A DNA stretch of 64,000 nt, taken from contig NC_022247.1 in NCBI RefSeq assembly GCF_000463015.1, positions 4,650,001 through 4,714,000 of the forward strand. The letters run 5' to 3'. The position numbers and the translations under genes were made by a program. Every line of letters starts with the position of its first letter. Positions within the stretch are counted from its first letter, which is position 1. Shown here one piece after another: positions 1 to 64,000 of the stretch. This DNA comes from Variovorax paradoxus B4 (GTDB lineage Bacteria > Pseudomonadota > Gammaproteobacteria > Burkholderiales > Burkholderiaceae_C). The notes beneath the pieces are model-generated. The model was not told the origin of the DNA. It saw only the letters and a list, made by a program, of their open reading frames with translations, and ran no database searches.

Positions 1-514
1 TGCCGTAGGCCTGCTGCTTTTCCTCGCGCGGCATCTGCGGCAGGTTGATGCCCACCGTCAGGCCCAGGAAGTTGTACAGGCGGCCCATCCACTGGGCGTC
101 GCGGTTGGCCAAGTAGTCATTCACCGTGACCACGTGCACGCCCTTGCCCGACAGCGCGTTCAGGTACACCGGCAGCGTGGCCGTGAGGGTCTTGCCCTCG
201 CCAGTGCGCATTTCGGCGATCTTGCCGTTGTGCAGCGCCATGCCGCCAAGCAGCTGCACATCGAAATGGCGCATCTTCATGACGCGCTTGGAGCCTTCGC
301 GCACGGTGGCGAATGCTTCGGGCAGCAGGGCGTCGAGGCTTTCGCCCTTGGCGATGCGGTCCTTGAACTCCTGGGTCTTGGCGCGCAGCCCATCGTCGCT
401 GAGCTTCTCGAATTCGGGTTCGAGCGCATTGATGCGCTCCACCGTCTTGCGATACTGCTTGAGGAGCCGGTCGTTGCGACTGCCGAAGATCTGGGTCAGG
501 AAGTTGGTTGCCAT
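1..514 (-). CDS. secA: Preprotein translocase ATPase SecA, N-terminal part (cut by window edge)
   Basis: SecA is the motor ATPase that drives unfolded preproteins through the SecYEG channel at the inner membrane. The 171 residues visible begin [16 protein letters not shown] and run through the DEAD-type nucleotide-binding fold: a Q-motif-like [11 protein letters not shown], the Walker A stretch MRTGEGKTL, and [14 protein letters not shown]. These are diagnostic of SecA. The ATG at 514-512 gives the usual SecA N-terminus. About 80% of the gene lies outside the left edge. It is divergent from the DciA-like gene at 710, an arrangement common near secA in beta-proteobacteria. Confidence 0.97.
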
Positions 515-709
515 TGGCGTGGAGATGGGCGGGCACCTGACACGACAGGCACTGCGACCGGATTCCCTAAGATATGGTGAAAGCAGTTGGGCGCACCTTC
601 TTCGAATGCAAGCTCCGAAGAAAGCAAGCGGCTCCAGACCGGATCTGCCGGCGCAAGCGTCGGCAAACCGGGCATTTTAGCTGTCCTTGTTCCCCCCTCC
701 GGATTACCC

Positions 710-1018
710 ATGAATCGCCGCTCCGTCCCACCCTTCACGTTGCAGCAGGCCGCCGAAGGCTCGCCCACCCTGGCGAGCCTGATCGCCCGTGCGCGCGACG
801 CGAGCGACCGGCTGCGGGCGGTCGAGGGATTGATCCCGCCGGCCATGCGCCCGGCCGTCCAGGCCGGCCCGGCCGAAGGGGACGTGTGGTGCCTGCTGGT
901 CAACGGCAGCGCGGCGGCGGCCAAGCTGCGCCAGCTGTCGCCGATGCTGGTCACCCGGCTGCGCAACAAGGGCTGGGACGTGAACACGATCCGGATCAAG
1001 GTCCAATCCGGGCGCTGA
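710..1018 (+). CDS. DciA-like (DUF721) protein
   Basis: A 102-residue protein starting MNRRSVPPFTLQQAA, with a central GDVWCLLVNGSAAAAKLRQL and a C-terminal basic stretch ending WDVNTIRIKVQSGR. The length, the position beside secA and the strand-loop KH-like tail fit the DUF721/DciA family. DciA assists loading of the replicative helicase DnaB in bacteria that lack DnaC. I chose the ATG at 710 because the upstream open frame is not conserved-looking and begins within spacer sequence. The helicase-loading role is inferred from the family. The short form here holds essentially only the DUF721 core. Confidence 0.75.
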   Translation: MNRRSVPPFTLQQAAEGSPTLASLIARARDASDRLRAVEGLIPPAMRPAVQAGPAEGDVWCLLVNGSAAAAKLRQLSPMLVTRLRNKGWDVNTIRIKVQSGR

Positions 1019-1067
1019 ACGGAAAAGCGGCCGGCCGCGCAAACGGCCCGGCCCATCGGGGCCTGGC

Positions 1068-2051
1068 CTATTGCGGCTGAAGTCCGATGTTGTGCGCCAC
1101 CTTCTGCCAGCGCTCGGCTTCCGCGCGCATGAAAGCCCGCAGCTCGCCCGTGGTGGATCCCTTCAGCTGCACGCCGAGCACGGCCATGCGCTCCTTCACC
1201 GACGGATGGTCCAGTGCCGCGATCGCCTCGCGCCGCAACCGCTCGATCACCTCCAGCGGCGTGGTGGCGGGCGCCACCATGGCCCACCACTGGTCGATCT
1301 CGAGACCCTTGAGTCCGCTCTCCGCCAGGCCAGGCACATCCTTGAGGCCCGGAATGTTCACGCGCTGGGCGCTCGTCACCAGCAGCGGGCGGATCCTGTT
1401 GGCGCCCAGCAGGCTGGAACCGCTGGCCAGCGTCGCGAAGTGCCCGGCCACCGTGCCCGCCGCCACGTCGGTGAGCGCCGGCGCCGAGCCGCGATAGGGA
1501 ACCATGTTGAACTTGATCTTCGTGCGGCTCGCCAGCAGCTCGGCCGCCAGGTGGCTCACCGTGCCGGCGCCGCTGTGCGCGATGGGCGGCGGCATCGGCC
1601 GGGCGGCCGCCGTCCTGATGAAGGTCTTGAAATCGCGGCTGTCGTCGTTCATGCCCGCAAAGAAGACCAGGGGCGAGGTGCCGATCATCGTCACCGGCGT
1701 GAAGTCGCGCAGCAGGTCGTAGGGCAGGCGCGTCGTCACCGCGGGCGCAATGGCGTGCGGCAACTCGACGATGGCCAGCGTGTAGCCGTCGGGCACGGCC
1801 TTGGCCGCTGCATCGGTGCCGATCTGGCCCGCGGCGCCGGGGCGGTTGTCGACGATCACCGAGCTGCCGATCGTCTGGCTCATGCGCTGCGCCATGGCGC
1901 GCGCAATGGCGTCGGTGCTCCCGCCGGCTGCCCACGGCACGATCAGCTTGATGGGTTTGTCGGGAAAGGCCGCCCAGGCGCTCTGCGCCGTGGCGGTGAA
2001 GAGGGCGGCCGAACCGGCAGCCAGGAAGGCGCGGCGTTGCATTGCTTGCAT
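1068..2051 (-). CDS. Bug/TctC-family periplasmic substrate-binding receptor
   Basis: 327 residues. The protein has an N-terminal export signal (two arginines, then the hydrophobic AAGSAALFTATAQSAWA with an AxA cleavage site) and the Bug-family opening FPDKPIKLIVPWAAGG, followed by the second signature VIVDNRPGAAGQIG. Bug receptors bind carboxylates or other small molecules in the periplasm, and some feed tripartite tricarboxylate transporters. The start at 2051 is supported by AAGGA nine bases upstream. The gene lies 31 bp after the PLP enzyme gene on the same strand, so the two are probably co-transcribed and the ligand may be a substrate or product of that enzyme. The ligand cannot be told from sequence. 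Confidence 0.9.
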   Translation of the reverse strand: MQAMQRRAFLAAGSAALFTATAQSAWAAFPDKPIKLIVPWAAGGSTDAIARAMAQRMSQTIGSSVIVDNRPGAAGQIGTDAAAKAVPDGYTLAIVELPHAIAPAVTTRLPYDLLRDFTPVTMIGTSPLVFFAGMNDDSRDFKTFIRTAAARPMPPPIAHSGAGTVSHLAAELLASRTKIKFNMVPYRGSAPALTDVAAGTVAGHFATLASGSSLLGANRIRPLLVTSAQRVNIPGLKDVPGLAESGLKGLEIDQWWAMVAPATTPLEVIERLRREAIAALDHPSVKERMAVLGVQLKGSTTGELRAFMRAEAERWQKVAHNIGLQPQ

Positions 2052-2082
2052 GGTTTCGATTCCTTCTGGGTGGTTCGGACGT

Positions 2083-3300
2083 TCAGACGGCCTGGTCGGG
2101 CCAGCTCGGGTCGCGCGAGGCGTTGGCGGTGAGCATCAGCACCACGTGGGCATCGCCGGCAATGGCGTTGCCCTCGCGCAGCTGGCGCAGGGCATCCAGT
2201 CCGGCCGCTGCGCACAGCTCGGCGCTCACGCCGGCCGCCGTGAGCTTTCGCCGGGCCGCGCGGGCCTGGTCGTCGCTCACCACCACTGCGCCGCCGCCCG
2301 AGGCGACGGCAGCTTGCCACTGCAGGAACGTCACGGTGGCACCGGCGGTGGAGAACTGCGCGGTGTGGCCGGGATACGTGCCGTTGAGCGCATCGCCGGC
2401 CAGCACGCGCGAGAGACGCGCAAAAGGCTCCACCAGCCAGAGCCGCGGCAGGCGCGGGATGCGCCCGGCGGCCAGCAGGTCGCGAAAGCCCGCGTAGATG
2501 CCCCAGGCCAGATCGCCGCGCGCCGTGGGGATCACGATGTGATCGGGCAGGCCGCCCTCGGCCAGGCACTCCAGGGCAATGGGCTTGTAGCCCTCGATCG
2601 CCAGCGGCGCGCTTCCCAATGCGGGCAGGCGGTAATTGGTCAGCGCGAAATACCCTGGATGCTGTGAGCGCTCACGCACGAAAGCCCAGCGGCCGGCGTT
2701 GTCGGAAAAGACGTAGCGCCGGGCACCGAGGGCGTCGAGCTGCCGCGCATAGGCGGGGGGCAGGCCTTCGTAGGTTGCCACTTCGCAGCCCAGGCCCGCG
2801 GCCCACGCATAGTGCGCCGCCGAGATCGCGGCATTGCCCGAAGAGGCCAGCACCAGCGTGTGGGCACCGAAATCCAGCGCCTGGGCCACACCCACCGCGG
2901 TCATGCGGTCCTTATGGGAGCCCGTGGGGTTGCCCGATTCGTCCTTGAGCGCGAGGCGTGCCACGCCGAACTGGCGCGCCAGCTCCGGCATGTCCGCGAG
3001 CGGCGTTCGGCCCTCCCCCAGCGTGAAGCCCGGCGCGTAGGGCATGGGCATGGGGCTGCCGCTGTCGGGCATGTAGCTGGCGCGCAACCCGGCATGAATG
3101 CCCATGCCGCGGCAGGCGGGGCAGCCATCGTTCGCCAATGTGAGCGGATAAGGGGCGTCGCACCGCAGGCACCGGAAGCCTTGCAGGCGAGGGTTTCTCA
3201 CAGGGGGCGGCGTGCGGGCCGGCGCACTACCCGAGGGGTTGGCCGGCGGGCCGGAAAACGGGGCGAACTTGATGTCCAGAATGGGCGCAGGTGTGTTCAC
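2083..3300 (-). CDS. PLP-dependent threonine synthase-like lyase (fold type II)
   Basis: 405 residues. A short zinc-ribbon-like head (CLRCDAP, then CPAC, roughly residues 44-61) precedes a fold type II PLP domain. The PLP lysine is in NPTGSHKDR, and the phosphate-binding loop is LASSGNAAIS. This combination is typical of threonine synthase and related beta-lyases, but here it pairs with a Bug receptor and LysR regulator rather than with thrB or hom, so a catabolic amino-acid lyase is as likely as threonine synthesis. The start is a GTG (3300-3298) without a clear Shine-Dalgarno, so the first residues are uncertain. It is transcribed away from the LysR gene at 3395. Confidence 0.82.
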   Translation of the reverse strand: MNTPAPILDIKFAPFSGPPANPSGSAPARTPPPVRNPRLQGFRCLRCDAPYPLTLANDGCPACRGMGIHAGLRASYMPDSGSPMPMPYAPGFTLGEGRTPLADMPELARQFGVARLALKDESGNPTGSHKDRMTAVGVAQALDFGAHTLVLASSGNAAISAAHYAWAAGLGCEVATYEGLPPAYARQLDALGARRYVFSDNAGRWAFVRERSQHPGYFALTNYRLPALGSAPLAIEGYKPIALECLAEGGLPDHIVIPTARGDLAWGIYAGFRDLLAAGRIPRLPRLWLVEPFARLSRVLAGDALNGTYPGHTAQFSTAGATVTFLQWQAAVASGGGAVVVSDDQARAARRKLTAAGVSAELCAAAGLDALRQLREGNAIAGDAHVVLMLTANASRDPSWPDQAV

Positions 3301-3360
3301 AAGGGTCTTGGCTGGGGAAGTCGTGCCGAAATCTTAGGCATCTGGAAATAAAATAATTCA

Positions 3361-3394
3361 GCTTGAAATACTCAAGCGATAAGAAAACTTATCG
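3361..3394. promoter_or_regulatory. Two adjoining inverted repeats in the LysR/PLP-enzyme divergent promoter
   Basis: The sequence GCTTGA-N5-TCAAGC (3361-3377) abuts CGATAAG-AAAA-CTTATCG (3377-3394), which ends directly at the LysR start codon. Both are perfect dyads in a short 94-bp divergent intergenic region. That is the place and symmetry expected for LysR-type regulator binding and autoregulation. That the regulator binds here is inferred. Confidence 0.55.
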
Positions 3395-4315
3395 ATGCGC
3401 TTCACCGAAATAGAGACGTTCCGGGCCCTGATGCGCGCCGGCTCCACCCGCAAGGCCGCGGCACTGCTGCACGTGACGCAGCCCGCCATCAGCCAGTCGC
3501 TCAAGCGGCTGGAGGCGCAGGCCGGCATGCTCCTGTTCCAGCGCACCGGTGGGCGGCTGGTGCCCACGCCCGAGGCGCGCGCGCTGTGGACAGAAGTGGA
3601 GCGGGTTTTCATCGGCATGGAGGCCATCGAGCACCGCATGCGCAGCCTGCGCGACTTCGGCACCAACCAGCTCGAGCTCAGTTGCTATCCGGCCTTCGGC
3701 CTCGGCTTCATGCCCCGTGCGCTGGAACGCCTGAAGGCGCAGCGCGGCGACAGTCCCTGGCCGCAGGTGTCGCTGCAGGTGCTCAGCTCCAAGGACGTGC
3801 GCGACCGCGTGGCAAAGGGCATCTCGGACTTCGGCCTGATGGCCGACGAACTGCCGCTCGAAGGCATCGATCACTCGACCTTCGCACGGTTTCCCGGCGT
3901 GGTGGTGATGCCGCAAGGCCATGCGCTGGCGCGCTTCAAGCGCGTCGAGCCGGAGCAGCTCGCACAAGTGCCCTTCCTGGCCCTGAATCCCGAAGACCCT
4001 TCGCACCGCGGGCTCGAAACCGCACTGGCCGAACGCGGCGCGGCGCTCCGGGTGACGGTGCAGACGCCCTACGCGGCCAGCGTGTGCGAGATGGCCGTGC
4101 GCGGCCTGGGGGTGGGACTGGTCAACCCGATCACCGCGCTCGACTACGCTGAGCGCGGCCTCGTGGTGCGCCGGCTCTCGGTCGACGTATTCTTTTCCTG
4201 CGTGCTGGCCCTGCCCACGGGCAAGGTGCTGTCCACCACCGCGCGCGACTTTCTTTCGCTCATGCGCCGGCAACTTGCGGAAGACGAGAAGCGCATTCAG
4301 CGCTACCTGCGCTGA
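3395..4315 (+). CDS. LysR-family transcriptional regulator
   Basis: 306 residues with the typical LysR N-terminal winged helix: MRFTEIETFRALMRAGSTRK, then LLHVTQPAISQSLKRLE as the recognition helix (about residues 20-45). An effector-binding domain with two alpha/beta lobes follows. It is divergent from the PLP-lyase and Bug receptor genes, so it most likely controls them in response to their substrate. The start at 3395 has no visible Shine-Dalgarno but gives the canonical LysR N-terminus; a dyad lies directly in front of it, suggesting autoregulation. Confidence 0.93.
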   Translation: MRFTEIETFRALMRAGSTRKAAALLHVTQPAISQSLKRLEAQAGMLLFQRTGGRLVPTPEARALWTEVERVFIGMEAIEHRMRSLRDFGTNQLELSCYPAFGLGFMPRALERLKAQRGDSPWPQVSLQVLSSKDVRDRVAKGISDFGLMADELPLEGIDHSTFARFPGVVVMPQGHALARFKRVEPEQLAQVPFLALNPEDPSHRGLETALAERGAALRVTVQTPYAASVCEMAVRGLGVGLVNPITALDYAERGLVVRRLSVDVFFSCVLALPTGKVLSTTARDFLSLMRRQLAEDEKRIQRYLR

Positions 4316-4327
4316 TTGCGCACCGGC

Positions 4328-5047
4328 CTACTTCCAGGCGAACTCGTGGTTCAGCCCCACGACGAAGCCTCGCACGCCCCGGGGCCCCGTCCTGGAGGCG
4401 CTGACATCCACGCTGACCAGCGGCGTGAGGCTGAAGCGTCCGCCGACGCGCGAGGTCCAGACACCCGACGCGCGGTTGCGCTCCGCGATCAGCGAAACCT
4501 TGTCGTCGAGCGCCCACTCCGCCGCCAGCCCGCCGCGCGGCGTGCGAGCGCCGGTGCCGGTGGCCCAGTCGGCGCCGAGGTTGGCGTGGATCTGCAGGCT
4601 GCCCAGCGGGCGCCATGTGACCGGCAGCACGAACTGGCCACCCGCACGCCCGCCGTGCGTCAGGTCGAACACGGCACCGAGCGACAGGGCCACACTCAGC
4701 GGCGCATCGGCCGCCGGTCCGAAGAAGTTCCATTTGAGCTGCGGGCCCGCGGTGGCCGAATGCGCGCCCTGCGCAGAAAGCCGGTCGATGTTGAACCCCA
4801 GCTCGACGGGCCCGACGCGGCAGGACGGACCGATGTGCAGCCCGGTCACCGGCTCGGGGCCGGTGCGGCCCCACCAGGCTTCGTACTGGCATTGGCCAGC
4901 ATCGAGCAGGCCGGCATCGTCGACGTCGAAATGGCCTGCCGCCCGTGCGCCCGCCGCGCTTGCCAGAAGGCAGGCCGCCACCAGCAACCAGGCGGGTTGC
5001 GGCCATCGAATTGTTGTTCTGCGTCTGTACTTTTTCATCGCCGGCAT
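4328..5047 (-). CDS. Predicted outer-membrane beta-barrel protein
   Basis: 239 residues. The protein begins with basic residues and a hydrophobic signal (WLLVAACLLASAAGARA), followed by alternating amphipathic strands and a C-terminal strand ending GLNHEFAWK, which resembles a beta-barrel of about ten to twelve strands. No enzyme motif is visible. A second ATG at 5038 would give the tidier signal peptide MKKYRRRTTIRW. The left end of an IS1182-type element lies only about 20 bp upstream of the start, so the gene has been cut off from whatever preceded it. Before insertion it would have followed the LuxR-type response regulator by about 69 bp, as the third gene of the kinase-regulator operon. 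Confidence 0.6.
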   Translation of the reverse strand: MPAMKKYRRRTTIRWPQPAWLLVAACLLASAAGARAAGHFDVDDAGLLDAGQCQYEAWWGRTGPEPVTGLHIGPSCRVGPVELGFNIDRLSAQGAHSATAGPQLKWNFFGPAADAPLSVALSLGAVFDLTHGGRAGGQFVLPVTWRPLGSLQIHANLGADWATGTGARTPRGGLAAEWALDDKVSLIAERNRASGVWTSRVGGRFSLTPLVSVDVSASRTGPRGVRGFVVGLNHEFAWK

Positions 5048-5069
5048 CTCGAAGACACGGGCATTCTAG

Positions 5070-6674
5070 GAGCCCGTCGGGCTTAGCAGTCTTCCGGCTG
5101 AAGGCGCTATCCGAGACAATTGCTGCTGCACAACTGAGAGTCCGCCCTGATGAGCCGCTTCGTACCTGTAGACCGAGACACTGCGTACCTGTTGCCGCCG
5201 TCGGTGGACGAATGGTTGCCTGATGATCACTTGGCGCGCTTCGTGGTCGAAGTCATCGAGCAGCTCGATCTGAGTGATCTGACCCGCCAATATGCGGGGC
5301 GAGGCTCGGCCGCTCACCATCCGGCGGTGCTGCTGGGCTTGCTGATCTACGGCTACGCCAACGGCATTCACTCCAGCCGCAAGATCGAGCGCGCGACTTA
5401 CGACTCGGTGGCGTTTCGCTACGTGGCGGCCAATACCCACCCCGATCACGACACGCTGGCGACATTCCGCCGCCGCTTCCTGAAGGAGGTCGAGGCGCTG
5501 TTCGTGCAGGTGCTGGTGCTCGCACGCGAGATGAAGCTGCTCAAGCTCGGCCACATCGCGCTGGACGGCACCAAGATCGGCGCCAGCGCCAGCAAGCACA
5601 AGGCGCTGTCCTGGGCGCACGCCAACAAGATCGAAGCGCAGTTGCGCCGGGAAGTGCAGGCCCTGCTGGCGCTGGCGGAGACCAGCGACCGTACAGCGCT
5701 ACCCGATGGCATGGACGTACCAGCGGAGATTGCCAGGCGTGAAGACCGCCTGAGCGCTATCACGCAGGCCAAGGCCAAGATCGAGCAGCGTGCGGGCGAA
5801 CGCTACCAGGGCGAGCAACAGGAATTCGAGGGCAAGCAGGCCAAGCGCAAGGCATCAACGTGATGCAGGCAAGAAGCCACGCGGCAAGGACCCCGAGCCG
5901 CCCCAGGCCGGCCCCAAGGACGGCGACCAGGTCAACCTCACAGATGAGCAGTCGCGCATCATGCCGGTGTCCGGCGGGGGCTTCGAGCAGAGCTACAACG
6001 CGCAGGCCGGCGTGGACACCGACACGATGATGGTGATCACCGCGCACGTCACGCAGGCGTGTAACGACAAGCGCGAAGTGGTGCCCACGCTCAAGCAAAT
6101 CGATACGCTGCCCGAGGCGTTAGGCACGGTGCACACGCTCATCGCCGACAACGGCTTCTTCAGCCAAGCCAACGTGGTCGCGTGCACGCAGGCGGGGATC
6201 GAGCCGCTGCTGGCGATCAAGCGACAGTCGCATCACGAACCCCTGATGGAGCGATTTGCACCCGACCCCGATGCGCCGCAGACGACAGATGCGGTCGTGA
6301 ATATGGTTCACCGGCTGTCCACGCAAGTCGGCAAGGCACTGTACAAACTGCGCAAGCAGACGGTCGAGCCGGTGTTCGGCATCATCAAGCGGGTGATGGG
6401 CTGGCGTCAGATGAGTATGCGCGGGCTGGCCAAGGCGCAAGGCGAGTGGAACCTCGTGACCATGGCATGGAACATCAAGCGCATGCACGTGCTGCGAGCC
6501 ACTTGAAGGAAAAAAAGTGCGCCCCGATCACGCAAAAATCGAGTCGCCGCGCGACCCCATGCGCCCTCACAGTGCCTCGGCAACCATCAGGGGTGCTCAT
6601 TCAGCCCGACGCCATCCAAAAAACTCCGTCGCTGCCATCATTCAGATTCGTTCGAGCTCAAGTCCGACGGTCTC
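5070..6674 (+). mobile_element. IS1182-family-like insertion sequence, copy 1
   Basis: A 1605-bp element bounded by imperfect terminal inverted repeats, GAGCCCGTCGGGCTT on the left and GAGACCGTCGGACTT read inward from the right (13 of 15 match). It is flanked on both sides by CTAG (5066-5069 and 6675-6678). A second copy at 30749-32353 is identical wherever I compared them, at an offset of 25679 in the same orientation, and is also flanked by CTAG. CTAG is therefore either a duplicated, preferred target or the outermost part of the terminal repeat. The element separates the outer-membrane protein gene from the response regulator gene. Confidence 0.93.
5150..6506 (+). CDS. IS1182-family DDE transposase, split between two reading frames (copy 1)
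   Basis: The first frame (5150-5863) encodes MSRFVPVDRDTAYLLPPSVD, the N-terminal helical region and the first catalytic aspartate in ALDGTKIGAS. Near 5840-5865 the sequence must move to the +1 frame, where homology continues as QRDAGKKPRGKD. That frame has the second aspartate in LIADNGFFS and the glutamate in VEPVFGIIK, ending at 6506. Together the parts make a full-length DDE transposase of about 450 residues. Both IS copies carry the same break, so either it is a programmed frameshift or the copies moved using a transposase supplied in trans. Confidence 0.85.
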
Positions 6675-6725
6675 CTAGGGATGGCGAAAGTCGCCGCGGT
6701 GGCGCGGCGCCTGCCCCGCAGGTTC

Positions 6726-7856
<1,131 letters not shown>

Positions 7857-7862
7857 CTTTTC

Positions 7863-10800
7863 TCAGCCTGCGCTCGTTGCGGCAGCCAGCGCCCGGCTCA
7901 TGGCCTCGAACTGGAACTGGCGCGCGAGCACGCGCTGCGCCTCGGTCCAGGCCAGGCATTCGGGCTGTTCGGCGTCGATCTCGTCGAGCTGGTTCATGAT
8001 GCCGCGAAAGTAGCCCAGGCTCACCGCTTCGTCGAGTGCGCGCAGCCGCGCCAGCGAAGGCGCCAGCATGGCGCGCGCCGCGGCAGCGGGCGCCGGCTTC
8101 GCGGCGGTGTCGGTCCACCGCAGGCCGAGGCGGCGTTCGAGCCAGTCGAGCAGTTCCGTGTGGCGCACCGGCTTGACGAAGAAATCTTCCGGCGCAATGC
8201 CCACGTCGTTCTCCAGGCCCTTGTCAAAGGCATTGGCCGAGACGATGGCCACGCAGGCATCGGCCAGCCCGAGCTTGCGCGCGCGGCGGATCGTCTCCCA
8301 GCCATCGATGCCCGGCATCGCGAGGTCGACGAACATCGCATCGGGGCGGTAGCCGGCCGCGATGAGGTCGAGCGCGTCGTGGCCGCTGGCGGCGCTGCGC
8401 AGGTCGAAGCCGAGCGGCGCCAGAACGTGGCCCAGCAGGTCGCGGTCGGCCTCCTCGTTGTCGACCACCAGCAGCCGCCGGCGCGGGCCTTCGTAGCCGC
8501 GCCGCGCACGCTGCACCGGCACCGGCCGGCCCGAGGCGCCCACCGTGTCGTGCACGCGCGGCAGGAAGAGCCGCACGCAGAAGAGCGACCCTTCCCCCGG
8601 CGTGCTGCGCACCTTCATCTCGCCGCCCATCAGGTCGGTCAGCATCTTGGCGATGGTGAGGCCCAGCCCCGCGCCGGGCGTGGATGCCGCGGCCGCATCG
8701 CCGCGCGTGAAGGGCTCGAAGATGCGCTCGATGTCCTCGGCCGTCATGCCGGGGCCGGTGTCCTCGATCTCGACCGAGGCGAATTCGCGCGCATAAGAAA
8801 GCCGCAGCCTCACCTCGCCCGCGGCCGTGAACTTGATGGCATTGCCCAGCAGATTGATGAGGATCTGGCACACCCGCTTCTCGTCGGCGCGCACCACCTC
8901 GGGCAAGGTGCCCGTGGTCTCGAAGCGGAAGCGCAGCCCCTTCTCGGCCGCCTGCAGTTCGAACATGTCGGCCAGCTCGCGCAGGGTGTCTGCAAAGCGC
9001 ATGGGCCTTGCATGCAGCGTGAGCTTGCCGGCCTCGATGTGCGCAATGGCCAACGTGCCTTCGATGAGCGACAGCAGATGCTCGCCGCCGCGCTTGATCA
9101 CCGCCACGGCTTGCTGGCGATGCGGTGGCACGGACTGATCCTCGCCCATCAGCTGCGCGTAGCCCAGGATGCTGTTGAGCGGTGTGCGCAGCTCGTGGCT
9201 GATGGCGCTGATGTAGCGGCTCTTGGCCTGGTTGGCCTGGTCGGCGGCGCGGCGGGCCTGCTCGGCCGCGAGCTTGGCCTGCTCGGCGACTTCGCGCGCT
9301 TCCTCCGCCGTCTGCTTGGCCGATTGCAATGCCCGGTCGGTGGCGCGGTGCAGCTCGATCTCGCGCATCAGCAGATGGGTCTGGCGGTTCGATTCTTCCT
9401 GCGCGACTCTCCGGCTCTGGTGCGCCAGCACCAGCCACCAGGCCACCACGCCCGCAATCACCAGCAGCGCCATGTACGCCTTGAGAAACCCCGAGCGCAA
9501 TGCCGACTGCTGCACGCCGGCCAGCGCCTCGGCCACCTCGGACTGCGACTGCGAGGCCAGCTGCAGCGCGCTCTCGCCCAATGCGCGCAGCTCCTGCTGG
9601 TAGAGCACGCCGAACACCACCGCCAGCACCGGCACGATGATCAGCATCAGCAGCAGGAAGTGTCCCAGGCCGGTGTCGAGATAGCGCCAGCTGAAGCGTG
9701 GCAGCAGCCAGCGCAGCACCGACGACCATTGGGCCGACAGGCTCGCATGCGGCTTGCACAGGTCGCCGCAGCGCGCGTCGAGCGTGCAGCACAGCGAGCA
9801 GATCGCGCCCTGGTAGGCCGGGCAGTGGGCCATGTCGGGGCCTTCGTACTCGCGCTCGCAGATCACGCAGTGCTGCACCTTGAGGCGCCAATAGCTGCCT
9901 TCCGCGCCGCCCTCGTCCACGGCGTGCTCGACCCGTGCCCAGCGCACCGCGCGCGGGCCCGCGGCCGGTACAAAGGCGACCGCGCCATGGCCGGCCGATC
10001 CCCGTGCCAGGTAGTACTTGCCGCCCGTCGCCCAGGCCAGCAGCGGCGAAACCACCAGCGCCGTGCCCAGCGCAATGAGCGCCGAGAAGGCCTGCGCCAG
10101 CGGCCCGAAAACGCCCAGGTGGGCGGTGATCGACAGCACCGAGGCCAGCGCCATCGCGCCGACGCCCACCGGATTGATGTCCCACAGGTGGGCCCGCTTG
10201 AACTCGATGCCCGGCGGCGACAGGCCCAGCGGCTTGTTGATGACCAGGTCGGCCACCACCGCCATCATCCAGGCGATGGCGATGTTGGCGAACAGGCCGA
10301 GCACGTCGCCCAGCGCCTCGAAAACGTTCATCTCCATCAGCATGAAGGCGATGAGCGCGTTGAACACCACCCACACCACGCGCCCCGGATGGCTGTGCGC
10401 CACGCGCGAGAAGAAGTTGCTCCAGGCCAGCGAGCCCGCATAGGCGTTGGTGACGTTGATCTTGAGCTGCGAGATCACCACGAACAGCGCGGTCGCGGCC
10501 ACGGCCCAGCCGTAGTTCGGAAACACGTACTCGTAGGCCGCCAGGTACATCTGGTTCGGGTCGACCGCGCGCTCGACCGGCACCATGTGCGTGATCGCCA
10601 GATAGGCCAGCAGCGCCCCGCCCAGCATCTTGAGCACGCCCAGCACCACCCAGCCCGGCCCGCCCGCCAGCACGCCGGCCCACCAGCGCCGGGCGCCCGC
10701 GGCCGTTCGCGCGGGCATGAAGCGCAGGTAGTCGGCCTGCTCCCCCATCTGGGTGATCAGCGCGATGCCGACCGTCAACGCAGCGCCAAACAGGTGCAGG

Positions 10801-11510
10801 TCGAAGCCCTTGGCGCCAGTCTTCACACCGTTGTAGTGCACGATGCCCGCAAACGCACCAGGATCGCGCACCAGCACGAAGACAAAGGGCACCACCAGCA
10901 TCACCAGCCACAGCGGCTGGGTCCACAGCTGCAGACGGCTGATGGCCGATACGCCGTGGGTGACCAGCGGAATCACCACCAGCGCGCACACCAGGTAGCC
11001 CCACACCGGCGGCACGCCGAGCGCGAGTTCGAGCGCGTAGGCCATCACCGCCGCCTCGAGCGCGAAGAAGATGAAGGTGAACGAGGCGTAGATCAGCGAA
11101 GTGAGCGTGGAGCCGATGTAGCCGAAGCCCGCGCCGCGCGTCAGCAGGTCCATGTCGACGCCATAGCGCGCGGCATACACGCTGATCGGCACGCCGGCCA
11201 GGAAGATGATGAGCCCCGTCGCCACGATGGCCCAGAACGCGTTGGCGAAGCCGTACTGCACCAGCAGCGTCGCACCGACCGCCTCCAGTATCAGGAACGA
11301 CGCCGCCCCGAACGCCGTGTTGGCTACGCGCCATTCGGACCACTTGCGAAAGCGCTGCGGCGTGTAGCGCAGCGCATAGTCCTCGAGCGTCTCGCTCGCC
11401 ACCCAGCTGTTGTAGTCGCGCCGCACCTTGACGATGCGCTGGGGCGCGTCGTCGGGGCTGGGGGTGGCGGCGTCGGGGTTCACACCGTTTCGGTGCATCT
11501 TTCGTGCCAT
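7863..11510 (-). CDS. NCS1 permease-hybrid histidine kinase fusion (transporter-like sensor)
   Basis: 1215 residues in one frame. Residues 60-500 are a complete 12-helix NCS1 (cytosine/purine/allantoin/hydantoin) permease-like domain. Residues 548-585 form a cysteine-rich segment ([23 protein letters not shown]; eight Cys), possibly metal-binding. Two more helices (about 615-640 and 673-695) and a coiled coil (700-765) lead to the kinase: H-box ISHELRTP with H772, N-box NLLGNAIKF, a GLGLTIAK G-box, then a receiver with D1062 and K1113. It resembles transporter-kinase sensors such as CbrA but uses an NCS1 module. It probably senses or transports a nitrogenous ring compound or its breakdown product. 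It is divergent from ureA with a 93-bp gap. The start at 11510 lacks a clear Shine-Dalgarno; ATG 11498 is an alternative. Confidence 0.9.
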
Positions 11511-11532
11511 CCATACGTCTTTTGGCGAACAC

Positions 11533-11548
11533 CGGCACGACTGTTGCA
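11533..11548 (+). promoter_or_regulatory. Candidate sigma-54 promoter of the urease operon
   Basis: CGGCACGACTGTTGCA matches the -24/-12 consensus TGGCACG-N4-TTGCW at all but one position. GG (11534-11535) and GC (11546-11547) are separated by exactly ten bases. Transcription would begin near 11559, about 45 bp before ureA. Sigma-54 with NtrC is the known nitrogen-starvation switch for urease genes in many proteobacteria. On the opposite strand the overlapping AGGCTTCGTCTTTGCA also has GG-N10-GC spacing, but its -24 half is poor. Confidence 0.7.
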
Positions 11549-11603
11549 AAGACGAAGCCTGCCCAATAATGGCCGACCTCCACGCCTCCCGAAGCCGCCT
11601 CCC

Positions 11604-11906
11604 ATGGAACTGACCCCGCGCGAAAAAGACAAACTGCTGATCTTCACTGCAGCACTGCTGGCCGAACGCCGCAAGGCGCGGGGGCTGAAGCTCAACTACC
11701 CCGAAGCCGTCGCGCTGATCTCCGCCGCCGTGATGGAAGGCGCGCGCGACGGAAAGAGCGTCGCGGCGCTGATGAGCGAAGGCCGCACGGTGCTCACCCG
11801 CGCCGACGTGATGGACGGCATCGCCGAGATGATCCCGGACATCCAGGTGGAAGCCACCTTTCCCGACGGCACCAAGCTGGTCACCGTGCACCAACCCATC
11901 GTCTGA
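11604..11906 (+). CDS. ureA: Urease gamma subunit
   Basis: 100 residues, the standard UreA length. It begins [20 protein letters not shown] and contains the conserved [13 protein letters not shown], with the C-terminal [14 protein letters not shown]. UreA, UreB and UreC form the cytoplasmic nickel urease that splits urea into ammonia and carbamate. It is the first gene of the operon; upstream is only the divergent kinase gene and the sigma-54 promoter. The usual ureD is absent from its expected place just before ureA. Confidence 0.98.
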
Positions 11907-11938
11907 GCCGCCAAACAAGAAAGAAAGAAGACCCTGCC

Positions 11939-12535
11939 ATGCGCAACTCCTCCAAGACCCTCACCCTGCTTGCCATGCTGCTGCCGCTCGCGGCCGGCGC
12001 CCACACCGGCGCCGACGGCGGCATGCACCACGGCTTCGCCACCGGCTTCCTGCATCCGCTGGCCGGCGCCGACCACCTGGCCGCGATGGTCGCAGTCGGC
12101 CTCTGGAGCGCGCTGGCCGCGCGCCGCGCCTGGCCCGATCTGCTGTGGGCGCCGCTGGCCTTCGCCGGCATGCTGCTGGTGGGCGCGCTGATGGGGCTGG
12201 CGGGCGTGCAGCTGCCGGCCGTCGAACCGATGATCGCGGCCTCGCTGCTCGTGCTGGGCCTGCTGGTCGTCACGCGCGTGCATCTGCTGGCCGTGGTGGC
12301 CATGGCGGTGGTCGGCGTGTTCGCGGTGTTCCACGGCGTGGCCCACGGCTACGAGCTGGCCAGCGAAGACGGTGCGGCCCTCACGCTGGCCGGCATGGTC
12401 TGCGCCACGGTGCTGCTGCACGCCGCTGGCATCGCGATGGGCTGGGCGCTGCGCCACGCCAACGCCTGGCTGCCACGCGTGGCCGGCGCCGCTGTGCTCG
12501 GCCTGGGCGCAACGCTGCTGGCCCAGGCCATCTGA
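11939..12535 (+). CDS. ureJ: HupE/UreJ family membrane protein
   Basis: 198 residues. A signal-like first helix is followed by the HupE signature [18 protein letters not shown] and five or six further helices, with histidines in [10 protein letters not shown] and [11 protein letters not shown]. HupE/UreJ proteins are secondary nickel (or cobalt) permeases. Placement between ureA and ureB is a recurrent beta-proteobacterial arrangement and points to nickel supply for urease. It ends 8 bp before ureB. Confidence 0.93.
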
Positions 12536-12543
12536 GGCCGGCC

Positions 12544-12849
12544 ATGATCCCTGGCGAACTCCTCACCGACGACGGCGAGCACGCGCTCAACCCCGGCCGC
12601 CGCACGCTCACGCTGGTGGTGCAGAACACCGCCGACCGGCCAATCCAGGTCGGCTCGCACTATCACTTTGCCGAGACGAATGGCGCGCTCGGCTTCGACC
12701 GCGAGGCCGCACGCGGCATGCGGCTGAACATTGCCTCGGGCGCCGCGGTGCGCTTCGAGCCGGGCCAGCAGCGCACGGTCGAGCTCGTCGATTTTTCGGG
12801 CGATCGCATCGTCTACGGCTTTCGCGGCCTCGTTCAAGGGAAGCTCTGA
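12544..12849 (+). CDS. ureB: Urease beta subunit
   Basis: 101 residues, the usual UreB length: [19 protein letters not shown], the conserved [27 protein letters not shown] and the end [10 protein letters not shown]. It is a structural subunit of the urease trimer with no catalytic residues. Its TGA overlaps the ureC ATG (TGATG at 12847-12851), so the two genes are translationally coupled. Confidence 0.98.
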
Positions 12850-14597
12850 TGGCGACCATTTCAAGGCGTGCCTACGCTGAAATCTTCGGCCCCACCGTGG
12901 GCGACCGCGTCCGTCTTGCGGACACCAACCTGCTGATCGAAGTCGAGGCCGACTACACGCTGCGCGCCGGCGGCTACGGCGAAGAGGTGAAGTTCGGCGG
13001 CGGCAAGACCATCCGCGATGGCATGGCGCAGTCGCAGCGCACTCGCGCACAGGGAGCCGTCGACACCGTGCTGACCAACGCGCTGATCCTCGACCACTGG
13101 GGCATCGTGAAGGCCGACATCGGCTTGAAGGACGGCCGCATCGCCGCCGTCGGCAAGGCCGGCAATCCCGACGTGCAGCCGGGCGTGGACATCGTCATCG
13201 GACCGGGCACCGAGATCATCAGCTGCGAGGGCAACATCGTCACGGCCGGCGGCATCGACAGCCACATCCACTTCATCTGCCCGCAGCAGATCGAGGAGGC
13301 GCTCGCCTCCGGCATCACCACCATGCTGGGCGGCGGCACCGGCCCCGCCACCGGCACCTTCGCGACCACCGCCACCCCCGGCCCCTGGCACATCGAACGC
13401 ATGCTGCAGGCCGCCGATGCGTTCCCGATGAACCTGGGCTTCCTCGGCAAGGGCAATGCGAGCCTTCCCGATGCGCTGCACGAGCAGATCGAAGCCGGCG
13501 TCATCGGGCTCAAGCTGCACGAAGACTGGGGCACCACGCCTTCGGCCATCAGCAACTGTCTGGACGTGGCCGACGCCACCGACACGCAGGTGGCGATCCA
13601 CAGCGACACGCTCAACGAATCGGGCTTCGTCGAGAACACCATCGCCGCCGTGGGCGGCCGCGCGATCTGCGCCTTCCACACCGAAGGCGCGGGCGGCGGC
13701 CATGCGCCCGACATCCTGCGCGTGGTGGGCGAGGAGAACTTCCTGCCCTCCTCCACCAACCCCACCATGCCCTACACGGTGAACACGCTCGACGAACACG
13801 TCGACATGCTCATGGTGTGCCATCACCTGGACGCCGGCATTGCCGAGGACCTGGCCTTTGCCGAGTCTCGCATCCGCAAGGAAACCATTGCCGCCGAAGA
13901 CGTGCTGCACGACCTGGGCGCGATCAGCATGTTCAGTTCCGACAGCCAGGCCATGGGCCGCGTCGGCGAAGTGGTGCTGCGCTGCTGGCAGACGGCGCAC
14001 AAGATGAAACTGCAGCGCGGCTGGCTGCCACCCGCGCCCGGTACGGGTGCGGACTCGCTGGACAACAACGAGCGCAACGACAACTTCCGCGCCAAGCGCT
14101 ACGTGGCCAAGTACACGATCAACCCCGCCATCTCGCACGGCATCGCGCACGAGGTGGGCTCGATCGAGGTCGGCAAGTGGGCCGACCTCGTGATCTGGAA
14201 ACCCGCCTTCTTCGGCGTGAAGCCCTTCACCCTCATCAAGGGCGGCACCATCGCGATGGCCGCCATGGGCGACCCCAACGCGTCGATTCCCACGCCGCAG
14301 CCGGTGCACTACCGGCCGATGTTCGGCAGCTACGGCGGCTCGCTGGCCAGGAGCTCGCTGACCTTCGTCTCGCAGGCCGGGCTGGCCGCAGGCATCAAGG
14401 AGCGCTACGGCCTTTCGAAGCACCTCAGCGCGGTGAAGAACATCCGCAACGTGCGCAAGAAGGACCTGATCCACAACGGCTACACGCCGAAGATGGAGAT
14501 CGATGCGCAGACCTATGCGGTGCGTGCCGACGGGCATCTGCTGACCTGCGATCCGGCGGTGCAGCTGCCGCTGACGCAGCGGTATTTCCTGTTCTGA
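12849..14597 (+). CDS. ureC: Urease alpha (catalytic) subunit
   Basis: 582 residues. All nickel-site residues are visible: H139 and H141 in SHIHF, the carbamylated lysine K222 in [10 protein letters not shown]251 in IHSDT, H277 in AFHTEG, the flap C324-H325 in MVCHHLD and D365 in FSSDSQAMG. It is about ten residues longer than typical UreC. The extra residues sit near 393-410 ([19 protein letters not shown]), where most homologues have a shorter loop before [13 protein letters not shown]. This is probably a surface loop without effect on catalysis. The operon is broken immediately after this gene by the antisense toxin-antitoxin pair. Confidence 0.98.
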
Positions 14598-14600
14598 ATG

Positions 14601-15005
14601 TCAGCTGCTTCGAGGCGCGAGATGAGCGCGGACCCACTCCGCGAGCGCCTCTTCGTCGAGCTGGCCTGCGGCGAGCTTGAGTGTGGTCAGCACGCAGTCG
14701 TGGTCGGTCGCGCGAAGCTCGAAACCATTGAGGTCCAGAAAAACTTCCATGGCGACGAAAGCCGTTCTCTTGTTGCCGTCGGTGAATGGATGGTTGCGGG
14801 CAATCCCGAAGGCGTAGCTCGCAGCCAGTGCCGCCGCGTCGGGCGATTCGTACAGCGCCCGGTTTTGCGGTCGCCCCATGGCGGAAACGAGCAGCCCCTC
14901 GTCGCGTACTCCGGCGGGACCTCCATGCTCGGCCAGCTGTTCTTCGTGGACAGCATGAATCAATTGAAGGCTGAGCCAGACCCAGGCGTCGTTCGCGGCG
15001 CTCAC
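14601..15005 (-). CDS. doc: Doc-family (Fic/DOC) toxin
   Basis: 134 residues with the Doc form of the Fic motif, HPFTDGNKRTAF, at about residues 72-83, and the N-terminal WLSLQLIHAVHEEQLAEHGG common to death-on-curing proteins. Doc of phage P1 phosphorylates EF-Tu and stops translation; this copy keeps the His, Asp and GNKR residues and so looks active. The start is a GTG (15005-15003) overlapping the antitoxin stop (GTGA), giving coupled translation after the antitoxin. It lies antisense between ureC and ureE, its stop only 3 bp from the ureC stop. Confidence 0.92.
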   Translation of the reverse strand: MSAANDAWVWLSLQLIHAVHEEQLAEHGGPAGVRDEGLLVSAMGRPQNRALYESPDAAALAASYAFGIARNHPFTDGNKRTAFVAMEVFLDLNGFELRATDHDCVLTTLKLAAGQLDEEALAEWVRAHLAPRSS

Positions 15006-15229
15006 TTGGCGAGCTCGCGCAGCACGTTGCGCCGCTTCTTCATGATGCGGCGGGCTGCTTCCATCTGGCGCTCGAACTCCTCGTCATACGGAGTCAGGGT
15101 GAACCCTCCGCCTGCGGCTTGCGTCAGGTAAATCGTGTCACCCTTGCCGACATTCATGCTCGCCAGCACTTCCTTGGGCAGGATGACTCCGACCGAGTTG
15201 CCGATCTGGGTCAGTTTGAGGGCGGACAT
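15002..15229 (-). CDS. AbrB/MazE-type antitoxin of the Doc toxin
   Basis: 75 residues starting MSALKLTQIGNSVGVILPKE, the classic AbrB/MazE swapped-hairpin DNA-binding motif. A charged C-terminal tail (EEFERQMEAARRIMKKRR) should fold on, and neutralise, the toxin. The start at 15229 has GGAG seven bases upstream; a second ATG at 15241 has none. The pairing of an AbrB-type antitoxin with Doc, rather than Phd, is also seen elsewhere. As with other modules of this type, autoregulation at the palindromic promoter is expected but not shown. Confidence 0.9.
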   Translation of the reverse strand: MSALKLTQIGNSVGVILPKEVLASMNVGKGDTIYLTQAAGGGFTLTPYDEEFERQMEAARRIMKKRRNVLRELAK

Positions 15230-15300
15230 GGAAAGCTCCATTCAATCGAAGTTATAACAAGCGTTATATTATTCCGCCTCACTGGGAGTCGCAAGCCACC

Positions 15301-15903
15301 ATGCTCACCGCCAACAAACTCATGCCCCAAGGCCGCGGCCTTGCGCCCGTGCTGCTCAAGCGCGCTGCCACCATCGAACTCGACTGGGACGTGCGCCAGA
15401 AAAGCCGCTTCGACGCCACCGATTCGCAGGGCCGGCAGATCGGCGTGTTCCTGCCGCGTGGCACCGCCGTGCGCGGCGGCGACGTGCTGGTGGCCGAAGA
15501 CGGCTCGCTGATCCGCGTCATCGCGGCGCCGCAGCCGGTGCTGCGCATCACGCATTGCACGGCCCACGGCACGCCGTTCGACCTGACGCGCGCGGCCTAT
15601 CACCTGGGTAACCGGCATGTGCCGATCGAGCTCAAGCCCGACCACCTGAAGATCGAGCCCGACCATGTGCTGGCCGACATGCTGCGATCGATGCACCTGA
15701 TCGTCGTGGCGGCCGAGGAAGCCTTCGAGCCCGAGGGCGGCGCGTATGGGTCGCACGAGCATTCGCATGGCGGCGGCCACGATCATGCGCACGACCATGG
15801 CAACAGCAAAGGTCCGAAGCCGCTCGTGCTCGCACCGGAACTGCTCGATGACCACGACCATTCGCACGGTCACGACCACGGCCATCACGGGCACTCTCAC
15901 TGA
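15301..15903 (+). CDS. ureE: Urease accessory nickel metallochaperone UreE
   Basis: 200 residues. The UreE peptide-binding domain begins MLTANKLMPQGRGLAPVLLK, the metal-binding domain contains AYHLGNRHVPIEL (the conserved GNRH histidine), and the tail is very His-rich (GSHEHSHGGGHDHAHDHG and a final DHDHSHGHDHGHHGHSH). The tail can store several nickel ions. UreE delivers nickel to the UreG/UreF/UreD-apourease complex. It restarts the operon after the toxin-antitoxin pair, about 700 bp from ureC. Confidence 0.97.
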   Translation: MLTANKLMPQGRGLAPVLLKRAATIELDWDVRQKSRFDATDSQGRQIGVFLPRGTAVRGGDVLVAEDGSLIRVIAAPQPVLRITHCTAHGTPFDLTRAAYHLGNRHVPIELKPDHLKIEPDHVLADMLRSMHLIVVAAEEAFEPEGGAYGSHEHSHGGGHDHAHDHGNSKGPKPLVLAPELLDDHDHSHGHDHGHHGHSH

Positions 15904-15968
15904 AATGAGATCCTGCTTCCCGGTTCGTCGCGAGCACCCCGCAACACAACGCGCGGCGAAAAGCTGAC

Positions 15969-16640
15969 ATGCCCGACGCCCATAGCCTCCTGCAGCTCAT
16001 CTGGCTCGCCTCCCCGGCCCTGCCCGTGGGCGGCTTTTCCTATTCGGAAGGCGTCGAGGCGGCCGTCGAATGGGTCGGCATCGATTCGGAAGCCAAGGCC
16101 ATCGAGTGGCTCTCCGACCAGCTGCACCTGAGCTTCGCGCGCGGCGACCTCGCGCTCGTGGCGCAGGCCATCCCCGCCTGGCGCGCCGGCGATGCAGCGC
16201 GCATCCGCGAACTCAACGGCTGGGTCATGGCCACGCGCGAATCGGCCGAGTTCTTCCTGCAGACCGAGCAGATGGGCCGCTCTTTTGTCGAATGGCTCAA
16301 GCTGCACCACGACGACACGGCCGCGGTCTTTGCCGACCTGCCTGCGAGCTATCCCATCGCCTTTGCCTTTGCCGCGAGCCGCACCGGTGCCCCGGTGCAC
16401 GACGGCTGCCTGGCCTTCGCCTTCGGCTGGGCCGAGAACATGGTGGCCGCGGCCGTCAAGGCGGTGCCGCTGGGCCAGAGCGCGGGCCAGCGCATCCTGG
16501 CGCGGCTGGCAAACGAGATTCCCGCCGCCGTCGAGCGTGCGATGCGCCTCGGCGACGACGAGCGCCAGGCCTTTGCGCCCCTGCTGGCCGTGTTGTCGGC
16601 ACGCCATGAAACACAATACTCGCGCCTCTTCAGAAGCTGA
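15969..16640 (+). CDS. ureF: Urease accessory protein UreF
   Basis: 223 residues, all-helical, with the UreF hallmarks [20 protein letters not shown] near the N-terminus, [11 protein letters not shown] in the middle and [20 protein letters not shown] near the C-terminus. UreF acts as the checkpoint protein of the UreD-UreF-UreG activation complex. It lies 65 bp after ureE and 18 bp before ureG. Confidence 0.97.
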
Positions 16641-16658
16641 CCGAACCGGACAACGCCC

Positions 16659-17309
16659 ATGACCTCCGCCCTGCACCACATTCCCCATCGCACCAAGAAA
16701 CTGCCGCCGCTGCGCGTGGGCATCGGCGGACCGGTCGGCTCGGGCAAGACCACGCTGCTCGAGATGCTTTGCAAGGCCATGCGCGACAAGTACGACCTCG
16801 TCGCCATCACCAACGACATCTACACCAAGGAAGACCAGCGCCTGCTGACCGTGGCCGGCGCCCTGCCCGCCGAACGCATCATGGGCGTGGAAACCGGCGG
16901 CTGCCCCCACACCGCCATCCGGGAAGACGCCTCGATCAACCTCGAGGCCATCGACCGCATGCTCGAGGACTTTCCCGATGCCGACGTGGTGTTCGTCGAA
17001 TCGGGCGGCGACAACCTCGCGGCCACTTTCAGCCCCGAGCTGTCGGACCTGACGATCTACGTGATCGACGTGGCGGCCGGCGAGAAGATTCCGCGCAAGG
17101 GCGGCCCCGGCATCACCAAGAGCGACCTGTTCGTCATCAACAAGACGGATCTTGCGCCCTACGTCGGTGCGAACCTCGACGTGATGGAGCAGGACACGCA
17201 GCGCATGCGCCGGCAGCGGCCCTACGTGATGACCAACCTCAAGACCCACACCGGCGTGGCCGAGGTGGTGGCGTTCATCGAGAAACGCGGCATGCTCGAC
17301 GCGGCCTGA
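16659..17309 (+). CDS. ureG: Urease accessory GTPase UreG
   Basis: 216 residues. SIMIBI-class GTPase: P-loop [13 protein letters not shown], the nickel-binding ETGGCPH (CPH), [15 protein letters not shown] and [10 protein letters not shown]. It couples GTP hydrolysis to nickel insertion. It is the last gene of the operon; the next genes are on the opposite strand. No ureD follows, so the UreD scaffold this GTPase needs must be encoded elsewhere. Confidence 0.98.
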
Positions 17310-17320
17310 GCCGCTCTCCT

Positions 17321-17860
17321 TCAGAGCTCGCTGCCATCGCGGACCTGCCGCGCCTTGTAGACCAGCCGCACACTCGCGCGGCGTGCATCGCGCACGTGCT
17401 GCAGGTACACGTCGGCGGCTTCGCTCGTCCACGCCGCGTAGGCGGTGCCGGGATCGTTCGACGCCAGTTCGCCGCCGAAAGCCCCGCGCCCCCATCGAAG
17501 CAGTTCGGCAAATGCGGCCGCACCGCCGTCGGGCAGGGCCTGCGCGGATGCGAGGAACTCGACGCGCCGCAGCTGCGAATCGGCAAAGAAGAAGATCGGC
17601 TCGAACACCAGCCCCGCCATCGAGACCGGCGCCGCCTGCCAGCTGCCGATCAGGCCACCTGCGAGCCGCTGCGGCCGCTGCACACGCTCGAGCGCAGGCA
17701 TCGCGGCCTGCAGTTCGCCGGGCGTCATGCCGAGCCGCACGCCGGGCGGCAAGGCCTGCGCATGCAGCGCCCCGGCAGCGAAGACTGCAGCGCCCGCGGC
17801 GAATGCGCGGACGAAAGGACCGAAAGAGGGCAAGAGAACAACGGATCGCAGCTTCGACAT
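17321..17860 (-). CDS. Hypothetical secreted protein
   Basis: 179 residues starting MSKLRSVVLLPSFGPF, with a signal peptide (AFAAGAAVFAAGALHAQA) and a mature part opening LPPGVRLGMTPGELQAAMPAL. The RLGMTPGEL stretch resembles the helix-strand opening of many small SmpA/BLIP-like periplasmic folds. No catalytic motif is visible. It is convergent with ureG (11 bp between stops) and unlikely to belong to the urease operon. Function unknown. Confidence 0.7.
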   Translation of the reverse strand: MSKLRSVVLLPSFGPFVRAFAAGAAVFAAGALHAQALPPGVRLGMTPGELQAAMPALERVQRPQRLAGGLIGSWQAAPVSMAGLVFEPIFFFADSQLRRVEFLASAQALPDGGAAAFAELLRWGRGAFGGELASNDPGTAYAAWTSEAADVYLQHVRDARRASVRLVYKARQVRDGSEL

Positions 17861-17988
17861 CGGAACAAGCAATAAACACTGGCGGCCAGGACAGACGGCC
17901 GCAAGTATCGCGCGGGGCGAAGGCCGGCGTTCTCGGCGGTATCGAATGACCCGCGTGAACGGCTGGCGCAGCATGCAGAGCCTGGTGC

Positions 17989-18612
17989 TCAGCCCGCCAC
18001 CGATGTTGTCTGCCCAGGCAGCGGCAGGCGCAGCGTCAGGCCCAGCGCGCCGCCCGCGTGCGGCGCCGCATAGATGCGCCCGCCGTGGCGGCTGGCAATG
18101 CGCTCGCACACGCGTGCACTGGCATGGCCGGCGGCCTGCGTCGCCTCGAGGAAGCGCGCCAGCGGCGGGCTCGCGTCGGAGGCGTCGAGATCCCTCCAGT
18201 GGACGACGGCCTGGCCGCTTTCCACCCGCGCCGAGACCTGCAGCGTGGCGCCGGGGGACATGACTTTTGCCGCATACCGCGCAACCTTCGAGAGCAGATC
18301 CTCCAGCTCGGCCTCGATGCCGAACACAGGCACCACCTCGTGCGGAACCCGGATGTCGAAGCGGATAGGCCAGCCGGATGCGCCTTCGGAACTTTCGAGA
18401 CTCCGCAGCGACGCAACAAGCGGCCGGAGGTCCTGCATGCTGCTCTCGTGCATCTTCTGCTGCGCCTCGCGCCGGGCCTGTGCGGCCATCTCGCGTGCTT
18501 GCGCGCCGGCCTTGAGATTGGAAACGAGCAGGGAGGCGATGAAGGCCAGCACCGCGGCCAGGCCGAGTGCGACGACGATGGCAATGGCCAGGCCCAGATT
18601 GCTTGAATACAT
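17989..18612 (-). CDS. Membrane-anchored protein with a degenerate histidine-kinase-like ATPase fold
   Basis: 207 residues. One N-terminal helix (LAIAIVVALGLAAVLAFIASLLV) is followed by a coiled coil (AREMAAQARREAQQKMHES), then a C-terminal half resembling the HATPase_c fold: an EAELEDLLSKVARYAAKV N-box-like helix, ARVCERIASRHGGRIYAAPH and ALGLTLRLPLPG like a kinase G2/F region. No phospho-accepting H-box is seen, and the N-box asparagine is not clear. It may be a kinase relic, an ATPase-fold regulator or a partner of another sensor. It is transcribed in line with the small lipoprotein gene just upstream. Confidence 0.6.
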   Translation of the reverse strand: MYSSNLGLAIAIVVALGLAAVLAFIASLLVSNLKAGAQAREMAAQARREAQQKMHESSMQDLRPLVASLRSLESSEGASGWPIRFDIRVPHEVVPVFGIEAELEDLLSKVARYAAKVMSPGATLQVSARVESGQAVVHWRDLDASDASPPLARFLEATQAAGHASARVCERIASRHGGRIYAAPHAGGALGLTLRLPLPGQTTSVAG

Positions 18613-18625
18613 GGGTCGTGCGCCT

Positions 18626-18913
18626 TCAACGCCCCTGCGGCGGCCGGAACTCCAGGGCACCGCCGGGGCCGCGTTCGCAAGTACCCGACAAGCTGTCGGC
18701 GCGCGGGCCCGGAAGCACCGGGCGCGCGCCTTCGGCCTGGCCGGCGCACACATCCCATGCGGCCATCGGCGGCCTTGGCGGCGCTTCGCCGCGAAAACCC
18801 GCGTGCCCGCTCCAGCCGGGTGGCGGACCATGGGGCGGCGGTGGCGCAAGCATGATGCAGCCGGACAAACCGGCAGCGGCGAGCAAGCTCGCCAGGTGAT
18901 GGATTCTGATCAT
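18626..18913 (-). CDS. Small proline-rich lipoprotein
   Basis: 95 residues. MIRIHHLASLLAAAGLSGC gives a lipoprotein signal with lipobox LSGC at about residue 19, then a Pro/Gly-rich stretch (MLAPPPPHGPPPGWSGHAG). The later CAGQAEGARPVLPGP and a second cysteine pair resemble small cysteine-containing envelope lipoproteins. It ends 13 bp before the next gene, so the two may be co-transcribed. Function unknown. Confidence 0.6.
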   Translation of the reverse strand: MIRIHHLASLLAAAGLSGCIMLAPPPPHGPPPGWSGHAGFRGEAPPRPPMAAWDVCAGQAEGARPVLPGPRADSLSGTCERGPGGALEFRPPQGR

Positions 18914-18943
18914 TTGAAACTCATGAACAAATTCACGGGCACG

Positions 18944-18978
18944 TGCGGCGGGGCCCCGCATTGCGCGGCCCCGCCGCA
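18944..18978 (-). terminator. Strong stem-loop downstream of the porin gene
   Basis: A perfect 12-bp stem, TGCGGCGGGGCC and its complement, enclosing an 11-nt loop, 15 bp beyond the porin stop in the direction of transcription. No T-run follows, so termination would rely on the stem or on Rho; it may also stabilise the mRNA end. Confidence 0.55.
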
Positions 18979-18992
18979 CACCGCCTCACGCG

Positions 18993-20150
18993 TCAGAACG
19001 CGTGCCGGATGCCGAAGTCGTAACCGGTGGACGAACGCGGCAGGCCCGTGTAGCTGACGCCGGCACTGCCGTAGCCGGTGGTGCTCGCGGCGCTCAGGCT
19101 GCCGGTGTAGGCCGCATCGTTGCGGTTGTTCACGCGTGCCACCGTCGCGTACAGGGCCGTGCGCTTCGAGAGGTTGTGCACATAGCCGATGGCCAGCTTC
19201 TGTGCGCGCGGATCTTCGCCCGTGATGCCGACGGCGCCTTCGTCGTAGCGCACGGTGGAGTACGACGCGCGGATCACGCCCGCGCCCACCGGCATGCTCG
19301 CGCCGATCAGGTAGCCGTTGTAGCTGTCGTGGCTGTTGCCGACGGCCAGGTCGAACTTGTTCTTCACGTTCGAGAGCTCGCCGAACAGCTTGACGGGACC
19401 GAAGTCGTACGACGCGCCGAGGTTGATGGTCTGCACCTTGCGGGTCAGCGAGGTGGTGTCCACGGCGACGTTCTCGCCCATCGCCAATGCGACGTCGAGC
19501 GGCCCGTTCGCATAGCCGAAACGGCCACCGACGTAGCGGCCGGCGCTGCTGCTGGTTGCGGCCGTGAGGTCGGTGGCGCTGGTCTTGGTGTTCTCGTTCA
19601 GGCTGTACTGCAGCTGGCCGTAGAAGCCGCCGAGGTTGGGCGGCAGGAAATAGCCGACCATGTTGCTGGCACGCACGTAGTTGGCGTTGTTCAGGCCGGT
19701 GCTGCCGCTCACGGTGTTGATCACGCTGGAGCCCGAGCCGTTGGTGCCGAACGGATCGAAGACCGTGTCGTTCCAGAAGGTGGCGGTGTAGTCCCGGCCC
19801 AGGCGCACCTCGCCGAAGCCGCCCGAAAGGCTCACGGTGGAACGGCGGTTGAAGGTGGAGATGCCGGTGGCGCCGTCGTCGTTGGTGATCGGCGCTTCGA
19901 GCCAGAAGCTGGCGGCCAGCCCGCCGCCCAGGTCTTCCGTGCCCCGGAAGCCGATGCGGCTGGAGTTGTAGCCCGAGTTGGCGAGGCTCCACTTGCTTTG
20001 CTTGGAGGTGAGGCCCGTGGTCGCATCGCGCGAGGTGGCCGACTGGTAGGTCACGCCGGCATCGATGACGCCGAACAACGTGACGGACGATTGGGCAGAG
20101 GCCAGGCCGGTAACGGCCAGCGCGGCGAGTGCCGTGAGGGATTTCTTCAT
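18993..20150 (-). CDS. Gram-negative trimeric porin
   Basis: 385 residues with a signal peptide (MKKSLTALAALAVTGLASAQ), the beta-proteobacterial porin opening SSVTLFGVIDAGVTYQS, the loop-3 region FGEVRLGRDYTATFWND and the typical C-terminal strand ending GYDFGIRHAF with terminal phenylalanine, needed for BAM recognition. It forms a 16-strand general diffusion channel in the outer membrane. It is monocistronic, with a 200-bp upstream spacer and a stem-loop downstream. Substrate preference cannot be told. Confidence 0.95.
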   Translation of the reverse strand: MKKSLTALAALAVTGLASAQSSVTLFGVIDAGVTYQSATSRDATTGLTSKQSKWSLANSGYNSSRIGFRGTEDLGGGLAASFWLEAPITNDDGATGISTFNRRSTVSLSGGFGEVRLGRDYTATFWNDTVFDPFGTNGSGSSVINTVSGSTGLNNANYVRASNMVGYFLPPNLGGFYGQLQYSLNENTKTSATDLTAATSSSAGRYVGGRFGYANGPLDVALAMGENVAVDTTSLTRKVQTINLGASYDFGPVKLFGELSNVKNKFDLAVGNSHDSYNGYLIGASMPVGAGVIRASYSTVRYDEGAVGITGEDPRAQKLAIGYVHNLSKRTALYATVARVNNRNDAAYTGSLSAASTTGYGSAGVSYTGLPRSSTGYDFGIRHAF

Positions 20151-20351
20151 TCAGGTTTCTCCGGTTTTCAGCAGCTCTTCATCGAGCAGCTGGACGGATG
20201 GTCCTGTTCAAATTTGGAGGAATCTGGTCGATGCAGCCTGCTTTGCATCGACTGTTGTTTGTGCGCACGCCCAAGCCCCTCGGCCATGCAAGGCCTCGTA
20301 CCAGAAATCTCCCAAATGGCACGCAATGCTCGGCACCCGAAGGAGCCCGAC

Positions 20352-21020
20352 ATGACCATTGCATTGCAGAACACCATCGCAGCCTCGCTGGGTGTGCAGC
20401 AGCTCGCCAGCGCATTCAGCCCGGCCTTTTCCCATCTGCGCATTCTTCGCAACCTGATCATCCCGATGCCCGAGGGGAGCCCGGTTCGCACCGCCAGGAT
20501 CGATGCGGTGCTGGTGTGCGAAACCGGCGTCTACCTGTTCGAGATCAAGGCCTGGCGCAATGCCTTCGTCTACCGCAAGAAGTCGGACCAGGCACCGCCG
20601 CGCTGGTTTCTGCGCCTGCAGGGCTGCAGCCGGGCACGCGAGGTGAAGGACCCCGCATGGCAGGGCGGCCGCAAGACCACGCAGCTGCGAAGCCTGCTGT
20701 GCGACGACCTGCGGCTGCAGTATTTCGTGCTGCTGCCCTGCGAAGGCGTCGAACTCGAAGGCGTGATGCCCGCCGCCGTGATCACGCAGCAGGACCTGCC
20801 CTACATTGCGCGCCTGGTGCGCAACAACGGCCGCACCGCGCGCACCTATCCGCTGCTGGATGCCGACGCCATCGACCGCACCGCGCAGCGGCTGCTCGAC
20901 ATCCAGGGCAGCCTTTCGCTCGACGACCACATGCAGAACTGCCGCGAAAGAAGCGAACAGATTTCCACGCGCTGGAACGGCGCGGGCGCCGCTGCGGCCG
21001 CCGGCATCGGACTGCAGTAG
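20352..21020 (+). CDS. NERD-domain (nuclease-related) protein
   Basis: 222 residues. The NERD core is recognisable near residues 35-70: ARIDAVLVCETGVYLFEIKA, where the Asp, the Glu and the Lys of EIK match the D...ExK arrangement of PD-(D/E)XK-like nucleases, followed later by KTTQLRSLL. NERD domains are linked to DNA processing or DNA sensing, but most are uncharacterised. The start at 20352 has AGGAG seven bases upstream. It lies 75 bp upstream of the BamA paralogue on the same strand. Confidence 0.75.
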   Translation: MTIALQNTIAASLGVQQLASAFSPAFSHLRILRNLIIPMPEGSPVRTARIDAVLVCETGVYLFEIKAWRNAFVYRKKSDQAPPRWFLRLQGCSRAREVKDPAWQGGRKTTQLRSLLCDDLRLQYFVLLPCEGVELEGVMPAAVITQQDLPYIARLVRNNGRTARTYPLLDADAIDRTAQRLLDIQGSLSLDDHMQNCRERSEQISTRWNGAGAAAAAGIGLQ

Positions 21021-21094
21021 CGGCGCCTCGGGCACGCCCCCGCGGGACGCAGGGCGTCCCAGATTTCTCCGACTTTGGCAGGGACCATGCGGCG

Positions 21095-23497
21095 ATGAAT
21101 CCTTTCAAGACCGCATCCGCCCTTGCCGCACTGTTCATCTCGACCGCGTGTTTTCCCGCCTGGGCCGCCGATCCGTTCACCGTCAGGGACATCCGGCTGG
21201 AGGGCCTGCAGCGCGTGGAGCCCGGAACGGTCTTTGCCAGGCTCGGCATCAAGGCGGGCGACACCTACAGCGACGACCGCGGCAGCGCGGCCATCCGCTC
21301 GCTGTTCGAGCTCGGCCTCTTCAAGGACGTGCGCATCGACGTCAACGGCAGCGTGCTGGTGGTGATCGTCGAGGAACGCCCTTCGATTGCCGACGTCGAC
21401 TTCGTCGGCACCAAGGAGTTCGACAAGGCCGCGCTCCAGAAGGCGCTGCGCAGCGTGGGCCTGGCCGAGGGCCAGCCCTACGACAAGGCGCTGGTCGACC
21501 GCGCGGAGCAGGAGCTCAAGCGGCAGTACGTCGGCCGCAGCCTCTACAGCGCGCAGGTCATCACCACCGTGACGCCGCTGGAGCGCAACCGGGTCAACCT
21601 GACTTTCACCGTGACCGAAGGCGAGTCCGCGCGCATCAAGGAAGTGCGCGTGGTCGGCAACCAGGCCTTCGGCGAAAGCACCCTGCTCGACCTGTTCGAC
21701 CAGGACAGCGGCGGCTGGCTGAGCTGGTACACCAAGTCGAACCAGTATTCGCGCAGCAAGCTCGACGGCGACCTGGAGACGCTGCGCTCCTTCTACATCA
21801 CGCGCGGCTATCTCGAGTTCCGCATCGACTCCACCCAGGTCGCCATTTCGCCGGACCGGGAGACGCTCACGCTCACGGTCAACATCACCGAAGGGCAGAA
21901 GTTCGCGGTGGCCGGCGTCAAGCTCGCGGGCAACTACCTGGGCCGCGAGGACGAGTTCAAGTCGCTCGTGGCGATCCGCCCTGGCCAGCCCTACAACGGC
22001 GAAGACGTGAGCGCAACCACCAAGGCCTTCACCGACTATTTCGGCACCTTCGGCTATGCCTTCGCACGCGTCAAGGCAGAACCCGAAATCGACCGCGACA
22101 ACAACCGCGTCACGCTGGTGCTGCGGGCGGAGCCCTCGCGGCGCGCCTACGTGCGGCGCCTGAACATCGGAGGCAATGCAAGAACGCGCGACGAAGTCAT
22201 CCGCCGCGAGTTCCGGCAGTACGAGGGCGCCTGGTACGACGGCAACAAGATCAAGCTCTCGCGCGACCGCGTGGACCGCCTCGGCTTCTTCACCGACGTG
22301 AACGTCGAAACCACCGAGGTGCCGGGATCGCCCGACCTGATCGACCTGGCGGTCAACGTGACCGAAAAACCCACCGGTTCGCTGCAGCTCGGCGCAGGCT
22401 ACTCGTCGACCGACAAGGTGTCGCTGAGCTTCGGCATCACGCAGGAGAACGTGTTCGGCACGGGCAACTACCTGGGCCTGCAGGTCAACACGAGCTCGTA
22501 CAACCGCACCATCTCCCTCACCGCCACCGACCCGTACTTCACGCCAAGCGGCATCTCGCGCACCTTCAACGTGTTCCACAACACCACCCGCCCCTACTAC
22601 GAGGCGGACGGCAACTACAAGCTCGCGAGCGACGGCGGCTCGGTGCGCTTCGGGCTGCCGCTCGGGGAGCTGGACACGGTCTACCTGGGCATCGGCGTGG
22701 AGCGCTACAGCTTCACGCCGGGCACCAACGGCGCCTACACGCTGGTCGACGGCTCCTATGTGTACACAGGCACGCCGCAGGCCTACCTCGACTACTTCCA
22801 GTGCACGGGCACCGCGCCGAGCGTGGTGTGCGCATCGAAGAACATGGTGGGCATTCCCGCGACCATCGGCTGGGCGCGCGACGACCGCGACAGTGCGCTG
22901 GTGCCGACCAAGGGCCGACTGCAGAGCGCCAACCTCGAGGTGGGCGTGGGCAGCGAGCTGCGCTACCTGAAGAGCACCTACCAGTACCAGCAGTACTTCG
23001 CGCTTTCCAAGCAATACACGCTGGCGATCAACGGCCAGCTCGGCTATGCCAAGGCGCTGGGCGGCACCGCGTATCCCATCTTCAAGAACTTCTATGCGGG
23101 CGGGCTGGGCTCCATCCGCGGCTTCGAGCAGAACTCGCTCGGGCCGACCGATGCGGTCACGGGCGGTGCGCTCGGCGGCACGCGCAAGGCCATCTTCAAC
23201 ATGGAGTTCAGCACGCCCTTCCCGGGCGCGGGCAACGACCGGTCGCTGCGGCTCTACACCTTCGTCGATGCCGGCAACGTGTTCGCGGAGCGCACCGCGA
23301 GCATGACCGACGCGCAGTGGAAGGCGCAGAACCGCCTGCGCGCATCGGCGGGGGTGGGCATCAGCTGGATTTCTCCGCTCGGCCCGCTGCGCCTGGCCTA
23401 TGCGGTGCCGCTCGTGTACCAGAAGCTCGACGAAGCCAACGGCATTGCGGCGGACCGGACGCAGCGCTTCCAGTTCCAGATCGGCACGTCGTTCTGA
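21095..23497 (+). CDS. bamA: BamA/Omp85 outer-membrane assembly protein, probable paralogue
   Basis: 800 residues: signal peptide (ALFISTACFPAWA), five POTRA domains (about 27-425; FTVRDIRLEGLQRVEPGTVF opens the first) and an Omp85 barrel with the VRGF-type motif as GLGSIRGFEQNS and C-terminal FQFQIGTSF. BamA inserts beta-barrel proteins into the outer membrane. The housekeeping bamA of Burkholderiales normally lies between rseP and the skp/lpxD genes; none of those neighbours is here, so this is likely a second, specialised copy. It is followed after 16 bp by an OmpR-type regulator. Confidence 0.88.
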   Translation: MNPFKTASALAALFISTACFPAWAADPFTVRDIRLEGLQRVEPGTVFARLGIKAGDTYSDDRGSAAIRSLFELGLFKDVRIDVNGSVLVVIVEERPSIADVDFVGTKEFDKAALQKALRSVGLAEGQPYDKALVDRAEQELKRQYVGRSLYSAQVITTVTPLERNRVNLTFTVTEGESARIKEVRVVGNQAFGESTLLDLFDQDSGGWLSWYTKSNQYSRSKLDGDLETLRSFYITRGYLEFRIDSTQVAISPDRETLTLTVNITEGQKFAVAGVKLAGNYLGREDEFKSLVAIRPGQPYNGEDVSATTKAFTDYFGTFGYAFARVKAEPEIDRDNNRVTLVLRAEPSRRAYVRRLNIGGNARTRDEVIRREFRQYEGAWYDGNKIKLSRDRVDRLGFFTDVNVETTEVPGSPDLIDLAVNVTEKPTGSLQLGAGYSSTDKVSLSFGITQENVFGTGNYLGLQVNTSSYNRTISLTATDPYFTPSGISRTFNVFHNTTRPYYEADGNYKLASDGGSVRFGLPLGELDTVYLGIGVERYSFTPGTNGAYTLVDGSYVYTGTPQAYLDYFQCTGTAPSVVCASKNMVGIPATIGWARDDRDSALVPTKGRLQSANLEVGVGSELRYLKSTYQYQQYFALSKQYTLAINGQLGYAKALGGTAYPIFKNFYAGGLGSIRGFEQNSLGPTDAVTGGALGGTRKAIFNMEFSTPFPGAGNDRSLRLYTFVDAGNVFAERTASMTDAQWKAQNRLRASAGVGISWISPLGPLRLAYAVPLVYQKLDEANGIAADRTQRFQFQIGTSF

Positions 23498-23513
23498 AGC
23501 GGAGCACCCATCC

Positions 23514-24194
23514 ATGAGCCGCATCCTGCTGGCCGAAAAAGGCCGCGAGATGGCCGCCGCGCTGCTCGAAGGGCTGCAGCGCGCCGGCCACCACGTGGAG
23601 CACATCGCCGATGGCGCGGCCGCGCTCGACCGCATCCTCACTTCACCGCCGGCCCTCACGCTGCTCGACACCGCGCTGCCGCGCATCGGCGGCCTTCGGG
23701 TGCTGGAGAAGGTCCGCTCGCACAGCGACCATCCGATCATCGTGCTGACGGCCCGCACGCGCGAGGCCGACCGCCTGCGCGGCCTCGACCTGGGCGCCGA
23801 CGACTACGTGTGCAAGCCCTTCTCGCCGCGCGAAGTGGTGGCGCGCGTGAACACGGTGCTGCGCCGGCATGCGCAGCGCCAGCGCATCGCCATGCCCTCG
23901 CCTTCGGTGGCGTTCGGCGGCAGCGCCCGCAGCGTGAAGATCGAGGGGCGGCTGCTCGCGCTCACGGGCCGCGAGTTGAACCTGCTGCAGGCACTCTCCC
24001 GCGAGCCGGGCCGGGTGTTTTCACGCTCGGCGCTGCTCGAAGCCGCGTTCGCCGACGCGCTCGACATCAACGAGCGCGCGGTCGACGGGCACATCAAGAA
24101 CCTGCGCAAGAAGCTCGCCGCCGCATCGCCCTCGCACGACTGGATCCGCTCGATCTACGGTGTCGGCTTCACCTTCGAGGAACGGCCGGCCTGA
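23514..24194 (+). CDS. OmpR-family response regulator with degenerate acidic pocket
   Basis: 226 residues: receiver (1-120) and winged-helix output (about 135-225; HDWIRSIYGVGFTFEE). The aspartate in LTLLDTALPR and the lysine in YVCKPFSPRE are kept, but the Mg-binding acidic pair usual at positions 7-9 is replaced (ILLAEKGREM). Phosphorylation may therefore be weak or unnecessary. It is clearly paralogous to the regulator at 27280 (shared HPIIVLTAR, LGADDYVCKPFSPRE and SHDWIRS). No kinase gene is adjacent; it follows the BamA paralogue by 16 bp. Confidence 0.9.
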   Translation: MSRILLAEKGREMAAALLEGLQRAGHHVEHIADGAAALDRILTSPPALTLLDTALPRIGGLRVLEKVRSHSDHPIIVLTARTREADRLRGLDLGADDYVCKPFSPREVVARVNTVLRRHAQRQRIAMPSPSVAFGGSARSVKIEGRLLALTGRELNLLQALSREPGRVFSRSALLEAAFADALDINERAVDGHIKNLRKKLAAASPSHDWIRSIYGVGFTFEERPA

Positions 24195-24432
24195 GGCCGG
24201 GTGCAAGCGGCGCGCGGCGGCCGGGCCGCGCGGCTGTCGGTGGCCATGATCGGCGCCAGGGTGGAAAGACCGGAACTCCCTGCGCGGGCCTCGTCGGCCG
24301 CGGCGCACCCGCCGCTCGCCGCCACCACGACGCCGATCACCAGGCCGCAAGCGGCCAGCAAACCCAGGAGGCGCTGCGCCAGCATGGGTCCTTGGTCTTC
24401 CGCAGCCTCGGCGCGGGCGTGCCAGACGGCGC

Positions 24433-25263
24433 TCAAGCGCGCCGGGGCACGATGGCCCGTGTACGTGCCTCGCCTTCGGGCGCCGAAGGCTGCGGCGGCC
24501 CTTCCCCAGGACCAGGGAAGCCGCTGGCAGGCGCGTCGCGGTTCGGGCCCGGCCCCGGCGGATGCTCCGCCGCCGGACTGGAAGCCGGGTCGACCACCAG
24601 CGTCAGCGTTGCCACGTAGCGCTGGCGTTCTTCCCGCACCGCGCCGACCACCGTGTGGCCGGCCTTCAATGCGATGCCATCGGTGCTGTTGAGCGTGTCT
24701 CGAAGCCGTGCGCGCTTGTAGCCTGCCACCTGCGCGTAGAGGTATTCGCTCAGCGCATCGGGAAGGAAGAACTGCGAAGTGAGAACCGTGCGTGCTCCGT
24801 TCAGCACCTTGAAGTGGATGTGCGTGGTACGCCCTGCATACCAGCCGGGATAGATGGTGGCAAACGCCACGGCGCCGGTGCGGTCGGCGTGCTGGCTTCC
24901 GCGAAGGAAGGTCCTGCCCTCGAACGAGAGGCTGCGGTCTTCGCCTTGTTCGCCGAAGCCCGAATAGCGGCCTTGCGCATCGCAATGCCACAGGTCCACA
25001 CGCAGGCCGCGCAGCGGCTTGCCGGCCGTGTCGAGCACCGTGAAGCGAACCTCCAGCGGAACGCCAGCGAGGCCTTCCGTGATGTCGGAGCGGAGCTTCG
25101 CGGCGTCGATGTAGTAGGGCCCCTCCGTGGCCTGCGCGGTCAGGGGCAGCGCACGCGCAGCCGCTGCACTGGAGGGCGCCGCGGCGCAAAGCCCTGCCGC
25201 GCCGATGGCGGCCAGCAGGCCGCGGCGCCCAACGGCCCCGGGTTTCCTGTCATGTGTCGTCAT
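24433..25263 (-). CDS. Intradiol ring-cleavage dioxygenase-like secreted protein
   Basis: 276 residues. A twin-arginine-like leader (GRRGLLAAIGAAGLCAAA) precedes an intradiol dioxygenase fold: ATEGPYYIDAAKLRSDI, LRGLRVDLWHCDAQGRYSG, TIYPGWYAGRTTHIHFKV. These carry the non-haem iron ligands expected of the family (Tyr in GPYY and PGWY, His in HIHF). Its exported, stand-alone character is typical of the protocatechuate-dioxygenase-like proteins rather than of true ring-cleavage operon enzymes, so the substrate is unknown. The C-terminal 40 residues are Pro/Gly-rich. Its ATG overlaps the stop of the upstream small membrane protein gene (ATGA). Confidence 0.85.
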   Translation of the reverse strand: MTTHDRKPGAVGRRGLLAAIGAAGLCAAAPSSAAAARALPLTAQATEGPYYIDAAKLRSDITEGLAGVPLEVRFTVLDTAGKPLRGLRVDLWHCDAQGRYSGFGEQGEDRSLSFEGRTFLRGSQHADRTGAVAFATIYPGWYAGRTTHIHFKVLNGARTVLTSQFFLPDALSEYLYAQVAGYKRARLRDTLNSTDGIALKAGHTVVGAVREERQRYVATLTLVVDPASSPAAEHPPGPGPNRDAPASGFPGPGEGPPQPSAPEGEARTRAIVPRRA

Positions 25264-25541
25264 GGCTTCTCTTTTCCTGCCGCGATGCCGATCCCGGCCG
25301 ATCGGGTGGCGCGCGCCTCTGCCCACACGACCAGCAGCGCCCAGACATGGGTCACCGCCCAGAAAAGCGCGGCCAGCAGCAGCAACAGCGTGTCGATGCC
25401 CGGGTCGGACCAGAGTTCTGCCCATGACCACGGTGAAGACGCCGGCGCGCAGTACGCCGGGCTCGCCCATGCGAGCGCGGGGGCAACAAGGGCCTGGAAG
25501 GTCCTCTTCTTCGTTGGGCATCGGTGCGTGAACGGGTTCAT
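25260..25541 (-). CDS. Small membrane protein coupled to the dioxygenase-like gene
   Basis: 93 residues from the ATG at 25541 (an ATG at 25550 adds three). There is a first hydrophobic stretch (ALVAPALAWASPAYCAPA, signal-like) and one clear helix (TLLLLLAALFWAVTHVWALL). Its stop overlaps the dioxygenase-like start by four bases, so the two are translationally coupled. No family recognised; a partner or anchor for the exported enzyme is possible. Confidence 0.65.
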   Translation of the reverse strand: MNPFTHRCPTKKRTFQALVAPALAWASPAYCAPASSPWSWAELWSDPGIDTLLLLLAALFWAVTHVWALLVVWAEARATRSAGIGIAAGKEKP

Positions 25542-25693
25542 GGCACGCATCGTGCGATCCGATTCGGGAGAAATGTGGGAGAGAGGGTTCTCCCAATTTC
25601 CTCCTCGATTCGCGGCCATGATCGGCCGTTTCCCATGACGCCTCCCCGCCCTGAGCGCATGCCGCAGAATGCGGCCATGCATCCCCCGAGCCC

Positions 25694-27283
25694 ATGCCGC
25701 GCCTGACACTTTCCAGGAAGATCTTCCTGGCGCTGGCCGCCTTGCTGATCGTGCTTCTGCTCAGCTTCGCGGGGCTCTCCATCGTTGCGCTGCAACGCGG
25801 CCTCGGCTCCTACGTTGCCGAGATCGAGATCCGGCGCATGGACTGGCTCTCGCAGCTGCTGCTCAAGCACTATGCGGCCAACGGCGACTGGAAGAAGCTG
25901 CAGGGCAACGACGACGCCTGGCATCGCCTGCAGATGGGCCGGCTCGCCGCTGTACTCGATGGCGCAAGCAACGCCGACGAAAGAAAGCTCCCGCCCTGGT
26001 ACGAGAACCGCGGGCCGGGCGGAGGCGGCAATGGGCCCGAAGGAGGTGGCGAGAACGGGTCCCGGCCACCGCCTCCCCCGCCCTCGCCCCAGCTCGAGCT
26101 GCTGCCCAGGCGGTTTGCGCCGCCACCGCCGCTGTGGTTCTTTCCCGATCCGCGCGAGGCCGCCGACTCGATCTACCAGCGCCTGGGCGTGGTCGACGCG
26201 CACGGCGCGCACGTGGTCGGCGCGAAGATCGATCAGGAGAATGCCGCGCGGCTGCCGATCCGGCATGGCCGGTCGGTCGTCGGCTATCTGGTGCTGGCGC
26301 CGATGCAGGGCCTCGAGAGCGAGGCCGATCGCGCCTTTCTCGCACGCCAGTCCGGTGTGATCGCCCTCACCGGCTTGTGCGGGCTGGCCTTTGCCCTGAT
26401 GCTGTCGTGGCTGCTGGCGCGCCGCTGGTTCAGGCCGATCGACGAACTCACGCAGGCGGCGCAGGACGTGGCGCGCGGACGGCTGTCCACGCGCGTGGCC
26501 GTCCGTGGCTCGGACGAATTGGCGCTGCTCGGCAAGACCTTCAACGACATGGCGCAGCGCCTCGACACGGTGGAAGCCTCGCGCCGCGCCTGGCTGGCCG
26601 ATGCCGCGCACGAGCTGCGCACGCCGCTGGCCGCCATGCGCGCAGAAATCGAGGCGCTGCAGGACGGCGTGCGCACCTTCGACGAGCGCACCGCGCTGCG
26701 CCTTCATCGCCAGGTGATCCGGCTCGGCCAGCTGGTGGACGACCTGCGCAGCAGCATGCGCGAGCCGCAGAGCGATCTGCTCACGACGGCCGTGTTCCCG
26801 CTCTCGCTGCTGAAGGAAGCGCTCGACCACACGCGCGACCGCTTCGCCGCGCGCGGAATCACGGTCGAGCGCAGCGCCATCGACCGCGTCTCGGCACAGG
26901 CCCAGCCGATGATCGACGGCGACGCGCACCGGCTGCACCAGGTCTTCATGAATCTGCTGGAGAACACCCTCGCCTACACCGATGCCGGCGGCCAGCTGCG
27001 CATCGGCGCCACGGTCGACGGGGCCTGGACGGGCAACAGCCTGACGCTGCATTTCGACGACAGCGCCCCGGGCGTTCCCGAACCGGAAATGCCGCGCCTG
27101 TTCGACCGGCTGTTCCGCGGCGAGTCGTCGCGCAGCCGCGAACTGGGCGGCTCCGGACTCGGCCTGTCGATCTGCCGCGCGACCATCGAAGCCCATGGCG
27201 GCACCATCGACGCCCAGGCTTCCGAACTCGGCGGACTGCGCGTGACCATCACGCTCCCGCTCTCCAGGACCGCATCGCCATGA
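25694..27283 (+). CDS. Sensor histidine kinase, BaeS-like
   Basis: 529 residues: TM1 (about 10-33), a periplasmic domain with an unusual Gly- then Pro-rich insert (107-148), TM2 (about 220-242), HAMP (RRWFRPIDELTQAAQDVARG), dimerisation helix with H306 in DAAHELRTP, N-box NLLENTLAYT and G-box GGSGLGLSICRA. This is a membrane envelope-stress-type kinase. The stop overlaps the regulator start (ATGA at 27280), so the pair is coupled. The kinase is divergent from the small membrane protein and dioxygenase-like genes, which it may control. The low-complexity periplasmic insert is not usual in BaeS. Confidence 0.93.
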   Translation: MPRLTLSRKIFLALAALLIVLLLSFAGLSIVALQRGLGSYVAEIEIRRMDWLSQLLLKHYAANGDWKKLQGNDDAWHRLQMGRLAAVLDGASNADERKLPPWYENRGPGGGGNGPEGGGENGSRPPPPPPSPQLELLPRRFAPPPPLWFFPDPREAADSIYQRLGVVDAHGAHVVGAKIDQENAARLPIRHGRSVVGYLVLAPMQGLESEADRAFLARQSGVIALTGLCGLAFALMLSWLLARRWFRPIDELTQAAQDVARGRLSTRVAVRGSDELALLGKTFNDMAQRLDTVEASRRAWLADAAHELRTPLAAMRAEIEALQDGVRTFDERTALRLHRQVIRLGQLVDDLRSSMREPQSDLLTTAVFPLSLLKEALDHTRDRFAARGITVERSAIDRVSAQAQPMIDGDAHRLHQVFMNLLENTLAYTDAGGQLRIGATVDGAWTGNSLTLHFDDSAPGVPEPEMPRLFDRLFRGESSRSRELGGSGLGLSICRATIEAHGGTIDAQASELGGLRVTITLPLSRTASP

Positions 27284-27972
27284 CCCGCATCGTCATCGTC
27301 GAGGACGAACTCGACATCGCTTCGGTGGTTCAGGACTACCTGCGCCATGCCGGCTACGAGACCACGCATTTCGCCGATGGCCAGAGCGCGCTCGACCATC
27401 TCATCGCGTCACCGCCCGAGCTCACGCTGCTCGACATCATGCTGCCGCGGCTCGACGGCATCGAGGTGCTGCGCCGCGCGCGGGAACACACCAGCCATCC
27501 CATCATCATGCTCACCGCGCGCATCGAGGAGGTCGACCGCCTGCTCGGCCTGGAGCTGGGTGCCGACGACTATGTCTGCAAGCCCTTCTCCCCGCGCGAA
27601 CTGGTGGCGCGCGTGCGCGCCGTGCTGCGGCGCACCGCACCGCCCGCGGAACGCAGCCAGGCCCTCCAGGGCATGCACGGCCTGATGCTGGACGACGTGC
27701 ATTGGCGGGCATCGCTCGAAGGCACGCCGCTCAATCTCACGCGCCGCGAGTTCGGCCTGCTTCAGGTGCTGTCGCGGCACCCTGGCCGCATCTTCTCGCG
27801 CGCCCGCCTGCTCGAGCTGGCCTACGACGACACCATGGACGTGACGGAGCGCGCCATCGACAGCCACGTCAAGAACCTGCGGCGCAAGCTCGGCGCCGTC
27901 ACGCCCTCGCACGACTGGATCCGCTCCGTCTACGGCGTGGGGTTTGCATGGGAGGCGCCGGGGCAGGGCTGA
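27280..27972 (+). CDS. OmpR-family response regulator, BaeR-like
   Basis: 230 residues. The receiver is intact: acidic residues in IVIVEDELDI, acceptor in LTLLDIMLPR, lysine in YVCKPFSPRE. The C-terminal winged helix includes LTRREFGLLQVLSRHPGRIF and ends HDWIRSVYGVGFAWE. It is the cognate partner of the kinase whose stop it overlaps. It closely resembles the regulator at 23514, suggesting local duplication. Confidence 0.95.
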   Translation: MTRIVIVEDELDIASVVQDYLRHAGYETTHFADGQSALDHLIASPPELTLLDIMLPRLDGIEVLRRAREHTSHPIIMLTARIEEVDRLLGLELGADDYVCKPFSPRELVARVRAVLRRTAPPAERSQALQGMHGLMLDDVHWRASLEGTPLNLTRREFGLLQVLSRHPGRIFSRARLLELAYDDTMDVTERAIDSHVKNLRRKLGAVTPSHDWIRSVYGVGFAWEAPGQG

Positions 27973-28102
27973 GCCTGCATCGGCGCTCTCCCGTCGTTTG
28001 CGATTAGGGGCCGCAGCCCAGCTTCTTTCCTTGCAGGGCCGATACCCGGGAACTAGACTGAATGCGAAGGCACCCGCAGTGCCGGGGGCCAAGGAGTCGG
28101 CC

Positions 28103-28549
28103 ATGTACAAGCGTATTCTCGTCGCCACCGATGGCTCTTCGCTCTCCGAACAGGCGGTCGCCACCGCCATCGATCTTGCCCTGCTGGCCCAGGCGGAACT
28201 GGTGAGCGTCAACGTCGCGCACCTTCAGCCCTACGGCTATTTCGAAGGTTCGATGGTGCTGAACCAGCGCGAGATCGAAGCCTCGCAAGAACAGACGCAG
28301 CAGGCCGCCCAGCGCCTGGTCGATGCGGTCAGGAGCGCCGCCATCGCCAGGGGTGTGCGCAGCGCGCAAGCCATCGTCATGAAGTCGAACCAGGTGGCCG
28401 AAGCCATCATCGCGACAGCCAAGAACCAGGAGTGCGACCTGATCGTGATGGCCTCGCACGGCCGGCGCAGCCTTGCGCGGCTGCTGATGGGCAGCGAGAC
28501 GCTGCATGTGCTGACCCACTCGCACATTCCGGTGCTGGTGCTGCGATAG
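28103..28549 (+). CDS. Universal stress protein (UspA family)
   Basis: 148 residues: MYKRILVATDGSSLSEQAV at the N-terminus and the ATP-binding C-terminal signature DLIVMASHGRRSLARLLMGS, ending HIPVLVLR. Cytoplasmic, single domain, of usual length, ATP-binding type. AAGGAG lies eight bases before the ATG at 28103. Monocistronic. Confidence 0.95.
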   Translation: MYKRILVATDGSSLSEQAVATAIDLALLAQAELVSVNVAHLQPYGYFEGSMVLNQREIEASQEQTQQAAQRLVDAVRSAAIARGVRSAQAIVMKSNQVAEAIIATAKNQECDLIVMASHGRRSLARLLMGSETLHVLTHSHIPVLVLR

Positions 28550-28741
28550 AAGCCCCGACTGAATTGCGCTCGAAGTGAAATTTTTCACGATCGGGCGCCG
28601 GCGTTGCCCGCCCCTCGTGAACGCGTCGCTCTCAGGGCGAATCACTCTCCTGCTGCCTCATTCGCATCTCGCGCAGAGCTGCGGAAGGTACAGTGCCCGG
28701 CAATGGCTGCATTGCGCAAGGGCCGTCTCAAGGGAGTGAAA

Positions 28742-30748
28742 ATGAAATCATCGATGTTTCCCCGCGCCGTGGGCTGGGGCCTGCTTCTCCTGTCGGCCCT
28801 GGTGGCGCTGTGCATCGCGGTCGCCTTGAGCTTCGACTGGAACCGCGCAAGGCCATGGATCAACCAGCGCGTGAGCGAAGCGACGGGCCGCCCGTTCGCG
28901 ATCCGCGGCGACCTGGTCCTGCAGTGGAATCGCCCCGAAGCCGAAACAGGTTGGCGCCGCTGGGTGCCCTGGCCGAGGCTGAGCGCGCAGGACATCACCC
29001 TGGGCAATGCCGACTGGGGCAAGACCGGCCCGCATCTGGCCGAGATCAGGCAGCTGACTTTCTCGCTGAACCCGCTGCCCCTGCTGAACCGCACGATCCG
29101 CATTCCGACGCTCGAACTCGCCGGCGCCGTTCTTTCTCTCGAACGCACCGCGGACGGCCAGAACAACTGGACGCTGGCAGCCGGCAACGCAGAGCCCTCG
29201 AGCTGGAAGCTCGACCTGCAACGGCTGGTGCTGAGCCATGGCACGGTGAAGCTTGCCGATGCGACGGAAAAGCTCAACCTCAAGGTCGACATCGACAGCC
29301 TGCCCAAGGAAAGCGCCGAGGGCTATGGCGTCGGCTGGAAGCTCAGCGGCACCTTCCGCCAGGCGCCCGTGCAAGGAAGCGGCAAGGCCGGCGCCGTGCT
29401 CTCGCTGCAGCAGGACACGAAGCCCTACCCGCTGCAGGCCGGCGTGCAGATCGGCGCCACGCGCATCGACATCGCCGGCACGCTGACCAAGCCCGACGCG
29501 CTGGCGGCACTGGACCTGCGGCTCAAGCTTGCGGGCGCGAGCATGGCGCACCTGTACCCCATCACCGGCATCACACTGCCCAACACACCCCCGTTCAGCA
29601 CCGAAGGCCATCTGGTCGGCAAGCTCGACAAGGCCGGCGGGCGCTGGCTGTACGAGAACTTCAAGGGCCGCGTGGGTGCCAGCGATATTGCGGGCACGCT
29701 GGAATACGTGTCGCAGCAGCCGCGGCCGCTGCTGCGCGGGCAGGTGCAATCCAACCAGCTGCGCCTGGAAGACCTGGCGCCGTTGATCGGTGCCGATTCG
29801 AACGCGAGCAAGGCCAAGCGGGGAGCCGCAGCCGTCCAGCCGGCGGGCAAGGTGCTGCCGGTGGAGAAGTTCGACACCGCAAGCTGGGGCAGCATCGACG
29901 CCGACGTGAAGTTTGCCGGCCGCAAGATCTTCCATGCCAAGGACCTGCCCATCGACAGCCTGGTGGCGGATCTTCACCTGAAGGACAGCGTGCTCTCGCT
30001 CACGCCGTTGAGCTTTGGCGTTGCGGGCGGCAACCTGGCCGCCACGGTCAAGCTCGACGGCAGGCAGGACCCGATCCGCGCCAACCTGCAGCTCTCGGCG
30101 CGCCGGCTCAGGATCAAGGAACTCTTCCCGACGCTGGACACCATGCGGGCCAGCCTGGGCGAAGTCGGCGGCGATGCGGCGCTGTCCGCATCCGGCAACT
30201 CCGTCGCGGCCCTGCTGGGCACTTCCAATGGCGAGGTGAAGGCACTAGTGAGCAAGGGCACGATGAGCAAGTTCTTGCTCGAGGCCATGGGCCTGAACAT
30301 CGGCAGCGTGGTGGCGACCAAGCTGTTCGGCGACAGGCAGGTCCAGCTGAACTGCCTGGCGAGCGACTTCAAGGTGACGCAGGGTGTCATGCAGACGCGC
30401 TCCTTCGTTCTGGACACGGACGAATCGGTCGTCAACGTGAGCGGGCTCGTCGATCTTTCCAGGGAACAGCTTGCGCTGGAGATCCAGCCGAGGAACAAGG
30501 CGCTGCGCGTTCTTTCGCTGCGCTCGCCGCTGTACGTCGAGGGCACTTTCAAGAACCCCGACGTCGGCGTCGACAAGGGCGCCGTCGCGCTCAAGCTGGG
30601 TTCGGCGATTGCGCTGGGCGCGGTGGCGCCTGCTGCTGCGCTGCTGCCGCTGTTGAACATGGGCTCGCAGGAGTTCGCGGAATGTGCGCCGCTGGAGGCT
30701 GCCGCACGCCAGAAGCCGAAGGCCGGCAAGCAGCCCACGGCACGCTAG
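28742..30748 (+). CDS. AsmA-family envelope protein
   Basis: 668 residues. One N-terminal helix (GWGLLLLSALVALCIAVAL) anchors a long periplasmic repeating beta-groove with the AsmA opening NQRVSEATGRPFAIRGDL and the conserved C-terminal region (LPLLNMGSQEFAECAPLEAA). AsmA-like proteins are proposed to carry phospholipid toward the outer membrane. The start at 28742 has AGGGAG six bases upstream. The TAG stop is part of the CTAG that flanks the second IS copy, so insertion took place exactly at the stop codon without altering the protein; any downstream mRNA is replaced by IS sequence. Confidence 0.9.
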   Translation: MKSSMFPRAVGWGLLLLSALVALCIAVALSFDWNRARPWINQRVSEATGRPFAIRGDLVLQWNRPEAETGWRRWVPWPRLSAQDITLGNADWGKTGPHLAEIRQLTFSLNPLPLLNRTIRIPTLELAGAVLSLERTADGQNNWTLAAGNAEPSSWKLDLQRLVLSHGTVKLADATEKLNLKVDIDSLPKESAEGYGVGWKLSGTFRQAPVQGSGKAGAVLSLQQDTKPYPLQAGVQIGATRIDIAGTLTKPDALAALDLRLKLAGASMAHLYPITGITLPNTPPFSTEGHLVGKLDKAGGRWLYENFKGRVGASDIAGTLEYVSQQPRPLLRGQVQSNQLRLEDLAPLIGADSNASKAKRGAAAVQPAGKVLPVEKFDTASWGSIDADVKFAGRKIFHAKDLPIDSLVADLHLKDSVLSLTPLSFGVAGGNLAATVKLDGRQDPIRANLQLSARRLRIKELFPTLDTMRASLGEVGGDAALSASGNSVAALLGTSNGEVKALVSKGTMSKFLLEAMGLNIGSVVATKLFGDRQVQLNCLASDFKVTQGVMQTRSFVLDTDESVVNVSGLVDLSREQLALEIQPRNKALRVLSLRSPLYVEGTFKNPDVGVDKGAVALKLGSAIALGAVAPAAALLPLLNMGSQEFAECAPLEAAARQKPKAGKQPTAR

Positions 30749-32353
30749 GAGCCCGTCGGGCTTAGCAGTCTTCCGGCTGAAGGCGCTATCCGAGACAATT
30801 GCTGCTGCACAACTGAGAGTCCGCCCTGATGAGCCGCTTCGTACCTGTAGACCGAGACACTGCGTACCTGTTGCCGCCGTCGGTGGACGAATGGTTGCCT
30901 GATGATCACTTGGCGCGCTTCGTGGTCGAAGTCATCGAGCAGCTCGATCTGAGTGATCTGACCCGCCAATATGCGGGGCGAGGCTCGGCCGCTCACCATC
31001 CGGCGGTGCTGCTGGGCTTGCTGATCTACGGCTACGCCAACGGCATTCACTCCAGCCGCAAGATCGAGCGCGCGACTTACGACTCGGTGGCGTTTCGCTA
31101 CGTGGCGGCCAATACCCACCCCGATCACGACACGCTGGCGACATTCCGCCGCCGCTTCCTGAAGGAGGTCGAGGCGCTGTTCGTGCAGGTGCTGGTGCTC
31201 GCACGCGAGATGAAGCTGCTCAAGCTCGGCCACATCGCGCTGGACGGCACCAAGATCGGCGCCAGCGCCAGCAAGCACAAGGCGCTGTCCTGGGCGCACG
31301 CCAACAAGATCGAAGCGCAGTTGCGCCGGGAAGTGCAGGCCCTGCTGGCGCTGGCGGAGACCAGCGACCGTACAGCGCTACCCGATGGCATGGACGTACC
31401 AGCGGAGATTGCCAGGCGTGAAGACCGCCTGAGCGCTATCACGCAGGCCAAGGCCAAGATCGAGCAGCGTGCGGGCGAACGCTACCAGGGCGAGCAACAG
31501 GAATTCGAGGGCAAGCAGGCCAAGCGCAAGGCATCAACGTGATGCAGGCAAGAAGCCACGCGGCAAGGACCCCGAGCCGCCCCAGGCCGGCCCCAAGGAC
31601 GGCGACCAGGTCAACCTCACAGATGAGCAGTCGCGCATCATGCCGGTGTCCGGCGGGGGCTTCGAGCAGAGCTACAACGCGCAGGCCGGCGTGGACACCG
31701 ACACGATGATGGTGATCACCGCGCACGTCACGCAGGCGTGTAACGACAAGCGCGAAGTGGTGCCCACGCTCAAGCAAATCGATACGCTGCCCGAGGCGTT
31801 AGGCACGGTGCACACGCTCATCGCCGACAACGGCTTCTTCAGCCAAGCCAACGTGGTCGCGTGCACGCAGGCGGGGATCGAGCCGCTGCTGGCGATCAAG
31901 CGACAGTCGCATCACGAACCCCTGATGGAGCGATTTGCACCCGACCCCGATGCGCCGCAGACGACAGATGCGGTCGTGAATATGGTTCACCGGCTGTCCA
32001 CGCAAGTCGGCAAGGCACTGTACAAACTGCGCAAGCAGACGGTCGAGCCGGTGTTCGGCATCATCAAGCGGGTGATGGGCTGGCGTCAGATGAGTATGCG
32101 CGGGCTGGCCAAGGCGCAAGGCGAGTGGAACCTCGTGACCATGGCATGGAACATCAAGCGCATGCACGTGCTGCGAGCCACTTGAAGGAAAAAAAGTGCG
32201 CCCCGATCACGCAAAAATCGAGTCGCCGCGCGACCCCATGCGCCCTCACAGTGCCTCGGCAACCATCAGGGGTGCTCATTCAGCCCGACGCCATCCAAAA
32301 AACTCCGTCGCTGCCATCATTCAGATTCGTTCGAGCTCAAGTCCGACGGTCTC
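30749..32353 (+). mobile_element. IS1182-family-like insertion sequence, copy 2
   Basis: Identical to the element at 5070-6674 wherever I compared them (constant offset 25679, same orientation, same terminal inverted repeats, same transposase break). It is flanked by CTAG at 30745-30748 and 32354-32357. The left CTAG supplies the stop codon of the AsmA gene. The two copies bracket 24 kb in direct orientation. Confidence 0.93.
30829..32185 (+). CDS. IS1182-family DDE transposase, split between two reading frames (copy 2)
   Basis: First frame 30829-31542, continuing in the +1 frame from about 31520 to 32185; the encoded peptides match copy 1. The D-D-E residues lie in ALDGTKIGAS, LIADNGFFS and VEPVFGIIK. 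The same frame break in both copies predates the last transposition. Confidence 0.85.
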
Positions 32354-32394
32354 CTAGCGGCGCTGGATGCCGAGGAAGCAGCGCGGCAACAGAA

Positions 32395-32640
32395 CTAGCG
32401 CGGAAGCTCCGGAAAGAGCCACAGGCTCAAGCCGAGAATGACGCCCGCCCCGAGCGACACGATGGCCGCGGTCACGAACAGGGCCGCGGCAACAATGTTC
32501 GGCACCCGCATGGCCATGGCCAGGAAGGAAATGGTCGCCAGAACGTACAGGAACACGGGCAGCAAGGCCAGCCAGGCCGGCCGCGCGGGAGGTGGAGGCG
32601 GCTCGTCCGGACTCAGGTCTCCGAGGAACGGGCTACGCAT
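32395..32640 (-). CDS. Small two-helix membrane protein
   Basis: 81 residues from the ATG at 32640. A Pro-rich cytoplasmic head (LSPDEPPPPPARPAW) is followed by two hydrophobic helices (LLPVFLYVLATISFLAMAM and AALFVTAAIVSLGAGVILGL). It overlaps the upstream pseudo-receiver gene by 8 bp and is probably co-translated with it. No family recognised. Its stop lies 38 bp from the IS flank. Confidence 0.6.
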   Translation of the reverse strand: MRSPFLGDLSPDEPPPPPARPAWLALLPVFLYVLATISFLAMAMRVPNIVAAALFVTAAIVSLGAGVILGLSLWLFPELPR

Positions 32641-33040
32641 GGAATCCCTCCCCATGAAAGACGGCGCGCAATTCGGCATCGCTCGCGGGGGAAAGAATCA
32701 CCTCCGAACGCAAGCCGCCGACAGCCGACCGGGAAAGCGCCTCTCGCGCATGGCGCAGTTCGGTCGAATGCGCCATGAAGAACACGCGAACGCGCTGGCC
32801 GAGCGCGCTCCACACGTCGGAAATGAGCGCCACGTCCGGCGTGGCATCCGCGTGCAGCCCAAGAAGAATGGCATCGAAGCGCCGCCCTTCGCGCACGGCG
32901 TTGATCAGCCCATGAAGATGCTCGAAGGAAGCGTGGTCGATGCCGATGGCTTTCAGCGAACTGCCCGTGCACATGCGTTGCAGGGCGTCGGAGTCCACGA
33001 GCGCGATCCGGTTCTGGCTGAGCTTGTATACGGAAGTCAT
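32633..33040 (-). CDS. Receiver-like (pseudo-receiver) protein
   Basis: 135 residues with a CheY-like rhythm: NRIALVDSDALQRMC at strand 1, FDAILLGLHADATPD at strand 3, VRVFFMAHST at strand 4. The site expected to hold the phospho-accepting aspartate reads ILLGLHAD, so the aspartate is displaced or lost, and no output domain follows. It is likely a non-phosphorylated receiver-fold protein. It is in an apparent three-gene leftward group with the lipoprotein at 33078 and the two-helix membrane protein at 32395. Confidence 0.55.
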   Translation of the reverse strand: MTSVYKLSQNRIALVDSDALQRMCTGSSLKAIGIDHASFEHLHGLINAVREGRRFDAILLGLHADATPDVALISDVWSALGQRVRVFFMAHSTELRHAREALSRSAVGGLRSEVILSPASDAELRAVFHGEGFHA

Positions 33041-33077
33041 GAGGCAGCGCGCCAGCAGGCTGCTTGCGGCGAGCGGA

Positions 33078-33230
33078 TCAGCAGTTGCCCTTCTTGGCTT
33101 GCCCAGGAGGGCAGAAGCCGCCCTTCCCCGCCCCCGGGCCCGGGCCCGGGTCCACCACGGGGTACACGCAGGCGCTCAGGAGCAAGGACATCGCAAACGA
33201 GAAGATCACGGTGGCGGCGGTTTTTTTCAT
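33078..33230 (-). CDS. Very small lipoprotein (50 residues)
   Basis: MKKTAATVIFSFAMSLLLSAC is a complete lipoprotein signal with lipobox LSAC at residue 21, followed by VYPVVDPGPGPGAGKGG and a short Cys-containing tail ending FCPPGQAKKGNC. AAGGAG lies six bases before the ATG at 33230, supporting translation. After lipidation only about 30 residues remain, Gly/Pro-rich and basic with two cysteines. Function unknown. Confidence 0.65.
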   Translation of the reverse strand: MKKTAATVIFSFAMSLLLSACVYPVVDPGPGPGAGKGGFCPPGQAKKGNC

Positions 33231-33420
33231 GTGGGCTCCTTGGTGAAATCAATAGGGCACAAGATATGTGAATTACTAACATTTAGACAGGAAATGCTTC
33301 ACGATCGACTTTGGTTTACGTGAGAAACGGTAACCGGGCCGCAGTTCTGCCCAGTACTTCACGGTTGTGCGAAGCGGACATCCGTCACAGGTCCGCAGAT
33401 TTAGAAGCACTTCTGCAGGC

Positions 33421-33438
33421 CGGCCGGGAATCCGGCCG
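33421..33438 (+). promoter_or_regulatory. Perfect hairpin in the leader region of the HU gene
   Basis: CGGCCGG-GAAT-CCGGCCG, a 7-bp stem with a four-base loop, 72 bp before the HU start. It could be an mRNA leader structure or the terminator of something upstream; no T-run follows. Confidence 0.35.
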
Positions 33439-33509
33439 CCGCATTCGGTCAAACTCGGGGACGACCACCCGTGGTTTTCACAACTGTTCTATCGAAAGGA
33501 ATTCCTGTT

Positions 33510-33791
33510 TTGAACAAGACCGAACTCATCGCCGCCATCGCAGAAGACACCAACCTCAGCAAGGCCGACGCCGGCCGCGCCTTCGACTCTGCGCTCGAGC
33601 AACTCTCGCGCGCCCTGGTCCGCGGGGAGACCGTCCAGCTGATCGGCTTTGGCACCTTCAGCGTCGCGGACCGTGCCGAGCGCACCGGCCGCAACCCGTC
33701 GACCGGCGAGCAGATCACGATCAAGGCGAGCAAGAGCGCGAAATTCGCGGCAGGAAAGGCATTGAAGGACGCCATCAACCAGGTGGGCTGA
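33510..33791 (+). CDS. hupB: DNA-binding protein HU
   Basis: 93 residues with HU hallmarks: NKTELIAAIAEDTNLSKADA, VQLIGFGTFSVADRAERTGR (the arm, including GRNPSTGE) and KASKSAKFAAGKALKDA. I chose the TTG at 33510, which gives the canonical NKTELI start; AAGGA lies about ten bases upstream. The open frame continues upstream, but that part does not resemble HU. Single-domain nucleoid protein, monocistronic. Confidence 0.93.
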   Translation: MNKTELIAAIAEDTNLSKADAGRAFDSALEQLSRALVRGETVQLIGFGTFSVADRAERTGRNPSTGEQITIKASKSAKFAAGKALKDAINQVG

Positions 33792-33878
33792 TCCCGGGGC
33801 GAACCGGTGCCTGGGCGAGGCAGTCGGCGCCGGGCGAGGAGGACGGATCGCACGCGATGGTTCCTCCCGCCGGCGCGC

Positions 33879-36800
33879 TCAGGCCTGTGCGCCCTGCCAT
33901 CCGCCCCCAAGGGCCTTGTAGAGATTGACCATGTTCACGGCCTCCTTGAGCTGCAGTTCGATCAACTGCTGCTGCTCGGCATAGAGCTCGCGCTGGGCAT
34001 CCTGGCTGGCAAAGTAGTCTTCCAGGCCGCTGCGAAAGCGCGTGCGCGCAATGTTCGCCACCTTTTCCAGCGCCTGCACGCGGGCCTGCTGCGCCTCCAG
34101 TTGCGGACGCAGATGGTCGTCGGCGATCAGGGCATTGGCGGTCTCGCGGAACGCCATTTGCGCCGCGTGTTCGTAGGAGGCCATGGCCGCCACGAGCCGC
34201 TCCTCGTTGGCCGTGATGTTGGCCGACCGGCGGCCCCAGTCGAACAGCGGCAGCGACACCCCCAGCACTCCGGCCCAGCTGCTGTTGCCACTGCTCAGCA
34301 GCGTCGACAGCTCCCTGCTGACGCCACCTGCGAGCGCCGTGAGCGAAATGGTCGGCAACATCGCGGCCTTGGCCGCGCCCACGCCTGAATTGGCGGCTTC
34401 GACGCGGGAATAGGCCGCCAGCAGATCGGGGCGGCGCTGCAGCAGGCTGGACGGCAGGCCCGCGGCCACCTGCGCCGTGGAGCGCTCCGGCCAGGGCCGG
34501 GCACTGCCGGTGTCGGGCGACACCGGCTGGCCGACGAGCACGTTCAGCCATTGAATGTCCTGGGCGACGCGCATGCGGAATTCTTCCTGCTTCACGCGGG
34601 CGTTCTGCAGCAGCGACTGCGAGCGGTAGACGTCGAGCTGTGCCGCGCCGCCTGCCGCCTTGGCGCGTCCGATCATGTCGGCATTGGCAGACAGGCCGGA
34701 CTCGTTGGCATTGGCCAGTGCGAGCAAGGCACGGTCGGCGCGCAGCGTGAGGTAGGCATTCGACACCTCTCCCACCAGGTTCATGTGCGCGGCCGCAAAG
34801 TCCTTGTTGCCCGCCTCGGCCAGCGAGCCGGTTTGCTGGGTCGCGCTCTGCTGGCGGCCGAAGAAGTCGAGCTCGTACGAGGTCACGCCGGCCTGGATGT
34901 CGAAGCTGTTCGAAACCCGGCCATCGGATGGCACGTTGCCGAGCGGGCTGAGCGATCCTTGCGTGGTGGTCTGCGCCCGCTGGGCATGGCCCGACAGGCC
35001 GATCTGCGGGAACAGCGAGGCGCGGCTGCCGGCATACACGGCCCGGGCTTCGCGGGCGCGGGCGGCATAGGCGCGCAGGTCGCGGTTCTGCGCGAGGGCG
35101 GTTGCAATCAGCCCGCGCAGTTCCTCGTCCTGCACGAAGCCGCGCCAGTCGACGGGTTCCGCGTTCGGTACCGTCGCGCCGGCCGGCCATTGCGCAGGCA
35201 CTGTCAGGTCGGGCTGCTTGAGCGGTGGCGTGAGATTGCATCCACTCACCACCAGCACCACGCACGTCGCGAGCACCAGCAGGAACAGCCGCAGAAAGAG
35301 GCGCATGAACCCCGCTCCGGGCGCTCCGAATCCCGCGCTGGCGAGCAATGCCGAAGCGGCTCGCCACGGCCGCACCTGGACCGCGACATGGCTCGGCGGC
35401 ACGGTGAACACGTGGCTCACCAGCTGCTCGCGCTGGGTTTCGGAGATGCCGTCGAAGCGCAACTCGGCGCCCGCGGAACTTTTGCGGGCGAGGCGCGCCG
35501 GAAGCCAACCCACGGGATCGACATGCACCTCGAGCGGCTGTCCCACGCGCAGGCGTTTCAGCGGCGCCTTGGCTTCCAGCAGGGCGCCGTCCGCCGCGAT
35601 GTTGACGAAGCGCGCATCGCCCTCGCCTGCCGCGGTACGGACCCTGGTGCGCGCCCGCCACGGGAAGCGCTCTTCCTGCTCCGGCCGTGGCAGGTCGACG
35701 CAGGCCATGAGCGCGGCCAGGCAGAGCAGCAGTGCGATGCCGGTCCACACCAGGTTGAGCTCGTCGCCCGGCGTGAGCGCCTCGCCGCTCAAGGCGACCG
35801 ACGCGCCGCCGAGCTGCAGCGCCACCAGGAGCCCGCCGAACATGGCAACCAGCTTCCAGTGCACGACCGTCTTCGAGCGGTCGAGCCCCTTGTTCGTCAC
35901 CTTGAAAGGCCGGCCGAAGGGCCGCAGCATGGCGCTCGCGAGCGTGCTGGTGACGGCCATGGCCGCCACGAGCTGGCTCACCTCGCTGAACACGGGCAGG
36001 CAGCGCCGCTGGCTGATCCAGTAGCTGTAGGCCCAGAACATCATGAGCGGCGGCAACCCGTAGGCGGCGAAGGCCTGCGGCGTGGCATGGAATACCGAGA
36101 CCCCGGCATACCAGTAGAGCGCGGGCGCCAGCATGATCAGCGCCATGAAAGGCTTGCCGAGCCAGTGCAGCAGGCCATGCAGGAAGTGCAGCCGTGCCGA
36201 GAGGCTGAAGCCCTTGCCGCGCAGCGGCCCTTGAGGCAGGAGCGCGAGCTGCACCGTGCCCAGGCACCAGCGGCTGCGCTGGTTGATGTAGTCGATGATG
36301 CTCTCGGCCGACAGGCCGTTCGACAGCCGCTCGCCCAGCCAGCGCGTGATGTGGCCATGCCGCAGCAGCAGGTAGGTGGTGTGGATGTCTTCGCACACGC
36401 TGCCAACCGGAAAGCCGCCCGCGGCGGTGATCAGGTCGCGCCGCACGATGAACGAAGTGCCCACGCAGAAGGCCGAATCCACCGCATCCTTGGCGGGCTG
36501 CAGCACGTCGAAGAACACGCGCTGCTCGTCGACCCAGCTGTCGGTGGCGCGCAGGTTGTGCTGGATGGGGTCGGCGTTGTAGTAGAACTGCGGCGTCTGC
36601 ACCAGACCCACCTTGCGGTCCGCGAACAGGCCCAGCATGCGATAGACGATCTGCCGCTGCGGCGCAAAGTCGGCATCGAGCACCAGGATGTACGGCGCGT
36701 TGGTCACGTCCGCCGAAATGCGCAGCCCGTTGTTGAGATTGCCGGCCTTGGCATGGCTGTTGTCGGGCCGGCGCGCATAGTGCACGCCCCTGCGCTCGCA

Positions 36801-37289
36801 ATAGTCGCGCAGCCAGTCGCGCCGGGTGTCGTCGAGCACCCACACCTTCAGTTGCGGATAGTCGATGGCCTGCGCGGCGATGATGGTCTTCTCCAGCACG
36901 GCCAGCTCTTCGTTGTACGTGCAGATGAAGACGTCCACGGCCGGCACCTGCGCGCCGCGGCTGCGCAGCGCGGCTTCGCCGCGGTCGGCCAGCTGATGGT
37001 TGTCGCGCCGCCGAACCAGCATGTGGATGGACATCAGCGTGTAGACGATGGCCGTGAGCTCGAAGCACAGGAACACCCAGGCGAACAGGGTTTCGAAGCC
37101 GAGGTCCGAAGGCGGCATGGTGGCGACCACGCGCCAGACGGCATAGCGCATCAGCAGCAGCGCGGTCAACGCGCCGAATAGCATGCGGTGGGACGTGCGG
37201 TCGACGCGCCCCCATGTCATCAGGAGGAGCGCCAGCCCCGCAACGAGTGCATTGAGCTGGAATTCCGGTGTGGCGATCAGGTGGGACAT
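33879..37289 (-). CDS. Glycosyltransferase-PilZ-NodT outer-membrane factor, one continuous frame
   Basis: 1136 residues without an internal stop. Residues 1-530 are a GT2 cellulose-synthase-like glycosyltransferase: N-terminal helices, VFICTYNEE, WVLDD, LVLDADF, VCEDIH and QRSRW (the D,D,D,QxxRW set), then more helices. Residues 541-640 are PilZ-like (RARTRVR and NIAADGALL), so cyclic di-GMP control is plausible. At M662 a new lipoprotein signal starts (MRLFLRLFLLVLATCVVLVV, lipobox VSGC with C684), followed by a NodT/TolC-type outer-membrane factor to the end. Either translation restarts at the ATG at 35306 (GGAG about nine bases upstream), or one polyprotein is cut at the lipobox. Together with the two upstream genes it forms an exopolysaccharide synthesis and export set. 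Confidence 0.85.
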   Translation of the reverse strand: MSHLIATPEFQLNALVAGLALLLMTWGRVDRTSHRMLFGALTALLLMRYAVWRVVATMPPSDLGFETLFAWVFLCFELTAIVYTLMSIHMLVRRRDNHQLADRGEAALRSRGAQVPAVDVFICTYNEELAVLEKTIIAAQAIDYPQLKVWVLDDTRRDWLRDYCERRGVHYARRPDNSHAKAGNLNNGLRISADVTNAPYILVLDADFAPQRQIVYRMLGLFADRKVGLVQTPQFYYNADPIQHNLRATDSWVDEQRVFFDVLQPAKDAVDSAFCVGTSFIVRRDLITAAGGFPVGSVCEDIHTTYLLLRHGHITRWLGERLSNGLSAESIIDYINQRSRWCLGTVQLALLPQGPLRGKGFSLSARLHFLHGLLHWLGKPFMALIMLAPALYWYAGVSVFHATPQAFAAYGLPPLMMFWAYSYWISQRRCLPVFSEVSQLVAAMAVTSTLASAMLRPFGRPFKVTNKGLDRSKTVVHWKLVAMFGGLLVALQLGGASVALSGEALTPGDELNLVWTGIALLLCLAALMACVDLPRPEQEERFPWRARTRVRTAAGEGDARFVNIAADGALLEAKAPLKRLRVGQPLEVHVDPVGWLPARLARKSSAGAELRFDGISETQREQLVSHVFTVPPSHVAVQVRPWRAASALLASAGFGAPGAGFMRLFLRLFLLVLATCVVLVVSGCNLTPPLKQPDLTVPAQWPAGATVPNAEPVDWRGFVQDEELRGLIATALAQNRDLRAYAARAREARAVYAGSRASLFPQIGLSGHAQRAQTTTQGSLSPLGNVPSDGRVSNSFDIQAGVTSYELDFFGRQQSATQQTGSLAEAGNKDFAAAHMNLVGEVSNAYLTLRADRALLALANANESGLSANADMIGRAKAAGGAAQLDVYRSQSLLQNARVKQEEFRMRVAQDIQWLNVLVGQPVSPDTGSARPWPERSTAQVAAGLPSSLLQRRPDLLAAYSRVEAANSGVGAAKAAMLPTISLTALAGGVSRELSTLLSSGNSSWAGVLGVSLPLFDWGRRSANITANEERLVAAMASYEHAAQMAFRETANALIADDHLRPQLEAQQARVQALEKVANIARTRFRSGLEDYFASQDAQRELYAEQQQLIELQLKEAVNMVNLYKALGGGWQGAQA

Positions 37290-38620
37290 GGTGGCGTGGC
37301 TCCTGTTGCGGCGGTCTTGCCGGTGAAGGGGTTGAACCCCGTTGCGGCCAGCGCGATCCATGCGGTCGCGCCCAGATGTGGCCAGCGGTAGTAGAAGAAG
37401 TCGGCGCCGGTCGAATCCGGGCCGATGGCCAGCCCGGTGGAAATGCGGGAGCTGGGGGTTGCGTAGTACAGGCCGTTGCCGGCGCGCTGCGAGGCCAGCA
37501 GCTGCCACAAGGCCTCGGGCGCCGCGCCCTTGCGCGCCGCCAACGTGGCGGCCGCCTGGGCGGTGCCCTCGGTCCAGATGCCGTCCGGGTTGCGAGAGAA
37601 GCCGTAGCCTTCACCGAAGCGATGGTGCTTCTCCACCCAGTCGAGCCCCCGCATCCAGGGGCAGGAGCCCTCGGGCGCCGCCAGCAGCGGCCACAGCTGC
37701 GCATCCAGTCCGGAGCCATCCGTTGCAATGGTGGCGCCGTCTTCCTTGGTGCCGATGTTGAAACGCTGCTCCGACGCGTTCCACATGCGGCCCACGAAGT
37801 CGAGCGCGGTGCGCGCCTGCTGGCGTTCGGCCTCGGCCTGCCCGCCGGCGCGCGCCGCCCAGGCGGCCGCCATCGCGATGTCGATGTTGTGCTCGGTGGA
37901 TTTCCAGGTCTGGGCACGCTGCGCGTTGTCCCAACCATACCAGCCGCCGTTGTAGCCGTCGGGCGCATTCCTGGCGCGGGTGCGCTGCTCGATCCAGCCG
38001 AGCAGCTTGCGTGCGCCTGCCAGATAGGCGGGCGACGGCTCGGCCTCGTTCAGGTTCAGCAGCAGCAAGGCGGCCCAGGCCACGTTGCCGGTGGCCGTGC
38101 TCACCTGGTAGGCGTCTGCGATCCACTGGTTCCTGGCCGCATCCCAGCGCCCCGGCAACGCGGCCTTTTCCTCGGTCATCGGGCCGGCGCGGTAGGCGTT
38201 GCGCACGCGCCCGTCGGCCGCGTTCGGGTCGCGCTCCATCGCGCGCACCACCGCGTCGCCGATGCGCCGGGCCGAGGCCGCGTCGCCGCAGGCCAGCAGC
38301 GCGATGCCGGCCAGCGCGTTGTCATAGGTGAAGGCGGCGCCCGCCAGCGCGGGTTCCAGCGGCGTGCCCTGCTTCGGGTCGGCGAGGCGGTAGCTGGTGA
38401 GAAACAGCGGTCCTGAAGCCGCGCCCTTCTGGTCCTCCGCAACCGCCCGCCGCAGCCCTTCGCAGCTCTGCCGTGCAAGCGCTTGCTGCGTGGCGCTGCC
38501 GGCTTGCGGGCCGGCCTGCCGGCCGGACGGCTGGGCGAAGGCCCCCGGCATCGGCAAGGCCGAGGCCGCCAATGCGGCAACACAGGACACCAGGGTCCGG
38601 GAAAAGGGAAAGACCGACAT
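37277..38620 (-). CDS. Secreted helical-barrel (glycoside hydrolase-like) protein
   Basis: 447 residues. Signal peptide (LVSCVAALAASALPMPGAFA) and a mainly helical body with repeated motifs of an (alpha/alpha)6 barrel: FTYDNALAGIALLACGD, NGGWYGWDN, KSTEHNIDIAMAAAWAAR, GIWTEGTAQAAATLAAR and PHLGATAWIALAATGFNPF. The acidic residues in TEHNID and WTEGTAQ would suit a hydrolase or lyase active site. It lies between the HlyD adaptor and the glycosyltransferase and overlaps the latter by 13 bp, so a role in trimming the exported polysaccharide, like BcsZ in cellulose systems, is inferred. The exact family is not identified. Confidence 0.7.
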   Translation of the reverse strand: MSVFPFSRTLVSCVAALAASALPMPGAFAQPSGRQAGPQAGSATQQALARQSCEGLRRAVAEDQKGAASGPLFLTSYRLADPKQGTPLEPALAGAAFTYDNALAGIALLACGDAASARRIGDAVVRAMERDPNAADGRVRNAYRAGPMTEEKAALPGRWDAARNQWIADAYQVSTATGNVAWAALLLLNLNEAEPSPAYLAGARKLLGWIEQRTRARNAPDGYNGGWYGWDNAQRAQTWKSTEHNIDIAMAAAWAARAGGQAEAERQQARTALDFVGRMWNASEQRFNIGTKEDGATIATDGSGLDAQLWPLLAAPEGSCPWMRGLDWVEKHHRFGEGYGFSRNPDGIWTEGTAQAAATLAARKGAAPEALWQLLASQRAGNGLYYATPSSRISTGLAIGPDSTGADFFYYRWPHLGATAWIALAATGFNPFTGKTAATGATPPCPT

Positions 38621-38663
38621 GGCTCTGTTCCGATGCGGTTGGGTGGTGCATTTCTGCCTGCGC

Positions 38664-39965
38664 TCAGGACCTGAGGCTGGCCGACACCACCTTGCCGGGT
38701 GCGCACATGTTGCTGCCCCCGTCCGGCGGAGCCTCCTGCGGTTCCTTGCCTTCGATGCGTGCCACGGCATAGATGGAGCCCTGCTCGGCATACGGGAACG
38801 GCACGCTGTAGGTGCTCTGCAGGGCGTCCGATGCCACCGGCAGCAATTGCTCCACGCGCGCCGGCACCGGCCTGGCGGATTCAGCGAGCTTCACGTCGAG
38901 CACGGAGCCGATACCCAGCCGCTTGGCCACCCGCGCCGGAAACACCGCCACCACGCCGAGCCGGCTGCAATCGGTCACCCGCACCAGCGAGGCACCCGCC
39001 GTGACATACGCGCCTTCGGGTGCGAGCACGGAGTGAACCTGCCCCGCCTGCGACGCCTTGATTTCGTAGAAGGACAGCTTTTCCACCCGGCGGCGTTCCT
39101 CTTCCTCGAGGTCCCTGACCTGCTTGAGCTGCTTGAAGATCGCGGTGGCGTCCTGCTGGGCGCGGCCGACACTGTTGCGCAGCGCCTCGCGGCGGCTTGC
39201 GAGCGTCTGGAACAGGTTGCTGCCCCCGGTGCCCACGAAGGCCCCCTGCCCGGCGCTCGCCACCGTCTGGGCCTGCCCGGCAAAGGACTGTTCCGCCACC
39301 GCGGCATTGGCACGCGCCGTATTCAGCTGCGCCATGGACGAGTTCATGACCTGCTCGCTGATCGCTCCCTGCTCCAGCAGGGCCTGGTTGGTCCGGACCT
39401 TGTTTTCCTGCTCTTCCACCACGCTGTGCGCCACGTCGCGCTGCCGCCGCGCGATCTGCCAGGCCTCCCAGGCCTGGGCCAGCGAGGCCTCGCGGTGAAC
39501 GCCGGCCTCCTGCCCGACCGACCTCATTTCCTGGTTGTCGGACTTGTACTGGTTGCCCAGCTGGGCCAATTGGCTTTGCAGCGCGAGGTGCTGCGACCTC
39601 AGGGTGGTGAGGATTTCCTGGCTCACGGTCGGGTTGCGCACCGTGGCCACGATGGTGCCGGACTCCACCTTGTCGCGCGCATGCACCACCATCTGCGACA
39701 CCACCCCGTTGATCGGCGAGGTGATCAGCGCCACGGGCGCCTGCAAGACGGCGCGGGTGGCTTGCGACGACAACAGCGGCTGGACCAGCGTTGCGACCAT
39801 CAGCCACAGCACGAAGGCCAGCAGCGCATAGGCCGCGAGCTTGGGGACGAAGGCGCCCGACTGCCGGCGCCGACAACCAGCGCCAGGAACGCGACCGCCC
39901 ATGGCACCAGCGATGCGCCGCTGGCTGTGAAAAAAGAGAACCGAACTCGGTTTTGACGCACGCAT
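38664..39965 (-). CDS. HlyD-type membrane fusion protein
   Basis: 433 residues. One N-terminal transmembrane helix (AAYALLAFVLWLMVATLV, about residues 42-60), a barrel-sandwich half (TSPINGVVSQMVVHARDKVE), a long coiled coil (about 120-310) and the second sandwich half (EIKASQAGQVHSVLAPEGA) plus beta-barrel. It is the periplasmic adaptor that would link the inner-membrane glycosyltransferase to the NodT channel. The start at 39965 has AGAGG six bases upstream. First gene of the leftward polysaccharide operon. Confidence 0.88.
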   Translation of the reverse strand: MRASKPSSVLFFHSQRRIAGAMGGRVPGAGCRRRQSGAFVPKLAAYALLAFVLWLMVATLVQPLLSSQATRAVLQAPVALITSPINGVVSQMVVHARDKVESGTIVATVRNPTVSQEILTTLRSQHLALQSQLAQLGNQYKSDNQEMRSVGQEAGVHREASLAQAWEAWQIARRQRDVAHSVVEEQENKVRTNQALLEQGAISEQVMNSSMAQLNTARANAAVAEQSFAGQAQTVASAGQGAFVGTGGSNLFQTLASRREALRNSVGRAQQDATAIFKQLKQVRDLEEEERRRVEKLSFYEIKASQAGQVHSVLAPEGAYVTAGASLVRVTDCSRLGVVAVFPARVAKRLGIGSVLDVKLAESARPVPARVEQLLPVASDALQSTYSVPFPYAEQGSIYAVARIEGKEPQEAPPDGGSNMCAPGKVVSASLRS

Positions 39966-40379
39966 AGCCACCTCTCGTGAGAACCAAGTCGCGCCCCAAT
40001 GAGCGGCGCGACATCCAGGATTGAAGGACCGCCCCGCAACGAAGGAACGCCGAGCCAAGGGCCGGCGTCCGCATGTTGCGGTGCAATATCAAGGTACGTC
40101 GAAACCCGGATCCGGACTGCTTCGGAGCGAAACAAGATGTGCTGGATTCACATTCCGGCAACACCGAAGGTCGAGATAAAGTCCTACATTGGTGTCAGAT
40201 TGCGCGCAATTGACCACAAAAGGCTGCATTGGGCATGCAGAGGGTGCGAGAGCCGGGTTTCCCCTCGGGAGGCCAGGGCGCAGGGTGCATCCCACCCGGC
40301 ATGGCGGGCACCTCGACATTTGACCGCGAAGCGGCAGGAATGTGGCTGCGGGGAAGATTCAGTAACGATACTGATCGTG
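39966..40379. other. Intergenic region upstream of the HlyD-type gene
   Basis: No gene is recognised here. It presumably holds the promoter of the leftward polysaccharide operon. Part of the plus strand stays open by chance, without recognisable protein similarity until about 40380, where an MFS-like stretch begins. Confidence 0.5.
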
Positions 40380-40620
40380 TCCCGGGCAGGTTCAGCCTGT
40401 TTCGCCGAGCATCCACGCGCGGAAATTGCCGCGGAGCTGCTCAACAGTTCGCTGCAGGTGGGCGGGGCCTGCGGGCTCGCGGTGGTGACCGCGGCAATTG
40501 CGCCGGGAACGCAGCTGGCGATGCTCTATCCGGGCGTCGGAGTCATCCTGACGTTCGCTGTTCTGACGCTGCTGGCACAGCTGATACGGAATCGCCGCGA
40601 CGCCTTGCCACGCACATCAG
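40380..40620 (+). pseudogene. Remnant of an MFS (DHA2-type) drug exporter, C-terminal piece
   Basis: The plus-strand frame reads RAEIAAELLNSSLQVGGACG then LAVVTAAIAPGTQLAMLYPG and ILTFAVLTLLAQLIRNRR, the typical helix pair and tail of EmrB/QacA-like exporters (compare the common pattern LLNTSRQVGGAIGLAVLTA). No start codon, N-terminal domains or proper context exist. It overlaps the 3' end of the methyltransferase gene in antisense. It is read as the trace of a deleted exporter. Confidence 0.5.
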
Positions 40621-41484
40621 CGACAGCGCGCTCGCAGGCGATGAAGGCCGCCGGCCGGACAGCACGTTGCCCACGCGGTATTTCCATTGCGCCGGCCCCA
40701 CGACGCCGCGCAGCGCATCGGCACCGATCTGGTGGTTGTGCGGGTAGACGCGGACCTCGAAACCCATCGGCTCCAGCGTGGAGTGGAAGAACTCCCTGGT
40801 CACGCCGTCGCCCGGCTGATGATGGACCTCGGTTCGCAGGCCCCATGACTGCTGGCTGCCGGTCTTGTGAAAGCCATGCCCGATCGCGCGATAAATCCAC
40901 AGCCGCGCATCCCACATCAGCTTGGCGAGGCCCTTGTAGTTCCACGCGGTGAGCTGCGGATCGTGGTCGGTGACCAGCACGCCATGAGGCTTCACCAGGC
41001 GTGCGCCCTCGCGCAGCACCGCGGCCATGTCGTCGCAGTGATGCAGCGACGCATTGATGGCGACGATGTCCGCCACCTGCGAGCGAAAAGGCGTGTAGGC
41101 CGCATCGGCCAGCACCGCCGTATAGCCCAGCTTGGCCGCCAGTTCCAGCGAACCGGGGGCCACATCCACGCCGATCAGGAGGCGCGGCTTACCACCCAGG
41201 GTGGCAAAGATGTTGCCCGGCCCACAGCCCAGATCGATGACCACCTTGTCCGTCCAGTCGCCGGCAGCTGCGAGCCACCGGCTTTTGAAATGCGCGTCGC
41301 GGTGGCAGAAATCCAGGTATTCCTGGGCCCATTGCGTATTTCCAAAATAGGTGGCATTGGCCGTAATGGCATCGGTTTTGCATTCGAACCCTGATTCGAA
41401 GTAAGCCCCCGAACGCTTCAAATTCACTTCTGGCAATAAGATGTCTCCGAACATTTTGAATCCTTCAAAAATCTGGCGCGACAT
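40543..41484 (-). CDS. SAM-dependent methyltransferase (class I)
   Basis: 313 residues. Rossmann-fold motif I VVIDLGCGPGNIFATLGG, motif II LLIGVDVAPGSLELAAKLG, then ILADAAYTPF-like acidic loop (VLADAAYTPFRSQVADIVAI) and post-motif SLHHCDDMAAVLREGARLVK, as in UbiE/Methyltransf_11 enzymes. The substrate is unknown. An alternative ATG at 41454 (MFGDILLPEV) is possible. The last 20-30 residues overlap the antisense MFS remnant and look non-conserved (RRPSSPASALSLMCVARRR), so the C-terminus may have been extended by a deletion. It is preceded by an AT-rich stretch (41485-41600) that is a likely promoter. Confidence 0.85.
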   Translation of the reverse strand: MSRQIFEGFKMFGDILLPEVNLKRSGAYFESGFECKTDAITANATYFGNTQWAQEYLDFCHRDAHFKSRWLAAAGDWTDKVVIDLGCGPGNIFATLGGKPRLLIGVDVAPGSLELAAKLGYTAVLADAAYTPFRSQVADIVAINASLHHCDDMAAVLREGARLVKPHGVLVTDHDPQLTAWNYKGLAKLMWDARLWIYRAIGHGFHKTGSQQSWGLRTEVHHQPGDGVTREFFHSTLEPMGFEVRVYPHNHQIGADALRGVVGPAQWKYRVGNVLSGRRPSSPASALSLMCVARRRGDSVSAVPAASEQRTSG

Positions 41485-41621
41485 TGAGACAAGTTATGCC
41501 CAAGAATTACATGACTTCCGATTTCATCGTTAATATTTTTAATACGCTTACAAGTTGCGCTATTTAAAAACTGCCCTATTGGCTACCTCATTTGGGCGAT
41601 ATCAGGCACCGATATCCGCCG

Positions 41622-42380
41622 TCATCGGCCAATGAAAGCGGCCACCCCGTCGCGAAAAGCCTGGCTGCCATACACCTCCTCGATCAGGTCGTCGTCGTCC
41701 AGCCGCTGCTCGACGACGATGCGGCGAATGCTCTCCTTGACGGCCTTGTGCGTGACCGGCGACAGCGCCATGAGCCGCTGCGCCAGCGCATGGGCAGCGG
41801 CATCCAGTTCGCCCGGCGCGCAGGCGGCATGCACATAGCCGCAGGCCAGCGCTTCCTGTGCCGCCAGGTAGTCGGCGAGCAGCAGCATCCGCTTGACGCG
41901 CGGCACGCCCAGGGCGGCCTGCAACCGCGCGATGTTGCGCGACGACAAGGTGTTGGACAGCGTCCCTGCAATTGGCGCACCAAAGCGCGATGCGTCGCTG
42001 CAGACCCGGAAATCGCAGGCCGTGGCCAGGGCCAGGCCACCGCCGACGGCCCAGCCGTCGATCACGGCCACGGTGGGTACGGCAATGCGCTCGACCGCAT
42101 CGATGACGCGCTCCACGAACGCCTCGTAGGCAATGCCGTCGCGGCCTTCGCGGAAGTCCTTGAAATGGGCGATGTCCGTGCCCGAGATGAAGGACTTGCC
42201 GCCCGCCCCCTTGAACAGCACGCTGCGCACCGCGCCATTGCGCGCGCACGCGCCGATGTGGTCCAGCAGTGCCTCGTACATCTGCCGCGTCATCGCGTTG
42301 TGGCGTTCGGGGCGATGGATCACGATCTCGGCCACGCCCGAGGCATGGACGCCGAGCTGCACGCATTCGGCAAGACTCAT
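41622..42380 (-). CDS. Enoyl-CoA hydratase/isomerase family protein
   Basis: 252 residues of crotonase fold: VAEIVIHRPERHNAMT, the oxyanion-hole segments SFISGTDIAHFKDF and IDGWAVGGGLALATACDFRV, then LPRVKRMLLL-like helix. The glutamates used by classical hydratases are not clearly placed (SNTLSSRNIARLQ), so an isomerase or other crotonase reaction is possible. Its ATG overlaps the CoA-transferase stop (ATGA), giving one operon with the CoA-transferase and the Bug receptor. Likely part of carboxylic acid catabolism via CoA esters. Confidence 0.92.
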   Translation of the reverse strand: MSLAECVQLGVHASGVAEIVIHRPERHNAMTRQMYEALLDHIGACARNGAVRSVLFKGAGGKSFISGTDIAHFKDFREGRDGIAYEAFVERVIDAVERIAVPTVAVIDGWAVGGGLALATACDFRVCSDASRFGAPIAGTLSNTLSSRNIARLQAALGVPRVKRMLLLADYLAAQEALACGYVHAACAPGELDAAAHALAQRLMALSPVTHKAVKESIRRIVVEQRLDDDDLIEEVYGSQAFRDGVAAFIGR

Positions 42381-43558
42381 GAGGCCACCGCCGCGCCGGC
42401 CGGCACGTTGATCTCGGCCATGATTTCCTCGTTGTGCTCGCCCAGCAACGGCGGGTGCCGGCGCACCTGCTGCGGCGTACCCAGCAGCTTGACGGGAAAG
42501 CCGATGTTCTTGACCTTGCCCTCGATCGGATGCTCGATCTCCATGCACATGCGGCGGTGCGTGCCGTGCTCGCCTTCGAAAGCCTCGGGATACGACAGGA
42601 TGGGCCCGGCCGGAATGCCGGCGGCCAGCATGGCGTCGATCCAGTCGGCGCTGTCGCGCTGGCCGAACTCCCGCTCGAGCGCCTCGATCAGCGCCTCGCG
42701 GTTCTTCAGGCGCAGGGACACGCTCGCGTAGTCCGCGTGCTCGACGAGGTCCGGCCGCTGCAGCAGTTCGCACAGCCGGGTCCAGAGCTTCTGGTTGGTC
42801 GCGCCCATCACGAAGTAGCCGTCGCGCGCCTTGACCGCCTGGTAGGGCGCGCTCATCTTGTTGCTGGTGCCCAGCGGCGTCGGCCGTACGCCCGTGCCCC
42901 AGTACTCGGACATGTCCCATACCGAGAAGGCCATCGCCGCGTCGAACAGCGAGGCGTCGATGTGCTGGCCCACGCCCGACTTCTGCGCGCCGATGTAGGC
43001 CGCGAGCAGCGCGTAGGTGGCAAACAGCGCGCAGCCGATGTCGGCCACGGGCACGCCGGCCTTGACCGGCTTCTCGCCGGGGTAGCCGGTCACGCTCATC
43101 ACGCCGGACATGGCCTGCGCCATCAGGTCGAAGCCCGGCCGGTCGGCCCACGGACCGCTCTGGCCGAAGCCCGAGATGCTGACGTACACGATCTTCGGGT
43201 GGATCTTCCTGATCGACTCGTAGTCGATGCCCAGCCGCTGCACCGCGCCGGGGCGGTAGTTCTCGACGATCACGTCGGCGGTCCGGGCCAGCTTGTAGAA
43301 GGACGCGCGGTCTTCCTCGCTCTTGAGGTCCAGCGTCAGCGAGCGCTTGTTGCGGTTCATGTTCAGGAAGCCCATGCTGTCCGGCCCCTTCATCTTGAAA
43401 CCCATGGCACCGCGGGTCTGGTCGCCACTCGGCGGCTCGACCTTGATCACATCGGCGCCCAGGTCGGCCAGCAGCATGCAGGCGAACGGCCCGGCCATGA
43501 CCTGGCTCACGTCCAGAACCCGGATGCCCTGCAGCGGCAGTTGTCGTGCGTGGTTCAT
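42377..43558 (-). CDS. CaiB/BaiF (class III) CoA-transferase
   Basis: 393 residues. Family III CoA-transferase signatures: LDVSQVMAGPFACMLLADLG, ADVIKVEPPSGDQTR, NRNKRSLTLDLKS, VSISGFGQSGPWADRPGFDL and QHIDASLFDAAMAF, whose aspartate is the expected catalytic residue. It would activate an organic acid as its CoA ester for the downstream hydratase. The start is one base after the Bug gene stop, so they are co-translated. Confidence 0.95.
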   Translation of the reverse strand: MNHARQLPLQGIRVLDVSQVMAGPFACMLLADLGADVIKVEPPSGDQTRGAMGFKMKGPDSMGFLNMNRNKRSLTLDLKSEEDRASFYKLARTADVIVENYRPGAVQRLGIDYESIRKIHPKIVYVSISGFGQSGPWADRPGFDLMAQAMSGVMSVTGYPGEKPVKAGVPVADIGCALFATYALLAAYIGAQKSGVGQHIDASLFDAAMAFSVWDMSEYWGTGVRPTPLGTSNKMSAPYQAVKARDGYFVMGATNQKLWTRLCELLQRPDLVEHADYASVSLRLKNREALIEALEREFGQRDSADWIDAMLAAGIPAGPILSYPEAFEGEHGTHRRMCMEIEHPIEGKVKNIGFPVKLLGTPQQVRRHPPLLGEHNEEIMAEINVPAGAAVAS

Positions 43559-43559
43559 T

Positions 43560-44537
43560 TCAGCCCTCCTCGGTGACCTTGGCGGTGCGCACCACGTCGC
43601 CCCATTTCTTGAACTCTGCGGCCATGAAGGCCGCGAACTTGTCGACGGAACCGCCGCCGTCCTCCACGCCGTAGCCATCGAAGCGCGTGACCACATCCGG
43701 CAGCGCCAGCACCTTGTTGATGTCGGCGTTGATCTGCAGGGCCAGGTCCCTCGACATGTCCTTGGGGCCGACCACGCCATACCAGCTGGACACGTCGAAG
43801 CCCTTGAAGCCCTGCTCGTCCATGGTCGGCAACTCCGGAAAGCCCTTGGCCCGCTGCAGGCGCGTCTGGACGATGCCCGTCATCCGCTTGGCCTTGACCT
43901 GGGCCGTGGCCGCCGTCATGGTGTCGAAGCTGTAGTCGATCTGCCCGCCGATCAGGTCCGTCTGCATCGGACCCGACCCCTTGTAGGGCACGTGGATGCT
44001 CTTGACGTCGGCAGCCATGTTGAACATCGCGGCCGCCAGGTGCTGCACCGATCCCGTGCCGGAGGAGCCGAAGCTGATCTTCCCCGGGCTCTTCCTGCAC
44101 TGCTCGACCACCTCCTTGACCGAGCCGGTGGAATTCTTCGCGCTGGTCACCAGGATGTGCGGGGTCGCGCCAACCATGACGACGGGCGCGAAGTCCTTCA
44201 GCGGGTCGTAGGTGATGCTCTTGAAGATGTGCGGCGAGATGGCATGCGTGTTGACGTGGGCCATCAGCAGGTTCACGCCCTCGGTGAACCGGGTCCGCGC
44301 AAAGAAGTCCGCGGCCAGTGCGCCGGTGGCGCCCGGTTTGTTCTCGACCACCACCGAGCGGCCCCACAGCTCCGAGAGCTTCTGCCCCACGATGCGGGCG
44401 AACACATCGGTGCCGCCGCCGGGCGCCCAGCCCACGTAGATCTTGACGATGCCCTTGGGCAACTCGGTGGCTCCCAGGGCCCAGGGCGCGGCCAGCGCGC
44501 CGGCGCTGGCCGCAATGAAGTCTCGGCGTTTCATCAT
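43560..44537 (-). CDS. Bug/TctC-family periplasmic substrate-binding receptor
   Basis: 325 residues: signal peptide MMKRRDFIAASAGALAAPWA (twin-basic, Tat-like), then KGIVKIYVGWAPGGGTDVFA and VVVENKPGATGALAADFF, the two Bug signatures. It probably binds the carboxylate that the neighbouring CoA-transferase activates. ATG at 44537 or 44534. It is transcribed after the LysR gene and directly before the CoA-transferase. Confidence 0.93.
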   Translation of the reverse strand: MMKRRDFIAASAGALAAPWALGATELPKGIVKIYVGWAPGGGTDVFARIVGQKLSELWGRSVVVENKPGATGALAADFFARTRFTEGVNLLMAHVNTHAISPHIFKSITYDPLKDFAPVVMVGATPHILVTSAKNSTGSVKEVVEQCRKSPGKISFGSSGTGSVQHLAAAMFNMAADVKSIHVPYKGSGPMQTDLIGGQIDYSFDTMTAATAQVKAKRMTGIVQTRLQRAKGFPELPTMDEQGFKGFDVSSWYGVVGPKDMSRDLALQINADINKVLALPDVVTRFDGYGVEDGGGSVDKFAAFMAAEFKKWGDVVRTAKVTEEG

Positions 44538-44677
44538 GTCGTGCGTCCTCTGTCTCTGTCGTAGTAGTAGTGCCGCTACTCTCCCGTAGCGCAGAGGACG
44601 TCGCAAGAACGTGGAATGCATGCCTGGCTTCGTGATCCGCGAAGCCAGTGCCGCAGGAAAGCCGCTTTCTTTTCTTC

Positions 44678-45568
44678 CTAGGTGCTGGTGCCGATCAACT
44701 GGGCCACCACGTTGCGCAGCGTCTGCTCCTGCGCATGGCCTTCCACGCACGACAGCACATAGGCACGCTGGTGCCAGTCGCCCTGGATCTCGGCCGAGCC
44801 CAGGTCGTCCTCGGGATGGAAGCTGCGCAGCACGTCCGGCGGCATCAGGCCCACGCCCAGGCCATGGCGCACCAGTGCCAGCATGGTGTCGAAACCGCTG
44901 GTCGAGAAATTGTTCGGGAACGATCGGCCGCGGCTGCGGTAGGCCCCCTGCAAGGCCGACAGGATCGCCGAGCCCTTGCCGAGGCTCACGATCGGCAGAT
45001 CCAGAAAGTCGTCGATGCCCACGGGCCCATCCGCAAACCGGAAATGCCGGCGGCTGTACACGAGCACCAGCCTGTCTTGCCGATAGTCGAACTTCGGCAG
45101 GTCCAGGAATCCGCTCTTCTTCTCGTAGATGCCGACGTCGATCACCTTGTCGCGCAGCAACTGCTGCACGATCTTGCTGTTCTCTTCCAGGATCTTCAGC
45201 GTGATCTGCGGGTAGGCGTCACGCAGCCGGGCGATGTCCTTCGCAAGGAACTGGATGATGGCCGCCTTCGGCGCGCCGATGAGGATGCGCCCGTCCTGAC
45301 CGTGGCTCAGCACCTGGGCATCGCCCTCGAGCCGGCCGATGAGGTTGTCGATCTGCCGGATGTGCGCCATCAGCCGGCTGCCGGCCTCGGTGATCAACAC
45401 GCCGTGGGGCACCCGCTTGAACAGCTTGGCGCCCAACTGCGCCTCCAGGTCGCTCACGCGCTTGGACGCAGCAGCCACGGCCAGGCTCAGCTTGTCGGCG
45501 GCCCGGGAGATGCTGCCTTCCTCGGCGATGCACAGGACGAGTTGGACGGTGGTGGAGTCGAGCTTCAT
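44678..45568 (-). CDS. LysR-family transcriptional regulator
   Basis: 296 residues. N-terminal winged helix MKLDSTTVQLVLCIAEEGSI with the recognition helix DKLSLAVAAASKRVSDLEAQ, then an effector-binding domain (ILIGAPKAAIIQFLAKDIAR onward). The start at 45568 gives the family N-terminus. It lies 140 bp upstream of the Bug/CoA-transferase/hydratase operon in the same direction and is its likely regulator. The last core-genome gene before the AT-richer island. Confidence 0.92.
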   Translation of the reverse strand: MKLDSTTVQLVLCIAEEGSISRAADKLSLAVAAASKRVSDLEAQLGAKLFKRVPHGVLITEAGSRLMAHIRQIDNLIGRLEGDAQVLSHGQDGRILIGAPKAAIIQFLAKDIARLRDAYPQITLKILEENSKIVQQLLRDKVIDVGIYEKKSGFLDLPKFDYRQDRLVLVYSRRHFRFADGPVGIDDFLDLPIVSLGKGSAILSALQGAYRSRGRSFPNNFSTSGFDTMLALVRHGLGVGLMPPDVLRSFHPEDDLGSAEIQGDWHQRAYVLSCVEGHAQEQTLRNVVAQLIGTST

Positions 45569-46387
45569 GAGGGTGGGGGTCAGGGCACGGCGGGGGTATG
45601 CCGGGCATTGTGATGAAGCCAGCAGCGGTGGAGGGGCCCAACGCTCGTTTTGCACAGTTAGTTATGACTGATATGTAATACCAAATGTGTACAACTTTGC
45701 TCCGCGCCGCCTCCAGGCCCACGCATCACAGAGGGCGAGTTCTCCACCATTGCGGTGGATAAGACGGTGGAAAAGCCTGTGCGCAGGCCGGGAGAGCGTT
45801 GCTATGCCTGGGTCGCGACACTGCGCCTGTAAAAGCGGCACCACATCCCCGGGCACCTGCCGCTGGGCGCACAGTTTTTCCGTCGCCATACCTGTCCTTG
45901 GCGAATGACCGCCAGAAGATCCATCCAATCGAGCGGTCGGAATTAGAGCTGAATCATCGACCACCAATGGCTAAAAGAGATGGATGAGATCGGGTTGTAG
46001 AAATGATGGCCGAAATACGCATAACTTCTGCTGGTGGCCGCGGGAACGCACTGCTGCAAATTCCCGAATTTGATCGTCTTCAAGCGCGTCGCCTTTGCCG
46101 AACTCAGACGGACGCATCCCCAATGAAAAAGTCCCGTCGCATGAACTGCGCGGGACTTCAAGAAACTGCCAAAGATGGATTCTGGCGGAGAGTGTGGGAG
46201 CAATTTTTGTATCTGAATCAATATCTTAGTCTCAGAATACCATGATAGATGCCACGCCTTGAGTTTCGCTAGATGCTCTGTAGGCACTTCGTGCGGAGAC
46301 TGGAGACTCGCTCACAAGCAGATGGTGACTGCCGGTGATAGCAGAGACACCGAGTCCGCTCGTTTTGCTCCTCGACTATGACACCGC
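45569..46387. other. Gene-poor boundary between core genome and island
   Basis: 819 bp with no recognisable gene. Base composition changes from GC-rich to AT-richer within it, near 45.65 and again near 46.0 kb, so an insertion junction probably lies here. I looked for a tRNA gene or an integrase and saw neither. A terminator-like hairpin lies at 46126-46158. Confidence 0.6.
46126..46158 (-). terminator. Rho-independent terminator downstream of the RT-protease gene
   Basis: Read leftward: AAGTCCCG, a 14-base loop, CGGGACTT, then TTT (five T in all, counting the two in the stem). It is an intrinsic terminator about 230 bp after the RT-protease stop, in the direction of its transcription, and probably ends the island operon. 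Confidence 0.65.
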
Positions 46388-48148
46388 TCACAAAGCGGTT
46401 AGCCATCGATCCAATTCCATGACACAGAGGCACTCATCATTGCCACTCGATTGAGACGCTCCCTGCTGCGCTACGCCGGCCAATTTATACGAACTATCAA
46501 CGAGCGGTCCACCGGAATTTCCTTGGCGGATCGTTTGTCCAATTTCGAGCCGCTGCAATCCGGCTCTAGCAAAGCGATGCTGAACAGAAACCTCTGTATT
46601 ATTCGCCGTCCGCCCAGGAGTCCAATTAGGAAATCCAATTAATCGGGCTTGGGCCGAACGCTCCAACGGTTCAGGGCGGCCATCGAAATATCGCTGTGCA
46701 CGAGTCTCAGAATCAACAAATTCTAGGAGCGCCAAATCTCGCGCCGAGTCTCGATTCAGCACTCGCGCAGGAGAAACCGTACCAGTCAGAGGGTTTCTCA
46801 ATACTATTGAGACGTTCTGGACGAATGGATTCGAAATATCAATTTCTTCATCCTTTGATTGTCCCGTAAGTACATGATTGCATGTAATGAATCTGCGCCC
46901 TGTTCCGTACGCAAATGCTGTACCCTGCGACACTAATGGTTCCGACTCGTCCGTGCCAGGGGCGGTGTAGTCACCACTCCATTCTAGAACGAAAGTCGCG
47001 AAATCAACATCCAGCGTGTTTCTGACTTGAAGATCTATCGGTAACGAAGCACCTCGAAATCCTGGATCGATCGTTTGATGCAGCCGGCAAAGATGATTGT
47101 ATTTCTCAGCCAATCGTGTGTATAGCAGGTCATCATTTCCTCGGATCATTCGAACGAATAAGAGCCGCCCCCACAAAACATTCTGCAACGATGGGATGTT
47201 GCCTGTGCGGGTCTGACGTGCCCAAGGCCGTTCTCGCGGGGGATTTTTTAGCTTCTCAGTGATCCGCGCTGTCCAAGTTGCTTGAGCGGCAACATAACCG
47301 TGCGCTTCCCATGCATGCAAGGCACCTCTAATTTTGTCTATAAACTTTCGGGTGACATTGGGAAATTCATTGACCACAACACCTGTAATTTCCATGCGCC
47401 GTAGACGAGTGGAGATTCGTGTCTTTCCCTCGTTTATGTGAAATGAGTTTGATTCGATTATCGATCTAAGCTCACTCCCAATGCTTACCGTCCCTCCATC
47501 AAACGCAACAACATTTGCAGGCAGACGTTCAGCGCTGCGATGAGAAAAGCTAAAGGTCAAATCATCTGCATAGCGCGTATACGTTGCTCTATGCCTTTTG
47601 GATAATAAGGTCAGTTGCGAATCAAGTGTGCGACAAATCAGATTGGCGAGAAAAGGGGAGGTCGGAGCCCCTTGCGGCAACGAACCTTCATGCGTGCAAA
47701 GGTGCGCAAGCATCGTAGCCATCTCAAAGGAAAACTTCATGGGGGGCGCCATGAGCGCACCTCGGACGCGAAAAAAGGTGATTGTCGGAAAGAAATCGGA
47801 CAAATCTAGATTCAAAATGTGATACGGCCGACGCTCTAAGTGCTTCTCCGCGTTAGTGAGGATGCTGCGCCCCTCGACAAAGCCATGCACACATGGTTTA
47901 GCCGGGGGCACGGTTCCTTTTAAATACGCGAGCGCCCGATATTGGAGCGCTTTTATCTTCTTGCTCGGCTCCGCGATATGACGATTTTTACCATTCGCCT
48001 TGGCGATCACGAAATTCGTGTACCGAGGAGTAGGATAAAGGAGGCCTTCAATTTTCCAATATTCAGCCCCAAAGATGTGCCGCGAGAAATAAGGCACGTC
48101 TGCTCGGAGCAGAAAGTCATGAAATTCGTTTTTACCGAGTATTGCCAT
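46388..48148 (-). CDS. Retron-type reverse transcriptase fused to a trypsin-like serine protease
   Basis: 586 residues. The RT occupies about 1-330: the LNLDLSDFFP catalytic aspartate, SLPQGAPTSPFLANL, and YADD at 193-196. Two retron-specific features are present: NAxxH (N99-A-E-K-H103) and a VTG-like ITGVVVNE at 254. From about 395 the chain becomes a chymotrypsin-fold protease with the whole triad visible: H425 in ITCNHVL, D471 in ARDLALLEF and S545 in RQGNSGGPLV. In retrons the RT makes a branched RNA-DNA (msDNA) and keeps a toxic effector quiet until phage infection; here the effector is presumably the protease. The start codon lies 11 bp after a candidate msr-msd RNA. AT-richer than its neighbours, hence probably acquired. 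Confidence 0.93.
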   Translation of the reverse strand: MAILGKNEFHDFLLRADVPYFSRHIFGAEYWKIEGLLYPTPRYTNFVIAKANGKNRHIAEPSKKIKALQYRALAYLKGTVPPAKPCVHGFVEGRSILTNAEKHLERRPYHILNLDLSDFFPTITFFRVRGALMAPPMKFSFEMATMLAHLCTHEGSLPQGAPTSPFLANLICRTLDSQLTLLSKRHRATYTRYADDLTFSFSHRSAERLPANVVAFDGGTVSIGSELRSIIESNSFHINEGKTRISTRLRRMEITGVVVNEFPNVTRKFIDKIRGALHAWEAHGYVAAQATWTARITEKLKNPPRERPWARQTRTGNIPSLQNVLWGRLLFVRMIRGNDDLLYTRLAEKYNHLCRLHQTIDPGFRGASLPIDLQVRNTLDVDFATFVLEWSGDYTAPGTDESEPLVSQGTAFAYGTGRRFITCNHVLTGQSKDEEIDISNPFVQNVSIVLRNPLTGTVSPARVLNRDSARDLALLEFVDSETRAQRYFDGRPEPLERSAQARLIGFPNWTPGRTANNTEVSVQHRFARAGLQRLEIGQTIRQGNSGGPLVDSSYKLAGVAQQGASQSSGNDECLCVMELDRWLTAL

Positions 48149-48159
48149 TCCGATAAGGT

Positions 48160-48291
48160 GCCGCCTCGGTATCTTTCACCTTTACGACCAGCGATAATAT
48201 TGGCGAATACGTTAGGATCGACCAGCATCGGGGTTACCATGCTGCAATGCCTGCGTTAACGCGGGCAAGATTAAGTCTCTGCCGAGGCGGC
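48160..48291 (-). ncRNA. Candidate retron msr-msd RNA
   Basis: Directly upstream of the RT. The arms GCCGCCTCGG (5', 48291-48282) and CCGAGGCGGC (3', 48169-48160) are perfectly complementary over ten bases and enclose 112 nt, like the a1/a2 arms of known retrons; the 3' arm ends 11 bp before the RT start. Within it are two short hairpins suited to an msr: GCC-C-GCGTTAACGC-A-GGC (48249-48266) and CAGCAT-N10-ATGCTG (48223-48244). A long msd stem is not obvious in the remaining 53 nt, which is the weak point. A 77-codon open frame from 48240 crosses it and is probably chance. Confidence 0.5.
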
Positions 48292-48366
48292 CCACAAAGT
48301 GTAGCCATGTTTCTGACGTGAAACTACAATTTCCAAAGGCTCGCCCCGGGGGGATACCCGCGGTTT

Positions 48367-48429
48367 CATCGAGGAAGCGGTAAGCCTGAAAATCAACGGC
48401 TCTATGAGCGTCAACGTTGTTCCTCGATG
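48367..48429. repeat. Inverted repeat between the membrane-protein gene and the retron RNA
   Basis: CATCGAGGAA (48367-48376) and TTCCTCGATG (48420-48429) are perfectly complementary and 43 bp apart, just after the stop of the four-helix membrane protein gene. Possible uses: partial terminator, processing stem separating the mRNA from the retron RNA, or an alternative outer boundary of that RNA. No T-run on either strand. Confidence 0.5.
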
Positions 48430-48436
48430 CGTCCGC

Positions 48437-49024
48437 TTATGCGTCACGTTCGGGCGTATGTTTCGACGGCACTGTGGGCACTTCCCCGCCCCCCGCGTCC
48501 TTCACATCGGCCTTCAGCCGACCGGCGATAGCAAACATTCCATTTCGCACCCGCGTAGTCGCGTCTTCACGATCAGCGTATGACTTAATCAAGCTTGCGG
48601 GCACTAACGATAAAATCACGGTCCACAGCTGCCAAATAGTGAGAGCAACTAGTAGCGCGTACGAAATCCCCCTCGCAAGACTTGGATCAAAAGGAAGGGG
48701 ATACTTCTTCGCAACCGGTGCAACCGCACCCAAGATTAAGATGACACAAAGGATCGCCGTGGAATTTACCACCGGAGTGAACAACTGCCCCATCCCGCTC
48801 GAATTTCCCTGCTCGGCCTGATCGGGATTTCGCATAGAGAGCTTCAAGCGTTCGGGATAAATAATCGCCATCCATGCACCGATTACCGCGAAGATAATTG
48901 CCGCCGTAGTTCGAAGAGCTTCGAACATCGGCCACTGCTCCGCAAAAGGCACAACTCGGCCAAACCATCCAGCAGCGGCAACAAGTGCGACGACAATTGA
49001 CCAGCCGAGTGTCTTTTGTATCAT
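48437..49024 (-). CDS. Four-helix membrane protein in the retron operon
   Basis: 195 residues from the ATG at 49024 (MIQKTLGWSIVVALVAAAGW). Four hydrophobic helices at about 7-24, 41-59, 84-104 and 119-141, and a cytoplasmic C-terminal tail of some 50 charged residues (SYADREDATTRVRNGMF). Lies 13 bp downstream of the 341-residue gene and upstream of the candidate retron RNA, all leftward. No family recognised. Small membrane proteins of this shape often act as pore-forming effectors in phage defence; that role is inference. Confidence 0.75.
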   Translation of the reverse strand: MIQKTLGWSIVVALVAAAGWFGRVVPFAEQWPMFEALRTTAAIIFAVIGAWMAIIYPERLKLSMRNPDQAEQGNSSGMGQLFTPVVNSTAILCVILILGAVAPVAKKYPLPFDPSLARGISYALLVALTIWQLWTVILSLVPASLIKSYADREDATTRVRNGMFAIAGRLKADVKDAGGGEVPTVPSKHTPERDA

Positions 49025-49037
49025 GCGACTTATCGGG

Positions 49038-50063
49038 CTATTCGTTAGCCCGTCCAAGCATATAACGCCGATGCCCCTGCAATGCCGAAAGCAACGAATT
49101 CGGCTCAATTATTTCTGCATCTTTTCTATCAATATCGACCCAGAGCGCATCCTTAACAAAGGCGTGATCGAGCCAATATGTGTTGTTGCTTTCGCCGCGC
49201 AGGTCGAAACCGTAATTGTTGTCCTCTTGTTCCTCCTGCGCCCATTCCGCCACAATACCCCTCAGGGCGAGGGGGGAAAGACCGTCGACTTCGACTGAGT
49301 AATTGACTTTGACTTCGTGCGGTCGAGCATTCGGCGCGGTGAGGTGCAACTGATCTAGCATCTTTTCCCAAAGTGCACGCTTTGGTCGTTCTTCCAATAA
49401 TAGATTCGCCCGCTTGGTGATTTTCCTAATTCTGTCAGTTCTTTCGAGCAAAAAATCTATGGGACCAGCCTTGCGCAACAATTCAGATTTGAAGCGAGGT
49501 CTAAAGCGGGTTAATGCGGCAGCATCATTCTCTCGATACCCGAGCACTTGAACTTCCCCATCGTCACCAAGTTCCTCTCCCACCACGACGTGCGGCGAGA
49601 ATTGGCTCATAAATCCGTGCAGGTATTTATTCATCTGATAGTGCCCAGCGGACGAATGCTGAAAACGCACAGTTGCGACTAGGCCTTCATTTGGCATAAA
49701 CCAAAAATAGGTCGCAAAGCCGGGGATTGCTCCCGCCTCAAATTCATTCATGGTCACGTCAGCATCACCCACCTGACCGTAGCCGTCAATCGACGCCACT
49801 GCGCCATCGGTACTCTCTATCTCATTCCAGAGCGTAAGTAACCAATCCCCTCGCCGCTCGTGAACGTTAACCAAATAGGCAGGTAGCTTCGATTCATCAC
49901 CATCGAAGGTTTTGGTAAGTCCTAGTTGTTTTCCTTGACCCCAGCGATTCAAATCGCGAAGCGTCTCAACGACATCGCCAAATTCAGGTGCATGGTTGAC
50001 GCCCCATCTAAAATAGCCGCATGCTTTTAACTTTAGCAATGTGACTCGTGCTTCCTCTCGCAT
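49038..50063 (-). CDS. Unknown 341-residue protein in the retron operon
   Basis: Starts MREEARVTLLKLKACGYFRW with GGGAG eight bases upstream. Mixed alpha/beta, soluble, no signal or transmembrane helix. Noticeable stretches are FEAGAIPGFATYFWFMPNEG, YLHGFMSQFSPHVVVGEELG and a basic helix LLERTDRIRKITKRANLLLE. No catalytic motif recognised. It is tightly linked (13 bp) to the four-helix membrane protein, so the two probably act together, as sensor and effector for example. AT-rich codon use like the RT gene. Confidence 0.75.
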   Translation of the reverse strand: MREEARVTLLKLKACGYFRWGVNHAPEFGDVVETLRDLNRWGQGKQLGLTKTFDGDESKLPAYLVNVHERRGDWLLTLWNEIESTDGAVASIDGYGQVGDADVTMNEFEAGAIPGFATYFWFMPNEGLVATVRFQHSSAGHYQMNKYLHGFMSQFSPHVVVGEELGDDGEVQVLGYRENDAAALTRFRPRFKSELLRKAGPIDFLLERTDRIRKITKRANLLLEERPKRALWEKMLDQLHLTAPNARPHEVKVNYSVEVDGLSPLALRGIVAEWAQEEQEDNNYGFDLRGESNNTYWLDHAFVKDALWVDIDRKDAEIIEPNSLLSALQGHRRYMLGRANE

Positions 50064-50215
50064 GCCGGACGCTCCCGCATCTGTTTATGTTGCAAGGCTT
50101 GTAACACGATGTCATAAAAAACTACTAGGTAGTTTCCTTCTGTCTTCCTGTTCGCCGAGAGCCTTTGCTTCCATTTACGCTGAAGCGCCTCGTCGCTCAG
50201 CTTCGATACCTTCAT
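50033..50215 (-). CDS. Small basic protein overlapping the 341-residue gene
   Basis: 60 residues, MKVSKLSDEALQRKWKQRLS to HESHC, helical and basic. It overlaps the start of the 341-residue gene by 31 bp, as is common for coupled genes. The Shine-Dalgarno is weak (ACGAG). It may be real or chance. Confidence 0.4.
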   Translation of the reverse strand: MKVSKLSDEALQRKWKQRLSANRKTEGNYLVVFYDIVLQALQHKQMRERPACERKHESHC

Positions 50216-50432
50216 GCTCGTCTTGCCGTCTGCCTCGCAGGACGCGGCGCCAGTGTAGGAGAGCTATCGTCAGCGAGAAGCGTAAAAAACGACTGCGCCG
50301 CATCTTCGGGGCCTTCCCGCTGATTTTTCTCCGAGCCATGGTTGACGCCGCGACAACAGCGAGAAGAATCATGGCAGCGAACCCCAAAAAACTTGCCTGG
50401 GTCGCAAGTTGATCGCATTCAACGAGCCGCAT
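50175..50432 (-). CDS. Possible small single-helix membrane protein
   Basis: 85 residues from the ATG at 50432 (MRLVECDQLATQASFLG). One hydrophobic helix (FLGFAAMILLAVVAASTMA) is followed by a very basic tail (RRKISGKAPKMRRSRFLRF). It overlaps the 60-residue frame in a different reading frame. There is no family, so the call is weak. Confidence 0.28.
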   Translation of the reverse strand: MRLVECDQLATQASFLGFAAMILLAVVAASTMARRKISGKAPKMRRSRFLRFSLTIALLHWRRVLRGRRQDEHEGIEAERRGASA

Positions 50433-50625
50433 GAAGTGCGCTAATGGACTGAGTCCCTGTGATGTTCGGAGACGCAGCACGCGCGGGTGAGAGTTGTTTG
50501 CAACTCAGGTGATGCCGTCCGCGCTTATCTTGCCGAGATGCGCAGACGATCCGTTCCGGTGCGACCTGCGCAGGGTAGCCATCTGCAAAATTCGCGATGG
50601 TTTGCTAGGCGTGAATCGCCCGCTG

Positions 50626-51642
50626 TTAGCTCTTGTAGAAGTGCCCCTTGACGTGGTGCTTCTTGAACTCCATGAGATCCGGGCAGCCAGCCCTGTGAAT
50701 CGCACGGTGGCAGTTGCTGCAAAGCACCATGAAGTCGGCTTCAGTCGGTTTGAGAATAGCGCCCGTATCTGGCAGGGTTGAAATCGGCACATTGTGATGA
50801 GCCTCGATGAACTTTTCCATCAGGGATCCATATGCGCTAGCAAAGTCGAAGTGGCAGGCCTGGCACTCAACACCAAGTTGCTTTTTCACTCGCTCGATTA
50901 GCTTTCTATCCCGATGTCTCCTCTCAATCTGCTTATGCACAATCACTTTCTTGGCGCCATCCAGGGACCCGGACGGCAGCTCGCCCGCGGCACTGAGAGT
51001 CGAAAGCTCCTCGTCTTCCTCCGAGAACTTCAGAATGCGTTGCTCGGCCATCGCGTCATAGAGTTGAAGCATCGCACGCAGATCCGCGACCAGTTCTGCA
51101 TCCTCAGGAAGTGCGGACACCGCATACCGCTTTCCAAATGCGGCTGTGTTCGACCACGGGTCAGCTGCATAGTCGCGCTGGTTCGCAGTGGTCACGAACT
51201 TGAGCGTTGTAAACGGCCCCTCATTGAATCCTTGCTCACGCCAGCGGCCACCATTCGCACGCATCTGCTGAGCTCTAAGCGCCAATTCAACCCCGGCGCG
51301 CTTTCGCCCAACGGCGTCGGTGAGCTGCTGCGCCCCCTGTCCCATGACAAGGCACACCGTCTGAAATCCAGGTTCAAAGAGATATACAGGGTAAAAGCCG
51401 CCCATGGCGCTCTTAGTGACGGTATGTAAGAGAACAGCCAACCACGGGGCCGCAGACCATTGCCCTTGTCCAGGGCTCCCAACAAATTGATAGCGCTCGG
51501 CATCTCGCCCACCCAGAGAGTCGCGCAACGAAGACGGCCAGCTCTGACGAATCAATGCTGCGAGCGGATGGTTCGCGAGCGGTTCCGTCCTAGCGCGCTG
51601 AAAGCCTTGCGCGATTTCGCGAAGGTGATCTCCGAACCCCAT
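50626..51642 (-). CDS. MrcB-like N-terminal domain plus HNH endonuclease (type IV restriction-like)
   Basis: 338 residues. The N-terminal half resembles the MrcB/DUF3578 domain of modification-dependent restriction proteins (YQFVGSPGQGQWSAAPWLAV, GFYPVYLFEPGFQTVCLVMG). A basic linker (RRHRDRKLIERVKKQLG) leads to the HNH nuclease: CQACHFDF, KFIEAHHNVPIS and VLCSNCHRAIHR, with the zinc cysteines and the catalytic histidines. Enzymes of this design cut DNA with modified bases, such as phage DNA. AAGGAG is well placed before the ATG at 51642. No methyltransferase is nearby, as expected of type IV. Confidence 0.85.
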   Translation of the reverse strand: MGFGDHLREIAQGFQRARTEPLANHPLAALIRQSWPSSLRDSLGGRDAERYQFVGSPGQGQWSAAPWLAVLLHTVTKSAMGGFYPVYLFEPGFQTVCLVMGQGAQQLTDAVGRKRAGVELALRAQQMRANGGRWREQGFNEGPFTTLKFVTTANQRDYAADPWSNTAAFGKRYAVSALPEDAELVADLRAMLQLYDAMAEQRILKFSEEDEELSTLSAAGELPSGSLDGAKKVIVHKQIERRHRDRKLIERVKKQLGVECQACHFDFASAYGSLMEKFIEAHHNVPISTLPDTGAILKPTEADFMVLCSNCHRAIHRAGCPDLMEFKKHHVKGHFYKS

Positions 51643-51762
51643 GGGGTCTCCTTACGGCATCATGCCTGGCTTGAATATAGCCCCATGGATTTAAATAGAA
51701 TCGACGCGAACCGACCGCGGCTCTAAGGGGTGCTGGTGTTCCCTTTGGCGTATGCTCTCCAT

Positions 51763-52143
51763 ATGGCCCAAAGCCCTAAACTGAGCAAAACCAAAACGCC
51801 CCGGACCACCCCTGAAGAGGCGGTGGCCCGATATGCCCTGATGGACCGCGCCATCAGGCAAACGGGATTTCACATCGACGAGTTGGAATCGGCTCTCGGC
51901 ATGTACATGGTCGGCTTTCATTTCGGCTGGCGTGTGCTGTACCTGGTTCACAGCAAGCGCACGATCAAGAAGTACGAGAGCATCTTGGGCCTCAAGATCA
52001 GCGAGGTATTTCCCGAGTACGGTCCGGACGCGGATCGAACGAACGCCTACAAGCTCATTCAGAGTGTTTCCAACTTCTGGAAGCTCGTCTCCGGCGACGA
52101 AAAACCAACACTCCAGATCGACAAGCGCTCCTTAGCCGAGTAA
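51763..52143 (+). CDS. Hypothetical protein at the island/prophage border
   Basis: 126 residues, MAQSPKLSKTKTPRTTPEEA onward, soluble and helical with GMYMVGFHFGWRVLYLVHSK and YESILGLKISEVFPEYGPDA. I do not recognise the family. It is on the plus strand, opposite to the surrounding genes, with intermediate base composition. A start at 51730 would add eleven residues. Position suggests a phage or island accessory gene. Confidence 0.6.
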   Translation: MAQSPKLSKTKTPRTTPEEAVARYALMDRAIRQTGFHIDELESALGMYMVGFHFGWRVLYLVHSKRTIKKYESILGLKISEVFPEYGPDADRTNAYKLIQSVSNFWKLVSGDEKPTLQIDKRSLAE

Positions 52144-52229
52144 GGGAACTACAGGTCCCTTGACAGGAACATCATATCCCCTTCCAATAGGGGCCTTGAC
52201 GTTCCCTTATTCCAACAAAGGAGTGATTC

Positions 52230-52541
52230 ATGACATGGCTGTTCATTCAGATGATCGACAGGCCCAAAACGGTGATGTTCTGGGGCAGGCTATTCGTTAA
52301 CGTAGGCGGCCTCGCGTGCATCGCTGGCCTTTGGGGGCAGCTGGCCGTTAAGGCAACCTCAGAACTAAGCCATCCAGGGCCTGCATCGCCGCCGACTCGC
52401 ACTTTGGCCGAGCTCTACCCGAGTCTGCCGATCTGGTGGATTCCCGAAAGCGCATTCGGCTATGCGCTCGCTATAGGCGTGGCGGCGCTTGGTATTTGGC
52501 TCGTCACTGCCACAAAGCGCATGAACCGTTCGTTTCGCTAG
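52230..52541 (+). CDS. Small two-helix membrane protein at the prophage end
   Basis: 103 residues, MTWLFIQMIDRPKTVMFWGR, with helices at about 17-40 and 76-93 and a periplasmic or extracytoplasmic Pro-rich loop. AAAGGAG lies seven bases before the ATG at 52230. On the plus strand, convergent with the prophage lysis genes. Such small membrane proteins at the end of late operons are sometimes lysogenic-conversion or superinfection-exclusion genes; that is speculation. Confidence 0.6.
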   Translation: MTWLFIQMIDRPKTVMFWGRLFVNVGGLACIAGLWGQLAVKATSELSHPGPASPPTRTLAELYPSLPIWWIPESAFGYALAIGVAALGIWLVTATKRMNRSFR

Positions 52542-52578
52542 TCCGACCACCTTCTGAGCGGCCACAGAGGCGGTCTCG

Positions 52579-52848
52579 CTATCGCTGCAGACGGATCGGC
52601 TTAACGCACTCAATAAGCGCCGCTCGCAACTCACCCTCATAGCCCTCGCGCACCTCGATCTCGGCTAATACCGAGGCGCTGAATCGGTCAAGATCGACGC
52701 CCAGCGAAAGCGCTTCCGTTGGCATGGCCGGTCGCGCAGGCACCTTCACATCGCACTCGATCGGGATCGGCACCTTTACCGTTTGCATCGGGGTCACCCC
52801 GCACGCGGCAACCGACGCGGCGAGGCCTATGAGCGCGCATCGCTTCAT
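52579..52848 (-). CDS. Outer-membrane spanin lipoprotein (Rz1-like)
   Basis: 89 residues: MKRCALIGLAASVAACG is a lipoprotein signal with lipobox AAC at residue 16, followed by a Pro-rich part (VPIPIECDVKVPARPAMPTE). Its ATG overlaps the stop of the Rz-like gene (ATGA). With Rz it disrupts the outer membrane in the last lysis step. It is longer than Rz1 of lambda and sits after, not within, the Rz gene. Last gene of the prophage operon. Confidence 0.75.
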   Translation of the reverse strand: MKRCALIGLAASVAACGVTPMQTVKVPIPIECDVKVPARPAMPTEALSLGVDLDRFSASVLAEIEVREGYEGELRAALIECVKPIRLQR

Positions 52849-53198
52849 GGTTGCGCCCTCCCCTTCAACCACGTATCGACGCGCACCCGAGCGCTCGCGC
52901 AGGCGTCTCCCGGCACGGCCGGCGGCGTGCTCAAGATCGTGTGGGCAGCTTGTTGTCGTCCAGTCGCAGCATTGCGCGCCGCGGCCTGCGCCTTCTTCGC
53001 CTCGGCGCCGCGCTTGTCGGCCAGGTCGCGGAGGTCTTCGGTCGCATCGCTGCATGCAGAAGCCGCCGATCGCGCGCTGTCTCGCTCGACGACCGTCGTC
53101 GCCGCTTTCTCGCGCGCGCCCACCCATGCCCAGCCGAGGGCCGCATTGCCGGCAACGCTCAGCCCAAGCGCGAGCAACAAGGTTTGCAGGAGGCTCAT
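52845..53198 (-). CDS. Inner-membrane spanin (Rz-like)
   Basis: 117 residues: one N-terminal helix (LLQTLLLALGLSVAGNAALG) and a long periplasmic coiled coil (REKAATTVVERDSARSAASA). Typical i-spanin shape. Overlaps both the endolysin stop (ATGA) and the Rz1-like start. Confidence 0.8.
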   Translation of the reverse strand: MSLLQTLLLALGLSVAGNAALGWAWVGAREKAATTVVERDSARSAASACSDATEDLRDLADKRGAEAKKAQAAARNAATGRQQAAHTILSTPPAVPGDACASARVRVDTWLKGRAQP

Positions 53199-53779
53199 TT
53201 GCTCAGCACCTTGTACGCGCGCGCCGTGATCGCTTTGCGCTCCGCGAGCTTCAGGCGCGCCGGGCCGTTGACGCGCCCGGTCACGTCGTAGACATCGCCC
53301 CGTTCGGCCGCCGGCAAACAGTCCTTGAACACCGCGAAAAACCAGCACGCCGATTGGGCCGCGTACTGCGGCTGCAGCAACAGCTCGGGATGGCGGCGGA
53401 AGTCCGCGCCGAGCGCATGGCCCGCAGCGACGTAGGCGTCTTCCCAGGTAAGCTGGATGAGGCCGCGGCCATGGAAGCCCTTGTACCGAAGCATGCTCAG
53501 CCCCCGGGGGTTGCGCACGTACTCTTCGGCCCGGTAGCCGCCCTTGACGAACAGGCTCGGGAAGATCTCACGCAGCCGCGCCGGCGTGGTGTAGTTGAGG
53601 TTTTCCTCGACCTTCTGCAGCGCGTCGGACTCGACGGCGAGCTGCCCGAGGAAGGCCGCCATCGCGTTGACGGAGTGAATGCCGAAACGGTTCATCCCGT
53701 CCGCGAGATGCAAGGTGTAGCGCTCCGCGTCGGCGCGTGCGGCGCCGGTGCAGTCGATGAGGGTCTGGGTGTCGATCAT
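53195..53779 (-). CDS. GH19-type phage endolysin
   Basis: 194 residues. Chitinase-like lysozyme fold: FLGQLAVESDALQKVEENLN with the catalytic glutamate in VES, and YKGFHGRGLIQLTWEDAY. It cuts peptidoglycan glycan strands. No signal peptide, so it needs a holin for export. Starts with overlapping ATGA after the holin-like gene. Confidence 0.92.
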   Translation of the reverse strand: MIDTQTLIDCTGAARADAERYTLHLADGMNRFGIHSVNAMAAFLGQLAVESDALQKVEENLNYTTPARLREIFPSLFVKGGYRAEEYVRNPRGLSMLRYKGFHGRGLIQLTWEDAYVAAGHALGADFRRHPELLLQPQYAAQSACWFFAVFKDCLPAAERGDVYDVTGRVNGPARLKLAERKAITARAYKVLSK

Positions 53780-54168
53780 GGTTTCTTGAGTTCCTTTGCT
53801 GCGGTCTTCGCGGCCTGGTTGGCGGCTTGTGCGGCGGTCTGCGCAGTGCTCGCGGCCTCGCCTGCGGTCTGCGCGGCGCTCGCCGCGGTGTCGGCCGCAC
53901 GGTTAACGCGGCCGGTCAGGGAAGAAAGGCGGTCGCCGAAGGCCTCGCGCAGGCGGGCGATCTCGGCCAGGTGGTCTTCGCGCTGGCGCGTGATCTGCGC
54001 CTCGGCGTTGCGCGCGGCCCAGAAATAGCCCGAGCCAAAGCCGCCGAGGAAGAGGCTTCCGACGACACCCACGGTTTCGAAGAACCGGCGCCACTGGCGC
54101 GGCGGACGCACGCGCGGCAGGTCTTCGAGCGCCGCGCGATCCGAATCGATGTGCGAATCACTGTGCAT
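53776..54168 (-). CDS. Phage membrane-anchored coiled-coil protein (holin candidate)
   Basis: 130 residues. Charged head, one helix (FETVGVVGSLFLGGFGSGYF), coiled coil (ARNAEAQITRQREDHLAEIA) and an Ala-rich tail with repeated AAQTAxxA. Directly precedes the endolysin gene (ATGA overlap). Holin function inferred from position. Confidence 0.55.
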   Translation of the reverse strand: MHSDSHIDSDRAALEDLPRVRPPRQWRRFFETVGVVGSLFLGGFGSGYFWAARNAEAQITRQREDHLAEIARLREAFGDRLSSLTGRVNRAADTAASAAQTAGEAASTAQTAAQAANQAAKTAAKELKKP

Positions 54169-54526
54169 GCAGTTGCTCCTTCAATTGGCGGACCTGGTCG
54201 CGCAGCGAACTCAGCTCGGCGGTCTGCGCGGCAAGGGTTTCGTTCATGGCCCTGAGCTGCCCCTTCATTTCCCACAGCTCTTTCAAGGCTTCGTTGCGCT
54301 CGGCCGCGAACTTGTCGGCCCGCTCTTCGGCCTTCAGGCGTGCGGCGCGCTCGCCTTCGAGCAGTTCCTTCCACGTCCCGAGCGCGGCAATCTGGCCCTC
54401 GCTGTCGGCGCGCTCCTTCGCATCGGTCGGCTGCTGCTTGCGCCATACCTGATAGCCACCGGCGGCCGAAAGAATGAGGAACGCCAACTGCGCAATCGGA
54501 TTGCCGGCGATGTCGCCCATGTCCAT
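54158..54526 (-). CDS. Phage single-helix coiled-coil protein (holin or anti-holin candidate)
   Basis: 122 residues from the ATG at 54526 (AGAGG seven bases upstream). N-terminal helix (PIAQLAFLILSAAGGYQVW) then a long charged coiled coil (to KEQLHAQ). It overlaps the next gene by 11 bp. Companion of the preceding-type membrane protein in the lysis cassette. Confidence 0.55.
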   Translation of the reverse strand: MDMGDIAGNPIAQLAFLILSAAGGYQVWRKQQPTDAKERADSEGQIAALGTWKELLEGERAARLKAEERADKFAAERNEALKELWEMKGQLRAMNETLAAQTAELSSLRDQVRQLKEQLHAQ

Positions 54527-54545
54527 GAGGTGCCTCTTCTCTCTT

Positions 54546-54779
54546 TCAAATTTCGAACTGCACGAGCGGCATGCCGGCGGGCGCATCGCCCTCGATCACG
54601 CCGTCGCGGACAAACACCTCGGCACCGATGGCCCGGTCGCCCACGCCGCGCGCCGTGAGCACACCGCCGCCAGGCAGCACCAGCCGCGCGATGTCGCCAT
54701 CGACGGCCGTCACGGTCGCGATCTGCAGCGGCGTGGCCGGCAGAAGTTCAAGAAAGACGCTGTAGGGATTGCGGCTCAT
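54546..54779 (-). CDS. Small hypothetical phage protein
   Basis: 77 residues, MSRNPYSVFLELLPATPLQI, beta-rich (ARLVLPGGGVLTARG), similar in shape to small baseplate or tail-tip proteins, but without a recognised family. Lies between tail and lysis genes. Confidence 0.6.
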   Translation of the reverse strand: MSRNPYSVFLELLPATPLQIATVTAVDGDIARLVLPGGGVLTARGVGDRAIGAEVFVRDGVIEGDAPAGMPLVQFEI

Positions 54780-54781
54780 GC

Positions 54782-56671
54782 TCAGACCTCCACATGCGTT
54801 TCGACGGTGAGGGTCTGGCGCAAGGTCGGCCAGGCCTCATCGAGTGCGATGCTGCGCACGAGGCCCAGGCGCAGCGCATCGCCGCCGTCGTAGCGCACCA
54901 GCGAGCCCGGCAGGATCAAGCCCGTGTCCTGCAGCACCGACATGCGCAGGCTCACATGCGCCTGCCGACCCGTGTCGCTCAGCACGGCCAGGCCGCGCTG
55001 CATGGCGGCATCGCCGTGCGTCATCAAGGGATGCGTGACCATGGGCGCCGCGTAGTCGCCGGCCGTGCCGCTGCGCGTGAGGTCGCCGCGCACGCCGTCG
55101 CTCGTGGTGCCGTAGACGAAGGCGCGGTTGTAGGCGGCCCGCCGCACCCACTCGATGCCCTCCACCGAGACGACATCGGCGGGCAGCACGTAGTCGGGCG
55201 TGAGCGTGTGCCACATCCATGGCGCGGCCGGATAGCGCGGCAGGATGCGCAGCGTCGGCTCGGTGTTGTGCGGCTGCACGATGGCGCCGGCGGCCGTGGC
55301 GATGTCGAGCACCGCCGCAATCGGCGTGCCCTGAAAGGCCCAGGTCCCGCCCGGCACGAACCAATCGCCGATGCGGTAGTCGATGGCCCAGCCGTTGTTC
55401 ACGCCGTTGATCGTCATGGCGAGCGCCATGAGCTGCGCCGCCGTGCGCCCCGAGGCGGAGGCAAAGTTCTGCTCTGGCGCAAAGGGCTTGTCGAGCAGCG
55501 CAGCGCGGCCCTTGCCCCGTACCCGCACATCGGCGCGCGCAAAGCGCCGATCACGCGCAGGAAGATCCGCCACGAGCCGATAGGGCACGCCGTTGACCAT
55601 CGCCAGCAGCTCGGCCGGGTCGCCGTTGCCGTCCTCTTGCACCAGCGGCAACGCCGAGCCCGGCAGCGTGGCGCTCCATTGCCAGGTCCACGAATCGGCG
55701 TCGAGCGACATCGAGAAGCCGCGGGCCTCGATGACTTCCCCACCCTCCACGCGCGTGAGCGCAATGCTGTTCTCCACGGAATAAACCTCCAAGACGGGCA
55801 CCACGACGGTCTGCCCGGTGCCAGGCGGCGGCGCGTGCCGCTCGCAAAAGAAAATGAGCGTGGTGGCGTGCTTCTGCGGCTCACGAAACACGAGTTCGGT
55901 CGAGGGCACATAGCAGGGATCGCCCGCGGGCGGCACGAGGACCGAGCGCCCCGGCAGCGGTGCCATGGCCGCCTGCCAGCGCACCAGCCATCCCCGCTCG
56001 ATGAGTTGCGCCACGCCGAAGCCTTCGCTATGCCCGTGTGCGAGGTTTGCGGCCTCTTGCCAACCCGAATGCACGGCGCGCCGCAGCCGCTCGGCCTCCT
56101 GATAGCGCACCGCCAGCGCCGCCGGCGCGAGCTGCTGCGCCGCCTGCCACCGCACCCACGCCGCATTGCGGGCACGGCCTGCCTCTTGCCAGCGCAGTCC
56201 GGCCGAGGTCGAGACCGAGCCGGCCGCCTGGTGCCGCGCGGCCACCTGGTTGCGCGCCCTGCCCGCCTCTTGCCACACCGGCGCCGCCCCGCTTGCCCGA
56301 AGCTCGGCACGCTGCCAGCGCGACACACGGCCCGCATTGGCGCGTGCGGCGCCCTGGTGCCGCGCCACGGCGCCGACGCTCGCCGTGTCCGCCACTTGCC
56401 ACCCCGACGACACCTTGCCCACGAGCGGGCGCTGCGTGGCGCTGTCGTAGCGCGCGGCACCGCTTACCATGAAGGCCGGCAGCGGGACCGAGCCGCCTGC
56501 CGTCGCATAGGGCGGCATCGTGACCACCGCAGCGCCGGACACCATGAAGGCCGGCAGCGGGATGCGGCCGAGCGCATAGACCGCGCTGGCGGTCTCGTCC
56601 GGCTCCCCGAACACAAGGATGTTCGGCGGCCCGTCGAGCGGCAGCTTCCGGAAGATGAGGTCTTCAGCCAC
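54782..56671 (-). CDS. Phage tail-tip protein with a Trp-Gln-Ala repeat region
   Basis: 629 residues from a GTG (56671-56669) giving VAEDLIFRKLPLDGPPNILV; it overlaps the upstream gene stop. Residues about 85-245 hold roughly twelve imperfect copies of a 12-17-residue unit centred on WQxA or HQxA (SGWQVADTA, SRWQRAELR, PVWQEAGRAR, LRWQEAGRARN). The C-terminal 350 residues are like baseplate hub or tail-tip proteins (SVENSIALTRVEGGEVIEAR, NNGWAIDYRIGDWFVPGGTW). No catalytic motif. Confidence 0.7.
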   Translation of the reverse strand: MAEDLIFRKLPLDGPPNILVFGEPDETASAVYALGRIPLPAFMVSGAAVVTMPPYATAGGSVPLPAFMVSGAARYDSATQRPLVGKVSSGWQVADTASVGAVARHQGAARANAGRVSRWQRAELRASGAAPVWQEAGRARNQVAARHQAAGSVSTSAGLRWQEAGRARNAAWVRWQAAQQLAPAALAVRYQEAERLRRAVHSGWQEAANLAHGHSEGFGVAQLIERGWLVRWQAAMAPLPGRSVLVPPAGDPCYVPSTELVFREPQKHATTLIFFCERHAPPPGTGQTVVVPVLEVYSVENSIALTRVEGGEVIEARGFSMSLDADSWTWQWSATLPGSALPLVQEDGNGDPAELLAMVNGVPYRLVADLPARDRRFARADVRVRGKGRAALLDKPFAPEQNFASASGRTAAQLMALAMTINGVNNGWAIDYRIGDWFVPGGTWAFQGTPIAAVLDIATAAGAIVQPHNTEPTLRILPRYPAAPWMWHTLTPDYVLPADVVSVEGIEWVRRAAYNRAFVYGTTSDGVRGDLTRSGTAGDYAAPMVTHPLMTHGDAAMQRGLAVLSDTGRQAHVSLRMSVLQDTGLILPGSLVRYDGGDALRLGLVRSIALDEAWPTLRQTLTVETHVEV

Positions 56672-57068
56672 CGATGAGCACCTCGCCGAGGAAAAAGGTG
56701 CCGCCCTGGTAGAGCTTGGCCTCGGGGTCGCCTTCGGGCGGGTTCTGCACCACCAGCTTGACCTGCCCCGCACCCGAGGGACCGCTCATGCTGAAGTCGG
56801 CCACCCAGGTGCCGTCCGCCAGCTCCACGCGGCCCCACGTCGCAACCCCCGTCGCGAGCGCCAGGTCGCCCGCGCTGTCGGCCTGCGCGAGCGCGAGCGT
56901 TCCATCGGCAACGGCGCCGGCCGGCAACGCGAGCACGGCCGCGGCCAACAACGTGGTGGGCGCGCCGCCCTCGCCAGGTTGCACGCCGCCGTACACCATG
57001 AAGCGGGCGCCCTCGGCCAGATAGCCGACAAGCGCCTGCAGCATGACGTTGATCGCGAGCACGTTCAT
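56664..57068 (-). CDS. Hypothetical phage structural protein
   Basis: 134 residues, MNVLAINVMLQALVGYLAEG, beta-rich with Gly turns. Overlaps both the next and the previous gene by a few bases. Tail or baseplate component by position. Confidence 0.65.
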   Translation of the reverse strand: MNVLAINVMLQALVGYLAEGARFMVYGGVQPGEGGAPTTLLAAAVLALPAGAVADGTLALAQADSAGDLALATGVATWGRVELADGTWVADFSMSGPSGAGQVKLVVQNPPEGDPEAKLYQGGTFFLGEVLIGG

Positions 57069-58477
57069 GCCATCAGCTCCACCTTGCCATTGGCAAGGGT
57101 CAAGCCGTCCGAGATGACGGCCCGTTTGCCGTGCGCGAGGTAGTAGGCAATGACGGAATAGCTCTGCGATTCGTCGATGTGCTGGAAGTCATAGCCGCCA
57201 TCGGCGCCGGACCACGCCTCTCGAATCACCATGCCATCGAGATCACGCACCAGCCGCACGCGGCACGGATAGGGCTTGTTGACCGGATTCACGTAGTCAA
57301 GCGTGAAGCCACGCACACGGCCCTTGCCGCCCCACTCCAGATCCTTGCGGCCGATATCTGCATAGGTCGAGCGCACGCGGAACGCATCGACCGGCTGCAC
57401 CGGCGGGAGAACGTCCAGCCCCAGCAGGGTTGCCGGCTTGAGCATCGGCAACAGGCTCCCGCCGGCGATGACTTCGTAGACACGCACGGCGTGCAATCGA
57501 ATCTTGCACGAGCGCACGAAAATGCCACCGGTCAGCATCGCCGACGAAGGCGTCTGCCCATGCGAGAAGGCGGTCCCCAAGCCGTCGACACTCATCAGAT
57601 AGTCGCGGGTGCCGCTGCTATTGGGCGCACTGGACAACACGTACGTGTGCAGTCCGGAAGTGGGCAAGGTCCCCGGCGCCGTGGCGTTGAAGTCAATCGC
57701 GGAGATGCCCAGCGTCGTGGCGCTTGCCGAGCGCGCCGAGGAAATCGCCTGAGGTGCAGCGGCGTGCTGGAAGAAGTTCTGCAGGAGCTGCGGCCCGCCC
57801 TTGAACACGGCACCGATCATCGGGTTGTTGCCGTAGTTGGCGGTCAGGATCTCGACATCGAATTCCAGGCGCAGCCCATTGACGGCCGCATAGAGCCCGA
57901 ACATCCAAGCGGCATTGAATCCGCTCGAATCCAAGTCCACGGCCTGCGAGGCCGCGTCCCACACCGGTGACAGCGTGGCGGAGTCCACCAAGACACTGCC
58001 GAATCCAGCCGGTATGCCGGTTGCGAACGTCTCCGCGCCGATCAATTGCAGGGTCTGAGCCGGCGCAGGTGTCATCGCGTTGGCACCCGGCCACGGAAAG
58101 CGCCCGACTGGAACGGCGCCTTCGTAAGTGACACCATCCGTCGAGTTCTGCAGCACCAATGATGAAATCATCGAGGCCTGCGCCGAGCCGCCGCCGACGC
58201 GCACGGCATCGGCCTCGGACGTGCCCGCCGCCCCGAGATCGAAATAGATCGCAAAACCCGGAGACTTCACCGTCGCGCCATCCCATGCGACCGTCTCCGC
58301 GGCGCTGCCGTCCTGCAAAGCCGACAGGGTGCCACTGGCGGGCGCCATCGATGCTGAGATGGTGGCGCCCACATCGACGCGCACGCCGTTGTAGTAGAGC
58401 TGCAGCTCGCTGATTTCGAGACCACCAGTGCCGTAGGTCTCGACGTTGATCGCGCGCCAGTAGCGTGAAGCCGCCAT
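57065..58477 (-). CDS. Hypothetical phage tail protein
   Basis: 470 residues, MAASRYWRAINVETYGTGGL; the opening resembles a discoidin-like (F5/8 C) fold (ISELQLYYNGVRVD), followed by a lectin-like section and an Ig-like C-terminus (YPCRVRLVRDLDGMVIREAW). Likely a host-binding tail fibre or tip protein. Stop overlaps the next start (ATGA). Confidence 0.7.
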   Translation of the reverse strand: MAASRYWRAINVETYGTGGLEISELQLYYNGVRVDVGATISASMAPASGTLSALQDGSAAETVAWDGATVKSPGFAIYFDLGAAGTSEADAVRVGGGSAQASMISSLVLQNSTDGVTYEGAVPVGRFPWPGANAMTPAPAQTLQLIGAETFATGIPAGFGSVLVDSATLSPVWDAASQAVDLDSSGFNAAWMFGLYAAVNGLRLEFDVEILTANYGNNPMIGAVFKGGPQLLQNFFQHAAAPQAISSARSASATTLGISAIDFNATAPGTLPTSGLHTYVLSSAPNSSGTRDYLMSVDGLGTAFSHGQTPSSAMLTGGIFVRSCKIRLHAVRVYEVIAGGSLLPMLKPATLLGLDVLPPVQPVDAFRVRSTYADIGRKDLEWGGKGRVRGFTLDYVNPVNKPYPCRVRLVRDLDGMVIREAWSGADGGYDFQHIDESQSYSVIAYYLAHGKRAVISDGLTLANGKVELMA

Positions 58478-58480
58478 CGG

Positions 58481-59665
58481 TCAGTCTCTCCAGCCGCCGG
58501 TGATGTCGAAGAAGATGACCCCGTACGAGCTGCCCCCAGGCGGTCCGACGCGAACGGCAAGCAGCCGGCGCCCCGCCAACGCACCGGAACCGTCCACGAT
58601 GTCGCCCGGCAGGAATGCGGGCCCGGCGCCGGTCTGCTGTGTATGCAACAGCCCCGGATAGGCGCCCCGCCAGGTGCTGTTCACCGTTTGGTAAGACAAC
58701 AGCTTGTGTGTCATGAGCGCGTTGTCGGCCTGGTTCGGGTAGTTGCCCAACCCGTAGTTGCTCGCTCCGCTGTATTGGTCGCTGCCAAAACCTGCCGCGC
58801 CAATCGCATAGTTGTACTGACTGCCCCCGACGCCGGTTGAAGCCCGCGCCACACCGCCGGCAATGACGCCGCGACTGGTGGCCCCCACGCAGCCGTTGAC
58901 GAGGCTCGCGATGAGATGCGGATTCGTGCCGTTGAAGGCATTCAGCACGCAGGCAAAAGCATCCCCGCTCTTGTAGGCATTCAGGTCACCAAAGTAGAAG
59001 CACTGGCTGTTCAGCGGATAGGTGTTTCCCGGTGCGATGCAAAGATAAAAGCCTCGTGCATCGCCAAAGGCCCACCAGTTGCGGGCCGCCGCCGTCGCGA
59101 CCTCCGATTTGCCCCAGTTCTGGGCCCCGACCAGCGCCGTAGACGGGAACTGCTTGATGCCCGTGTTCACGTCCGTCATCTGCTCGTAACCACGCACCTG
59201 CGCGTAGTTCGCCAGCGTGTCATCGACCCGCAAGGTGAACCCGCTGGCCTGTGGTGCGCTCGGCTTGTACGTCGCGACGTTGACGCCGGCGAAGGTCTTC
59301 AGAAAGCCGAGGGGCGCCATCTTGAAGGTGGTCGCCCCCGAGGCCGCGCCGTCCGGTGCCGCGGTGGCGAACCGCACCACGCCGGCCTCGACCGCCGTCA
59401 CCTTCTGCTCGCCATTGAGCGCCGCGACGCTGCTGCCGGCCACGAGGATCACCGTGTCCACCTTCGCGCTGTGCGAGCCGGTGAAGGCCAGCGTCGCGAC
59501 GCCGCCCGAAACCACGAGGCTGGTCGCGCTCTTGAGGTCAAACCCATTGACCGCAAACGCGTCGATGGCGGCGATGACGGACCCCGCGACCCCGTTGATG
59601 ACGGGCACCGCCGCGCCCATGAAGCTGCCAAAGTGCTTGACGCTGGTATCGACTACAGAAGCCAT
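58481..59665 (-). CDS. Hypothetical phage tail-associated protein
   Basis: 394 residues, MASVVDTSVKHFGSFMGAAV, beta-rich, with a Gly/Tyr/Asn-rich segment (GVGGSQYNYAIGAAGFGSDQ). Three bases before the next gene. Structural by position. Confidence 0.7.
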   Translation of the reverse strand: MASVVDTSVKHFGSFMGAAVPVINGVAGSVIAAIDAFAVNGFDLKSATSLVVSGGVATLAFTGSHSAKVDTVILVAGSSVAALNGEQKVTAVEAGVVRFATAAPDGAASGATTFKMAPLGFLKTFAGVNVATYKPSAPQASGFTLRVDDTLANYAQVRGYEQMTDVNTGIKQFPSTALVGAQNWGKSEVATAAARNWWAFGDARGFYLCIAPGNTYPLNSQCFYFGDLNAYKSGDAFACVLNAFNGTNPHLIASLVNGCVGATSRGVIAGGVARASTGVGGSQYNYAIGAAGFGSDQYSGASNYGLGNYPNQADNALMTHKLLSYQTVNSTWRGAYPGLLHTQQTGAGPAFLPGDIVDGSGALAGRRLLAVRVGPPGGSSYGVIFFDITGGWRD

Positions 59666-59689
59666 TTCAATTCCTCTCGTTCTCTTGAA

Positions 59690-62600
59690 TCAGGGGCGGT
59701 CCACGCCGATGCGCACCAGCAGCTCGAAGGAGTCGTCGTTCACGGCCTCGGCGCCCATCTGGACGGTGCGGATGACCACGAAGGGGAACGTGGCCGCCAC
59801 GGTGTTGAAGCGGATGACGGAGCCCGCAGGCCAGCCGCCCGAGCCGAAGCCGGCCGCGGGGATGCGCATGTACGGCACGCCCGAGGGGCCGACCGGCTCG
59901 CAGTCGGCTGTCAGGCTCTGGCCCGTCACGATCTGGCCGACGTGCTCGCCGATCAGGTTGTAGGCCGTGCCGCTGCCGTTGATCTGGATACGCCATCGCT
60001 CGGTCACGGCGCCCTTGTTCGTGACGGTGATCGGGTAATCGATGTCGTTGAAGGTCGGATCGGCCGCGTTGCCGATGAGGCTGTCCGACCATTGGCCGGT
60101 CCAACTCTGCTGGTCGAACAAGAGCGACACACGGGCCTTCACATCGCCCATGCGCACCGCGCTGCTCACGTAGGTGTCGCCGGCGGTGTAGTCGTGCGAC
60201 AGGCGGCTCGCGAACGACAGGCGCCCATCGATCGACACATCGGTGAGCGTGAGCATGTCTTCGATGGTGTGCTCGTAGACGACGGGCTGCGCGAAGGCCG
60301 AGGCGTCCGTGACGGTGAGCTCGCCGGCGTCGAGATTGCGCGTGTACCCCGTCTCGATGGCGAGGCCATCGGCCCCGATGAGGCGTGTGCGCGAGAGCCG
60401 TTCGCGGCCGGCGCTGAGCGTCTGGCCGTTCGACACCACGGCCGCCGGCAGGCGCTTGGTGTTGCCGATGACCACGAGGCCGCCCTTCCAGAAGATCGGC
60501 ACGCGGCAATCCGCCGGAAAGCGCACCGGATCGAGGCCGAGTAGCGTCGCGTCCACAGGCAGCGAGGTGGTCGCGACCGCGTTGTAGCGGACGGTGCTGG
60601 CGAACACCGGAACCGGCTTCCAGATCTTGCCGTCGCTGCCGACCGCATCGGCGTGAAACCACGGCTCCGACTCATTGCCGGCCGCGGTCACCCAGTCGCC
60701 GAAGCGCACCTTCACGACGCCGGTCGAGGCGTCCACGGTGCCGCGCACATTCGCCCCACTGATGAAGCCCGTCATGTCGGCCGTGACGTTGATCGTGCCG
60801 CCGTTGAGCTTGGTCGCCAGCAATTGCAGTGTGCCCGGGCTGATCGGCGCCACGGGCGTGCGGAACACCACGTACTCCACCGGCTGGCCGCTGAGCGCCG
60901 TCAGCAGGCTGTTCACCGTGACGGTGCTCGACGCCGAAGCCGGCCACACGTCGAGGCTCGCGGTGTTGGTGGCGTAGTCGTAGCTGCCCGCCTGCGTGGC
61001 CGCGCCAGTGGCCGGATCGAGGTCGGTGTACAGCGCGCCGGCCCGGTCGAAGTAGGTCTTGCCGCCCACCGTGAAATTCACGCTGCCCGGCACGCCGACT
61101 TCGCTCGCGTTCGGCAGGAGCTGGATGGAGAGCTTCGGCTGATTGAAGGTCTGGCTCTTCGCGGTGCCGGCGCCGGCGACCCGAAAATCGGCCGTTACGA
61201 GCGCCGAGGCGTCGGCCGGCAGCGTGGCATTGAGCGGCACATAGGTGTAGCCCGTCAGCGTGTTGCGGAAGGCGCCAGGCAGCGCCGGCGAGAGCACCGT
61301 GCCGAGGATGCCCAGCTGATTGACGGCCCACTGCGGCACCGGCACGGTCACGACCGCTTCCGGGTAGAGCTTGGCGACGCCGGTCGCGTAGGTGATCGTG
61401 CCGAACTCGACGCCCAGGCCATCGACCAGCTTGCCGGCGCCGTCGTCGGTGATGGTCTTCGTCGATGCGAAGTTCTGCGGCACCCACATGTCGGCCGGCA
61501 CGCCGCCGGTGGACATCAGCACGAGGTTCCAGCTCAGCGCCAGCGAGCGCGGCGCAATGTTGGTCTTGCCGAGGTTCAAGGTGATGGCGCCATCGACATC
61601 CCGCGCCGGCGCCGGGAAGGCCTTGGTTTCGGGCGATCCATGGCTGTAGGCCACGGTGAAGGCGACCGACGACGCCGGCAGCGTGTTGGGGCGCAGGTCG
61701 ATGGTGCTGGTCGCGTAGCTGACCGGGCCGGTGGCGTCGCCCGTGAGCACGCCGCTGCCGTTGTCGCTCGCGTGGCGGTCCGCGCCGTCGTTCCAGTCCA
61801 CCGCAATGGTGCTCGCTTGCGCCGCCTGGTTGTCGAGCGCGAGGCGGATCAACACGGCCGAGGGCAGCACGCCGCTGCGGTCGCGGTAGTTGGCCTTGGC
61901 GCCCCAGAAGTACAGCACCTCGCTGCCCACGTCGGGCAGCACGCCGAGTGTGGGCGCGACGGTGCCGGTGGTGTAGTCCACGGTGCCCGAGCCAATGCTC
62001 GAATCGGCGCCGCGCAGCCGGCCGGCGCCGTCGTCGGCCAGCTCGTACCAGTTCGCGCCCGCGCGGTAGGCCACGCGCAAGGTGCCAGGCGCGGGCGGCG
62101 GCAGGATGGTCAGCGGGTAATTGACGCGCCGATTCTCCGCGTTGACGGCGATGGAGGCCGAATCCGCCAGCTCAATCGGCGCCGCGGCCGGCCCGAAGGT
62201 GATGGCCTTCGTGCCGCCGATCTGCGGCGCGTCGCTCGCAAAGGTCAGCGTGCCGCCGACATAGGAGGCCGTCCCAATGGTGAGCGCGCCGAGCTTGAGC
62301 CGGCCGCCGTCATCGGTGATCGTGCCGGCGCTGGTCGCAATCGACAGCGTGCCGGCATAGAACGGATTGCCGAGCGTGAGCGTGGCGTTCGGCCCGAAGA
62401 GCGCGCCGGTGTTCAAGGTGACGACGCCGGCGCCCGAACGCACGAGCGCGATGGAAGAGCCGGCCGCCGAGGTGTCGGTGATCGAGATCTCGGTGGTCGA
62501 GGTCGGCGCGATCTGGGTGTCGATGCGGTCCACCTTCACCGACAGGTCGCCGGTGCTGGCGTTCACCACCAGCCGCGAGACGCCGTAGAAGCGCGCCGCG

Positions 62601-63274
62601 TCGGCCACGAGCATGCGATTGATTGCCGCAGCCGTCTGGGTGCGCTCGAAGAGGCGGTTGGCCGGCGTGCCGGCGTAGTCGTGTTTGAGGCCGTTCTGCA
62701 GCTCGCAGACGCACACCTGCGCCTCGTAGTCGACAAAACCACCGCTGGTGGAATAGCTGTAGGTGCGGGACTCCACCTTGACTTCGGTGAGGCGCACGGC
62801 CTCGGTGTTGCCGCCGCCGCTCAGCTGCAAGGTGCTGTTCACGGTCGGCGGCGTGGCGCCCGGCCGCTGGAAGATCAACATCGAGCGCTGGCCCTGCACA
62901 TGGTTCGCGAGCAGGTAGCCGGTGAATTCCTCGCCGGGCGTCGTGTAGGCCTCCAGCCGGTTCTGGATCGCGGCGCGGCGGTCGAAGAAGTCGTTCGTGA
63001 CGAACAGGGCCGCCGACACGTTCGGGTCGAGCGGCGGCCGGGCGATGATGACGGTGCCGCCCAGCGCCGTATCGGTGTTGAGCGTCTGGACGGTCGCGGC
63101 CACCTTCATGATGGACACGTCGCCTTGCGCGCGGTCCACTTCGCTGATGTCCTTGAAGATGGCGTTGCTCTTGCCATCGGGGATGACGGTCGAGGTCGGC
63201 GCGCCGCCGCCCTCGGGCACGTCGTCCATGACTTGGGTCGCCACGAGCTTGATGTCGGATTCGAAGATGGGCAT
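59690..63274 (-). CDS. Large phage structural protein (1194 residues)
   Basis: Starts MPIFESDIKLVATQVMDDVP at 63274, two bases after the upstream gene stop. Very long, beta-rich, with repeated Thr/Gly/Ala-rich units such as GTITYATGVAKLYPE, GTVDYTTGTVAPTLG and GSYDYATNTASLDVW, and several copies of ITDDGxG. These suggest tandem beta-sandwich modules, typical of tail or fibre-like proteins of Burkholderiales prophages. No enzyme motif. One of the biggest genes of the prophage; no frame break seen. Confidence 0.75.
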   Translation of the reverse strand: MPIFESDIKLVATQVMDDVPEGGGAPTSTVIPDGKSNAIFKDISEVDRAQGDVSIMKVAATVQTLNTDTALGGTVIIARPPLDPNVSAALFVTNDFFDRRAAIQNRLEAYTTPGEEFTGYLLANHVQGQRSMLIFQRPGATPPTVNSTLQLSGGGNTEAVRLTEVKVESRTYSYSTSGGFVDYEAQVCVCELQNGLKHDYAGTPANRLFERTQTAAAINRMLVADAARFYGVSRLVVNASTGDLSVKVDRIDTQIAPTSTTEISITDTSAAGSSIALVRSGAGVVTLNTGALFGPNATLTLGNPFYAGTLSIATSAGTITDDGGRLKLGALTIGTASYVGGTLTFASDAPQIGGTKAITFGPAAAPIELADSASIAVNAENRRVNYPLTILPPPAPGTLRVAYRAGANWYELADDGAGRLRGADSSIGSGTVDYTTGTVAPTLGVLPDVGSEVLYFWGAKANYRDRSGVLPSAVLIRLALDNQAAQASTIAVDWNDGADRHASDNGSGVLTGDATGPVSYATSTIDLRPNTLPASSVAFTVAYSHGSPETKAFPAPARDVDGAITLNLGKTNIAPRSLALSWNLVLMSTGGVPADMWVPQNFASTKTITDDGAGKLVDGLGVEFGTITYATGVAKLYPEAVVTVPVPQWAVNQLGILGTVLSPALPGAFRNTLTGYTYVPLNATLPADASALVTADFRVAGAGTAKSQTFNQPKLSIQLLPNASEVGVPGSVNFTVGGKTYFDRAGALYTDLDPATGAATQAGSYDYATNTASLDVWPASASSTVTVNSLLTALSGQPVEYVVFRTPVAPISPGTLQLLATKLNGGTINVTADMTGFISGANVRGTVDASTGVVKVRFGDWVTAAGNESEPWFHADAVGSDGKIWKPVPVFASTVRYNAVATTSLPVDATLLGLDPVRFPADCRVPIFWKGGLVVIGNTKRLPAAVVSNGQTLSAGRERLSRTRLIGADGLAIETGYTRNLDAGELTVTDASAFAQPVVYEHTIEDMLTLTDVSIDGRLSFASRLSHDYTAGDTYVSSAVRMGDVKARVSLLFDQQSWTGQWSDSLIGNAADPTFNDIDYPITVTNKGAVTERWRIQINGSGTAYNLIGEHVGQIVTGQSLTADCEPVGPSGVPYMRIPAAGFGSGGWPAGSVIRFNTVAATFPFVVIRTVQMGAEAVNDDSFELLVRIGVDRP

Positions 63275-63276
63275 GG

Positions 63277-63672
63277 TCAGACGGTGATGAGTCGCACGGT
63301 GGCGATGTAGGGGTAGTCCTCGACGGGCAGCTCGGGGCGCGCGAGCGGTTTGCCCTCGACGGGCAGGCCGGGTGCGAACTGCACGTTGAACGTGCGGCCA
63401 TCGGCCAGCACGAGCGCATGGGTGCCGATGGCGTTGGCCTCGGCCAGGGCCTGCAGTGCCGACAGGGCGCCGCGCTGAATCCACCCGGCATCGACCTCGC
63501 CCTGCAAGGTGATTGGCCGGCCCGCCAGGCGCACGCCGGCATCGATCAAGGCCGCGCCCGTGAGCGAATACTCGAGACTCTTCTCGACGCGGCTCCAGCC
63601 GAACTCATCGGACCAGACCATGCCGCGCGGGATCTGCAGGCCGGCCAGCGTGTGAAACTTCGAAGTGGCCAT
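63277..63672 (-). CDS. Phage tail protein downstream of the tape measure
   Basis: 131 residues, MATSKFHTLAGLQIPRGMVW; compact alpha/beta with VLADGRTFNVQFAPGLPVEG. Lies directly after the tape-measure gene, the place of distal-tail or minor tail proteins. Confidence 0.65.
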   Translation of the reverse strand: MATSKFHTLAGLQIPRGMVWSDEFGWSRVEKSLEYSLTGAALIDAGVRLAGRPITLQGEVDAGWIQRGALSALQALAEANAIGTHALVLADGRTFNVQFAPGLPVEGKPLARPELPVEDYPYIATVRLITV

Positions 63673-63674
63673 GT

Positions 63675-64000
63675 CTATCGGCTCGGGCGGTTGGACGACG
63701 TGCCGGCCGCGGCGCCGAGCTGCGCGAGCAAGTCCTCGATGGCGTCCGCACCGGCGGCATTGGTTTGGACCGTCCCGTAGTCGCGGCCGTTGAGGTTGAG
63801 ATGCAGGTTCACAGTGCGGTTGGATTCGGGGACCGGGATCGCGGTCGGCGTGTTGCCCTTGCCGAAGAAGGTTTCCTTCTCGGCCGCCTTGAGCAGCGCT
63901 TGACTCAGCGTGCCGCCGTCCGCGTACTTCTTCTGGCCCGGGTTGTTGAAGAACGGGATGTCGCCCTTGGAATCGGCGAACTCCATCGCGATGGCGCGCG
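63675..64000 (-). CDS. C-terminal end of a phage tape-measure protein (cut by window edge)
   Basis: At least 108 residues, reading in from the right edge; no start codon is needed, as the frame is open to 64000. KYADGGTLSQALLKAAEKET and a final beta-helical section (TVNLHLNLNGRDYGTVQTNA) are usual for the end of tape-measure proteins. Only the tail part is visible, so the call rests mainly on position and this ending. Confidence 0.65.
   Translation of the reverse strand, partial: RAIAMEFADSKGDIPFFNNPGQKKYADGGTLSQALLKAAEKETFFGKGNTPTAIPVPESNRTVNLHLNLNGRDYGTVQTNAAGADAIEDLLAQLGAAAGTSSNRPSR

Follow-up and report, generated by a model that had tools for sequence, protein, structure and literature searches.

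An open reading frame in the window, as we call the whole 64,000-nt stretch of DNA analyzed here, joins a reverse transcriptase (RT) and a trypsin-like serine protease in one polypeptide. Most retron effectors studied to date are nucleases, enzymes acting on NAD or nucleotides, or membrane proteins. Two questions arise: whether this locus is a retron, complete with its noncoding RNA, and, if so, what the protease does.

The RT-protease fusion gene and its retron type

The gene occupies positions 46388 to 48148 on the minus strand, starts with ATG, and encodes a protein of 586 residues. Its RT domain (Pfam RVT_1, E = 7e-17) spans residues 48 to 258 (47375 to 48007, minus strand), and its protease domain (Trypsin_2, E = 2.3e-13) spans residues 409 to 559 (46472 to 46924, minus strand). 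The motifs that mark retron-clade RTs (NAxxH, a VTG-like motif, and YxDD) are present as N99/A100/H103, I254-T255-G256 (ITG), and YADD at Y193 to D196, and the protease carries the triad H425/D471/S545, with the serine in GNSGGP; each of these lies exactly where the initial annotation had placed it.

The RT had been read as a retron enzyme rather than one of group II introns or diversity-generating retroelements (DGRs), and profile searches bear this out. The best match was the PADLOC family RT-Protease_XI (E = 4.6e-159, 528.6 bits, residues 24 to 584 of the 586), and a second RT-Protease_XI model matched the same residues at E = 1.9e-158. Among the best 25 of 59 PADLOC families, the next matches were RT-TIR_XII and RT-Toprim_I-C, both to the RT part only; the former, retron type XII (E = 7.4e-103, residues 40 to 355), has a TIR effector where the window has a protease. 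NCBIfam models for retron TIR, Ec67, and St85 also matched the protein, all under their own cut-offs. The solved structures closest by sequence were retron Ec67/Eco2 (E = 1.6e-38, residues 41 to 281), followed by Ec86 and others; the best group II RT matched much more weakly (E = 2.8e-5). The NCBIfam group II RT model scored 51.2 bits against a cut-off of 300, the Drt2 and Drt3a models scored 31 bits against cut-offs of 200 to 390, and no DGR family name appeared among those 25 PADLOC families or among the Pfam and NCBIfam matches.

The combination of a single gene with an RT fused to a trypsin-like serine protease is that of retron type XI, from which the window differs in nothing essential. 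These matches place the open reading frame at 46388 to 48148 as an added member of an already listed, little-studied type; the type numbers reportedly originate with Mestre et al. 2020. To that type the sequence comparisons below add a covarying subfamily RNA, a position at a prophage edge, and evidence against a single RT clade. That such fusions are a sparsely studied type, as initially remarked, agrees with the PADLOC listing and with our literature search, which left most subscription journals outside and found, among the matches listed, neither an experimental study of type XI or RT-protease retrons nor a demonstration of what the type XI protease cuts. RT-protease fusions do appear in a survey sentence of a recent retron paper (PMC12405507). 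A Variovorax paper that surfaced for "retron type XI" was set aside, since it deals with type XIII instead.

Both active sites look intact in comparison with relatives. At least 6,644 proteins among 8,000 candidates scored matched at E <= 0.001, and the best 120 of them are 47 to 93% identical to the window protein and all carry both Pfam domains. We also compared 28 fused loci, chosen from 174 loci by length and a GxSGG motif; this selection missed L043, whose protease was seen later by Pfam and which is absent from the 28-locus triad, motif, and arm counts. The triad is invariant in all 28 fused loci and in all of the best 120 homologues. YADD is kept in 28/28 loci, and in the best 120 homologues its Y, D, and D are invariant, with alanine at position 194 in 117. 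N99 and H103 are present in every fused locus and in all 118 homologue rows with letters there, T255 in all compared sequences, and A100 and G256 in 26 of the 28 loci. Between the window and L184, a 74%-identical relative from the same genus, the protease (residues 405 to 586) gave a dN of 0.28 and a dS of 2.1, the latter near saturation; dS was saturated for the RT half and for the whole gene.

The candidate msr-msd RNA

Perfectly complementary 10-nt arms just upstream of the gene had been proposed as the a1 and a2 ends of a retron RNA, enclosing 112 nt and ending 11 nt before the start codon. The coordinates proved exact: on the minus strand, a1, GCCGCCTCGG (48291 to 48282), and a2, CCGAGGCGGC (48169 to 48160), enclose 112 nt, and the end of a2 lies 11 nt from the ATG. 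The candidate msr-msd RNA, from a1 to a2, thus runs from 48160 to 48291 (minus strand). Taken alone, the arms are unremarkable. An inverted repeat of at least equal score arose in 3 of 40 dinucleotide shuffles and in 30 of 60 other stretches of this G+C-rich window, and on these counts we dropped judgment from the window sequence by itself. Folding of 48149 to 48300 gave z = -1.70, with 9 of 200 shuffles folding at least as well. Rfam gave no match to the RNA at gathering scores and none of note at E values up to 5.

An RNA of about 132 nt with inverted a1/a2 ends lies before the RT at the window and in four close relatives, L171 (74% identical protein), L091 (51%), L096 (49%), and L011 (45%). 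The common order is a1, ACUUAAUC (48269 to 48276, shared by the five loci), the msr hairpin (48248 to 48267), GGUAACCCCGA (48228 to 48238), a variable stretch, a purine-rich element, and a2, all on the minus strand of the window. The hairpin loop is UUAA, but UUUAA in L011; its mismatch position is C-A in four of the five loci, the window among them, and 3 of its 8 positions show two-sided changes across the five. In alignment A2, GGUAACCCCGA differs by two letters in L011 and by one each, at its start, in L171 and L096. The purine-rich element, AAAGGUGAAAGA in the window (48172 to 48183) and with several letters variable in A2, directly precedes a2; by analogy with known retrons, reverse transcription of the template is predicted to begin there. 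The msd itself is short and only weakly conserved. Between a1 and CUUAA, where the branching guanosine of a retron would be sought, A2 has no G aligned across all five sequences. A GATC occurs between the first hairpin and a2 in four of the five close loci, a weak lead toward methylation as a possible trigger.

Because MAFFT misaligned the 3' arms (that of L091 in A2 and those of L091 and L011 in A3), pairs were counted in two ways, with the arms placed by motif and in an alignment fitted to the covariance model. On the motif-located arms of the five loci, 49 of 50 cells are standard pairs, and 5 of the 10 pairs show two-sided changes. A covariance model, R1, built from the five loci (window included) and run against 92 sources, refound its source loci at E = 1.9e-31 to 3.8e-18. 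The sole other match below 0.05 was in L093 (E = 0.028), a locus outside the model, where it immediately precedes the start of an RT-protease with 33% identity; L099, a near-twin of L093, was not reported at E <= 1, and a seventh match (E = 0.81, L171, opposite strand) looks like chance. In the resulting six-row alignment, which was fitted to the structure and favors it by construction, so that the motif-located count is the cleaner one, 96.8% of 94 cells pair, against 82.1% in shuffles, and pairing falls to 30.0 to 46.5% when partners are shifted by 1 to 3 columns. Two-sided changes affect 9 of 17 pairs, and the covariation score was reached by 0 of 500 shuffles; the number of further pair types was not unusual (81 of 500 shuffles).

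These paired changes in the four relatives uphold the reading of the arms as retron a1 and a2, and, given their conservation and compensatory change in homologues, we judge the arms to be beyond chance. Together with the protein, they make the locus very probably a retron of type XI with 48160 to 48291 as its noncoding RNA.

Among the compared loci, L011 alone matched a DNA pattern for the RNA, and blastn of the RNA against plasmids found nothing. A second RNA pattern hit nine loci in viral contigs, of which L176 is the L096 retron and L183 the L091 retron; in the stretch inspected, the other seven lacked both an a1/a2 layout and an RT frame.

Upstream repeats extend to more distant RT-proteases, for which the start of the RT gene was set from the RT domain. 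Across the 28 fused loci, the best inverted repeat upstream of the RT (spans of 95 to 164) had a median score of 12.0, against 9.0 in 1,680 control stretches taken from elsewhere in the same sequences (Mann-Whitney p = 3e-14, with loci that are not independent). Fifteen loci exceeded the control 95th percentile (11.8), 13 had no repeat above it, and 12 outscored every one of their own 60 controls. The top-scoring repeat differs from the a1/a2 pair in L171 and L011. By eye, retron-form arms were found in 26 of the 28, and none were seen upstream of the RT in L059 and L028. Two-sided changes affected 5 of 16 arm pairs among four loci of an alphaproteobacterial clade, 2 of 10 among three of a Pseudomonas clade, and 0 of 14 and 1 of 19 in two further locus pairs; arms were also located in L037, L098, L025, and L094, which were left out of these counts.

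The role of the fused protease

The window grouped with L171, L091, L096, and L011 (SH-aLRT 100) in a 151-row RT tree. RT-proteases need 8 changes on this tree, or 9 after L043 is relabeled, a count that cannot separate gain from loss. Holding all 29 RT-proteases together was rejected (p-AU = 2.64e-09), a value that comes from a quick tree with long branches to which L043 was added once the tree had been seen. With that caution, the tree indicates that RT-protease retrons are not one RT clade. We then scanned 20 fused or C-terminally extended RTs with Pfam. Four carried TIR (L032, L040, L060, and L061), two Schlafen/AlbA_2 (L013 and L058), two Mrr_cat (L020 and L029), and two a protease (L028 and L043), and 10 had no second domain above the cut-off. 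Because sister RTs carry TIR, Schlafen/AlbA_2, or Mrr_cat at the C terminus, this place appears to be an effector slot with swapped contents. On a more tentative reading, which also draws on the lack of a single RT-protease clade, one RT scaffold would have exchanged several effectors, the protease among them.

Our best model is a self-contained protease effector restrained by msDNA. Its msDNA synthesis, restraint, trigger, toxicity, and substrate we infer as follows. The prophage-encoded type XI retron would consist of one noncoding RNA and one fusion protein, whose RT would bind the msr, prime on it, and copy the msd into msDNA. The RNA-DNA-protein complex would hold the C-terminal trypsin-like protease inactive until it is freed by a phage product able to cut, modify, or bind either the msDNA or its RNA. 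The freed protease would then directly cleave at least one host or phage protein, and growth would stop before phage release.

Restraint by msDNA and release by a phage product are proposed because Eco2, the closest characterized precedent, follows the same logic. Eco2/Ec67, an RT-Toprim fusion, resembles the window in its retron-clade RT, inverted-repeat RNA, and C-terminally fused effector, which in Eco2 is a Toprim RNase and in the window a protease domain. Eco2 is reported to form a self-inhibited msDNA-RT-effector trimer, its full-length protein is nontoxic and the Toprim part alone is toxic, the authors propose msDNA restraint, and the phage nuclease DenB is implicated as the trigger (PMC12405507).

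That the protease is the effector is probable. That it cleaves host or phage proteins directly and needs no dedicated partner is the simplest reading, because no shared partner was found, and one whose odds we regard as evenly balanced. The full account of partner-free killing by proteolysis, in which msDNA restrains the protease directly and the released enzyme has a defined set of targets among host or phage proteins, is more tentative, a little short of an even chance; it would make this the first retron shown to kill in that way. The task of the protease could equally be to process the RT or to switch on a factor encoded elsewhere.

A protease acting as an activator would, on infection, cut and switch on a separate proenzyme, after the manner of the trypsin-like protease/nuclease pairs of Avs, Lamassu, Hachiman, and DRT systems. 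No gene family is common to the surroundings of the RT-proteases: none occurred near the retron in three or more of the 28 sources (27 loci and 16 kb of the window), in a comparison of ORFs of at least 70 aa with several short flanks that a distant or small partner could escape. Besides antisense shadows of the RT gene, the sole cluster found in three loci was a response regulator, located at a distance from the RT. An integrase is common to two loci, L091 and L096. The two Variovorax-group retron loci also have different neighbors. An activator role is thus unlikely.

Less probable again is a protease that acts on the retron protein itself, releasing or destroying the RT as a timer or processing step, with the toxic step elsewhere. 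Such a role would suit the presence of RT and protease in one chain and the finding that 63 of 70 relatives of the protease part also carry RVT_1, in a search that admitted only proteins of about 320 to 1,025 aa and in which small free-standing proteases could not show up. However, the TIR, AlbA, or Mrr domains that sister RTs have in the same place are not expected to process an RT, and the system would be left without an effector, since no shared neighbor is encoded.

That the locus is no retron at all, but pairs a group II intron, DGR, or DRT enzyme with a fortuitous inverted repeat, is highly improbable. The repeat alone is not significant and Rfam has no match for the RNA, but RT-Protease_XI scores 528.6 bits, against 51.2 for the group II model and 31 for Drt2 and Drt3a, and the RNA is conserved with compensatory changes. 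A group II or DGR identity, opposed by profile scores, solved-structure matches, and RNA covariation, was rejected as refuted in large part.

If the protease is indeed the effector, it would give msDNA-controlled immunity a proteolytic branch, one comparable to caspase-like defenses. The locus offers a compact test object of about 1.9 kb, made up of one gene and a roughly 132-nt RNA, with intact active-site residues and mapped boundaries.

Trypsin-like proteases also occur paired with MBL nucleases in Avs, Lamassu, Hachiman, and DRT systems, with the protease fused to the antiviral protein (PMC12799240). Such pairs have a nuclease gene beside the protease, whereas RT-protease loci have no shared neighbor. 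No nuclease gene of this kind was recognized beside the protease gene in the window, where Pfam found no MBL match in the five neighboring ORFs of 48437 to 52541. An obligate MBL-nuclease partner was rejected on the lack of both a shared neighbor family and an MBL match in these ORFs.

Prophage setting and distribution

A 78-bp repeat at 46119 to 46196, 191 bp past the stop codon of the retron gene, has an exact copy 44.7 kb away (L188:6823-6900), which adjoins a tyrosine integrase and overlaps the last 14 nt of a tRNA-Ser; endolysin and tail genes lie between the two. The repeat is therefore a prophage attachment site, and the retron is the outermost recognized gene on one side of a prophage about 44.8 kb long, located at tRNA-Ser. 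In L184, the 74%-identical relative, a tRNA-Asp and a 47-bp repeat of the 3' end of that tRNA flank the retron and an uncharacterized 322-aa gene, which form an island of about 3.6 kb (L184:7046-10711); no integrase was recognized among the ORFs listed there.

Within the genus, the RT-protease was found at E <= 1e-60 in 2 of 101 genomes, and the RNA, searched under stricter filters, at E <= 0.01 in the same two, in one copy each, at the retron. In wider samples of 399 genomes each, drawn from the order and from the family and including the window's own genome, RT-Protease_XI matched at E <= 1e-90 in three and four genomes, respectively. Except for the window's own, these matches were confined to the RT part, ending at about position 307 of the 510-position profile; they had no GxSGG in the reading frame and grouped in the tree with RTs bearing other C-terminal ends. 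A single-protein query of genome contigs found no relative, an alignment-based query found 80 loci, and two further single-protein queries of viral contigs gave no new locus, one returning the L091 contig again.

Several other genes of the prophage resemble defense genes. Directly upstream of the retron RNA lie adjacent PDC-M18B (E = 2e-76) and PDC-M18A (E = 2.3e-116) genes, a PADLOC candidate defense pair (48437 to 50063, minus strand). The cargo region further holds a protein with MrcB_N and an HNH-like end, the HNH match falling just under the Pfam cut-off (50626 to 51642, minus strand), possibly a restriction enzyme. Adjoining the integrase, a 557-aa protein with a C-terminal T5orf172/MUG113 (GIY-YIG-like) domain matches the PADLOC candidate PDC-S57 (L188:3845-5518, minus strand). 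A 1,204-aa SIR2_2 protein of the same prophage matches Dsr2 (E = 7.2e-131; L187:8838-12452, minus strand) and adjoins ORFs labeled terminase-like and portal-like from reading their translations only. The sole Rfam match in the window was a 5' ureB small RNA (105.5 bits) at 13010 to 13299 on the minus strand.
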